Part shown: positions 1 through 64,000 of the stretch, piece by piece
Position numbering within the stretch: position 1 is the first letter of the stretch
How the letters are laid out: every line of letters starts with the position of its first letter
From: Boletus sp. NGJ
Lineage: Eukaryota > Basidiomycota > Agaricomycetes > Boletales > Boletaceae
Reading direction: 5' to 3'
DNA: 64,000 nt
Assembly (NCBI GenBank): GCA_019096195.1
Contig: JAGTXK010000073.1
Span: 1,550,001-1,614,000, forward strand
The notes under the pieces: model-generated
Database searches by the model: none
Told to the model about the DNA's origin: nothing
Seen by the model: the letters and a program-made list of their open reading frames with translations, nothing else
Position numbers and translations under genes: made by a program

Positions 1-669
1 GCAATAGCGCTGGCCTGGAAGAGTATGACCCATTATTTCTCAATGCGGGGCTCAATCCGTCGCCTGCGACGCCTTGGACGAGGTCAGTGAGACCGCCGAC
101 GACACCTCCGCGAACACAGCACGCTCCAAACACCACTTCAGGATCCTCATGGGACGAACCGCCGTCTTCATCGTCCCGTGGAGACCCACGTACGCCACAG
201 TTCAATACAGCCTCGGCATTCGGAGATATGGTGCGGGTGTATGGCACGACACCGGGCCGTTTACTAGAGCCATCGTCATCGACTGTTATTGACGGGGTCC
301 AGTTTGATCCCACGTCAACGCCATCTAGAGGGATAAGGTTTGGATTACCTTTCACGACACCCAAGGGATTATCTTCATGGCATGGGCGTCAGGGGTACTG
401 GGCAAGAACTGTTTCACACACCCCTGCGTCCTGGAGAGGATGGCAACGCGGCATCAAGCTCGAGGTATGGTCAACCCTTACTTTATCACGGCAGGGTCGG
501 GGAGGTTTCCGAGGAAGGGCCCTCAGGGGTGCATATGGGGTTATATCGGACAGGCGGAACCACCAACGTCACGCCTGTCGAGAGGGATGCGTTGGACGGA
601 CCGAAGCGGTTGCAGGTGTTGGAGTCGCCACTGGGAGCGAAGAGGTCGAGACGGACGGCAGATTCTTGA
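1..669 (+). CDS. C-terminal part of an unrecognised Ser/Pro-rich protein (5' end outside window)
   Basis: An open frame enters from the left edge (reading from base 3) and codes a Ser/Thr/Pro-rich, low-complexity stretch. It does not itself end properly, but a 55-bp GT-AG intron at 338-392 joins it to a second frame that runs to a TGA at 667-669. The joined tail is rich in Gly, Arg and Ser and ends GAKRSRRTADS. The splice fits both size and phase, so I prefer it to the unspliced reading that continues to 749. No catalytic domain is visible and the family is not recognised. The sequence looks like the disordered C-terminus of a larger regulatory or scaffold protein. Confidence 0.55.
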
Positions 670-3053
670 CGTTGGTAACGTACAATTTTGACGAACTCGT
701 TTTCGTGATTTTCGTTCCGACTGTCCAACTGTCTGAACCGTATGAGTAAATGAATGTATAATTTTATTTGGCTAACTACGGTTTAGTAATAAACTCAGAG
801 GTGAATGTGAGATCACTTCGTTAGCCCAAAGGAGCTAAAGTAGTGATTGCAGTTGTTCAGGCAGAAAAATCAGGGGGACAGCCTTGTGGTACGTACGGCG
901 GTCAAACAGCTGATCCGGGAAGTGTCTCACAAAAAGGTCGTGTGGCGGACTCCAAATTTAAACACCACGCAGAAGATGAAGTGACCTCTGTGAGCACAAG
1001 AAGCCCCGAATTGGGGCGACGAAAAGACGGTGAATGGTCGCCATAAGGGACACATGGAACGAGGGTCTCCGAACCGGCGGAAGCGGATGTCGGGAGTCTC
1101 CAACTGAGATGATCGGACATGGAGAAGAACCTCGGTGGAATAGGTAAGAGGTAGCACGGACCGTGACTGTATGATGCTGCATTGATGCACCGGTTGGGCG
1201 AAAACCAGGGCGGCGCGTAAGTTACAATGTGTAGAAAGGAGAGCGTGGCGATGTTAGGTTTAACGAAGCCGAGGGAGGGAGGTATAGATCCGCCAGGAAA
1301 GTCGGAAGGGGCAAGGAGAAAGACTTGCTGGGCGTGGGATGCGACATGATCAACATATGTGTTGGCGAGCGATGACATGGACGATACAGGGACCGCGTGG
1401 GATTAAAATGTAAGAGTGATGCATTAGGAGTGGATATGAGACTCACAGAGGTGCGGTGACCTGTGACAACCTGAGGGTGGGACTCAGGTCGAGGAAGGTG
1501 AGGTGGAAGTAGGGGAGGGGCAAGATGGTGAGTGTGTAAATCAGCGGAGGTGGGGAACATGGATCCATCGGTAGCAATTCAAGGCATCACATGAAGTGGT
1601 AGAAAAGATGGAGAGGAAAAATACATGAAAAAAGGCGCGCACAATGTCCTCAACAATGGTCGAAGGTGGGTGGATTAGACCTTAGCCATCTAATCGGGGC
1701 ATGATCAATGAGATTGTATACCAGTGCATACCCTCTGCATCGCAAGGTGATGATCTGCAAGGTAGTGGTCTATGAGTGGGCGATAGCATCGACTTCGTCG
1801 ATCCCATGAAAGTAGACCTTCCGAGTGCAGTCTGGTTAGCTATTAAATTTTCGAGCCGCACGGATACCCCTTATGATCTTCGGGATAGTCTCCAACAAGT
1901 CAGGCAAGGCTGGGTTGATGCTTGGGGAGGAATAGAAAATTAGTGAGGTGAATCTGACTATATTGGAGCCTCGAGTCTGGACACAATTAGTTGGAGACTG
2001 ACAAGGTGAACCAACTGTCGAGACTCATCCCTAGGAGGTGGAGGCGACCTGTCCGAGTCTTTTGGCTTGAATTGTGGCAGTACTGGTCTCGTGAGCTAAA
2101 TAGAGTGTATCGTGGCATGAACAAAAGAATAATGATAATCTTGGTGGTGTAGGCCATATATGGATGGCCACGTTACGTTCAGTTATCGATCAGACAAGTA
2201 AAAGTTAACTTACTAACACCCTGAATACGACACTAGTATGTAATTAATCAGTATAGAAAACCGCGCACCTTTCATCAAGCGGGAGAATGTTTTTTTTTTT
2301 GCCGCTATCGATAATCATTCTCATCGATGTGTTTGTGTCTGACAGTGGCAGTCAGTCAGTGATGCACGCACATCGCACAGGTTGCCGCATGTTTGACGCT
2401 GGGACAATTTACATAAAATTGAAGTGACAGCAAGTGAGCTCGGTTAAAACGCACAAGCGCTGGCAATTTCGAGGGATGGGGATTGTGTGTCGAAGTTCGT
2501 GCTCGCCGCATCGACGATACAATTTGGTTGCCCCTGCAACCACGGCTTCTCCCGGAAGCAATTGCTACAGCTCGCGTGACCGATCAAATCGATATTTTCC
2601 TGGGACACTATGGGTGGGTAAAACACCAGGAAGATTCTCAGGCGCTGCTGAAACTGTACCAGCGAGCTGAAGATGAGGGACGCGTTCAGGGACGACGGGT
2701 GGCGGGACATGATGACGGGTGCCGTAAAAGCGACGGGACCATTATTGTTGCGCCAATGGTCCGCGGAGAATGGCTGGCACTGACCTGGGGACGAGGTGAA
2801 TCACGAGGGAAGGAGAAGCTTGGTGCGACGGTGCACCAAAGGGGCGTTCGAACGGGACAGATTTCCTTCTCATTTATTTAGACGGAAGGCCGAGTCTAAG
2901 GTGTCGTTTACGTAAGGCACGGCGTGTTGGATGACTATTTTCCCATGCGACTGATGGATATAACTTGATGGGTCTGTTGCGACGGAGACAGTTGAAAGGG
3001 CCTCTCTCTCCAGTGTTTTGTTACCCTTCACTAGTCACCTTTTTCGACTTCAC
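670..3053. other. Long intergenic stretch without a supported gene
   Basis: About 2.4 kb separates the first gene from the FYVE gene. Both strands carry open frames of 80-160 codons (minus strand 902-1560; plus strand 2483-2881), but overlapping frames are open at once, none shows a known motif, and I could not find splice sites that make a better protein. A poly-T run lies near 2290. The first few hundred bases probably hold the 3' UTR of the left gene and the last hundred or so the promoter of the next one. A small or decayed species-specific gene cannot be excluded. Confidence 0.5.
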
Positions 3054-4124
3054 ATGTCTCTAATTACATCCACCCTCGCCGACCTCGCCACCAAGGCATC
3101 CGTCGCGAGGTCCTATTCTTTCTCCTCTGACGCCTCTTCATTGGCAGAGAGTGCGTCTCAACCTTGCTGGACGCGTGGCCACCCCTCACCTTCTTTTACA
3201 CAGCCTCATCACGACCCACACGCGCGCAGCGTGCACGACCAACTCCGTCTACGACCCCGCGTGCCAACGAGCACCTTGCTGTCCTCCTCCCCAAGAACCT
3301 GTGGAAGGTAAGCGCGCCCGTTCAACTCAAATGCACAGCATCTCACCTGCGGCAGCCTGACACGCTCGCTTCAATCTGCGACAACTTCTACTGTCGCGTC
3401 AAGTTTACCGTTCTTGAACGCCGCCATGTTCGTGTCCTGTCCTTGTTTCCTCTCGGGCGTCAAAACTCATGTCGCCGATCAGCATTGCAGAAAGTGTGGC
3501 GGTGTTTTTTGTTACCGTTGTACCTCGAGGTTCACCCCCCTCCTGGACGTTTCGAATCTCGACTTTCTCCATCCTCCGCGCCACGTGCCTATATTTGCTT
3601 TTGACAGTCCTACGTCACCTGTCAGCTTGGAAAAGGTCTGTGACGAATGTTGGGACCAGATTCACGGTTCCCCACGCACCCCTGACACAAGACCGTCAAC
3701 CCCCATGCTGGTCACATCAGTCTCTTCTACGGCCTCTCCATCACCGACTTCTTCCATTTGTGCTTCTCCAGTCGAGCAATCGACCCTTTTGCCAAGGGCT
3801 GTTCGCGTTAAGCGAAGTTCGTCCCAATTGAGCACAAGGCAACTTCCATTTCCTTCGGTCGTGGCTGCTGTCCCTTCAGATCTAGAGCCTTCGGAGCCTT
3901 CCTTTGGCGAGCTTGATGCCTACCCTTTGCGTCGGTCGAGCATCATCTGCAAAGCTACCGGCGGAGGTCGCTGGGAGCCAAAGAACTCCCCTCCCAAAAT
4001 CGGTTTTCGCATGCCTGGTCGCAAAGCACCGTACGAGCTTGAAATGGAACGCGAGGACGCTGAAGAAGTTCGCCGGCGCATGAATCCGATCGTGAGAGAC
4101 GGAGGTCAGCCATTCCCTCTTTGA
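3054..4124 (+). CDS. FYVE zinc-finger protein (predicted PI3P binder)
   Basis: Four exons: 3054-3150, 3204-3307, 3356-3427 and 3483-4124, giving about 304 residues. The introns are 48-55 bp and restore one frame across the finger. A Ser/Arg-rich N-terminus leads into a FYVE domain at roughly residues 60-145. The signature parts are visible: a WxxD element (LWKPD), Cys pairs, the basic ligand motif RRHHCRKCGG formed exactly across the last splice, and a closing CDECW. By family knowledge the basic motif binds phosphatidylinositol 3-phosphate on endosomal or vacuolar membranes. The C-terminal half is Ser/Pro/Thr-rich and disordered-looking, with no second domain. It does not match the architecture of Fab1, Vps27 or Vac1, so only membrane recruitment is inferred. 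Confidence 0.88.
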
Positions 4125-4529
4125 GCATGGCCCACGTGCACTCATTCCCTTTTTGTCCATTAGCATTCCAGTATCGATTCCGGCAGATTCGGAACCCCCC
4201 GGAGAGTCTTTGTCGCAGCCCTCACCACTTGTCTACGTTCTGATCCTGTTTTGCTTGCTTGTTTAAACGTTATTGACTTTTGTTGTACCTCTGCAGTACT
4301 AGTGTCCATACATACCTGTTCTTCCTATACCCACATGTCTTTCTCCTATGCGCTACCCCCCCTATGCCGCTTCCATGACTGTTATCGTTGTGTTGTGACT
4401 ACCGTATTGTGCTTCTAGAGTGCTCTTACATATCTCATCATATATCTACACTATATACCTTGGTTGTAATATCATCGCCAACTGGTAGAGCGTGCAAAGG
4501 GTGACAGGGGTCGTTCGAGTCTCCGAATC
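4125..4529. other. Intergenic region between the FYVE gene and GCN20
   Basis: About 400 bp, pyrimidine-rich in its middle, holding the FYVE gene 3' UTR and the GCN20 promoter. A CACGTG hexamer lies at 4134-4139 just after the FYVE stop. Apart from the tRNA-like module at 4472-4526, listed separately, I see nothing coding. Confidence 0.6.
4472..4526 (+). other. tRNA-like relic (A-box and B-box) in the GCN20 leader
   Basis: TCGCCAACTGG at 4475-4485 resembles a Pol III A-box (one mismatch) and sits in a small D-arm-like hairpin (CGC...GCG around AACTGGTAGA). GTTCGAGTC at 4513-4521 matches the B-box consensus GWTCRANNC. Start-to-start spacing is 38 bp, slightly short for a tRNA. The T-arm does not pair well and there is no room for a full anticodon arm, so this is not a working tRNA. 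It could be a degraded tRNA, a SINE-head remnant or chance. It lies a few bases before the GCN20 start codon. Confidence 0.3.
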
Positions 4530-7500
4530 ATGCGCGACATGTCCTCGCAAATCTTAAAATCGACCTCCATGACATCTCTGGAAATAGCGGAAGAAATACG
4601 ATCCATATTCCCCGGAACAGAAGAACTGATCGTCCAGTACATCTCTGGTTACCTTGTCGACGATGCCGGCGAAGACGAAGACGTTCTCCAGGTGGCCAAC
4701 GACCTCCTCACCTCCCTTGGTCGAGATCGTCCAGACGATGTACAGAAACTCATGGCCCGACTTCGGGACCTGCTTTCTGAGCAGCTCGCCGCCCGTGCAC
4801 GGAACAGCGCTCGTCCAAAGTTGATGAAGCTGGACAAGGTCGTCGATCTGAGCAAGGTCGGTGCCATATCGACCACGATCGGTCTCGGGGAAGGCGTCGA
4901 CCTTGAGAGCATCAACAAGGGAAAGTGAGTGCTGTGCTGCGGGTGCTTTGTGTGCGCAAAGGGGACAGACGTGAAATGTTGCGCACAGGGCATCCCGCGT
5001 TGACGTCAAGAAACTGGAGAAACAGGAAGCCAAAATCAAGGTGTGGGGGGTGCACTTGTCGGTGGAATGTGGGCTGACGTGTCTTTTCTTCCTCGACAGG
5101 CCAAGATCGAGAAACGTGCGCGTAGAGATCTGTATGAGGGATCCAAGTTACTTGACCAGCATCGCAAGCAGGTAAGCTCTGCTCTCCCCAATATTGTCGT
5201 GGATCCATCTCATCAAATCGTGTACTAGCAAAATTACGAGGAAATGTTTATGAAGGCGAGAACATGCCCATCATGCCCACGCAGATTCTGTCGTGACATC
5301 CGCGAACGCTAGATCAATCCCCTCGAAGCGGCTGCCGCCGCAAAGAACAAGAGCAAAGACATCCAACTTCCGTCCATCGACGTCAATTTTGCTTCCAATC
5401 GCATCCTGTACGCGCATGGTTCACATATTGAGCAGTTCTGATTTGTTGTTTCAAGGTCGGGTGCAAGTCTGACGCTCGCGTACGGTCGTCGCTATGGTTT
5501 GATCGGAAGAAACGGTTAGTGTCGACGCTGGCGAGTTACGACTCATGTCATGATACCAATTGACCAGGTGTCGGAAAGTCGACGTTACTTCGACACATCG
5601 CCATGCGTGAACTACCGATCCCAGCACATATCACGATTCTGTTCGTGGAACAAGAAGTACGTCTAGTCCCGTGCCACCTTCCTCAGACGAGACACCCATC
5701 ATACTTAGATTGTGGGGGACGATACCACGGCCCTTGAGTCTGTCCTGAAAGCCGACGTTTGGAGAGACCATCTACTAAAAGAGGAAACCCTCCTTAATGC
5801 AAAGCTCGGTGAGCTCGAGATAGAGGGAGACGACAAGCGGTTCGAAGATGCAAGGGAAGAGGCAGCAACGAGGCTGGCTGAGGTACACGCCCGGTTGAGT
5901 GATATGGATGCAGAAAGTGGTCCTTCGCGAGCTGCAGCGCTTCTGGCAGGTGAGCAGACAGTAAACGGACTGACATCATGCCGATAAACTATTATTTTGC
6001 AGGTCTCGGTTTCTCCGAAACAGATCAGGCGAAACCGACCAAATCGTTTTCAGGAGGTTGGCGGTGTGTATCATCGAACCGTCGGGCAATATATTGTGCA
6101 CTCAATTTTATTTTAGCATGCGTCTAGCGCTTGCTCGGGCACTATTTGTAAAGGTATATATTCCTGGAAGATGTCATTCGTATCTGTGGTCGACTAACGG
6201 GTTTGGTAGCCAGCCTTGTTGTTGCTTGATGAGCCTTCCAACCATATTGATTTGAATGCCTTGGCATGGCTAGAAGACTATCTCCAAACGTGGGCAGGAA
6301 CACTCCTCGTAGTATCACACGATCGTGCATTCCTGTGAGTTTGGCGTAACCGTTGATGGTTTCGGACTAATGGTGCTTGCAGGGACGCTGTTGCGACTGA
6401 CATCATCCACCAACATTCTGGGCGTTTAGATTATTACAAAGGGTATGTGATAGCATCTCGGACGGAACCGTACACCTTAAATTTCACCCGTTCAGAAACT
6501 TTACCCAGTTCTATTCTACCAAGTCAGAACGTGATCGGAACATGCGGAAAGAGTATGAAGCACAGATGGATTACCGCAAGCATTTGCAGGCATTCATCGA
6601 TAGGTGGAGATATAACGCTAATCGAGGTTAGCCGCCGCTTTCATTCCTCCGAATGTCAAATTTCACGATCGAACTCAGCTGCGCAGGCGCAAGCAAGAAT
6701 AAAGATTTTGGAAAAGGTCGGTTTTCCGGCTTTGATCTCAGATAGTTGGATCTATGATAAACGCATTCCAGCTACCGGATCTTGAACCACCGGAAGAAGA
6801 TGAGAAAGAGACATTCAAGTTCGTGATCCTTTACATATATCGTCCGCGTTCTGACGAACCGTCGCAGATTCCCGGATGCTGAGAAAATACCGCCACCGTT
6901 GCTCCAATTATCAGGTGTCAACTATGGATATAGTGCAGACCAGATTCTTCTTAAGAATATCGATATCGATGTTGGCCTAGATTCTCGAATTGCCGTGGTG
7001 GGTCCGAACGGAGCGGGAAAGTCGACGCTGTGAGGACCCAGGATCTTGTTTTGTGTCTGAGGATGCTCATGGGTATGTTAGTATCAAGCTGCTAACTGAG
7101 GAACTAAGACCTCTGAGTGGGGAGCTCAACAGGAATGGTCGCCTACGAATGTACGCTTCCATGTTACCCTCCGGATTCGAGCTAAATATGTTCACGCAGA
7201 GGCTACTTTGCTCAACACCACGTTGACACGCTCAATCCAGCGATATCGCCCGTTCAATTCCTGGCTTCCAAGTTCCCTGGCAAAACGGAACAGGAATACA
7301 GAGGCCATCTCGGCAATTTCCAGATCAGTGGCATGACAGGGTAGCGTTCTCTCTTTTGCACCAGACTGGAGGGGACTCAGTGAGCTCTTCTGTATGATAG
7401 GTTGCAGTTGATTGGCACCCTGTCCGGAGGTCAGAAATCGCGTGTGGCGTTTGCGGCGCTTTCGTTGATGAACCCGCACATTCTGTTGCTCGACGAACCC

Positions 7501-7891
7501 ACGAACCATCTCGATATCGAGGTCCGTCTCCAACCCTTGTGTTCTTCTATGGTGCGAAGTGCGTTAAACAAATTAACGGACACACGCAGGGTCTCGATGC
7601 ACTGATGACTGCGCTGAATTCTTGGAATGGTGGTGTCATCATTGTCTCGCATGACGAACGGTTCATCACCAACGTTGCAAGAGAGGTAATCAGCATTCTC
7701 GTCAGCGCGTATGTACTAACTGAGATGGGGAACTTAGCTCTGGGTGTGCGCGGACGCGATGGTGACCAAGTTTAAGGGTGACGTACAGGCTTACAAGGTG
7801 GGAGGGGGGTTCTTCTCCGCGTATGTATTGACGCGACCGTAACTTTTTTTAACAGAGTCTGATCGTGAGCAATATCAAAATGCGGCCGTGA
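4530..7891 (+). CDS. GCN20: GCN20-type ABCF ATPase (translation control)
   Basis: A multi-exon gene with two ABC ATPase cassettes and no membrane segments, the layout of ABCF proteins. The N-terminal ~130 residues match the Gcn20 eEF3-like region that contacts Gcn1. Cassette 1 has Walker A GRNGVGKST (split by an intron near 5516-5570), signature SFSGGW and Walker [15 protein letters not shown]; cassette 2 has GPNGAGKST, signature LSGGQKSR and [13 protein letters not shown], each followed by a switch His ([16 protein letters not shown]). The frame stays open across all spliced junctions to the TGA at 7889-7891. By family knowledge it works with Gcn1 on ribosomes to activate the kinase Gcn2 during amino-acid starvation. 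One intron, 5256-5312, starts with GC instead of GT. An in-frame ATG at 4539 is an alternative start. Confidence 0.93.
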
Positions 7892-8115
7892 ACGACAACG
7901 GTGCGATTAGATATGTATTATCATACTGGGGCATTATTTACAAGTGAGTACAATTGTGGCCGTCGTTGTCGTGGCACTTTCTTACCATAATGGTTAAGCC
8001 TCTGCGAACGTAGAGATTCTCAACTCTAAATTTGAAATAGTATAAGTACTCGTGCGTGTGACGGTACTTAAGTGATGTTTGCACTGTACGAATCTGTGAC
8101 TTTTGTGATCTCGCA

Positions 8116-9540
8116 ATGACCCAAGACGATGCAGTATCGACGTTTTGTTATGATGGTGAGGCAGACCCTGACACCTTCAGTCTTCATCAGTTGGGAATCA
8201 CAGTCAGCTCACACTTTGGCACGGCATGTGAACTCAAAAGGTTGGCGGAAGGTGGTTATCACAAGGTTGATATAAGGTCTTCGTTCCTTTTCATTGTAAC
8301 ATTCCTCTTCGCTATAGGTGTATGAAGTTCTACAGGAAGATGGAACATCGCTTCAAGGGCGTTGTTCGTGTTGCGGCACCTGCGTTTCCAAAGGACAAGC
8401 TGGAATCAGAAGTGGGCGAGATTTCATTCGCGGATCCTGCCACATCTTTGCTGACGTCGCATTGTACTTGCTGCACAAACACAGATACCTGTTCCCCAGG
8501 TCTACACGTGGAATTCGGATGCATCTAACCCTGTAGGAGCAGAGTATATGGTTATGCAAAAAGTTAGCGTGCTGATATGGGTATCGTCAACTCTAACATC
8601 GGTATTTAAGATGCCAGGTATTTCTGCTGACACACGGTGGGATACCCTTTCGATGAACGTGAAAGAGCGTGTTGTCTCGCAAGTTGCAGAGTACCTCGGG
8701 GTTATGTTTGCGTTACGTTTCGATCGCGCAGGGGCCCTCTATCTCTCCACATCAAAATATGATGTCTATGTCGGACCTATCGTTAGTATACCGTTCTATC
8801 GTGCCCTCGATGGCGTCATTCGTGTGCGGAGGTCCCATTGCGCACCGAGCTTTCCCAATGTCGCGGGCCTTTTTCAAATACCTTCAGAGTTTCCTACACG
8901 CTGAACTTCACATTCTCTCCCACCATCGCCCTATCGTATCATCGGAGCTCGAGGAAGCAGATGAAAAGGCAGCTGCAAGTCGGCTTGAAGTGACGGAACG
9001 TGTCCTTCGCAAGGCTCTCGCGGTGTGCGGGGAATAATCAGCCCAGTGGACTGACAAGTACGCCGATGACCCCATTTTCACTACGGCTCGACGACTTTCG
9101 CCTGTCGAATATTATGGTATGCTCGTTTATGACACATCTTGCTTGGGGGTAACGAAGTGCCTGACAGATCGACGAGACATCCGGTATCGTGACAGGTCTT
9201 ATCGACTTTGAAGGAGCCACAGTCGCACCTATCTGGGAGTGTGCTATCGTTCCTGGATGGCTACAGGATCCCGATGATCCAGAGGCAAGATACGAAGGCG
9301 GCTCTGCGGTGGACAGACAAAGGTTACCGTGAGATCTTTTGGAAGGTCATGGAAAGCAGGGAGTTCCATGCGTTGTATGAACACGGAAAACCATTCCGAC
9401 ATTTTAGAGCACGGCTGTCACTTCAAGCAGGTACTTGGGCTTCGAAAAATACAGAGGAGTGGGTTGATGAGAGGCTTTCTTGGGCAAAGTTGCATCCTGC
9501 AGTCGCATTGCAGGAAAATAAACAATTAGAGAGAGTCTGA
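8116..9540 (+). pseudogene. Decayed aminoglycoside-phosphotransferase-like (APH family) gene
   Basis: Recognisable blocks of a fungal APH/AIM9-like kinase lie in order: LAEGGYHKVYEVL, VVRVAAPAFPKDKLESEV, the IPVPQVYTWNSDA block, a middle segment from MPGISADTRWDTLSMN to about 8830, the catalytic-loop relic LRLDDFRLSNIM with its Asp and Asn, and GIVTGLIDFEGATVAPIWE followed by the usual C-terminal EEWVDERLSWAKLHP. They do not share one frame. There is a one-base shift after DGTSLQ (near 8358), further shifts near 8830 and 9325, and the intron near 8436-8484 seems to have GA where a GT donor is expected. Two intact-looking introns (8266-8317, 9119-9167) survive. Such families are large in Agaricomycetes, so loss of one copy is unremarkable. 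A sequencing error could explain one shift but not all. Confidence 0.75.
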
Positions 9541-9575
9541 CACCAAGTTCAATGCCGCGCGGTAGTTCAAGGTGT

Positions 9576-9581
9576 CACGTG
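9576..9581. promoter_or_regulatory. E-box CACGTG upstream of TOP2
   Basis: A palindromic CACGTG within GTGTCACGTGTTC, about 85 bp before the TOP2 start codon. bHLH factors of the Cbf1 type bind this core in fungi. Function is inferred from position only. Confidence 0.4.
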
Positions 9582-9664
9582 TTCAGGCCACAAACGCAAA
9601 CGCGTGATTCGTGAACCCGTGTCTACCGTACGACGCGGTCATCAACGCAACGCGACTTTCGACG

Positions 9665-12600
9665 ATGAGCTCGTCAGAAGCCGAGAATTTCGACCTTGAC
9701 AACGTCTCGGGCACAGAGAGCGAGGATTACTCGCCTCCAGCAAAGAAGATCGTGAGGATTCTCGTTCCCTTTCCCCTGACTTTGTCGCGTGCTCACCTTG
9801 CCACTCCTTTGCCCTAGGCCACAGCTCCCCGTAAGAAACTTGCTCCGAAACCTGCTGCGAAGGCAACCAAGTCCGCTCCGAAATCCAAAGCGGCCGCCCC
9901 AAGGAAAGTACTCGCAGCGAAGGATGAGAGCGCCTCAGACGCCTCGGAGATTGACGAGGATGGCGACGACTCAGATAACGGGAACACCACGCGAGCTGCA
10001 GCTCCCGCGATGAATGGAAAGAAGAAAACAGCATCGGAAACATACACAAAGGTGCGCGTCATCCGGTCCTTTTGGCGATGCTTGCTTACCTTTCCCCGAA
10101 CTAGTTGACCCAACTCGAGCATATTCTCAAGCGGCCTGATTCGTATATCGGGAGTGTGGAGACCGTCACTCAGCTGATGTGGACGTATGATTCTGAGAAC
10201 AAGCGTGTGGTACATCGCGAAGTCAAGTATGTTCCGGGCTTTTTCAAAATTGTGGACGAAATTCTCGTCAATGCGGCGGATAACAAGGTATGTATGCTAC
10301 TTCATGGGACATGTCGCCTCACCTAAACTCTCTTGAGATCAACGATCCCAACATGGACACGCTCAAAGTCAACATCGATGTAGACGAAGGAACAATATCC
10401 ATATACAACAATGGTCGCGGTATACCCATCGAGACGCACAGCAAGGAGAAGATGTATATTCCAGAACTTATCTTTGGTCATCTGCTGTCATCTTCTAACT
10501 ATGACGATGACGAAAAGAAGCTGACGGGTGGTCGTAACGGTTACGGTGCCAAGCTGGCCAACATTTACTCGCACGAATTCACTATTGACACCGCCGACAA
10601 GAACTCAGGCCAAAAGTACAAACAGACATGGTCGAATAACATGAGCAAATGCGGAACCGCGAAAATTACAAAGAACGGCAAAGGGGAAGAGTATACTAGG
10701 GTCACCTTTAGGCCAGACCTGAAGCGCTTTGGAATGGAGCGTATTGATAAGGATACGCTGTCCCTCCTCAAGAGGCGCGTCTATGATATGGCTGGCACAA
10801 TCAGGGATGTCAAGGTCTTTCTCAATGACGAACGCTTGAAGATCAAGAACTTCAAGCAGTACGTGGACATGTACCTTGAATCCGCTGCCGCCGAGGCAGC
10901 CGCAACTTCCGGAGGTGCTGCACAGGCGAAACCGACTATGATCTACGAGCAAATTGGCCCGCGCTGGGAGGTCGCTTTTGCCGTCTCGGAAGGGACGTTC
11001 CAACAGGTCTCGTTTGCAAACTCGATTGCGACGACTAAAGGCGGTAGCCATGTCACACTTATGGCCGACCAAATCGCCAAGAATCTTATTGCTGCCATTG
11101 AGAAGAAGAACAAGGCTGCCAAGGTCAAGCCTGCACAGATCAAGAACCACATGTGGGTCTTCGTGAACGCCCTGATCGAGAACCCTACGTTCGACAGTCA
11201 GACAAAAGAGACGCTGACGTTGACCGCATCCAAGTTTGGTACGAAGCCGGTTTTGTCTGAGGATTTCATGAAGAAAGGTCAGTCTAAATCATGTTTATGA
11301 ACCCAAGACTTACATTATACCTCCAGTTTTGAAATCCTCCATTATCGATAACGTGCTAAACTGGGCAAAGTTCAAGGCAGACCAACAGATCAAGAAGACC
11401 GATGGAACGAAGCGCAACCGGTGAGTAGGCCTAATGTATGCGCTGTTTTAGACCTAATTTCTGTGATAGCCTTACCGGCATGACCAAGCTAGCTGACGCC
11501 AACAATGCTGGAACGAGGACTGCTGATCGGTGCACTCTCATCTTAACGGAAGGAGACTCCGCCAAAGCTCTCGCAGTTGCTGGTCTTGGTGTTGTTGGAC
11601 GCGATCATTTCGGTGTCTTTCCATTGCGCGGAAAGTTGCTGAATGTACGAGAAGCTAAGCATGACCAGATCATGAAGAATGAAGAAATCCAGAACATTAA
11701 GAAAATTATGGGTTTACAGCATAACAAGGAGTATACGAACGTCGGCAGTTTGCGATACGGTCGGCTGATGATTATGACTGATCAGGTCAGAGTTCAATTT
11801 GTTCACAAAATTCTAGGCTGACTCCAAAGTCACAATATAGGATCACGATGGCTCCCATATCAAGGGTCTTCTTATCAATTTCTTGGATCATTTCTACCCT
11901 TCGCTGCTTAAAATCCCCAATTTCCTCGTCGAGTTCGTAACACCTATCGTGCGGGTATCAAAAGGAAAGCAGCGAATTGATTTCTTCACCATACCTGAAT
12001 ATGAGCAATGGCTGGAGGGAACGCAAGATGCGCACAAGTGGGACTCGAAGTACTACAAGGTTCGTTGTTACTGTGTGGTTCCCTTTGCATTCCGTTTACT
12101 GGAAAATATGTCAGGGCCTTGGAACGAGCAGTGATGCCGATGCACGTTACTACTTCAGCAATATGGCGAAGCACATGATTCCATTTGCTTCTACTCAAGA
12201 CGGCGACAAGGAACTCATCGAGCTCGCATTCAGCAAGAAAAAAGCTGATGAGCGGAAGGAATGGCTCCGCCAGTTCAAGGTAAGCTAAATAACCTCAAGT
12301 GCTGGCATTGTCTGACTCGCCTGCAGCCGGGGACATACCTTGATCATAACATGGATGAGATCCCATTCTCGGATTTCATCAACAGAGAGCTGATTCTGTT
12401 CTCGATGGCCGACAATGTTCGATCGATTCCCTCAGTAGTGGATGGTCTCAAACCAGGTCAACGAAAGGTTATCTGGGGTTGCTTCAAGCGCAAGCTCAAG
12501 AAAGAGATCAAAGTCGCTCAGCTCGTCGGTTATATTTCTGAAGTGGCAGCGTACCACCATGGTGAAGCCTCCTTGACCATGACTATCGTCAACCTAGCCC

Positions 12601-14896
12601 AGGATTACGTCGGTTCGAACAACTTGAACCTCCTGCTGCCGAATGGTCAGTATGGAACGCGTGATATGGGCGGTAAAGACCATGCTTCGGCTAGGTATAT
12701 CTTTACTGAGTTGGCACCTTTGACGAGGGCGGTGTTCCACCCGGATGATGGGCCGCTGTTGACGTATCTGAAGGAAGATAATGACTGGATTGAACCAGAG
12801 TATTATATGCCCGTCATTCCAATGGTGCTCATCAATGGCGCGGAGGGTATAGGAACAGGTGAGAGCCACTTTCTTTGGTAGATTGTAGTTGCTGAACGCC
12901 GACCGATAGGATGGAGTACCAGCGTCCCATCCTACAATCCAGAGGACATTGTCGCGAATCTACGGCGGCTGATGGCTGGTGAAGAGATGATTCCTATGCT
13001 CCCTTGGTGGCGAGGTTTCAAGGGTACTATCAAGAAGATTGGTGAGCACAAGTACGATGTCACCGGTGTCGCGAGGAAGATCAACGACACGACCGTTGAA
13101 ATCATCGAGCTGCCCATTCACAAATGGACGCAGTCATACAAGGCTGAGTTGGAAGCCATGATTGGTGAGAAAGGGGACGGTATTATCAAGGTATTGTACA
13201 TAAACTAGCATTCAACCACGATTCTTTGACTGAAGATGATAAACAGGATTACAAAGAGCACCATGACAATGTCAACATCCACTTTGTCATTACGATGGCT
13301 GCAAAGGATCTCGAGAAGGCGGAGGAGCAAGGCTTGGTTGAATTCTTCAAGTTGACGAGCAAAATCAATACGGGCAACATGATCTGTTTCAACTTCGACG
13401 GCAAGATTCAGAAATATTCCTCGCCCGAGGAAATTATCGAAGAATTCTACCCTCAACGTCTGGCGTGCTATCAGAAGCGAAAGGTGCGAACGGCACGCTT
13501 TAGATATTTCTCTCAGCTGACGGAAATGGTGGGACACAGGATTACATGGCCAACGAGCTTCAACTGCAGTTTGAGAAGCTCTCTAACCAGGCGCGTTTCG
13601 TCAAGATGATTGTGGAGAGGGAACTCGCCGTGTCGAACCGAAAGAAAGCGGAGATCATGGCTGACTTGCGAAAACTCAAATTCCGCGCGTTCCCCAAGGT
13701 GACCAAGGCTAAAGCAGCGGGCGAGACTGAGGATGTTGTTAACCCTGACGAGGATGAGGAAGCGACAGAGGATGTTGCTGGTTCAACGGATTACGACTAT
13801 CTGTTGGGCATGCCTATTTGGAGTTTGACAAAGGAGAAGGTATGTGTGGTTGGGCAGTTCACGGTCGTCTGATCTAGATGACTACTAGATTGCGAAACTC
13901 TTACAACAAGCCGGGGACAAGGAGGTGGAGCTCCTCGCGCTGCTTGAGCGTACTCCTAACTCGCTCTGGAACGACGATCTAGACAACTTCCTCAAGGAAT
14001 GGGATGTAAGTGTGGATTGAATTGTTGTTTCCCGACAAGGTGAATGTTTCAACACAGAAATCGTGCCAAGACTTTGATAACAAGACCTTGCTTGATGCGA
14101 ACGGGAAGAAGATCAAGAAGAAGCAGGCCACGCTTAAACACCGAAAGTCGCTGACTGGACGCAATGCCTTTGGTGAGGATGACTCAGAAGATGACTTTAA
14201 ACCTACCAAGGCCGCGGCTAAGAAGAAGGCGGAGCCGAAGCCGAAGCCTGCTGCCGCGGGACCCTTGAAGAAAGAGAGCGACAACGAGAAGCCTGCACTT
14301 CCTCCCAAGAGGGCACCAGTCAAGAAGGCACCTGCCAAGGTGAAATCAGAGTCGGAGATTGAGGTTTCGGATGTACCGGTGAAAAAGAAGGCTGCAGGGA
14401 AGAAACCTCTAAAGGTGGACTCGGACACGGACTTTGAGATGGTTGATTCACCCGCTGTGCAAGCAAAAGGCAAAGGGAAGGCTAAATCTGAGGATGTACC
14501 GAAGCGAAAGTCGTACGTCTATTGTCTCTGATTGAAACGTTGTATCTGACGCAATATCGCAGGCCTGTGGATGAGGATGAGAGCGACGAGGCATACGTAC
14601 GACCAGCAAAGAAGACAAAGACGGCACAAGCGGCTGTGACTGATTTCTTCGGAAAGGCTGGGCCTTCAGAAATGACGAAGAAAGCTACAGCGCGAAAGCC
14701 CTCGGGGAGCAAGTCCGCGGCTGCGAAGAACCCTGCGCCGAAGAAGGTGGAAAGCGATGTGGACGAAGAGGTGATAAGCGAAGTGGTAGAGGTACGCCCG
14801 GCTGCACCGACGCGCGCAGCAAGGGGCAAGGCAAAAAAGTACATCGAGATTGAGTCAGATTCTGACGGGGATGCCGACGACATGTATGGACAGTAA
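9665..14896 (+). CDS. TOP2: DNA topoisomerase II
   Basis: Fifteen exons with introns of about 47-66 bp give a full-length type IIA topoisomerase. After an acidic/basic N-tail come the GHKL ATPase (DEILVNAADNK, GRNGYGAKL), the transducer with the QTKETLT block, the TOPRIM domain (LTEGDSAKALA), and the breakage-reunion core with the catalytic Tyr in ASARYIFT (codon 12696-12698), then GAEGIGTGW. The C-terminus, from about 14058 on, is long, Lys/Ser/Glu-rich and repetitive, as usual for nuclear localisation and phosphorylation tails; it ends at TAA 14894-14896. By family knowledge the enzyme passes one DNA duplex through another using ATP and is needed to separate sister chromatids. No frame disruption was seen. 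Exon 1 is 9665-9751 and the last exon begins at 14563. Confidence 0.97.
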
Positions 14897-15249
14897 ACGG
14901 TTTTCCATCCTCTTACTTACAGTAAGTTCGTGTACTAGTATTTCTGTTATACCGCTATATATCGTCTAAGCTATGATACGATTTGATGAAACGGAGGGTG
15001 GCACGTGGGTACTTACAAGCGAGTTGTCTCAATCACCAGCCCTTTCAATTCTCTGCTTTGATTCGCTTTTCGTCTCCTCACTGGCCACTTTTTTTTGCTG
15101 GACAGGTCCGAGTCCCTCTCGTCCACGTCAAACTTCGCGTGCGGCGCTTTTCCCTCGCGTTGTTGGAGACTTGCTATATTGTTTAGACTGATCCCGCTGG
15201 CAGTTCACGACGATCCTGCTCTCAGGTCCAAGCACTTTATCCGTGTCCC
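14897..15249. promoter_or_regulatory. Intergenic promoter region with an E-box
   Basis: About 350 bp between the TOP2 stop and the next start. It holds a CACGTG at 15002-15007 and a pyrimidine-rich leader with short T-runs near 15087. No coding frame of note. Confidence 0.4.
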
Positions 15250-18200
15250 ATGGCTGCACAACAATTGCAGCAGCTTCCTCCGCCTCGTCTCAACATGCCT
15301 CCTCTGCTTCACATGCAACAGGGCTTTGATGGGAGACAGCCCATGTTCTCACCAGGCCTCCCAACGTCCATCCAGCAGAGTTACCACCCACCGCCTTTCC
15401 AGATCGCACCGCCCACCCTTCAGACACCTATGCAGCCCTTTTTCCCCCCGCCGCCGAACGTACCGGGTCGTCCCACCTACCAGCATCACAGAGGTCACTC
15501 AAGCGTCGCACACATCCCCAGCTTTCCGCCGCCGACTGCAATTCCTATAACCCCCCTCCACCAAGGTTTCCCAATGGTCGCATCACCTTTCGGGCAGCCG
15601 TTCATTCCTAGGAACAGGCGAGCGCCCAGTGTCAGTATCGGAGGTCCGCCCAAGGCACCTTTGGGGGGTCCAGGTCGAAAACACAGTCCGCTCCCCCCAC
15701 CTCCACCAGCACCTGCTCCAAAGGGGAAAAAATTGATGGTCAATTTGCCGGTGGAAACAATACCTGGCACGGAGGACCAGCCAACTAGTCGGCCTCCATG
15801 GGCGCGTACTCCCATGCCCACGACCACGCACGAAGAGCCTGTGGTGATATTCCCAGAGGTCACGACTGCAGATCCGTATCCTCCAGACAATTGGCGGCGC
15901 AACATTCCTGATACCGTTGACGTTTTCTTACCTGGAAAGGTACGCAATACGTGTTTAGTGTTGTGCGTGTTTCGTTGACTCGTCTTCCTGCCAGGTCGCT
16001 TGGGATGCAATCGTGCAGCGAGTCATCGAAGAAAAGCTGGAGAAACTGGGTGTTGAACGAGGCACAGGTGATTCAGTCTCTCTCCATGCACCACACGCCC
16101 GCGCTTCTTCGGTCAGTGCCTCGTTGAGTTAGCATGGTGAATCGCGTGCTCAACCGTTCGTAGATATCATCACCAGCAGATCCATCGCTGCTCTTTTTCA
16201 AATTGAACAAGTTGCAGCAGTCCCAGAATGCCTCGGCCGCAAATTCATTGACGAGTTCGCCTCAACAAACACTCGACCTGACGCCTTCCCCTGGATCGCA
16301 ATTACCGCCCAGACTACAAAATAGGCATGGCCACAGTCTCTCACTCGCACATCCGCCGCCTCCAATTCATCCATCATTTTACAATCCTGGTTCAGCTTTC
16401 AATCCTTTCGGTCCAGGTGCCATTTTGGGCTCCGACAGTATCGAACTGGATGTTGAAAACCATATACTCTCTCCTATTGATGGGATTCACGCACCACAGG
16501 GTCGCGTGCCCATGTCGATACCGTCTCTTGCTCCTCCTAGTATCAGTCGGGGAAGCAGCCGCCCAGACTTTGCCCGTGGATTTGGCCTTGATATACCAGA
16601 AGAGGAAGAGCCAGAAGAGGATGAGTCACTCCCTGATGCAGACGTGGGACAAAAATCCCCAAACAATGAAGATGCTCTTGGCCTTGTTCGTGTTCCCAGC
16701 CAACCAATTACTGAGCCCGACGGAATGGCTCTTGTGGCACCAAGTAAACTTCATTCAAGGCATGTTTCGAGGTTATCGCACGCGCTTTCGTTACACTCTG
16801 TTGGAGGTATCCATGAGTTGGCTATGCTAGAGCAAGTGGATGTGGTGCCAATCAGGAGTCCAGTAGGAAACCCGATTATTGACGATCTGGATAAGGAGGC
16901 TGTTGGTGAATGGACGGGATCCGAAGATGTGCGCTTGGATTCAGATGATGAGGTAAGGCTGCCCGAATCTCGGCCCATTCTTTACTGATTTTTCCTAGGA
17001 GAGTATTGGTGAATGGTCCAACCCTTCAGATGAGGAGCGAGTCCGTCAGCACCGGATGCATCGTCGTTTACTTCGGCCAAGGAATCAAGAGATAGAGACT
17101 CCGAGGCGCCTACCCAATTTCCCTGCTCCCCCGGCCAACATCTTTGGTTTGCGGGTTCGCCGCGACTACGATTTGGTCTCGAATCCAAGTGAAGATGGGA
17201 TGCACGCGGAGCAGAGAGCAGCGTTCCTCGGTGTGGATCCTGTGGACTTCACCCTAGGCCCATCGTCAACCTCGACTCCGGGACGTCGGCCTCTGCCGCC
17301 TCTGCCGCACTCCAGGGATCCTTCGGCACAGCTCATCGCGTATGACCCAGCAGCAGCACACTCTCGCTCTGGCTCTGACCAAGCTCTCGTTGAGCAGCAT
17401 ATCGTGGCTCTTGCCCCACCACCTGCCGCGCTGAATCCACATGCAAAGCCGTTCGTATTTGGTGTCAGCCGAGAATCAACTCCATGGGGATCTTTGGAAG
17501 TGGTTCCTCCGCCACCAGCACCGACATTGGGTCACACTCGCTTGTCGTCGTTCGGCAAACCACTTAACGCAGCAGCACAGGAATTCAAACCAACTGGGTT
17601 CACATTCCGCCCTCCTCCCGGCGTACCACAACTCAATTTCCCTGTCTCACCTGTTTCGCGTCCCCTTCCTGTACCGCCTGTCAAGCCTTCGCCAGCCCGC
17701 GCCCAGCAAGGCAGAGAAAAGCGACAACGACGTGGTTCGCACACCACTGTATCGGATGACGAAACCGACGACAGTGGCAAAGAAAATATGGCGTCATTCC
17801 GGTTCCCACCAGTGGACGGGACACCCCGCAGCATCCACCACACTGCACCCAACTCACCGTGCATATTAGGATCGCAGGATTTGCATGCGAGTGCTGGCCC
17901 ATTACAGCCCCTCACTTTCTCCGGCTTCCCGAGCGACTCAATGCGTCGTATCGAGGAACCGGATGGAATGGAATCTGATGAGGAAGACTTGCCCGATAAC
18001 GACAACGATCTACTAAAGAGCGATGAAGAACGTCTTGCGGTAGTCGCGGTCGTGAAGCCAAAACGTGCACCCATTCCTTTGGACTTCAAGAACCCTCCCT
18101 CGACCAACACTGTCCCCGCTGGCGTATTCAAAGCTCTTGTCGGAGACGAGAAAACGCGGCGAACTGTTCGCTCTCGACTCAGCTCACGTGAAATTTTTGA

Positions 18201-21200
18201 TCACTCACAACGTCCCTCCCTCGACGATTTCTCAGTGCCAGCTATTTCCATGTCTGCAAACAGACCCCGGTCGCGCTTTGTCACAGATCCTGGCCTCAAG
18301 CGCGAGAGCGTCGACTCACCAGATATCTTCACTCCCGCGATCAAGCGCCGTTCGTCGTTGCCCGCCATGCACAGTGCACACACTTCGTCTCTCTCCAATG
18401 TGTCGATACCCGCTATCAATCTCCTGAAACGCCTGGAAGCACAAGCACTCGAAGACAAGATTGAGGCGTTGATGGATGAGAAGTTCCAGATGATTCGCTC
18501 AGAAATCGTCAAGTCTCGTGCTACCGCTACGGCTTCCATTAGTCCTGCCACTGAGGATGCGATTGCAGAAGTTGTTGCCCTCTTTCGGACGCAACTTCAC
18601 GAATCGGCGGCAAGGGGATTGGATGACAGTCAGATGGATGCTCGTGGTGAGCTGGACCTCGAGCTCATCCGTGATGTGGTACAGCGAGGTCACGCTGAAA
18701 ACCTTTTGTTGTTGCAAACGGAACTCCATGAGGCTGTCTCTCGCATCGAGCAGGTTCAGTCTCCGGCTGTGCCATCAAACAATATGGAGCTCGTTCCGAT
18801 CATTGATCAGATTAACCATCGTAATCTCCAGGTGCTCCTCAACACACTCGGTCAGCTTTCGAACAAGATTGACACTCGACCGCTTGCGGATCAATATGAA
18901 AAGAACACGTTCATCGAGGAGATTTTGACTGCTCTCAGTCCGCATCTGGAGTCTTTGCGCCCAGAGATGGTCGATTACGATGTGCTCACTGCTAGACTTA
19001 GTCAGGCGGTTAAGCCGAACATTGAGCAGCTCATCGATCTTGCTGCAGATAAGCGCGAGACAGCAGGTCTTATTGTGGAGAGCCTTCTCCCAATGTTACC
19101 TTCACCATCCTCACTGCACACGGATTCGGTCATTGCCCAGATCACCTCTGAAGTTCGTCGAGTCATCGCACCGATTGACGCGCACGAGATCAAGGAGCAA
19201 GTTGCTGACCTCGTTGTCGAGCGCCTTGACGCGCGTCTTGCCAACCGCGACAAGGCGTTTAACGTGGATTCAGTCTCGGGCAGAGTCACTGAGGGCGTAC
19301 TTGGAGGGTTACAGTCTGTCATGGATGTTGCACCGAAGCTCGATACCTTGGCAACATCTCAGGTGTCTCTGTCTGCCAAGAATGACGATCTCGTTGCCAA
19401 ACACGCCGACTTGGTTACTGTGGTATCTAGCCTTCCCTCTCAATTTGAGGATCTCAAACGTGCTGTTGAAGCGGCCCAGCCAACACCAACCGAGCCATTG
19501 CAATCAACTTCCGAAACAAACGAAGCAATACTCTCTACTCTTCACCTGCTCCAGACCACTGCTGAAGCTGTCGCGAACGGGCAGAATTCGATGCTCGCAG
19601 ATAAAGACGATCTCGTCGCGTTGCAAAAGACATTCCATCAAGTCCTCACCGATCGTCTCGATGTTCTCCCCGAGTCACTTACCGCCGCTGTGACTGTGCT
19701 GCAAAATGCGCACGCCGAGTTCGCAGTCTCACGCGATGCTGCCAAGTGCGATGCAGATGAGATTCGCAAGCTGAAAGCAGCCAACAACGATCTCCAAGTA
19801 CAGTTGGCAAAGGCACGTGGAGCGCACGGGCAAGTCCGTGTTGAGAAGGATAACCTGAGTGAGCGACTCAAGGACGTCGAGAATGACCGTGATAGGCTGC
19901 ATGCGCAGGTGGAGGAGTTGCAAGCTGCGATGGGCACGCATGCTTCCGAGGTCTCGGCATTGGAGCTTCGCAATTCGGATCTCGAGGACGCGCTCTCACA
20001 GAGTTTGGCAAGATTGAAGACGTCGGACGTGGCTGCCCAGTCGAATCAAGAGCGCATCGCTGAGCTAGAGAAGGCGAACAAAGATGTCGCCACTGAGCAG
20101 CAGGCGCTCAACGCTCAGGTATGCATTTGCTCCATTTTCTCTTTCATGCAGTGAGTTGAACTGGTGTCTGTAGCTGGGCGATCTTCAAATGCAAGTCAAG
20201 ATGGCAGTACACGAGAAAGAACTCACTGCACAGTCGCTCGGGCTTCTTCGACAAGACCACGAGTCTCTCATCACTCAACAAAGTCACTTGGAAGATCTCC
20301 GCCGTATCACCGAACAAATCGAGGCTTTTACGAGTCTCAGGTCACAAGCCGACGAAGACGAGCTCAGAGAACTCAGGCGTGCACGCGATCAGCAACGGCA
20401 AGTCGAGTCTGAATATTCTACTCTCCAGAAACGGGCACGCGATCAGGAGCTTCGTGCTGCAAATAGTGAGCGTGCCGCGAGTGCTGCGAAGCAAAACCTT
20501 ATTCAGGCGCAGCAACGCGCAAGTGAATGGGAGAGACGCGCAAGAGAGTATGAGAGTGACTTGGAGGCGACGAGGAACAAGCTGGATGATGTGGAGCAGG
20601 CGCATGCGCAGCTGGGTGCCGACTACTCGCTGGTCAAGCTACAACTTGAAGAGAGGGAGGCCGAAGACCGTTTGATCAAGGTACATTTAACCCCACCCTT
20701 ATATGAGTCTGAGAAATTGGCTTGCTGACGCAATGTGCACATACAGGATCGCGAAAATAAACTCCGTGATCAAATTTCCAGTCTCGAATCTCAGTCGGCC
20801 CGTCTGGAAGCAGAGCTTAGTAAAGTAAAGGCCCAGATACTTCCTACCGTGACCAACTCGTATGGCAAACCTGGGCCTGCAAAGAACACTTCGCCGCCGC
20901 GCCCCGATTCACGCACAAGCACTGTCTTTGGTGGTGACCGCTCGCGTACACCTGTTGGACGTGTCAACGGAACTCAGGCCACGCGCAGTGATACCCCTCC
21001 GCAGTCCTCCGTCTGGGATTCCATGCATGCACCAAACCAACGGTATCCCAACGTGGGATCTGCGGGATCCTACACAAGAAGAGCGGCTCCGACGCCGTCG
21101 TATAGACCGCAATCCGGAGCGTCCACATATAGGGCGCAGTTCGCTGCATCACCCACCCCCAGTACTGTCTCCCTTGCGCCGAGCGTGGATGAAGAAGGAT

Positions 21201-21211
21201 GGTGGTCGTAG
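15250..21211 (+). CDS. Large unrecognised coiled-coil protein with Pro-rich N-terminus
   Basis: A start at 15250 opens a Gln/Pro-rich N-terminus with proline runs, followed by small introns at about 15940-15994, 16066-16164, 16952-16998, 20119-20173 and 20681-20747. The central exon codes more than 1,000 residues without interruption. Its first half is disordered and acidic with repeated Pro-rich patches. The second half, from roughly 18,400 on, is Leu/Glu/Lys/Gln-rich with long heptad-like stretches, giving a strong coiled coil up to about 20,820. The tail is Ser/Pro/Arg-rich and ends PSVDEEGWWS. Total length is about 1,800 residues. I do not recognise the family. The layout suggests a scaffold, cytoskeletal or septum-associated factor, but nothing in the sequence shows which. 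Confidence 0.85.
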
Positions 21212-21760
21212 GTGGGCTCTCGGTGAGAGACACTTGTGTATATTACTCGTATGCATCATTCCGTCTTCCTAAGGGATCTAACTTTGGATAAATATATCCC
21301 TGATCTAATCGTCTGCTCTTCGATTTGATTCCTTTTTTTTCGCACCCGGCATGTTATACCTTTTGTTGGCATCTTACCGGTACCCTTCACACAACAAAAT
21401 ATCTAACCCGTTCTCTTTCGATATCGTAATCCCCTTGTTTGCATCGACTCGCAGGAAATCATAGCCACTTTATATACCCTTCAATTGTTGCTACAAGGTA
21501 CAGATCCAATGGATGCATTAGTTGTGTGAATTGTGTGGGTTAACAGGAGCAGGAAGAAGGGGATCAAAAAAAGACAATGATGAGATCGGATATGGATTGT
21601 AGCATATGACAAAAACTGTGCCAAAAAAAACATTTATGCACTGGGCCATATCCAGGATTCTACGCTTTGTATTGCTGCATCTGAGGCGTCTCGCGGAATA
21701 CTATTGATCCAGTGAGCGAACGTGAAGGGCGGATGGGCCTGACACCAAGGACCAGATGAC
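21212..21760. other. Convergent 3' intergenic region
   Basis: About 550 bp between two converging genes. It is AT-rich with T-runs near 21340 and A-runs near 21565 and 21625, consistent with 3' UTRs and polyadenylation signals of both genes. No gene is seen. Confidence 0.6.
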
Positions 21761-23634
21761 TCACCTCAACTTTGGGTGCCACCGTCCATCTCGAAGTTCA
21801 AAGTATCTAGGAACGAAAATTTCTCCACTTTCGTCACGTCGACGGCGAAGGTCACGTTGGGCATCCTCGACGGCGGTCTTTGCTCGGGTAGCTGCTTCCA
21901 TGTCTCTGGCCTCGATCGCCTGCGTGAGGTTGAACCATAGTCTGGTGGAACACAATTATGTGAATGGTGTCCAAAAAGTCTAACGGAGGATTTGGTAGCA
22001 GGAAACGACGTACCGTCTAGATTCATACGGTTCCTGCTCATCTTCTGGTGTGACATATTTCGGCGCGATGTTCTGCCCATCTTTGACAACATCAAACAGG
22101 ACGCGCTTCGTTCCGGCCTGTTTTCATGCACAAGGCACACCGAAGGTGAAACGTCAACGTCATTTGTGTAATGGGACGTCAAGACAGCGGGGGTTGTACG
22201 AACTGTGTTACTCTTGAATTCCATGACGTGGCTCCACCTTCCTGAGACTTCACCAATGTCATAGCCAGCTTTACGGACGCGTCCTACGATCGCGTTGTAC
22301 GTGCCAGAGAAGAAACCCTGGGCGTATTGGGTCAGCCAGCCCTTGAGCAAACATGGACGGAATGGAGGGACTACCTTGGTCTTAAATTCGAGATCACAAG
22401 ACAATCGATGCCTCTCGTTCTTGACGGTGCAGGTATCGCCGAGCTCCTGGACCATTTTACCAAACAAAATGCCGCGTGCGTACATGTTTGGCATGGTGAC
22501 AGCGTAGTCTGGGTGGGACGATGGGATGATAGTCACGTGCAGGTAAATGGAACGCGTACCTCCGTCTTCCGGTTTACCCAATAGAATTATTCGGTTCTCG
22601 CCCTCCATCGTTGTCGAGACGCTGTTTCCCAGGAATTTAGACTTGGGTCTCAGCTCACCAATGATACTGAGACGGTTCTCGGGCGATATGTAAAAGAAGG
22701 CGGAGACCGGAGGGTGATGGGATACTGTACATGACGCGTACATGAGGGTTAGTCAGCGGCAACACAAGGGGAGACGTGCCTTGCTCAGCAACATAGAATC
22801 CTCGTGTGCCATTTGTGTAATCATACCGGCAGCGAAAGAATTCCCCGAGCACGGGGTTGTATCTATGACCAATGGTCAGCCCTCGTCCGCGGTAGTGGAG
22901 AAGGACGAGAGACGTACGGTTTCTTGACACCCTTTGGCTTGATGTGCCATCCTGCGAGATAATACTGCAGCACGCGAATAAATCTTTCATCTGGTTCTAT
23001 GCAATCTCCCGCGCTAAATTTGGTCGTACGACGATGGCGGTGGAGAGTCACAGGACGTTGTTGGTGACGAGACGCGAAAAAGGTTACGCCAACACGAGAA
23101 CCGGGCGAATACGGAGAAGGGAAGAAAGAAACGGGCCTTAGGGCACTCTGGTGATGACATAAGGAGACAACGAGATACCCTTACCCAAAGATGAGGTCCG
23201 GGTGGGACATAAAGTCCGTGATACGTTCGAGCATACTGCGAGGCTCGAGAACAAAGGTAGGGAATGTCACCTTTGAAAGGTCCATACCTACTCTGGAAAT
23301 GGAGGAGCGATTTTAGCAAGGGCAAGGGTAGGTCCAAGGACGAACGGAGGCAGACCTAAGTTGGGAGATCAGAGAGGTGATGATAGAGCCCTCATTCTCG
23401 TCTCTGCATTCGTAGTCAGCGTCGGTGTAGCCCATGAGCGACGGGGAGGGATAAATGACGAGGGTGCAGGGACTCAACCTAACAAAGGCGGGGGGAATAG
23501 AGAGAGGGAAAGACCGAAAGAACGCACAGGATTGATGTATCATCAGGCTCAGTGTCCTCGGGCACCCTATCTTCCACGGACAAGCCTCGTGCCCTACGGA
23601 TATGGGAGCCTGCCTGGCTGAAAATGCCCATCAT
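21761..23634 (-). CDS. OSH6: Oxysterol-binding protein-related lipid-transfer protein (Osh6/Osh7 class)
   Basis: Read on the minus strand, the gene starts at 23634 ([10 protein letters not shown]) and spans several exons. The first core block is [20 protein letters not shown], then [13 protein letters not shown]. The family fingerprint [16 protein letters not shown] is formed across an intron, and later blocks [13 protein letters not shown] and RWSHVMEFK follow. It ends with a basic region and [13 protein letters not shown]. There is no PH, ankyrin or FFAT element, so it is a short, stand-alone lipid-binding domain. In yeast the Osh6/Osh7 class exchanges phosphatidylserine for PI4P at ER-plasma membrane contacts; I infer the same from the sequence class. 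All exons join without frame breaks. A closer relation to Osh4 is possible but less likely. Confidence 0.88.
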
Positions 23635-24155
23635 GGTCGCTGGCTGTTAGGGTGCGTTGAGATTTGGTACTAAAATGGGCCCGGAGGGTAAAGTAACGAA
23701 GCTGCGCGGCTGCGGCGAGGCGTGCTGGCACTGGATGGAGCGGATGGCGAAGTGAGGTTGTATGGTTACAGACGCCAGTGAGCGTGGTGTGGCTTTCTCC
23801 GTGCAACGCCTTTGCCGGCCTACCCAGAATTGAAGTATGTCTCCCAACCGGTATCCAACAATTTCGTCGACTCGTCAACCAGGGCCACCTCGGTCGAGCG
23901 AGCTTAAGTCCAAGTCGTGTCACTGCGTTGTCGAACGAACCGAGCCTCAAGCGCCCTCGTTTCGGTAATCTCAGGTGCCGCGCTCACCATCCCTCGTTGC
24001 GGACAGCTCAAGGCGGTGGTCGCGAATATGAGAGCTTAAAGTAGCATGCGGACTGTAGATATCAAACTCGGCCCATAGTACGCTTAATGCCCGTTTCCCA
24101 TACACCACAGCGTGAGGATACGATGCACCATCATTTGATTCATTCCACGACCAGC
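23635..24155. other. Intergenic region between DBP3 and the OSH gene
   Basis: About 520 bp on the downstream side of DBP3 and upstream side of the OSH gene, both on the minus strand. It should contain the OSH promoter and the DBP3 3' UTR. Short open frames exist on both strands but none carries a motif. Confidence 0.55.
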
Positions 24156-26633
24156 TCAATCAAACACAATTTTTGTCGCCGTGCCCGTGATATCATCTCT
24201 AAAGAATGCCCCATACGAACCATGTGTCCTCTTCTTGATCGTCATCGGGAACTTCTGCAACCTGTCTGCCATCTCGTCAAAATGAGAGTCTCGGAGCACG
24301 CGAGCTAGTTCGCCAGCGAGGGCTCGTTCGTGGTTCTCTCCCGTGAAGAACGTGATCGATTTTCCGCTGCGTCCAGCTCGGCCTGTGGGCGATACAAGAA
24401 TGTTAGCCGGAGCATGTGAGGCAAATCGACATTTGAACCACTCACCAGTTCTTCCGATCCGGTGAATATAATCCTCAATAGTCAGTGGGAAGGTATAATT
24501 AATGACAGCCCCAACATTTGGGATATCCAGTCCCCTCGCTGCCACATCAGTTGCCACTAATAGCCCGGTTTCGCCGCTCTTGAATTTCTCTAGAGCATCC
24601 ATACGTGCGGATTGCGACATATCGCCATGGAGCGCACCGACAGAATATCCTTGTTGGCGAAGTGTGGATTCGACCCGCGATGCTTCCTTTTTATAGAGTG
24701 CAAAGACAAGAATGCGAGCTTCAGGAGAGCCTTTCGTGGATTTTTTCTTGTGAGAAAGCGTTTTCAGCGTTTTCGACAGACGAGAGCTGGAAAGTTGGTA
24801 AGCACCGTCAAAGAACGAAGGAATGTAGATACGGTGGTGCGAAACGATCCACGTACTCCTTTTCCCGAGGGTCGTCAAATACTTCTATGATTTGCTCGAC
24901 ATGGCTATTCGCTGTCAGATCGTCGCTGCCGACGGTGACGCGGACAGGATTTCGCTGGAACGTGCTCGCAAGCTTCCGCACTGCTTCAGGCCATGTTGCA
25001 CTGACTGTAAAAGTCATGAGTGTCCAGGTAACTGAAGGGGAGTAACAGTCAGGGATGGACATACACATCATTGTCTGCCGATCATATCCTTGCATTGTGT
25101 AAGAGATGATCTTTCTAATGTCGTTCTCGAACCCGCGATCAAGCATCCTATCGGCCTCGTCCAGCACCAGATAGTTGACACTGACATTGCCAAGGGAGTT
25201 GAGACAGGATAGAGCATCATGGAAATGTGAACACACCTCGACAGATCGCAAGCACCCGCGTCAACTAAATCTAATATCCTCCCCGGCGTCCCGACCACAA
25301 TCCTTGTCAGTTTCCCGTCCTTGTCCCCATTCTTAAGAGCATTTATCTGCGGTGCTTTGTCGACACCGCCGAAAACGGCAACACTAGCAATATTGAAAGG
25401 AGCACCAAGGGCCGATAGAGCGTCGTGGGTCTGAAGCGCAAGTTCACGGGTTGGGGCTACGACGAGAATGGACACGGAATTCGCGGTTTTCGACTTTGAT
25501 TTTTTGGTTTTTAAGGCGTCTGGAGAGGGTATAGAAACGAGTCGGGCGAGGGCGGGTATGCCAAACGCCAACGTCTTTCCACTGTTCCGCAACTAGTCAA
25601 CTCCCGGCAATAGAATGGAGCAGTACTGTAACCGATGCCATAGAGGACACAGTATAAAAAGGACACACCTTCCTGTTTCGGCGATACCCACTACATCGCG
25701 TCCCTCCAAAGCGGGGGGCCACGCGCAAGCCTGAATCGGAGTAGGTTCTTTGAAGTCTTTGAAAGCTGCTTTCAGCGCGTCTGGGACCTGGAGCTGGTCA
25801 AAAGAGATGATGGGGATGACGGGTGGGAGAGAGGGGGGTGTATGGACGGTAATAGAATGCTTGGTGAGGAAGACGGAAGCATCAGTGGAGTTGGTGGGTG
25901 TAATGGCTATTGGGACGGGAGGTGGCAAAGCAGTACCTTCTGACGAAGTGACAGGTGTAGATGGTTGAGTATGAGACCCAGATTCGACTTGCTTGTCTTT
26001 TTTCCCTTTCTTTTGTTTTTTGGGTGGACTCGGTTGCTCGGTATTCGCGCCGTCTACGTCGCCTTCGGGATGGTGCTTACGCTTACGGTGCTTTTTATTT
26101 TCCACAGTGGTATCTGGTAATAGTGGATCTGATAGAGGAAGTTGCAGAGGGCAAGAAAAGACGGGCGTGGAAGTACTACTCACCCATATCCATCGATGCT
26201 TGTTCTACTGACTCGGGTTTTTGTGAGTTAGGTGTGCTATCCCCTTTCTTCGACTTTTTCTTTGACTTGTTTCCGCCCCACTCCTTTTCGGAAGACTGGG
26301 CCGAGTCGTTTTTGCCTGCACGAAATTATTCAGGGCCCTTGGGCCCAGCAGGATGACGATTGCGTACCTACAGCCATCGGAGGGTGTCCGATGTCAACTT
26401 TGGTGACGAGAGCATGTTCTTCATTCTTGTAAGAGTTTCGTCGGCTTTTCGTCTTGTCTTCTTTCTTCTTCTCGACTGACTTGTTCGTGCTGGGTCAATA
26501 TGCTGGATTCCGTGAGATGGAGGGACAGACCTTTATCGATGCCTTCTAAGTGTGGTGGTTGACCGGTAGCGAGATCTACTTTCTTTGATTTCTTGCGCTT
26601 TTTCGACCACTCGTCCTGTGCGTCTTTAGACAT
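24156..26633 (-). CDS. DBP3: ATP-dependent RNA helicase DBP3 (60S ribosome biogenesis)
   Basis: Starts at 26633 on the minus strand with a Lys-rich N-terminus typical of nucleolar helicases, then a helicase core. Visible motifs: Q-motif [18 protein letters not shown], motif I completed across an intron (ETG/SGKT), Ia APTRELALQ, Ib [46 protein letters not shown] and [17 protein letters not shown]. The ending THGSYGAFF is characteristic of Dbp3. In yeast Dbp3 acts in pre-rRNA processing of ITS1. The stop is the TGA at 24158-24156. It shares a 154-bp gap with DOT1 on the other strand. Confidence 0.92.
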
Positions 26634-26787
26634 TGTGTCTGGCTCAAGCTTGCAGGGTATCTTGACTCTTGCTGAGTTAATAGTAATCACGTGATTGAGG
26701 GGACGCGAGACCGCCATAAATGAGTGATCCCGCCAACGAGTGGACATCCGGCAGGCTGTGGCCCGAAAAACGCTGGCAGAGGACGAC
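26634..26787. promoter_or_regulatory. Bidirectional promoter DBP3/DOT1 with 12-bp E-box palindrome
   Basis: Only 154 bp separate the two start codons. In the middle, 26685-26696 is the perfect palindrome AATCACGTGATT, an extended E-box. Its symmetry and central place make it a good candidate for a shared activator site. Confidence 0.55.
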
Positions 26788-28894
26788 ATGACAGTACCAG
26801 AGATATGCGTGACTACCCGACGGGCTTGGAAGACGCAGCTGCACCAACTGGAGGCACAGGCACACGCCCTCGCTACACCGAGTCAGCCCCATGACACGTC
26901 CAGCCCACCCACCTCCTCTCCCGACTCCCTTTCTAATTCCTCCAGTCCACTCACAGATACGTCCGAATTTGATCTCCCTTCTCCTTCCCGCGAGACTTCC
27001 GTCTCTGCTTCCTCTTCATCCAAACGACAGCGTGCACCCACTCTCGTCGATGCCCCGAGAGTGACCCGTCCCGGCAAGATCAAGAAACGTGCTAGCACCA
27101 GTGCGCGCACCTCGCGGTCATCTTCCAGAGGGGAGAGCAGACAGAGAAGCGTCGCGTTGGACGAACCTATCTATCGTTCTGACAGATCCCGTTCTACCTC
27201 GGCATTCCCTCCCCCTGCCAAAGTACTTACCAGGGAATGGGAATGGTGGTCGATCGAGGACGGGTCTCCCGGGGATGGCTTTATTAGCGCTGCCGACGTC
27301 GTGCGGAGGCTGACAAAGACGTACAAAAGTTGTGAGTTCCGTACGAGGTATGATGCATGAGATGGTACTTATTCTGTGCGGAAGACTTTAGGAATCCCGA
27401 CGATCCAGACGATAAGTCTTTCGAGGCTGAGAATCTTCCAACTGCTGATTTAGAGTATCCTAATAATTATGCTAATGAAAAGTGCGTGTTCCATCACCTT
27501 TCGACCGCGCTCTCTCGGTTTTCATGTTCTCGACACAACGTAGATTTATGTTATTGGTACCTAAGGACAAGGATCATTATAACCCCATCATGTGCTTGGA
27601 ACACTCGCTATATACTATCATCGACTGTGTGTACAGTTTTTTATCCATTACAGTCTTTGTTAACAATCTTCTAGTCTATCTTAACCCTGCGCAGAAAGCG
27701 TTATTTGGTTCATTACCCACCGAATCACTCTCCGACGACACCCCACCCCCTTCCCCTTCTCCACTCACCCGACCTGACCCTTCTGATGCTTCCAATTCCC
27801 TTGATGCTCCACCAGAACCCCCCAACCCGCCCCAACTACATACCGTTCCCGCTCGGCCAGATCACCTTCGATTGCTCCAACGTGCCATCCGTCGACGTGA
27901 TGGCCCGCTCTTCCTCTCCACTCTTGAAACCATAAACCAACTTCTCCGTTCACTCAAATACCCACCTCTCCCATCAGACGTATTCCTTCCCGCCCCACCC
28001 AATGTGTTAACCTCTGCTGTACGCGCATGGACACATCCAAGGGGAATCCCCGAAAAAGTCTTGTTGCGGATAGTAGATGAAACGTATCAGCGATGTGTTG
28101 GCCCTAACATCAAATACTTGCATCGCTATGAGGCATTCTCAAGCGAGGTGTATGGCGAGCTAATGCCCGGCTTTACTTCTGATATTATCGCCGCTACGGG
28201 TCTTAATTCTTCTTCTCTCCTCATGGACCTTGGCTCAGGAGTAGGCAACGTGTTGCTACAGGCATCCCTCCAAACAGGGTGTCGGAGCTACGGGATCGAG
28301 CTCTTGGAGGGTCCTGCAGATGTTGCAAGGCAACACTGGAAGCAATTTCAGAAACGGTGTCGGATGTGGGGCGTGCGCACTGGCGATGTCGAGCTCGAAC
28401 AAGGTGATATGCTTCGGAGCAAGCGAGCCTCGGAGCTGCTGGGAGAGGCGGATGTAGTTTTGGTAAATAACAAGGTGTTTCAACAATCTCGTGAGTGTCT
28501 TATTGTCTCGCTCCAGGATGTCGCGTCTGAAGGATGTACTCCGCGTCAATTGTTCGTAGTGAACGAGGCGCTGAGAGCGAAATTCTTGGATCTCAAGGAA
28601 GGCGCAATAGTGGTTTCGCTCAAACCCTTCGTGTCTCCTAATGCCCGCGTGACGGAGCGCAACGTACGTGAACCGATTTGTCTACTTGGATCATACCATG
28701 ATTACATGCCCTTCCCACAGGTCGACGATATCTGTGCCATTTTCGACGTCGTCGAACGGCCATATCGGTCTGGGAGTGTCTCATGGGGAAGTGGTGGTGG
28801 GACATACTATTTGCATCGTGTCGATAGGGTGGGGTATGCAAATGTTAGGCAGCGATTTGAGAATTTGCGAGCGAGGAGTGCGAGACGGCGGTGA
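26788..28894 (+). CDS. DOT1: Histone H3-K79 methyltransferase
   Basis: The first ATG (26788) gives a Ser/Thr-rich, basic N-terminus suited to nucleosome binding, followed by the catalytic DOT1 fold. Visible are YGELMPGFTSDIIAATG, the S-adenosylmethionine loop DLGSGVGNVLLQAS, YGIELLEGP and the active-site NNKVF, which a 69-bp intron (28491-28559) joins to LNEALRAKFLDLKEG and IVVSLKPF. Other introns lie near 27330-27390, 27480-27543, 27628-27675 and 28663-28720. The protein ends RARSARRR at TGA 28892-28894. By family knowledge it methylates Lys79 of histone H3 in nucleosomes. The frame is intact. Some internal introns are multiples of three or open in frame, so retention would lengthen the protein rather than stop it. 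Confidence 0.92.
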
Positions 28895-29559
28895 CAGGGG
28901 AAGGGGCTATGGACCACATGGTGATCTTGTTGGGAGATGTACAATGAAGATGATATCGGTCGTGCACGCTCTAAGTAGGATGTTGACTCCTGACAGAGTT
29001 TAAATAGAGACTCTGGAGATTGTGCCTGTGGCCATCAAAGAAGATTTATTACTAGAGGAAGCGCCGGTTCCGGCAGTAACCTTGTTTACAGAGAATAGTG
29101 CACCTGAGATGTTAACGTAGGCAGTTGCCGGTCCAAGACACATACACAAGATACGCGAGGGGGGCCAGGTTGATCTGAAGGCAGTATAGATTACATCCAG
29201 AGATTGTAACCCAGTTATAAACTACAGGTGTCAGGCAAGAAGACAGGGACACGAGTACGAAGCAGTGACATAGCGAGAAGGGAAGAACCTGAGGGAGTGT
29301 ATAGAACAAGGGGTGTAGCAAAAGGGAAAGGGGGGTTATGAACAAGAGGGAGTATATCAGTACACGGAAAAATCAGCTGTCGAACGGGGATTTGCCAAAC
29401 ATCAAATCAGAGAAGGAAAGGACGAGAAAGTTGCAACCAAGGTGCGGTTTGAAGTCAAGTACGAGACTTATTGCCAGGAGATGCGGCGCTAACGCGAACA
29501 CGTTTGAAGGGGCTGCTGGGTAGCGCGTCGGGACCGCGAAGGACTTGTAACCTCCGCAA
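28895..29559. other. Intergenic sequence between DOT1 and Helitron debris
   Basis: DOT1 3' flank passing into what is probably eroded Helitron sequence. A few short frames are open, but I could not match anything before about 29560 to the helicase. Confidence 0.4.
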
Positions 29560-30003
29560 CAATGTTGCCTCGTAAGGATGCTGAGCACAAAAGTAACGCA
29601 GCTCGAAGGATTGGAGCAGAATGTGATACCAATCACACCATTAGATCGAACTTTCACAATCGCCGCAGGGAATCACAACAAAACAATTCACAGGACTCAG
29701 TACCCGCTCACACCGGCGTACGCATTCACCGACTACCGTTCGCAGAGACAAACAATACGCCACGCAATAATTGACATAGGAACACCGCCAACCGGATCAC
29801 TAACCCCATTCAACATATACATGGCGTTATCGCGGTGTCGCGGTCGAGACAACATCCGTTTACTACGGGATTTCGACGAGAAACTCCTAACAAGCCATCC
29901 CAGCGAGTATTTACGAGCGGAAGACGAGAGGTTGGACAAGTTGGACAGAGATACGAAACAGTGGTGGAACAGTTTACAAACAACTACTGCCATGCCAAAC
30001 TAA
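29560..30003 (+). mobile_element. 5'-truncated Helitron: C-terminal end of the Rep/Pif1-like helicase
   Basis: The plus frame ending at TAA 30001-30003 codes about 145 residues of the last part of a Helitron helicase. Hallmarks are LEGLEQNVIPITPLDRTF, the segment TQYPLTPAYAFTDYRSQ leading to QTI, DIGTPPTG, FNIYMALSRCRGRDNIRLLRDFD and the acidic tail RAEDERLDKLDRDTKQWW. The usual QGQT of this motif reads QRQT here. Rep nuclease and the ATP-binding half are missing, and an in-frame stop lies shortly upstream, so it cannot move by itself. No clear CTRR terminus with a hairpin could be fixed downstream. Confidence 0.85.
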
Positions 30004-30216
30004 CCCATGAATAATGTACATTGAAAACGAACAAAACCGAGACATGCATAGTAAAACGACACAGCTACATAGAATCCACCGAACATACGTGCCAAAGAGA
30101 TTCAGAAAATGAGGACGTTGAACACAGGCGCGGTCTAAAGTCGATACATGTAAATACACGAATTACTTAACGTATGAAAAGGCTTGGCGTGACTGACTAA
30201 GTTGTAATGCGAAGAT
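30004..30216. other. Short AT-rich spacer after the Helitron tail
   Basis: Contains no motif I recognise; it may be the remaining 3' end of the Helitron or the 3' UTR of the next minus-strand gene. Confidence 0.3.
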
Positions 30217-31173
30217 TTACTGATGGCCGGCAGCCGGCCCCCGATCCAAACCAACATCTTGCATTTGTCCTGAATATTGATTGAAGAGAGTTAGTAATGG
30301 ATGGAATAAAAAATTAAACTTACCAGGAAATATCTGATACTCATTCGGAATCCGAGCCGCCCAACGTTGACGGCTGATTACAGCCCTGGCTATGTCATGT
30401 GCCTTCTTGGCAGCCACTGGGATGTACCAGAGGAAGTGCATCTGCCTTGTGAGATAGTGAGGCTGTTGAGCCTCACCAATCCCATTAAAAGCGAGATTTG
30501 CTGCTTCAAGGATTGCCAATGAGAATATATAGCATGACGCGTTTGTTAGGTGGTACTGGGAGATGTCGTCGGAGATTGACACAATTAGATGGGATGTGTC
30601 GAGCAGTGTGGGCGCATGTTGAGGCTCCCACGTTAGATGATGCAAGCGGTCGTGCTCCATTTGGATTGTGCCGAGATCGCCAAGAATGGTGAACTTGTCA
30701 TTGGCTGTACCCCACAAGCCAAGTCTTGCAGGGAGCGAGTTGCCGGCGATAGTGCGCGAAACCCTGATTGCGACAGGGGCGAAATCTTCACTTGTGGTCT
30801 GGGCTGTCTGGCGGGGTTGGGTTACCAGGAGGACAAACTCATGTTGATATCCGAACACCGTCCGCTCCTTGTACAAGGAGATCTCTGTGATAACATAACG
30901 TCGTTCAGGGTCCCATTGATTCACGTTGTCGAACCATGCATGTGGCGTCCGGGGTGTGTGATTGGCGAGTAAGTTCTGCGTGGGGGATTTGGGTGTTTTC
31001 GTAGGCTTTTCAGTCTGGGAAAGAGAGGCGAGCGCATAGGGATATAAAACAGAAAATTTGAATTCCATCCTGATAATATTCTGGACTGGAATACGGTCAC
31101 AGGTGGTTTCAAAGACCTGCCGGAAATCCCAGCTGGCATATCCCAAGCGCTGCTGAGTCAGCCACATTGCCAT
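30217..31173 (-). CDS. Unrecognised protein, about 300 residues
   Basis: On the minus strand an ATG at 31173 opens a frame with MEFKFSVLYPYALASL, then WFDNVNQWDPERRYVITE and LYKERTVFGYQHEFVLLV, and a C-terminal half with many aromatic and hydrophobic residues. A GT-AG intron near 30325-30270 removes a stretch that is open in frame, giving a C-terminus GQMQDVGLDRGPAAGHQ. The last codons contain the GC palindrome GGCCGGCAGCCGGCC. I do not recognise the family. Its 5' end abuts the truncated ARP5 and its 3' end abuts Helitron debris, so it may have arrived with a mobile insertion. An internal start at 31068 (MEFKFS) is a possible alternative. Confidence 0.6.
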   Translation of the reverse strand: MAMWLTQQRLGYASWDFRQVFETTCDRIPVQNIIRMEFKFSVLYPYALASLSQTEKPTKTPKSPTQNLLANHTPRTPHAWFDNVNQWDPERRYVITEISLYKERTVFGYQHEFVLLVTQPRQTAQTTSEDFAPVAIRVSRTIAGNSLPARLGLWGTANDKFTILGDLGTIQMEHDRLHHLTWEPQHAPTLLDTSHLIVSISDDISQYHLTNASCYIFSLAILEAANLAFNGIGEAQQPHYLTRQMHFLWYIPVAAKKAHDIARAVISRQRWAARIPNEYQIFPGKFNFLFHPLLTLFNQYSGQMQDVGLDRGPAAGHQ

Positions 31174-33921
31174 TTTTGGTGGAAAGCCCGTATGAGTGTG
31201 CCGAATGTGATCGCCAGATTCAAGTATAACCAGCCATTGTTGTTGTTCGGAGAATGTGTTGACGCGGAGAGTGGGGCCAAGGGACAGGCAAAGACCCCTT
31301 GGGAAGGGGACGTGCTGCTCAACTTTGATGCACTGGTGGGCTGGTCCTCTCCGAGTTTCGGGTCCTACCCCTGCTTGTCTGAATTAGCGTACCTCGTGCC
31401 CTTCAAACCTCCATGTGACATTGCTTCGTAACAGAACCGATACATGCATCAGAGCTGACACGCATCTATTCTGCAGGAACATGGACTCGACTGTGCGTTC
31501 ATTCAACTGGGAATCGACGCCTCGAGCGTTGAGCATCCCGTACTGATGACCGAGCGTCTGGGATCACCCCTACACTCCCGCACACGTACGTCACTCTCTA
31601 TCATAGTGCTGTCGGGCAATTTCACCAACGCCAACATTTCAAGTAACCTCCGAGCTCATGTTTGAGCAATATTCCGTCCCCACGCTCGCATACTGTATCG
31701 ACTCTGTCATGTCGTTCTACCAGAACAATCGTCCTTTCGTGCCAAACGCACCGTTTGCTCAAGATGGATTGGTTATCTCGTTCAACCTGGCGTCTACTTC
31801 TGTAATTCCCATTCTAAGTAGGAGGGGCATATTGAGCCAAGCCAAGCGGTGAGTACTCGCTCAGACGAACTGTCACCCGTTCAAATTGGCATCTGCGAGC
31901 GCTGAACTGGACGTTTAAACACATGGGATACCATGGGGTGCACAGCAGAGTACAGAGTACTTGCTGAAGCTTATCCAGCTCAAGTACCATAGTTTTCCGA
32001 CCCGCGTCACGTCTACGCAGGCCGCCGTGCGTCTCCTTCACTTCGTTTCATCCATGCTCATCTCATGCCTTTTCCCACTTTCACCTGGGTGGTACAAATT
32101 GTGTGACCTTGAATTTCCATCCTGATTGTTCCAGTGGATGCTCCACAACTTTTGCGAATTCGCCACGGATTACCCCTCTACGCTTCGCTCTCTCAAAATC
32201 CCTGCCAACATGCGTGCTTCAGAACGAATAGTCCAGTTTCCTTTCGCGCTTCCTGTCGTGGGAGAGAAAACGGAAGAGGAACTTGCTAGGATTGCCGAAA
32301 AGAGGAAGGAACAGGGGAAGAAGTTACAAGAGATGGCAGCCAAAAATCGAATGGATAAGGTTTGCGTCACAGTGTTCTATCCTCTGCTGTTGCTGCCACT
32401 TGCATGCTGACGCTTGGTATCTCCACAGCTCATGCAAAAGGGAACCGGTTTACAATATCTCCTCAACCTGAAAGGAGGGCGTAGTGAGAATCTCAAACGT
32501 ACACGAAAAAAGGATGTGGATGGGACGGATGAGCCAGTGGTGCGTGACGCGTCATTCGCCCTCGGTACATTTCTTCACGACCGAGATAAACGTTAGGGAG
32601 AACCGACTTTCAATTTGGTCGATGTGCCGGATGCGGAGGTATTTTCATTTGCCTCTGGGAGGACGGACGTTCAGATTGTCTCTGGCACGTGGACTACATC
32701 GTAACAGCTCGACGACGAGGGCATCAAAGAGAAAAAGAAACAGAAACTCATGAAAGCTGGATGGGAAGCACGTGCACGAGCTCGACGGGAGAAAGAAAAG
32801 GAGAGAGAGGAGAAAGAAGCTGGAGAGCAGCGAGACGAAGAAGAAGGGGAGAACAATTTCGAGGAATGGGCGAGTCGTTTGCGAAGGGAGCAAGAGGTAC
32901 GTCAGCTTCCATCCCTCGCGCTGTACTAATCATAAGTGACCGTTGTCATAAACGCACATGATCTATTGTAGGCTTTGATGAACAAGATGAAGGAACGAGG
33001 AAGAAGGAAAGCGGCGCTTGCGGATCGGAAGAGTGTAGCGGCTCAAGTAAGGATGAAGAATATCACTTCGCTCGCGGCTGATGACAGAGTGTCGAAGAAG
33101 AAGCGTGAAGCTGGAGCAGGTGCGTTTTGCCTACAACCCGCTGAAATGTTGTAACTGGCACTGCACAGAGGACATGTTTGGTGCTGACGATGAGGATTGG
33201 GCCATATATCGCAAGATTATAATGCACTCTAGCCAAGTCATCAGCCCTGCGTGAACTTACACATTCCATTATTCTAAAACACGGCAGCGCCGTCGTCGGA
33301 CGAAGAGGAAGACTACAGCCAACTTCAGATTATCGAGAGCAAGCTACTACAATATGAGCCCACCTTCACTACCCAGCACACGCATGCCTCATTGTCTTCC
33401 CAGCGGTCCGCGCTGCTGTCGGCGTTCCGGCCTCAATACGTGGAATGCGATATCGCGGGAAACAGCCGGACACACCTGAACACGGAACGGTGGCGTGTCT
33501 GCGAGACGTACTTCTCGCCTGGGATGGCAGGCGTGGACTCGGCGGGCGTAGGGGAAGTTCTACAAAGCGTCCAAATCACGACTTGTCAAGGTCGGTGGTC
33601 GGGTTTTCCATCTTCCGTCCTTACGCTGACGATTTCGTTAATTTCCGGTTCTTGAATGTGTTTATCACGGGCGGTTAGTCGCAGTTCCCTGGTCTCCGCG
33701 AACGGATCTATGCGACGCTTAGGCCGATATTACCACCTGAGATGTACCTGGGCGAAGTGGTACGCGCCGCGGATCCATCGTTGGATGCGTGGCGGGGTAT
33801 GGCTGCGTTTGCGAATACGGAAGAGTTCAACTGGGTCGGGGTCACGAGAGAAGAATATGATGAGTGGGGCGGAGAACGGATTAAGCGGTGGTGAGGAGGG
33901 AACTGGAATTCCACTGTGTAA
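31174..33921 (+). pseudogene. ARP5: Truncated, decayed actin-related protein 5 gene (INO80 complex subunit)
   Basis: ARP5 similarity begins abruptly around VPNVIARFKYNQPLLLFGE (31195) and continues through KTPWEGDVLLNFDAL, EHPVLMTERLGSPLHSRT, FEQYSVPTLAYCIDS, the long Lys/Glu/Arg insert typical of Arp5 (about 32745-33110), EDMFGADDEDWAIYRKI, NTERWRVCETYFSPGMAGVD and DPSLDAWRGMAAFA. The conserved N-terminal nucleotide loop (IDNGS type) is missing upstream. Other damage: no GT donor after AIYRKI (sequence reads ATAATG), a one-base shift near 33565 before SKSRLVK, loss of the next intron's AG, an in-frame TAG at 33676-33678, and TGA at 33892-33894 where a Trp belongs in the usual RWWGGNWN ending. 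Taken together this is a dead copy. By family knowledge intact Arp5 pairs with Ies6 in INO80 chromatin remodelling. Confidence 0.8.
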
Positions 33922-34261
33922 AAAGCGATTTAAAAGGCGATAGGTGGCTACTAGCAGGCTGTGGTACTATCATGGACCCTCGATCGCACAATTTTGGCCA
34001 CTGTTTGAATAACTTTTCATTGGGTTTGAAGGAGCTCAATTGTTACCTTGCTGGAGGCAAGGTCATATGACGCGGATTTCGTCTGCCAATAATCAACAGT
34101 CGCAGATAGCCCCTCCGCTGTACTTTCATGAATATCATCTTTAGTGGCTGTGTATGTAACCCAATTTGATGTTCCTATTCTCAGCCTAAGTAGTACTAGT
34201 ACGTCGGTGCTGAGTGCTCTTTCTGCTTTTATCACAAGTCTGCGACGACGACTCGGAGGCC
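33922..34261. other. Intergenic region before the TFIIIC gene
   Basis: About 340 bp, moderately AT-rich, holding the TFIIIC promoter. No coding motif seen. Confidence 0.5.
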
Positions 34262-37200
34262 ATGGACGAGCTCGTGCACCATTGCCTACGTGAGCTCTCA
34301 TTCGATGGCGACCTTGGTAAGTCCTGTCTCCTCGGGCGACGGACGTCGCGTTCGAATCCCCCCTTGTACACTTCATTTTCTGAAATATCCGTCCATCGTC
34401 TAGGTTGTAACGTTTCACGCCTGAGAGAATTTATTGTTGGCTTCTACACTTCCCAATATGACCACACCCAACTCGTCGATGATGCATTCTGTGCCTTCGT
34501 ATGGTCAATAGTAGTACAACAACCGTCTGTCCGGGTTGGCACCCTCCCTCCTGGTTCGATCTCAGAGGTATACATCGCGCCACAGACGAGTGCTAAGCGC
34601 AAAGCTGCGGCAAAAGGAGAGGAACTTATCGCGGGAGTGCCTCCTTCCTTGGAGCTCGTCGAGGATGCTCGACATAAGCACCTGCAAGACTTGAAGTGCG
34701 AATACGGTGACAACCTGCGTATAGCAGTCGACCCCGGAACCTCCTTCGCTGCAATCACAGGTTCCCATATTAAAGTACGTGTGCATGCCAAGCACAGCAG
34801 TGTTAGTCTAACCTGCTCGTAGCCCCCTAAGCTCAGCCCTATGGTATACAGTGCACTTCAGCTGATCACTCGCGGCCGAGAAGACGGCATTACAACTGTC
34901 GAGCTCGGCCGAAAGACAAACTATGATCAAAAGACATGTTTTTATCTCATTAAACAGCTGGTCGAACTCAGTCTTATGTATGTTACATTTTTCCCTCCTT
35001 CGATGATTGTAGGTCTAATAGCTTTTTGAAGCATCAAAGCACGCCGCGGCGGTGTGGGGAACCACATATGTATCCATAAATATTTTGTCCAACGGAGTCC
35101 CCTCTGGCAGCAGATTCAGGACGAAGAGGCTCGGAATGGCGAAGCCATGGTTACTGGCGAACGTGCCGACACTGATGAGGAAGTTACTGGTCAAGACCGT
35201 TCATCACAAATTCTTTTTGATCCAATCGACTCTAGGCATCTCTCCAGTCTTCCGCTTGTTAAAAATCGGATCATCAAGCTGCTCAAAGGATCCAGAACTC
35301 ACATACATCAGTCCAATAACCTGCTAATGACCATCGTTAGTAGTCTCTTCGTGTAAATCCTGTTTCTCTTTGCTCATCGTATTCCAGGGTTTTGTGCATC
35401 CAACTAAGACGGACCGGCGTTTTTTCCAGACTAGGCTGCGGGAGTTGATCCAGCAAGGCGTCATCGAACGCGTTTTGGTTCCAAGCAGTAAAATGCGGGA
35501 TCGCACTATCAAATGTATACGCCTCGTAACGTCAGACAACCAGCTTTCAGAGGGTTCTGTGGTTGTGAGACAGGATGTGGATGAAGACGAAAAAGTAGTT
35601 GGCCATAACGAAGTTAGGGCGAATCTTACGATCCACAAGCAAGTGTCAAATTCGCTTGAGGAAGCTGGACCATCTGGCCTGACACTTAATGTAACCTGTG
35701 AAAAATACTTTTTGCGTATATGACCTAATTTTTTGACTCTAGGAAATATGTATTTCTCTCGGCAATTTCGACAAACGTACGATCGAACTTTTGCTCACGC
35801 GGGCCTCCAACAGCAGACCACCTGCTCATCTTCTTGACCTGGGGACTTTAGATCTCATGGAGACTTTTGGTAGGGAAAGACGCCACCGATATTTCACACT
35901 TGCGGCGTACAAATGCGTAATGGCAAGCGAACAACTACAGGACACAATTACCTCTGTGATCGACGTTGACCTGTCACGAGTCGGAGATTTTGCTATACTC
36001 GACCCCAAGCACTTCTATACTACCACAGCAAAGCTTCATTCTTACCAAGACTCGTTCAAAGATATCACGAGCGCAAAAGGAAAAAAGCGTAAAAGAGATG
36101 AAGAGGGAAGTAACGAAGAGGAGAGTGAGCCGCCTCCTAAGCCGAAGCGAGGTCGTCCCTGTAAAACGCCTGCACTCACGATTGTTTCCACAACCCCATC
36201 ACGCTCCTTACGACCATCGAAGCGAAGCCGAGCTAACGGAGGCGGGAAATCACGCTCAAATATCAACATTTCATCCCTGCGGCGCGAAAACGAGCTTTTC
36301 AAGGTCATCGAAAACATGGGGGGAATCGCAAACATGCACTCCAAGGACATTTATGAGGCACATACAGCACTCCTTGATACCATGTCACAGGCCAAGGAGC
36401 CGACTAGTGCGCCGGTTGGGACTCGTCTTGATAAACGTACTGCGGAATCTACGCTCAAGAACTTGGAAAACCGCGGACGAATCAAGATGCTCAGGACTTC
36501 TCTCATCGCTCCATCTGGGGTCAGCAGACCTGCTTGCTTGGTTTATCTCCCAGATACTCCCCAAGATAAAGTGAATGCTTTCCTTTGCCAAGTGGAAGAA
36601 GTCCAAAGTATTGAGGCCAAGTCTGTTCTGCGTAAAAAGGCAGAGGAAGCGCGTACCCAGCGAGAGCAGGAGATCCGGGGAGCCATCAAAGAGACACAGC
36701 AAGGCCCGCCGATCACACCCACCGCGAGCGTGAAGAAGAAAGGAAAGGTAAAGGAAGAAACCGAGGGTACATAATCCCTTCTCGTAATTTATGTGGGATG
36801 GGATGGGCTGACGTAAACTTTGAATTAGCATCGAGGCGCCCGAGATTTCATTGGACACAAGAGTTCGATGAACTAGCGCGTGACGCCTCTGCCATTATTC
36901 GAGCGCGATGTCGAGCTTCCAGACTCGACCTGTCGGCGTTTGATCAAGTATTTCCAACAGTACCCAGGAACTCAGTCAGGCAACGTATCACACATCTCAG
37001 AGATAATACTTCTGAGGATACGTACATGAAACGTCTGGAAGATCAGTGGTATACCATCTGGTTACAATACAGAGGAACGCCTCATCTTCCCGACGAAGAT
37101 CCCAACAGTTCTTCGAATTTTAACCTGATAAACCATATCGAATTCCTTCGGAAACATGTGGATAAGAATGCTTTGTGAGTGTCGAGATTTTTCTCACTAG

Positions 37201-38993
37201 TAAAACTCAGTGACGACCAGGCGGGTGGGATTCGTGGAATGCGAGGCACCAAGTAAGCTGGCCATTTCTGTCCAAGAACTCCATAAATTCTACGAGGTTG
37301 GAGAGGATGTTGTGCCTGCGCCGGCATGGGATTTCATGTGGGGCACGACGGTCGAAGAAGGCAGGGAAAAACAGTTTCGGAGCCAAGCCTTTACGAAGGA
37401 ACCCGATAGCATGTACGAGGGTACGAAGAATCAGAAGGTACAACTTGCGGAGGCAGCGTTGAAGGCATGTGTCTTCAATATCATCATTCACAGAAATATT
37501 TATGTGTTTCAAGATGGTCTTTGGCACGCCTAGCGAACTCTACGATCCCGATAGCGCCACTCGTTTACTTCATAGCGCTGGAGACCAGTGTGTCTCTGTT
37601 GCAAGATCCAATCTCCTGCACCAAGGGGTGTTGTCCAAACTTGTGCGAGATCCGAGGCAGCCAAAGCCTGGTAGGATGCTCAAGATCTCAGACGCGTATG
37701 TGGTAATACATGCGCCTGTCCGGATATATTGGTTATGATTATATAGCAATCTCAACTGCCTCGGCGGACCGTTTCCTCGAGGCTTGTTTCAGGATGCAAT
37801 TTCGCTGGAAGATATAGCTGTCGAAAGGGTGGTGGATGAAATGGAGTGGCCCTTAATCCCCTCGGAAGGTGACATCGTTACGTTATTACAACTCGTTTCC
37901 GAAGACCAGGTAAGCAAAACTCCATCACTTTACCTCGAATACTTATATGTAAGATTTTAGGTTGATTTTACTGTGGATTTATCCCAGTCGCGAGCTGCCC
38001 GGCAAATGATTGATTGGAATAGTAAGAGGGCAGGTAAAGTATTTTTACTCGCATCAGGAAGTTTGTTGACCGAATGAACAGATGACGAGGATATCGAAAC
38101 TAGCATACGATTAAGATTTTCCCGTACGTTCGTTGTAGGTCCGGGCGGAAATCAAGATCAATCTCCCGAGAGTCCCGTCGAACCAGATTCTAACACGTTA
38201 GGACAAGGGATCCATGGGACAACGCTTGATGGAAAAGAAGCTGCGTGTACCCTCAAAACTGAGGTCGGGGTCATCAATTGCTCTGCATGTATCGACACAG
38301 CCTTTGCAATATTTACATCCAGCCTCAGCCAATCAGATCGTGATCTCGCTCGTCGAATCCTCGACAGCGCACACAGATTGAGGGAGACTGGACTCAACAA
38401 GGCAGAATGTTTGGTATGTTCTTGACTTTATTGGAGTTGTATCGACTAAGCATTGTAGGGCTTGGAGTGCGGAGTAGGGGGACACATCCTTTGGCTTGTT
38501 CATAGGATGACATTAACATCGCCTCCTATATTGTTCTGGACATATTTCAATGCTCCAATACTAGTGGCTGCAAACTACTGTGGAGCCTGGACTGTAGCGG
38601 TATCCGATGGGCCTCTGACACTCGTCACTCCTCGACGGTGGCTTGATCTTCGCGGATGCAGACTCGACGATACATGGGGTGCAGCACAGCAAGCTGTAGT
38701 CAGCGTGGTTTTCCTGCACCCGGGTATCAGCCAGGTAAGCTCTGCTAGCACGGACCATTTTTTCCATTGAATTCATGATTCAGGCTGAGCTGCAATGGCG
38801 TCTGCGAACGGTGTACGACAGACAGGAGATTATCGACCTTCTTTCATCGCTACAGGAGGAAAATGTTCTGGAGTGCCAAACTGACGCATGTGTGGAAACC
38901 ATTCAGAGTTTGCCTGGATGGCTCAAGACGCTCGACGACGAAGAGACGGTTTTCTGGTTCATAGCAAAAAATCACCATTGGTATCAAATTTGA
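34262..38993 (+). CDS. TFC3: B-block binding subunit of TFIIIC (TFC3/tau138-like)
   Basis: A multi-exon gene of roughly 1,250 codons. The N-terminus (MDELVHHCLRELSFDGDLG) is joined by an intron to a winged-helix-rich region with SPMVYSALQLITRGREDGIT and VELGRKTNYDQKTCFYLIKQ, which is the B-block_TFIIIC domain. More winged-helix-like blocks follow (FFQTRLRELIQQGVIERVLV), then a Lys/Arg/Pro patch with an AT-hook-like KRGRPCK. The C-terminal half includes RFHWTQEFDELARDA, a homeodomain-like segment seen in this family, and ends with AELQWRLRTVYDRQEIIDLL. By family knowledge TFIIIC binds the B-box of tRNA genes and places TFIIIB for RNA polymerase III. The intron at about 36767-36829 joins its flanks in phase. 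Intron 1 carries a B-box-like GTTCGAATC at 34350-34358. The frame is intact. Confidence 0.88.
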
Positions 38994-39203
38994 CGGCTTT
39001 CATTTCGGACATAGTCAAGGCTTGTTAGTATCATTATTACATTCACGTTACGTTGGGGATTGTCTAGTCGGGCTTCTGTGCTAAATATTGGGTTCGCTTG
39101 CATGTAGTAATGAAGTCGATTTCGCACCGTAACACACGCGCACAAGCTCTCCAACTTGAAGCACTGGAATCCGCAGAGGTACATAGTACCCATTATGGGT
39201 ATG

Positions 39204-39211
39204 CTGACGTA
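39204..39211 (+). promoter_or_regulatory. CRE-like site TGACGTAA upstream of PRP16
   Basis: A CRE/ATF-type octamer about 50 bp before the PRP16 start codon. bZIP factors bind such sites; the role here is inferred from position only. Confidence 0.3.
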
Positions 39212-39258
39212 ATGAGCCACCTTTCAAGAATTTCTGGTTGCCTGTCTAGGCAACTTCA

Positions 39259-43768
<4,510 letters not shown>

Positions 43769-43985
43769 GCTGGCGTCGACGCGGAGCGTTTTTTGTACAC
43801 TAAATATCATTGGGGGTTAAATATACTCGTGTCTGAGTGTTTCCTCAACGACCTTCGGGAACCAGCATCGTTACCACCTAGATACCTCGCAAACTCGCAC
43901 AAGGATGAGACACAACTTGGGATAAGTTTAGGTCTCAACGCTATGCCCACCGGGACCATCTCATTGAAGCCTTCCAGATATTAAT

Positions 43986-45823
43986 ATGGAAGTTTCGGGT
44001 CATCCTGGAAAGTTCGAGCGCCAGTCGAGCCAGGGCAGGCTGTTACATTCCTCGCCTCTCGATACCCTCCTTCGCCGTACATCATCTCGACGCCAGGCCG
44101 CGAAGCAACAGACCCACACTGCTACCCAGGCCAATCCCAGCACAGTCATACCCCCATCTCTCCAGCCTCGCTTTGCATCTCCTCACTTTGTTTATGCGGA
44201 ATCACCACCGAGACCGTTCGCCAGTCAGCGCATCCCCGATTCTCCATTGTTGCACTCAAACTTTCGAAGTTCGACAGCCAGTGCGGTAACGAACACAACT
44301 ACACTACTAGATACCAACCAGAATTCCAAGTCCTTCCTTTCATTTGCGGATGATTGTGAACCTGACGATGGTTACTGCGAGGCGGACAACAATTACGGTC
44401 AGCGACCTCCGTCGTCACCGAGCAGCCACAATTACAACAACCGCTATCCTGTCTTTGCCACTCCTTCCACCTCTACACGTCCCGAATCGCAAACTGACTT
44501 ATGGCCACAGGCCACTGGCCTTACACAGCCGGCAACTTTCAACCACACTGACCTTGAAGATCCTATGCACCCGCCACCCTCCCCTTTACCGACCGTCGTC
44601 GTTTCCTCCCCACAGGAAGACGGTCCAAGGCCGAACGGTCCTATGCGCCAACCGATATTGTCTCAGAGTGGTTCCCCACGACTGAACTTCTCAAGACCAG
44701 GTCGGCCACCTATATTCTCTTCCGAAGAACAGAAATGGCAGGTACTTGAGCGAAATGGCCAGAGGGTAAACTCGCCCACAATGAGCTCTAGCCCGGTGTC
44801 CTTGAGCCCTGTCACTCCCGTGACCGGTATATTCGAGCCCCACATGCCTGGCCATCTTGCGCAAAGCGGGTTTTCCAACCCATTATCGACTTCGTCATCG
44901 TATCTTCACCCCGACGGGGTCTACTCCTCTCCTTCACTGGCATCCCCAAGCCGTATTGCCCTTCCTTCGCATCCACCTTCGTTCAGAGCTGGATCACCTT
45001 CCAGCTTGTACTCTAACTCGTATTCATTTTACCAGTTGGATAGCGCTGCGCCATCGTCGACGTCTCAGTCCCCTCGATCTTCCCCAGATGAATCTCCAAC
45101 CACCAGTAGACCTGTGTCCGCCGAACTTCAGACAGCCGAAGAATACCTTCAGCTGGGAATAAAGTTTCACGAAGCTAATCAACTAAAAGACTCGGCCGTC
45201 TGTTTCGAGAAGAGCGCAATGGAGGAGGGTGGGTGTGGTGTTGGGATGTTGATGTGGGGTCTTACGCTGAGACATGGTTGGGGATGCGAGAAGAATGAGA
45301 AGAGTGGATTCAAGTGGTTGACAAAGGCGGCCGAGTCGGCGGTGGAAGACCTCGAGAAAGCAAAGAAAGGGTTGCATGCAAGATGCGTTAAAGTGAGTTG
45401 TCCGATTTTTTTTTGTGGAGCGAAATCGGTTTCCTCACACAGCGATAGGAAGAACTTGTGCTTGCCATTTATGAGGTTGGTCAGTGCTTCTTTCAGGGTT
45501 GGGGCGTAGCGAAAGATCAGAAGATGGCAGTCGTACGTGACTGATCGCTTGTTGCCTGTCAAGGCGCTGACGAGACCGCTGCAGAGCTACTACAGGGTTG
45601 CTGCCAATCTAGGAGATGCAGATGCTCAGCAGGATCTAGCCTTCTGTCTAGCCAATGGTAAGGGGTGCAAGAGGGACAAGAAAGAAGCTGCAAAGTGGTA
45701 TCGCGCTGCAGTGAGTCCACTCTGTACTCCGTCATGCATGGTCTCAAGGGATGTTTCCAGGTCGCACAAGGTGTCAGTGATGTTGGGATGGCGTGGATCT
45801 ACAAAGACAAGTATAAAGACTAG
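43986..45823 (+). CDS. Sel1-repeat protein with Ser/Pro-rich N-terminus
   Basis: The first exon (43986-45393) codes about 380 disordered residues rich in Ser, Pro and Thr, then the first helical repeats (AEEYLQLGIKFHEANQ). Three introns, near 45394-45448, 45533-45582 and 45711-45760, join further Sel1 units: VGQCFFQGWGVAKDQKMAV, YYRVAANLGDADAQQDLAF with CLANGKGCKRDKKEAAKWYR, and a final GVSDVGMAWIYKDKYKD at TAG 45821-45823. Sel1 units are scaffolds for protein contacts. The layout recalls fungal Skt5/Dsf2-like regulators, including chitin-synthase activators, but the sequence gives no direct proof of that partner. Confidence 0.82.
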
Positions 45824-46029
45824 ACGCCCGCACCGACTTCTCGAAACCCGTCTGACTAGCAACCGTTTCGACTCATGGCAACAGTTCTCTTGAGATACCA
45901 GGTGACTCCGCGCGGAGCATGGTGGATGATTACTTTGGAAGTCGCTTGGGAGATTCTGACGCGCTTATACCCCATGAATATTAGTTGAAGAGATGGACAA
46001 AGACATCGTTTACTTGCGAATTAATCTCG
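45824..46029. other. Convergent 3' region
   Basis: About 200 bp between the Sel1-repeat gene and the minus-strand NAA38 gene. No coding content seen beyond UTR. Confidence 0.4.
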
Positions 46030-47491
<1,462 letters not shown>

Positions 47492-47631
47492 CGTACGCAC
47501 GTGCTAATGGATGACATCACGTTTGTCAGCAACCAGAAAAGGAAATCTTTGTCCAATCGAGTCGCTTGTCAAGAGGGGACCAGATTTAAATGGTGGACGC
47601 GCTAGTTTGTCCATCTTGTTCCACAACCACC

Positions 47632-48518
47632 ATGAGCCTCCGTCAGGACGTCCTCAGGTCGCTTACCCTCGCAGAGCTTGCCATAGAACGCAAGCAAGCC
47701 ACACCCACTCGCAATTCCGACGAAGATTCCGATGAAGAACTGATTTGCGTCGTGAGTGTGTGAGTTGATCCCCATCTGATATGCCCCCTCATCATCGTGC
47801 AAGACCTCCGCTCCCGGAACACCTGCGCGGTCCCGTGCATCATCACGGCCCAGCTCCAGACCGGTCTCGCCCACTCGGCGAGCAAATCCGCGGAATGCTC
47901 CGAGTTCCACCCTGGCATCACCGGCGTCAAACCTCCCCTCATCAGATCCCCTAAAAGCCTTTCCCACTCAAGTTTCGCAGCGTATATTCCGATGGCTCGC
48001 AATATCAGACCTCGCTTCATGCTCGAGGGTCTCGCAGAAATGGAACAAGAGTCAGACACTTAATTATAGTGCGTGGTATCGTGTGCTTGCGCTGCGGGTG
48101 CTGACATTGATCAAGTATGGTTTCAACACTATCGGAAAGAAAATTTTCACGACGAGAGCTTGCCTTCCGGCAAGTGGACTAGAAGGGAGTCGAAACAGAA
48201 TTGGGTTCGCACACTAGTACAGTGCTGATGCTATGTCTGATCCTTCTCAAGCGTTTAACGTATCTATCGACGAATGTGAACAAGTCAACACCTACAAGCC
48301 CATTAGAAAAGTCCTCGCCTTCTCGCTCAGGCTACCAGACGCCCAAGGAGATCAACGAAGAGAGGTGGAGAACAGAAGAGCAGACTCGCCCAGGCAAAGT
48401 AGAAATGCGGGAGATGTACAAGGAACTGGGGGGTCGCAAGTCACGTAGCAAGACGAAACTTGGCAGTGCTGGTGGATATAGAGACAAGACTGGTTGGGTC
48501 GACCACGTTGAAGAATGA
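47632..48518 (+). CDS. F-box protein, substrate unknown
   Basis: The start MSLRQDVLRSLTLAELAIER is followed by an acidic stretch and a GT-AG intron near 47752-47805. The next exon has a Pro/Ser-rich linker and then an F-box: KAFPTQVSQRIFRWLAISDL followed by ASCSRVSQKWNKS. An intron near 48069-48113 joins WFQHYRKENFHDES, and another near 48206-48250 joins a basic tail with YQTPKEINEERWRTEEQT, ending GWVDHVEE at TGA 48516-48518. By family knowledge F-box proteins bind Skp1 in SCF ubiquitin ligases. No WD40 or LRR substrate domain is present. The unspliced frame seems to stop at 48063, but the spliced reading restores the F-box, which supports the gene model. Confidence 0.78.
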
Positions 48519-48571
48519 TGGATACACAAAATTGGCCCATAGATAGCGTACATGATCTGAAAGGTTTTACC

Positions 48572-49455
48572 CTAGGAATGTGCCTGCAGCAAATCACGGA
48601 ACGCTGATCGCATGGACTTGATAAATCGGTATACATCTCCGCTCTGATTGAGCTCTTGTAAAAGGATTGGAAGTACAGGTAACAATGGAGTCGTCGTTAT
48701 GACTAGAGAGATACATATGAGACTCGTTCGGCGTATGTGAACGAGAACTCACCATTATATGACGCGGTAGAGACATCCAGTACGAAGCTGAACTCCCGGT
48801 CAGCATTTGCTTCGTCCAAATGAGAAAACCGGATGAGGAGTTGATCTGCTTCGATGCCTTCTATGTTACACTTGAGCCATGACTCACATGCCGCAAGCTC
48901 TGGGTCTAGCTGTGCAGCATGCTCATTCAGTATATTTCGTTCAGCATCCTTTTCTAAATTCGTCGGTTCATTAGTGTTCACCGAGGAAGGAGGGTGGAAC
49001 CGCACCTCGTTGTAGATTGGAAACAAGAGCACGATACTGTTCAATTTCAGAATCTATGCCTGCACACGTCTCGCGGGTCGAAGCCAGTTGACGTTTGAGT
49101 GTAGCGACAGATTGTTCTGCGTCACGCGTCTCGTCTTGCTCCTTGGCCAATACTACAATGCTCTCGGTGAGTTCATCAGGAGGCAGATTGGTGACATACC
49201 AGCTAGCAGGTCGATCTCTTTCAGCTTGCACTGGTTCGTTTCAACCTCCGCTGCCTGGGTCCGCTCAGCCAACTTCCTCCTGTCGGCTTCCTGGGCATTT
49301 CTGTGTTTCGTGATCTCGGCGATGGCACGATTGGTGTAGTTTGTGACGGCTCTGAGAAAGTTTCCGGTTGAGATCTCGTATGCCTGCAGCCGAAGGTCTA
49401 TTTGAGGGGTCGGCTGGGCGAGGATAGACGCGAGGTCGACGTGTGTATGTCGCAT
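48572..49455 (-). CDS. SPC25: Kinetochore Ndc80-complex subunit Spc25
   Basis: Read on the minus strand from the MRHTHVDLASILAQPTPQID start, a Gln/Glu/Lys-rich coiled coil spans the first two exons (ITKHRNAQEADRRKLAERTQ and QSVATLKRQLASTRETCAG). The globular RWD-like end follows: ANADREFSFVLDVSTASYN joined by an intron to VITTTPLLPVLPILLQELNQ, then YRFIKSMRSAFRDLLQ. This order and the closing segment match fungal Spc25. By family knowledge it pairs with Spc24 to hold the Ndc80 complex to the inner kinetochore. Introns are short, one only about 37-40 bp. A farther in-frame ATG exists at 49485; 49455 is chosen because orthologues start close to this motif. Confidence 0.88.
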
Positions 49456-49626
49456 TGTGTATTGTTGCTTTTTGCCCATCGACACAGTTCCATCGGCGCG
49501 TTGGTCATGTGATTACGATATTGCACGTGTAGATCGCGCACGACTCGAATGAATCGCATCTTGATCCTCCCATTTTAAACCTGATCTAAACCTTCACGAA
49601 CATAACGACCGGCAAGCATCTCCCTC
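49456..49626. promoter_or_regulatory. Bidirectional promoter SPC25/DBF2 with E-box
   Basis: 171 bp between two divergent mitotic genes. A CACGTG lies at 49524-49529, with a related CATGTGATTACG just before it. Shared cell-cycle control is inferred, not shown. Confidence 0.5.
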
Positions 49627-51527
49627 ATGACGGACAATAACAACGTTTCAGACACTCAATATCGTGATGTCCACATGGATACAACAAAGGGCATTACCAT
49701 TGGTCTCCGTGACATCCACATGAACACAGCCAAGGGTGACCACGGTTGGAACGACGATATCAGAATGGACACCGCAAAAGCTGTAACGACCGTGAAACCG
49801 TCAGGCTTTCAACTCTGGGAAAGAGAACTTCTGGAGAGCTCAGAGGTGAAGCGGAAAGCCACCGTCGCACAGCTCTGTGCGTGTCCTCGTGATCATTTTC
49901 GATTGACCGCCGATTGAAGGATCGTAGACTTTCTCGACTACTACTTTCAAAACCTTGGCTATCTCGCTTCTCGGAAGGACCGTAGAGCGCGTTTCGATGC
50001 TGATACTGCCAAGCGACTGCTGTCGATGGCCGAGTATTCAAAGGAGTTCAAGTCTTACTGTGGCCGCGAACGGGTGTTGCTTAGGAAACGTCGCGCAAAA
50101 CTACGGGTAGAGCAATTCCATATTATTGCTCAGGTCGGCCAGGGTGGTTATGGTGAAGTCTTCCTCGCACGCAAGCAGGAAACCGGGGAGGTATGTGCCC
50201 TGAAGAGGATGCAAAAACGGACATTGCACAAGATGGATGAGGTATGTCGGCAACTCATCGTCGCCTTTACCCAATGTTCACGGGCATGCTGTGAATGCCC
50301 AGGTTCGGCACGTTCTCGTCGAGCGGGATATCCTGACGGCCACTAAAACGCCTTGGTTGGTACGGCTACTATATGCATTCCAAGACGCTCAGCACGTATA
50401 TCTTGCCATGGAATACGTACCTGGGGGAGACTTCCGGACTCTTCTGAACAACTCCGGAGTGCTAAAGGAGGAGCATGCCAGGTATTATATCAGTGAGATG
50501 TTTGTAGCTGTCAATGAACTCCACAAGCTTGGTTACATCCATCGTGATTTGAAACCAGAGGTTCGTTAGCCCATGTTTTTTCGTGATCACTGATTACAAC
50601 TACCCCGTAGAACTTTTTGGTCGACGGAACCGGCCACGTCAAGCTGACAGACTTTGGGTTAGCGACTGGAGCATTGAATCCAAAGCGAATCGAGTCACTA
50701 AAAATCAAAGTAGGTCCCTAGTTGAAACATACGCTAGTCCACATAACATATTTGTGTAGCTTGACAAGGTGAAAGACAACCAAGTCGTGTATCGATCGAC
50801 TCTAGAGAGGCGTTCCATTTATCGTTCTATTCGTCATGAAGATCCACGTTACGCTGACTCCATCGTGGGTTCACCCGATTACATGGCCCCTGAAGTCCTA
50901 CGTGGGAAGCCATACACCTACTCAGTCGACTACTGGTCTCTAGGGTGTATCTTCTTCGAGTTCTTAGCAGGCTTCCCTCCCTTCAGTGGAGGTACGCCAG
51001 AGGAAACCTGGACCAATTTGAAAAACTGGACCAAGGTATTGCGACGGCCCGAATACGACAAACCAGAAGATCTCATCTTCAATCTCACCGACATAGCGTG
51101 GGATGCTGTTACGAGGTATGTCCATCATGTCGGCTGGATAGTTACTCTTGCTAAATCTCACTGTTTTAGGCTTATATCACACTCGAGTGTCCGATACGCG
51201 ACCCTAGCTCAGGTAACGAGTCACCCATTTTTCGATGGTGTCAAGTGGGAGGCTTTGCGGTCCACTCGGGCACCTTTCGTCCCTGCTTTGGATTCGGAAA
51301 TTGATACCGGGTACTATGATGACTTCACATCGCCCGAGGATATGGTCAAGTACGCGGAGGTGAAAGAGAAGCAAAAGAATGTGGATAAGGTCAGAGAGAA
51401 AGAGGATCTTCCTGCCAGGGGGGTTTGGGTGGGTTTTACATTTGGTAAGAATGGTCCCAGTAACAGATTGCTGGGTGCTTTGGAGGGAGGGAAAGATGAT
51501 AATGCTACATTAGCTACTATATTCTAG
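49627..51527 (+). CDS. DBF2: NDR/LATS-family mitotic-exit kinase (Dbf2/Sid2-like)
   Basis: The N-terminus holds a three-fold short motif (DVHMDTTKG, DIHMNTAKG, DIRMDTAKA), then the Mob-binding helix region (KRKATVAQL ... FLDYYFQNLGYLASRKDRR). The kinase domain shows GQGGYGEVFLA, the ATP Lys in VCALKRM, HRDLKPEN formed across an intron, and TDFGLATG. A long basic insert follows, typical of NDR kinases, before IVGSPDYMAPEVLRGKPYT. The C-terminal hydrophobic motif is WVGFTFGK. By family knowledge it acts with Mob1 in the mitotic-exit/septation-initiation network to trigger cytokinesis. Introns are near 49878-49920, 50240-50303, 50560-50611, 50711-50760 and 51118-51170. The frame is intact to TAG 51525-51527. 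Confidence 0.92.
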
Positions 51528-51877
51528 TATTCCATCAGATAGTTGAGTTGTGAGCTCAAGTGAATGAGATTACTATTGGTGTCAATAACTTGGTGATACG
51601 AAATGGAAAGTGGTGAACGTGGTGGTGCATACTTCTGGTAGACAGCCCTGATAACGGGGTATCCTGGGAACCCTTGTCGGGCAAGGGAATTCTTGAGACT
51701 AAGTCTCTTTCTCCTTCACAATAATTTATGAGTGAACGTTGTTTCCTTGCGTACCTCCTGCACATGATCCTCCGACATTACTACCCCACATGTTCAGACG
51801 CCAGTGACTGGCAAAATGATTGATGGTGATTACCATAATGTCTAGTAGATCCAGAACATGCCAATACCTCCATCCCA
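51528..51877. other. Convergent 3' intergenic region
   Basis: About 350 bp between DBF2 and the minus-strand mL38 gene. Only short open frames without motifs; probably two 3' UTRs. Confidence 0.55.
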
Positions 51878-53359
51878 CTACAAGAAATATCGGTTCTTGC
51901 CCCTGACATCCGCATACCTGTCTGGTTTCGGTGGCTTCCCATAGACAGGCTCCCCGGTCTCTGCACGAGAATGGTATTGATTATCCGGGTCTTCAATGTG
52001 AGGAGTCGGGACTTACTCAGAAGGTCCTGATAGATCCTTGAAACAGCTGGGTTCCATTCTCCCCTCCACATGTGTGCGCCACCACCAATGGATCCATCCA
52101 GATTATATTTAGCCATAAACTCCCTTACTGGGAATCCAAGGCGTTGATCCATCTCTACAACCGGGACGTCGATCTGCGATTTCTGGGGAAGTAGAAGGAC
52201 CGTGTAGCGATGATACGGTGTACCCTTTTGAGGGTGTGGTGGTATGTACTTAGTGTGGGAGTTTATATTAGAGATCAGTGAAGGGGATGTCGCTGACAAA
52301 GGGATATTGGGTCTGAAGAGATTGGTCAACTGTCGGATAAACGTGGAGGCATGGGATACGTACTGCAACCAGTGAAGGAAGGATTGGTACGTGTTATTTG
52401 CCTCGTCGGGTACATCTAAATCTTGGTGAGCCAATGGACGATATCAAATATTTGCATTCAGTTACCTGGGTCTATCATAATCAATGTGTATAAACGCTCG
52501 TCCGTGTGGAACACATCTTTATGAAGCCTGGGTGGGTCTATGGTCTTGTTTCTGTTCAGAAAAGCGGTAACCTCTGAGCAAGAAAGCTAACCTGCTCCGG
52601 CAGCAAATAAATCCCTGGCTCCACGAATTTGTATTTCGGCACTGTCGACACCACCTTCGTTTGGTGCTCTGGGAAGGAGACGCGGAGGTCAAACGACGGG
52701 TGAAAGTCGGAAACTACGTCAGGTACGACATGCATTTGGTGAACGCGCTCCATCTAAGGGAACCAATGGGCCCGAATCAGTAAGAATAGTATCAAACAAC
52801 ATACTAAGAGGTCCAGTGCACCCTCCTTCCTCCAGCGCTGTTCGATAATGTGCCTATCTACCGCTTTGGACATGTTGGCTAGGAAAAGTGTCGTGCTATC
52901 AGAGCGCACCAGAATGCAATGACTGAAAACTGTTCACATACCCATCCCGTTTGCACACTTCCACTGAACCTCGGGGAAGTTTATCTTGCTCTGAATCTCG
53001 AGATAGCTCAGCTTTGCCTCCATCTGCCTGATTGCCACTGAATCCTGTTCGGGTGCTTGTTCGGCGGTCCTCAGCGAAACCTGAACATTTTGCATCTCTA
53101 CTTTCAATGCTTCCGAGTCTGCCTTGATGAACTTTAGAGCTTCATCAAATGCAGGAAGTACCCCGTGTGCAAGAGGCCTTTTCCAGTCTCGTGGCTGCTC
53201 GAGCGAAATGTTTGGTCGACGCGTCTTGAACGGTCGGGTTCGTCGTTTCTTGAGAGAGGCGTCTTCGGGAATTGACACTGTTGAAGTGGCTGCCTGTAGG
53301 GTGGTAGTGGTGCTAACCAGTCTGACCGACTGGGTTTTCAACCTCCGCATAGCGAACAT
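51878..53359 (-). CDS. MRPL35: Mitochondrial large-subunit ribosomal protein mL38 (MRPL35)
   Basis: Minus-strand gene starting MFAMRRLKTQSVRLVSTTTT, a basic, Ser/Thr-rich mitochondrial targeting sequence. The N-terminal half is helical (EALKFIKADSEALKVEMQNV, LSYLEIQSKINFPEVQWKCA). After several introns the PEBP-like domain follows: VSDFHPSFDLRVSFPEH, VEPGIYLLPEQ, DVPDEANNTYQSFLHWLQ, YIPPHPQKGTPYHRYTVLLL and a C-terminus with GGGAHMWRGEWNPAVSRIYQ and GKNRYFL at TAG 51880-51878. mL38/MRPL35 is the mitoribosomal protein with a phosphatidylethanolamine-binding-protein fold. All blocks join without frame loss. It is the last intact gene before the repeat-rich part of the window. Confidence 0.88.
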
Positions 53360-53731
53360 TATGAACGAACGGAAGTTGGGAATGGAGCAGAAAGCGCACT
53401 CAGCACCGACGTAGTACTAGTACTCTGCTGAGAATAGGAACATCAAATTGGGTTATATACACAGCCACTAAAGGTCTGAGTTTAGACTTGGGTAAGCAAA
53501 TCGGAGTCGGGTACCTTGCTTGGTATAGGCAACGGTACTATGAGAGGATGTAACTGAGAGGATGTACCTAGGTATTCACTGTTACATTTTACTGTAATCA
53601 TGTACAAGGCTTGATTATAGGCACAACCTTCAATCCCATGACACAGGGGCGAAGCCAAAAATTAGTGATGTGCAAAGTAACAAACCCAGACATTTGTTAT
53701 TCCAGCCAAACATCGGACCACCCAACAATCA
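53360..53731. other. mL38 promoter passing into AT-rich repeat territory
   Basis: About 370 bp. A tandem pair of a 14-bp unit (TGAGAGGATGTAAC) occupies 53541-53568. The base composition shifts towards A/T here. No gene seen. Confidence 0.45.
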
Positions 53732-54073
53732 TTGAATGCTGCTGAAGTGCATGCAATGCATGTTCGCAGTTGTTCCTCAAATCCAGATCATACTGAACTT
53801 CCGGAAATACTAGAACTTGCCATAGGCATGCCAGTTCTCATCACTCAAAACATCCACATGGAGCTAGACATAATGAACAGAGCCTGCGGTACTGTCGTTG
53901 ATATTGTCTTAAATTAAGCGGAACCACCACCTTCTTGGACACACAGAGTTGTTGACCTACTTCATCCTCCCACTTTTGTCCTTGTCAAACTACAACACTT
54001 GCTTGCACCTTGTTTTGATGTGGAACCTGAGACAATCATTCCAATCCATCCCATCAAGAAAACCACATCATGA
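53732..54073 (+). mobile_element. Pif1-like helicase fragment of Helitron type
   Basis: The plus frame codes LPEILELAIGMPVLITQNIH, then DIMNRACGTVVDIVLN, the Helitron/Pif1 helicase block in which the DNA is gripped. After an in-frame TAA (53915-53917) the same frame resumes with EPPPSWTHRVVDLLHPPTFV and an IIPIHPIKK segment. It is a small, dead piece of a larger helicase gene, with other parts absent. It differs from the fragment at 29560-30003, which covers a later part of the same protein type. Confidence 0.7.
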
Positions 54074-55084
54074 GGATCATGATAGCATTGCATGGCTGGG
54101 GGGTAGTCCCAAAATAATACCAAATATATAGTGATTGGTACCAGTTGATCTTGGTATAGCAAATCATATCACGACCAGCATTAAGGGGAAGTTTACATCT
54201 AACCTGCCACAGTTTTGTTTTAGTGCACATTCTTACCAACCCATTTCGGAGAACTATCATAATCTACTGTGCTCCCAATAAGAATAATAGTGGCACAGAA
54301 GGTGCAACCATTAGATAGTGTTGATATAGCTTTACAGCACACTCACATATTACACACATGCCCATGCGATAGTGATTTAGATCAAATGGGTTCATCAATA
54401 AATTTACATGCATCTTATTCTGTCTTATTCAGCTTATTGACTTGCACAACATTTCTAAATCTGACATAGAGATAAATTCTAACCCTCATTTTGTTGAAAA
54501 ATAGATCAGCTTGGTTGTTGATGATGTTTCTAATGTTCTGAAATGCATTATCATGGTAATGAACATATTTTGTAATTTGACAAGCAGAATTAGCTAGAAT
54601 AAGCCAGATTAAGATGCATGTAAATTTACTGATGTTACTGAGTAGAACCAGTTGTTAATGTTCCCCGGACATGACTGATGCAGACATGCATATCACTCCC
54701 ATATGAGTGGAAATTCACAATGCCTCACTGCATCTGACTGATAACCTATTTTATACCTGCTTATACTCTCTTTCTGCTTTGTGTGTCAATGGCCATGTCT
54801 TCCCATTTTACTGACCCAACTATGACATGGATGCACTCCCTCAACTGCTATGACAAATCACCAAAGTGTCTCTCTCCATCCCCCCCTCCCCAGAAGCTTA
54901 GCACCAAATCCTGTGTGGTCTTCAAGGAATTCAACTTGAAGGCTACATAGCCTCTCCAGCCTGGTACTGTTTCTCTGGTACCATCAGACTCCCACATAGG
55001 TTCATGTGCTACTGACATAGTATGTTGTGGCCAATTCAAGTGCCTGCTATAGATGTGCTAACCACTCCTTGGTCCTTTCCCAAG
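54074..55084. other. AT-rich stretch without a gene
   Basis: About 1 kb of AT-rich sequence containing the inverted repeat at 54393-54634. Otherwise only short frames with many stops on both strands. Confidence 0.5.
54393..54634. repeat. Imperfect inverted repeat, arms about 50 bp
   Basis: The left arm (54393-54445) includes AAATTTACATGCATCTTA and the right arm (54581-54634) includes its reverse complement, TAAGATGCATGTAAATTT, with a few mismatches outside this core. About 135 bp lies between the arms. It could be a foldback or MITE-like element; no target-site duplication was identified. Confidence 0.6.
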
Positions 55085-55564
55085 ATGTCAAACAACAATC
55101 ACATCATTGTTGATACGGAGGCATTTAAACAAATACTTAAATTTGACAAGGAAGATGACCAGGAGTTTTTTAAGGACACAGTTGGAGAGTATCTTAAGGA
55201 AGCACATGCAACTATAGAGCTCATGGATCAATGCTTGTGCACCTCTCTGTCCTACAGTTCTACAGAGTAACATTGACATCTCACCTGTGCAAAGCATGAG
55301 CTGCTACAGCTCGGCAAGCATGGTTGCTCTCTCAAGAACTCCTTTACTGCACTAAGAATTGTCCAGCTATAGGCAATCTGTGAGAAGATCTGGCATCTTG
55401 GCAATTAGATTGATTCTGACAAGAACTGGAGGGTTAAGATATCAACTGAGGATGCTTTTGTAAGGATCAAGCTGTTACTAGCCTAACTGAAGGATGAGCA
55501 TGCTGCAGTGAATGAATGGTTGAAGAAATTCTTTGAAGGATTCAGCTCTCAATGGCCCACTTGA
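55085..55564 (+). pseudogene. YPD1: Decayed YPD1-type histidine phosphotransfer gene
   Basis: From ATG 55085 the frame codes VDTEAFKQILKFDKEDDQEF and KDTVGEYLKEAHATIELMDQ, the first helices of fungal Ypd1. After a gap (perhaps an old intron) similarity resumes with HELLQLGKHG, LKNSFTALRI, AICEKIWHLGN, EDAFVRIKLLLA, LKDEHAAVNEWLKKFFEG. Several in-frame stops interrupt it, and the conserved phospho-acceptor block (GHFLKGSSAALG type) is badly altered. Ypd1 passes phosphate from hybrid histidine kinases to Ssk1/Skn7 in osmotic and oxidative stress signalling and is usually single copy and essential, so this is surely an extra copy, captured or duplicated into repeat-rich DNA. Confidence 0.7.
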
Positions 55565-56285
55565 GGTGATATTTATTATACACTGTACTAGTGTCAAACT
55601 CAGTGCCAGTGGTATACATGTTGATGATCATGTGAGCAGCCCAGTCAATCATCTGAGCCTAAGTATGTAGTGTATTATATTAATACATGCTGACTGTAAA
55701 TACTGTAATATTGTAGGTAGCAACTATACATTATGACTTTGTCATCTTCAAGATGACTGTTCTAGGAGAATAGTAGTATTGCCAGGCACACCACAAAGAC
55801 TAGAACAGAGTTGGGCATTGTATTCTCCAGTTGACAAAGGAATGCATCTTCTTCATTGGCCCCTATTCTGTCCTTGTCTGCAATATGACACTGGATTATG
55901 AGCCTCTCATCTTCCCTTCACATGACAAATCAGTCTCTCTTGAAGCTATCTGCAATCTAACCAGCAACATATGCCATAGTCAACATTCTGTCTATCATTC
56001 ACACATGATCAAGTGCCAACTGGAGGAACCAAGGGGTCATGTGTGGCATGCTCTGCTAGTGAGGATGGACTGTGTCTGAGTCATCAGGAGTGATACATTT
56101 TGGTAAGTCTTGTGGTGTCGCAGTAGTAGCAGGGAGATAGGCATGAGCAGAGTGCTTCAATTGAAAAATCTGTGAGAAGAGGGTGAGATGGTATCAACTT
56201 GAAATAGGTGAGAGCATACATATTGGGATCTTCTTGCTCCTTGACCGTTGTGCTGGCCTAGTCGACATATCCAGAGTATTAAAAC
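55565..56285. other. AT-rich stretch between the YPD1 relic and Plavaka relic
   Basis: About 720 bp. One open frame of 82 codons (55831-56079, plus) shows no known motif. Nothing else supported. Confidence 0.4.
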
Positions 56286-59200
56286 TCAATTTGAGTACCC
56301 TTTATCTTCATCCTCACTTTCATCACATTTGTCTTCATCCTCGTCCTCTCCACTGGTCTTGTTCTCTTTCTCATTGCAGTCCTCATCCTCATCCTCATCC
56401 TCATCCTGGTCTCCTTCTTCACCCATATCTAAGTCCCCCTGCTCCACCTTAGCAATGGAGATAATGGATACATCATCAGCATAATCATTGCTGGCATCCA
56501 GGTGTGCATCCAGGTCATTGTTGTCTTTGTTATTGGAAGTCTTTATGTTGCTTCCGTGATATTGAGCCATGTGGCCAACACCAATTCCTGCAAAACGGGT
56601 AAACATGTGCCTGTCTGCAAAGCTGCTCTCGTTAGTCTGAGGGTAAGCACAATAATTAAAACTGAAGACTGACATATTGACATAGAACTCGCTCCAGTTA
56701 TTGATGTCCTCAGGCTTTCTTGCAATTGATTTTCCAGGTCATAGCAATGCATCAGTTTGACCTTCTGAGAATGCCGGGATGAGATGACACCTTCGAATAA
56801 CAAGAGATGGATCCAAAAATCCAAAAGCCTCACTGTCCTGTTCAGGAACAAACCCAACTTTTGGTAGACATGCTATCTTAAACCCCCATATGTACACTGG
56901 TACAATACCTAACCAACAAACCCACAATACCTCCATGGTCTATGGAGAATGATTGTGAGCATCTGATGTGGTGTGGGTGAATGGAATGATGAATGCACAC
57001 AGGATTTGTGTATACCAAAATGGATGGGAATCCTGGTTGTCTTCACATGAGAGGGTTATGATAGTACAATCAGGTCCAGGGCGCATGTAGTCCTGTTTGC
57101 AATGGAATCATATAAGGTGTAGTTTACGCAAAATGATCTTGATTTAGTGACATGGTTGAGATCTTCAAGGAAATGAAGCTGACTATGCTGTGTCACAGTG
57201 AATTGGTGTTCACCCCCATTATAGTCATACTGATATAGACGTGAAAGGACATGATCCTTTAGCTGGGGGATAAAATTGTCCTTGAAGGAAAACCTATACT
57301 TAAAAGCATAGACCAAATCCAAATGTATATGTTTACCTTAATTGCTGGATCACCCTGTACACGGAGATCATGAAGAAGCTTTTTGAGATCAATGTCATTG
57401 TTTGGTGAGTGAGTAAGAACATGATGTAGTTCAGAAATACTGTCCATTTCTGAAGCCTCATATTTGTCCAGTTCTGATAGGTCGCTGGCCTGTCACTGGC
57501 GCTGGACATGGGTAAAATGGCATTCTTGTCTAGCAAGTTGTTTGCCAATGTCATGTTTGCTTGTTAATCCATAAAACTTTTTGATGAGACAATGAGAAAG
57601 CTCTCCCTGTAAGTACAAAAGTTAAATCATGAACATGTGGCCTGTATGCACTTCTTTACAATTTGTGTTGTGTACAAATCCGTGGTGCCAAACATTTTGA
57701 TAGTATTAATGTAGTCTTCTAGAGCATGAAATTTGTAGGTTAGCATGTTGAATCACTTGACATGGGGAGAGCTTGGCAATGGAATATTCATTGCAGAGTC
57801 CCTTTCTGCCTGTGCTTGTTGTCACCATTGTTGTGCCGCTACCTCGCTAGGTAATTCCTTGGTCTCAAAGGCTATGCAGATGACATTAACAAAGTGTTGG
57901 AGTTGCCCACTTAAGTTCTTCAGTGACTGGTCAAGGAGCTTGAGGGAGTCATCAGAATGGAGTCATAGTTTTGCCACTGAATGCCATTCAGTCAGATGAA
58001 ATAACAGAACTCTGATTGCACCATTGTGCTTCTCTGGGAATAGACTATTAAATATGGGAATTGCACACTGCCGATCTAAGCATGTTTCTTAGTTTGGAAT
58101 GGCAGCACTTACCTAAAGCACATCTTCAAAGTGCCTAGCAGCATGCTGCCCCATATTAGCCACATTGTCTGGAAAGTGACAAATGGCATCAGTCCCAAAA
58201 ACAGATATTATGAAGTATCTATAATCTGCAGTCTGTAAATTTCTGTGAATAGGAAGTGTATTTTATATACTGCTTATTCAACAATGCAACTTGTGATGGA
58301 TCTACACAATATAGAATCCATAATAAATGCTTCAAGATATTTTTCTCCACACTGAGTTCAAGCTTATACATGAAGTTGACAACAATAATTGGGAATAGAT
58401 CAAAGCCAGATGGTGATAGCTGCTTCATGAATGCATTCTTTTCATTTATATGTACATTAAGTCACTTCACCATAAGATAGCAAATTTATGCTTACCAGTG
58501 TCAGCACAAGTGAGTACTCCTTCAGTAGCTGCTCAACCGCAGCATCTTTTACTGGGATGCCAAGATTGTAAATTGCCTCCCTGATGGAGGTGATTTTGCT
58601 TTGAAGATATGTTTGTAGTTGTGATAACCTAGCCTTCATATCATTCACAAGACCAAGACTTCCAAACTTTGACTTTGAAACCATGCATCTTGGACATGAG
58701 CAAACACCTTTGTCTCAGATGGTTGCAAGAAGGATTCTGTTTTGGGATCAATGAAATATACTTAGTAAGAGAAAATGTATCAAGGCTCACTTCTCGGGAT
58801 AGTTGGTAGAATAGGTAAAGAACCTTGGATATACATGCTGGTGCTTGCCATCATATGTAGCACTTGATGACGATTCCATTCTCATATGCTTCCAGTAATT
58901 CCTCATCCAACAGTATTCTCCAGACTACATGGAATAGTTCTCATTTGCAGTGTGCAAGTAGATCAGCATTATTTTTTTTCTGGCTTAGACCTGTGATGAT
59001 ATTGGTAAGAGATTGTGATATCTGATTCCAACACATGTGAGTTAGCTGGATCAGAGTGAAATGAGGCACTCACACAAGGGATGAATGCAATTGGGTGACA
59101 TGCACCAGAGGCTAGGGGGGACACCCAGATATACTTGGATAAATTTCCAAAAAAAAGATATATCGGCCAAGCACTGGTGTGCCCAAACTGAGTGAGCTGT

Positions 59201-59400
59201 GTTGAATACAACCAAAACATGAGCCCCACAATGACTCATTCTAGCTAATAGTGGTCAGCTTGCCTCTGCTTTTGTATCTCATCATGTGCCTTATTCCAGA
59301 CATCCGATGTGTAGAGCTCATCATATAGATGCTGCTTGTGACCTAAGGGAGACTTTCAGATATGTTTAAAGGGTGTGAGATGAAAGAACTTCGCCAGTGG
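56286..59400 (-). mobile_element. Decayed Plavaka-type (CACTA-like) DNA transposon gene
   Basis: Minus-strand blocks typical of the Agaricomycete Plavaka transposase lie in order from 59400 down: KQHLYDELYTSDVW; AWPIYLFFGNLSKYI with SGACHPIAFIP; a linker near 58680-58500; LSPSGFDLFPIIVVNFMYKL with ELSVEKNILKHLL; then FKDNFIPQLKDHVLSRLYQY; CLPKVGFVPEQDSEAFGFLD and RRCHLIPAFSEG; and HMFTRFAGIGVGH followed by an acidic tail. They sit in different frames with several stops between them, so the gene is dead. No convincing terminal inverted repeats were found. The acidic Asp/Glu run near 56340-56410 is a simple GAGGAT-type repeat. Confidence 0.7.
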
Positions 59401-59436
59401 TTCTGAAAACACTGACTTGATAACAAGCATCAGGGG

Positions 59437-60816
59437 TTGGTAGATCAAATTAGCATGGAGTTAGATGATCTCAGCATTGATGACGAGAACCAAACCATGC
59501 GAATTCAGGTCAATATGAACCCTGATGATGTCTTGACTAACAAGGTTAAGTCTAATGTCTGTACACTGTGTGGTCTAAAAACTACAGGCAACATTAACTC
59601 CATGGGTGAGACACGTGCAAAGGCCACTGACTATGACATGGGTACACAAAGCATTATCCAGACAGCCATTGGAATTTATTGTGCAATCTTACTTTGCAAC
59701 AACCCATATACTCCACCTGTCAAGGAGATCAAGTGGGCTAGAGCAGCTTGGGATAAGGCCTGTTGCCACCACCATGTGAATGTTCCACATGACATAGCAC
59801 TTTTAAAGTTGGTAAGTATTTCCTTGTCATATACATACAAAGGTCATATTATATCTATGGTAATTTTTCTATTTCAGATTACTGCGCAGACATCCCATCT
59901 ATGGGGACAATTCAAGTCAAAGGCCCATATTGTCATTGCATGAGTATATGGCTTTGATACTAGTGCAGATAACCATGCAATTGAGCAGAATTGAGCACTG
60001 TTCCTGAAATTGAAACAGGATTTGGTGTTCATTTTCTATGTATGTGCTTAATCTTCTGCTGTCCAAGCTCATGAATGCAACTTAGTGCCATGGTGAAACC
60101 CTTAATGATCATGTTAGTATATACATGACTCCTGCTATCCAGCAAGTAATCAATGCTGTCCTCTTTAAGAACAAAAATGATGATGGTATTCATTGGGCAA
60201 AGTACTACACCCCTTTTTCTGTAGCTGGGTTTGCACTCACTATCACTGCCATATGTTTTAAGTCATACAAAGGCAGCATTACTTACTACAAACAACAGAT
60301 TGAGTGTGCCATCAATGAATGGGAGTCTGGCATCTGCAAAATGAATGTGTTCAAGAAACATGAATATGCAGTGGTCTTTAGGAGCCACCTTGCTTCACTT
60401 GATGAATTCAAGAACATAACCACTTCGATAGGACTGCTGATGAAACTACTTCAACAAATGTATAGCAATGGCTGGTAAGTAAAATATATTAATACTAATG
60501 GATGTTTTTAATACCAGCTCTCAATAGTGCACATGCTGGTGTCATGAATTCTGGAATACAAACAGGAACATTCAAGAAAGCAATACCCAATCATGCTTTC
60601 CTGAATGTGATAAATGAGTATAAGAGCATGGCAGAAGGTGCCATTGTGACAGATCAGCCTGTCAACACAGACTCAGAGGACAATGGTGAGGAATCCAATG
60701 GCTTGGACATTGGGGATGATTCAGATGAACAGGTAAATAACAGGGGATTTAATCTGAATTGCAATGATGATTTGGAGGGTGAGCAAGCAGACAACTTGGA
60801 GTGGGATGATGATTAG
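59437..60816 (+). pseudogene. Decayed DUF6532-like gene
   Basis: Three open blocks on the plus strand: 59437-59943 with an N-terminal acidic part and WARAAWDKACCHHHV, joined by a possible intron near 59812-59878 to SHLWGQFKSKAHIVI; 60125-60478 with FKNKNDDGIHWAKYYTPFSV, ITAICFKSYKGS and YKQQIECAINEWESG; and 60502-60816 with an acidic C-terminal tail ending LEWDDD. The order and wording fit the DUF6532 family, which is expanded in mushroom fungi and of unknown function. In-frame stops near 59941 and the break at 60478 (possibly an intron donor, GTAAGT) leave the status unsure; I lean to a decayed copy. Confidence 0.55.
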
Positions 60817-60968
60817 TGAACCAGTGATTTTTTCAACTACATAGATACTATGTAAATGTATCTGTGGACACAAAACCCAATGTTTTCAACAACATTGAGT
60901 ATGGTAGTATGGTAGTACCTACAACATCAGTAAATACAGGATTTCATCATAGTGCTCATAGTGCTATA
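60817..60968. repeat. Start of CATAGT-type repeat before the Tc1 element
   Basis: Short irregular copies of TAGTATGG and CATAGTGCT run from about 60897 to 60968 and continue on the far side of the Tc1 insertion. Confidence 0.5.
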
Positions 60969-61188
60969 TAGTGACTCCAAAAACCCTTTCCATGCTAACC
61001 CTCAATGTGGTGTGTGAAGGACACCACCACACACTGTGGAAATTCCGCTTAGCTTTTGTGGAGTTATAAATAGTACATACTCTTGGCTATGAGATTGCTC
61101 CCTAGGTCATGTGATTTGGTCCACAGGCTGTGGAGATATGATCAATATGAAACAGTAATACCATGGAAAGGGTTTTTTCACTTTTGAA
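60969..61188 (+). repeat. Left terminal inverted repeat of the Tc1 element
   Basis: Pairs with 61837-62056. The outer AAAAACCCTTTCCATG is repeated in inverted form near the inner end as CCATGGAAAGGGTTTTTT, so each arm is itself bounded by a short inverted repeat. Confidence 0.85.
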
Positions 61189-61211
61189 TCGAAAAGGGTA
61201 TTTGGATATTA

Positions 61212-61740
61212 TCAGTACTTGGTATAGCCTCCTTTTGCTCTAAGCACTGCCTGAATCCTCCTAGGCATGCTTTCAATCAATTTCTGACACTCCTCCACTG
61301 GTATCCTATCCCACTCCACTTGAACCCTTTTCCACAATTCATGAATTCCATTAGGGGGGTTTTCATGCTTTGCAAGGCTCCTCTTCAGACAACTCCAGAG
61401 ATGTTCAATAGGGTTGAGGTCAGGAGATTGTGCAGGCCACACCATAGTACTGAATTCTTGCTCCTCTAGCCAGTTCTTGACCAGCCTGTAGATATGCTTG
61501 GGGTCATTGTCCTGCTGAGAGATAATGTTAGGAGGATTGAGACCATAATACTCCAGGGTTTGCTGAAGCTCATCCTTCAAAATTTGAAGGTAGAGGTCCC
61601 CATCCATCCTACCATCAATCTTAATAGCAAAGCCAACTCCCTCCCAAGTCATACAGCCCCACATCATCAGAGAACCTCCTCCAAACTTGAGGGTTCCATC
61701 CACTAGCCTATCACTAAGCCCCTCACCTGCCCTCTTCCAT
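61212..61740 (-). pseudogene. Tc1/mariner transposase, C-terminal half
   Basis: The minus frame reads WKRAGEGLSDRLVDGTLKFG, then GSLMMWGCMTWEGVG, the second catalytic Asp in SQQDNDPKH and the third acidic residue in SPDLNPIEHLWSCLK, ending AVLRAKGGYTKY at TGA 61214-61212. The DNA-binding paired-like domain and the first catalytic Asp are gone, so it is catalytically dead. The break lies close to 61740. Confidence 0.88.
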
Positions 61741-61836
61741 GCCCAAGCTCAGACATGCTATTTATATGTATATCTTTGTTTGCATGAACAAACAATGGCA
61801 AATATGATATGATTTGACTAAGATCCTAGTCATCAG

Positions 61837-62056
61837 TTCAAAAGTGAAAAAACCCTTTCCATGGTATTACTGTTTCACATTGATCATATCTCCACAGCCT
61901 GTGGACCAAATCACATGACCTAGGAAGCAATCTCATAGCCACGAGTATGTACTATTTATAACTCCACAAAAGCTAAGCGAAATTCCCACAGTGTGTGGTG
62001 GTGTGCTTTGCGCACCACATTGAGGGTTAGCATGGAAAGGGTTTTTGGAGTCACTG
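61837..62056 (-). repeat. Right terminal inverted repeat of the Tc1 element
   Basis: Reverse complement of 60969-61188 with few differences; ends ...GGAGTCACTG followed by TA. Confidence 0.85.
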
Positions 62057-62058
62057 TA

Positions 62059-62145
62059 TTAGTTTCATAGTAGTCATAGTAGTTTCATAGGTGTTCATAG
62101 TATCATAGTATCATAGTATCATAGTAGTCATAGTCATAGTAGTAA
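62059..62145. repeat. CATAGT/ATCATAGT microsatellite, left arm
   Basis: Irregular tandem CATAGTA units. It continues the repeat found left of the Tc1 element (60897-60968), so Tc1 jumped into it. Confidence 0.75.
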
Positions 62146-62152
62146 TTTTAAG

Positions 62153-62188
62153 CTAATCCTAATCCTGATCCTAATTCTAATCCTAAAT
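62153..62188. repeat. CCTAAT hexamer array, left arm
   Basis: About six copies, some with one change, of CTAATC. Mirror partner of 62582-62614. Confidence 0.8.
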
Positions 62189-62581
62189 CAAAAGCATATA
62201 AAATATGTAGTCAAAAAGTGCACAAAAAGTGTAGTTAAATGTGTAGTCAAATGTTGTACAAAAAGTATAGGAAAGAGTGTAGTACAGTGTAGCAAACAGA
62301 GTGTAGTAAAAAAAAGCAAACAAAAGTGTAGCAGAGTGTAGTACAGTGTAGCAAACAAAGTGTACCAAAAGTGTACCAAAAGTGTAGACCTACACTCAAA
62401 AAAAATTTCAAAGTCTATTTTCCCACACTCAGTGTTAAAAAAGCGGACATTGTTTGCCAATGTTTGTGCCACCATTCTTACATAAACAAGCCAGACTTCA
62501 AAAACATTCCCACACCCTCTTGTTTCTTAATTTTATCCTTCTCTACTCATTACATGAAGTCAATACTTCACTTTGTAAATC
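62189..62581. repeat. Core between mirrored arrays, with 40-60 bp tandem repeats
   Basis: The unit GTGTAGTACAGTGTAGCAAA recurs (about 62276-62296 and 62336-62356) with surrounding AGTGTAG and GTACCAAAA pieces. The second half (62400-62580) is non-repetitive AT-rich sequence. No gene seen. Confidence 0.6.
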
Positions 62582-62614
62582 ATTAGGATTAGGATTAGGA
62601 TTAGGATTAGGATT
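62582..62614. repeat. ATTAGG hexamer array, right arm
   Basis: Nearly perfect copies of ATTAGG, reverse complement of 62153-62188. Similar to but not the same as the TTAGGG telomere unit common in fungi. Confidence 0.85.
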
Positions 62615-62618
62615 GCTA

Positions 62619-62830
62619 AGCCACTATGGAAGCACTATGTATACTATGGCATTACTATAACCACTATGGAAGTACTATGAGAATACTATGAGACACTATG
62701 AGATACTATGAGAATACTATAACAGACTATGGCCATACTATGAATAGAGTATGAGACACTGTCATAGTACTATCAAACCACTATCCAGTTGGACCCTCAC
62801 TATGAGCACTATGTTACTGTCCAGTACTAT
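62619..62830. repeat. ACTATG microsatellite, right arm
   Basis: Irregular ACTATGAG/ACTATGGAAG units, the reverse complement of the CATAGT arm on the left. Confidence 0.75.
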
Positions 62831-64000
62831 CTAGCATTGAACAGTTAGTTCTGTTTTGTTAGGACTTTCAGTTTCTTGTCTCGGACCATCTATGTCATCC
62901 TGACATCATGTCTCACATTTGGGTCTTATTTCAAAGGTAGTCTTGGTATTCAGCCCTTGTATTTAAGCCTACCCATGCCCATGTACTTTCTCTAATTTCA
63001 GAATAGTTATTCATTTGTCAGAATCATGGTTCATTTTGAGTCACCTTTGTTTGCTACCTAACATTATTCTGAAATTACCCTCTACCCAACCTTATCTCCA
63101 TTCCACCCTGCCTTTCATTGACAAAGCTCTTGTGCTAATGACAACTGTCTACACCCCCACCCTTCTACCATCATGAACCAAAATGACCTATCCTTCTCAG
63201 CCTGAAGAGATCCTGATTCTATGGCATTGCCCAACATCTCCACTTCCCAATCTGTTTAAATGGAACTCGAACAGGAACCCCCCATCTCTCTACCCTTCCA
63301 ATTATTCCAACTCACCACCTCCCAACCCACTTTCAATGCTGTCTACCAAGAGTGGTACAACAACTACCAATGAAACCCTACCTTGGCAGGCCCCCCCCCC
63401 TATCCCATTTGCACAACCTGACAATGCAACTGAATTTCAACCAGAACCTCAGGCACCACCACACATTTCCTATCCACAAACTCCACCACCTCGTGTCAAC
63501 CTTCCTACTGATGCCTGCTCGAAGGGTATTGGCAAATCACTTACTGCCAAATCTGAGGCCTATGATGGCAGCAAAGAGAAATATGTACAGTGGTGGTATA
63601 TGGTCAAACTCTATCTCGCCGGGTTCAAAACCGAACTGACCAACCGACAAAAGATCCTTATCGTTCTCTTGTATATAAAAGGTAACAATGCAGCCAGTAG
63701 ATTTGCAGATCTCTATGTCACCCAGGATCTGCTTGACCCATCAGATTTTGATGACTTCTCCACCAAACTTCTCCACTGTTTCCACCCTGTGGCTCTTCAA
63801 CACACTGTGGAAAAGAAACTACTCTTGTTGTGACAGGGGAAAGAGACCACCAAGGATTTCATTGTATGAATAAAACACCTTATCATCAAAGCTGACTATA
63901 ATGTCTTCACCCATGCACGACTCCTTATCAACATCCTTTGGAATGGAGTTCATAATGAAGTGGTCAAATATGTAGAGCGTTCACAACCAGAGCTCCTCAA
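62831..64000 (+). mobile_element. Fossil of a gypsy-type (Ty3) LTR retrotransposon, 5' part
   Basis: A stretch with the look of an LTR or leader (promoter-like TATTTAAG near 62960) is followed by a Pro/Thr/Asn-rich gag region from about 63183. Its capsid-like part is recognisable by composition and by words such as KYVQWWYMVKLYLAGF. The element continues past the window edge, so pol and the second LTR are not visible. The visible part looks broken, with about one break. Age cannot be judged without the second LTR. The family call rests on the gag type only. Confidence 0.6.

What the first reader, a model, noticed from the sequence alone, without database searches (positions are those of the whole stretch)
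31174..33921. ARP5 relic cut off at its 5' end next to Helitron debris and an unknown gene
ARP5 similarity starts abruptly after the missing nucleotide-binding N-terminus, exactly where the unknown minus-strand gene begins, and a Helitron tail lies just beyond. The remaining body carries several independent defects: lost splice sites, a frame shift and two in-frame stops, including Trp to stop in the conserved C-terminus. This suggests an insertion removed the promoter and first exon and the rest then decayed. Arp5 is a core INO80 subunit, so either an intact copy lies elsewhere or this lineage has altered its INO80 complex.
Basis: partly seen in the sequence, partly recalled or inferred. Interest (0 to 1): 0.7.

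Follow-up and report, generated by a model that had tools for sequence, protein, structure and literature searches.

The report
Dead partial copy of ARP5
A fungal genome carries a broken, front-truncated second copy of the chromatin gene ARP5, wedged between transposon remnants, while a complete ARP5 lies about 46,000 bases away, so this is an ordinary duplicated pseudogene rather than the loss of a chromatin-remodelling subunit.

Summary
31197-34031 (+) is a 5'-truncated, decayed ARP5. Against B, A lacks about the first 75 codons and has deletions of 9, 151 (87 coding) and 23 bp touching exons, three introns with lost splice sites, one intron deleted, and two in-frame stops. The left break lies 3 bp from the end of a repeated ~1-kb unit carrying the unknown gene. 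The right break lies 11 bp from a Helitron-like 3' end. Two details go beyond plain decay. A and B differ by 1.8% left of 32442 and 6.5% right of it (0 of 2000 permutations), which suggests gene conversion. A shows fewer amino-acid changes (26) than a copy dead since birth should (46 expected; 1 of 2000 simulations), which suggests it worked for part of its life. Which locus is ancestral, and whether an insertion caused the truncation, could not be tested: no fungal relatives were available. Ordinary in kind; low interest.

The parts
27479..28894 (+). 3' part (stop-to-stop ORF) of the DOT1 histone methyltransferase gene, left neighbour
   Evidence: Pfam PF08123 E=1.3e-52
29051..30154 (+). Helitron-like element remnant (helicase C-terminal tail), cut off before its 3' end
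   Evidence: 93% identical over 1115 bp to L025, which runs on about 245 bp to a 3' hairpin; the tail itself has no Pfam hit; a relative's 284-aa ORF has UvrD_C_2 and Pif1_2B hits, both below cut-off
30178..31193 (-). repeated ~1-kb unit holding the unknown gene (ORF 30217-31173, 318 aa, P0001); its left end is approximate, set by eye
   Evidence: 70-74% DNA identity to L016, L017 and L022, each match stopping at 31193; protein matches at C81:1413k, C81:1404k, C35, C50; no Pfam hit
31197..34031 (+). ARP5-A: 5'-truncated unprocessed duplicate (pseudogene) of ARP5-B
   Evidence: 97% over 31197-32499 and 91% over 32490-34031 to C81:1629810-1632841 minus; alignment
31925..31926 (+). lost acceptor of intron 3 (AG>GG)
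32489..32490 (+). junction of a 151-bp deletion (intron 6 plus 87 coding bases)
33219..33277 (+). intron 11 with lost donor (GT>AT) and acceptor (AG>AA)
33572..33573 (+). junction of a 23-bp frame-shifting deletion
33653..33654 (+). lost acceptor of intron 12 (AG>TG)
33676..33678 (+). in-frame stop TAG at Ser666
33892..33894 (+). in-frame stop TGA at Trp738
34043..34114 (-). Helitron-like 3' terminus (hairpin CCTTG...CAAGG, then TAA), truncated at 34114
   Evidence: six other places in the genome, one of them partial; hairpin plus TAA also downstream of 7 of 11 related helicase tails; other copies run on past the point matching 34114 (by eye)
34262..36774 (+). start of TFIIIC subunit (GTF3C1/TFC3-like) gene, right neighbour
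   Evidence: eWH_GTF3C1 E=2.8e-4 and TFC3_eWH E=0.002, both below cut-off; DUF6581 E=1.9e-15 in the next ORF; start codon by eye

Best explanation
31197-34031 is an unprocessed (intron-bearing) duplicate of ARP5 in inverted orientation, about 46 kb from a complete ARP5 on the same contig. It has lost its promoter and about the first 75 codons at a junction with a repeated unit, and its body has been broken by deletions, lost splice sites and stops, so it makes no Arp5. Arp5 is supplied by the complete copy. Shown: the duplication, the truncation and defects, and the completeness of copy B. Inferred: the duplicate worked for part of its life before dying (low amino-acid divergence), the two copies exchanged sequence in their 5' halves by gene conversion, and transposon activity in the DOT1-TFIIIC interval was involved in the final truncation.
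For: Whole-assembly searches find two ARP5 loci, A and B. B's spliced model is open from ATG to stop, 746 aa, 12 GT-AG introns, and aligns along its length with Arp5 of solved INO80 complexes, 48-740 against 58-765 of 6fhs_J, E=8e-141. A keeps 11 of B's 12 introns in recognisable form, so it was not retrocopied. Of 11 gaps in the A/B alignment, A lacks 8, three of them touching exons; B lacks 3, all inside introns by their coordinates. Of five changed residues at which the two outgroup chains shown agree (by eye: 344, 464, 512, 573, 698), B keeps the common residue at three, A at one (698), neither at 344. Past constraint: dN 0.017-0.019 against dS 0.068-0.095 over 627 codons; 26 amino-acid-changing or stop codon differences in 629 compared codons, against 46 (sd 6.3) expected if A had been neutral since the split, reached in 1 of 2000 simulations. 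Conversion: a change point at 32442, 22/1240 against 103/1586 substitutions, 0 of 2000 permutations; longest identical run 340 bp, 0 of 2000.
Against: No transcript data. No fungal relatives could be searched, so the direction of copying and the date are unknown. The constraint test assumes that introns and 3' flank evolve neutrally and that both branches are equally long. The change point could reflect something other than gene conversion, such as two successive duplications. B's own upstream DNA is unusual (see rivals), so B's expression is inferred from its open frame only. One residue (698) is better preserved in A than in B.
Confidence: 0.88

Rival explanations
1. The DOT1-TFIIIC interval is the original seat of ARP5: the gene was copied to its present place beside a Ras/Rab-family GTPase gene, took over there, and the old copy was truncated and died (relocation by duplication and loss).
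For: A was apparently under constraint for part of its divergence from B. B's 5' flank looks foreign to within about 5 bp of its ATG (by eye): G+C drops from 0.53-0.57 to 0.17-0.27, followed by a high-copy element at L009 9392-9530 and a further repeat from 9758 that leads into an LTR-retrotransposon-like stretch (read by eye in L012).
Against: B's downstream flank is an ordinary convergent gene, and A is the copy wedged between repeats on both sides. The pattern fits either direction. No synteny could be tested.
Confidence: 0.3
2. Insertion of the repeated unit (unknown gene) into a full-length ARP5-A removed its 5' end and killed it.
For: ARP5 homology stops 3 bp from the point where similarity to the other members of the repeated unit stops; L016 and L022 compared with each other also stop within 2 bp of it.
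Against: L016 and L017 are one larger inverted duplication (97% over 1407 bp, past that point), so the unit's end rests on two independent copies besides the window's. A simple insertion would leave the 5' piece on the far side of the unit; it was found nowhere except in B, so a deletion must be added. The Helitron-like tail on the far side is itself truncated, pointing to several deletions.
Confidence: 0.35
3. A Helitron-like element captured a fragment of ARP5 and carried it here, as captured genes lie downstream of the helicase in Pleurotus Helitrons.
For: A helicase tail lies upstream (+) at 29051-30154, and a Helitron-like 3' end sits 11 bp beyond the relic. In Pleurotus HELPO1 elements the captured genes lie downstream of the helicase (PMC4289320, passages).
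Against: The 3' end at 34043 is on the other strand and its element runs away from the relic, and the left element is cut before its own 3' end. ARP5 sequence occurs only at A and B, so there is no second copy of a composite. [quoted passage not shown]
Confidence: 0.07

Closest known systems
Arp5 subunit of INO80 (solved chains 6fhs_J and 8eu9_R; Chaetomium and yeast as recalled)
   Same: Copy B aligns over residues 48-740, with the long insertion between the actin-fold halves; A is the same gene at 91-97% DNA identity
   Different: A lacks the first phosphate loop, and its C-terminus is closed by stops and a frame shift
Duplicated (unprocessed) pseudogenes
   Same: Introns kept, parent nearby, stops, frame shift, lost splice sites, no promoter
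   Different: 5' half much closer to the parent than the 3' half; amino-acid divergence lower than for a copy dead from birth
Basidiomycete Helitrons (HELPO1/HELPO2 of Pleurotus, PMC4289320, passages)
   Same: Helicase tail followed by a terminal hairpin; gene-like sequences downstream of the helicase
   Different: Ends read GGTAA with no CTRR after the hairpin; the ARP5 piece is not bounded by one element's ends

Membership tests
Duplicated pseudogene of ARP5 | High similarity to a functional-looking parent in the same genome | tested here: met
   91-97% DNA identity to B
Duplicated pseudogene of ARP5 | Introns retained (not a retrocopy) | tested here: met
   11 of 12 introns recognisable in A
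Duplicated pseudogene of ARP5 | Disabling lesions | tested here: met
Duplicated pseudogene of ARP5 | No product made | not testable with these tools
   no RNA or protein data
Functional Arp5 (copy B) | Open full-length frame with actin-fold halves and Arp5 insertion | tested here: met
   746 aa; PF00022 in two stretches; Arp5 chains are the best PDB matches
Functional Arp5 (copy B) | Expressed | not testable with these tools
   5' flank is AT-rich and followed by repeats
Helitron capture of a host gene | Fragment lies between the 5' and 3' ends of one element | tested here: not met
   3' end at 34043 is on the minus strand with the relic outside it; the left element lacks its 3' end; 5' ends were not looked for
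Helitron (the flanking remnants) | 3' hairpin a few bases before a CTRR end | tested here: not met
   hairpin present, but the end reads GGTAA, no CTRR; hence 'Helitron-like'
Helitron (the flanking remnants) | Helicase of the RepHel type | tested here: inconclusive
   no Pfam hit in the window's tail; UvrD_C_2 and Pif1_2B below cut-off in a relative's ORF; the Rep part was not searched for

The most novel reading that the evidence does not exclude
The relic marks the former seat of ARP5: a chromatin-remodeller subunit gene moved about 46 kb by inverted duplication, the two copies worked side by side and exchanged sequence by gene conversion, the old seat died among transposons, and the surviving copy now runs from an AT-rich, possibly transposon-derived upstream region.
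Probability: 0.25. Interest if true: 0.4.

Novelty: new member of a known kind. Interest (0 to 1): 0.2.

Why it matters
It removes a false alarm: nothing at this locus shows that the lineage has lost or altered Arp5. If the relocation reading held, the locus would be a small, datable example of how an important single-copy gene changes place by duplication, a period of double function, and loss. It also warns annotators that a gene model could be built on the dead copy.

Tried and rejected
Altered INO80 complex: rejected, because a complete ARP5-B exists and DBINO is present. Retrocopy: rejected, introns kept. Helitron capture: disfavoured by strand and ends. Haplotype or mis-assembly duplicate: the stretch beside B with the GTPase gene (L009 4500-5900) and the stretch beside A with TFIIIC (34115-37000) have no second copies apart from the ARP5 tail and an 89-bp segment, so a whole haplotype block is not duplicated there; the DOT1 side was not searched, and long reads were not available. 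The missing 5' piece displaced elsewhere: not found. A known RNA family at the 72-bp repeat 34043-34114: none; the one listed match over 26000-40000 lies elsewhere and far below its cut-off. Known function for the unknown gene: no Pfam hit. Source of the AT-rich flank of B: no other copy in the assembly, though that search skips simple repeats; a mitochondrial origin was considered by eye only. Literature: one search for Helitron capture in basidiomycetes (one paper, passages seen), one for an ARP5 pseudogene in fungi (one unrelated paper in the listing, not opened), one on Arp5/INO80 (listing and abstract starts only).

Full report
The window is G000:C81:1550001-1614000, part of an unnamed 32.8-Mb genome in 141 contigs. 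Intron structure and neighbours (DOT1, TFIIIC) make it a fungus; a basidiomycete is my reading, not a tool result.

Observation. A DNA search of the whole assembly with 31000-34150 returns the locus itself and one other strong place, C81:1629810-1632841 on the minus strand, matching 31197-32499 at 97% and 32490-34031 at 91%; the remaining hits lie in the flanks, not in ARP5. A protein search with the complete ARP5 finds the same two loci, plus one match at E=6e-10 to another actin-family gene on C65. The facing ends of the two copies are about 46 kb apart, in inverted orientation.

The other copy (B) is complete. Its exons, set by GT-AG introns, join to a 746-codon frame from ATG (L009 9065, minus) to stop (5930): 13 exons, 12 introns. 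The protein's best solved-structure matches are Arp5 of INO80 complexes, 48-740 aligned to 58-765 of 6fhs_J at E=8e-141, and Pfam gives Actin in two stretches. The Ino80 DBINO domain is also in the genome, C81:790031.

Against B it lacks the first 224 nt of exon 1 (about 75 codons) and everything upstream. It has a 9-bp exonic deletion, a 151-bp deletion with 87 exonic bases, and a 23-bp exonic deletion that shifts the frame. Intron 3 has lost its acceptor, intron 11 both sites, intron 12 its acceptor, and intron 6 is gone; 8 introns keep their borders. Ser666 and Trp738 are stops. Of 11 gaps, A lacks 8 and B 3; B's three fall inside introns 1, 3 and 11.

Left junction. The unknown minus-strand ORF (318 aa, P0001, 31173-30217) belongs to a small repeated family: L016 and L017 on C81, and L022 on C50 with an equal-scoring mirror-image match on C35. 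Similarity of the window to each stops at 31193. L016 and L022 compared with each other stop within 2 bp of the same point, whereas L016 and L017 are one larger inverted duplication, 97% alike over 1407 bp and past that point, so they count as one copy. I therefore read 31193 as the end of a repeated unit, 3 bp from the start of ARP5 homology, on two independent copies. The missing 5' part of ARP5 was found nowhere else but in B. Beyond the unit lies a Helitron-like helicase tail, 29051-30154, 93% identical over 1115 bp to L025 and cut off about 245 bp before the 3' hairpin that L025 has. The tail itself has no Pfam hit. The name rests on PIF1/UvrD hits below cut-off in a relative, the terminal hairpin, and recall of Helitron helicase sequences; CTRR ends are absent.

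Right junction. Homology to B ends at 34031. Eleven bases on, at 34043, is a Helitron-like 3' terminus on the minus strand, 72 bp long, with matches at six other places, one of them partial. The exact hairpin CCTTG...CAAGG followed by TAA is in the window copy and 2 of those 6 (L020, L021). It is also downstream of 7 of 11 related helicase tails (L024-L027, L029, L031, L034); L028 has the hairpin without TAA, and L030, L032 and L033 gave no match. As a caution, the bare hairpin pattern without TAA also occurs at two other window places and once in L011. Because the element's body lies on the far side of this end, the relic does not lie inside it.

Two features go beyond plain decay. First, substitutions are unevenly spread: 22 in 1240 aligned sites left of 32442 and 103 in 1586 right of it, with none of 2000 permutations giving so strong a change point; the longest identical run is 340 bp, crossing exon and intron. 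Gene conversion between the copies is the simplest reading. Second, third codon positions differ more than first and second (36 against 16 and 12), dN is 0.017-0.019 and dS 0.068-0.095. If A had been neutral since the split, about 46 codons should show amino-acid or stop changes; 26 do, and 1 of 2000 simulations was as low. This suggests that A was under selection for part of its life. The test leans on noncoding rates and equal branches, and conversion complicates it.

Copy B sits beside a convergent Ras/Rab-family GTPase gene (PF00071). Upstream, to within about 5 bp of its ATG by eye, G+C falls to 0.17-0.27. That stretch has no second copy in the assembly and is followed by a high-copy element and another repeat family. 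Whether this is B's promoter was not testable.

Conclusion. The finding is a genuine pseudogene: an inverted, unprocessed partial duplicate of an intact ARP5. Its cause (insertion plus deletion at the repeated unit, or a truncated copy from the start) and the direction of copying remain open for lack of fungal relatives. In kind it is ordinary.

Noticed in passing
34139-34227 and 53386-53473: An 89-bp segment just upstream of the TFIIIC start codon has an inverted 91% copy just upstream of a minus-strand gene starting near 53359 (mitochondrial ribosomal protein-like by eye, recalled; no Pfam hit). Only these two places match in the assembly: a shared promoter-proximal segment.
   Followed up: partly
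L009 9066-9400 (C81:1633066-1633400): The stretch directly upstream of the intact ARP5 start codon is 16-27% G+C, has no second copy in the assembly, and leads into a high-copy element (10 places listed at 96-97%, a capped list) and an LTR-like repeat.
   Followed up: partly
contigs C35 and C50: Hits of the unknown gene family fall at mirror-image coordinates with equal scores (sums 271701), so these contigs may be reverse-complement duplicates of one region in the assembly.
   Followed up: no
30217-31173 (-): Small repeated gene family (318-aa ORF, no Pfam hit) with a 3' intron shared by eye; the two other copies on C81 have open frames of 273 aa.
   Followed up: partly
53512-54065: Another Helitron-like remnant, 89-92% identical to six loci (L029-L034) whose helicase frames are open over 217-284 aa.
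   Followed up: no
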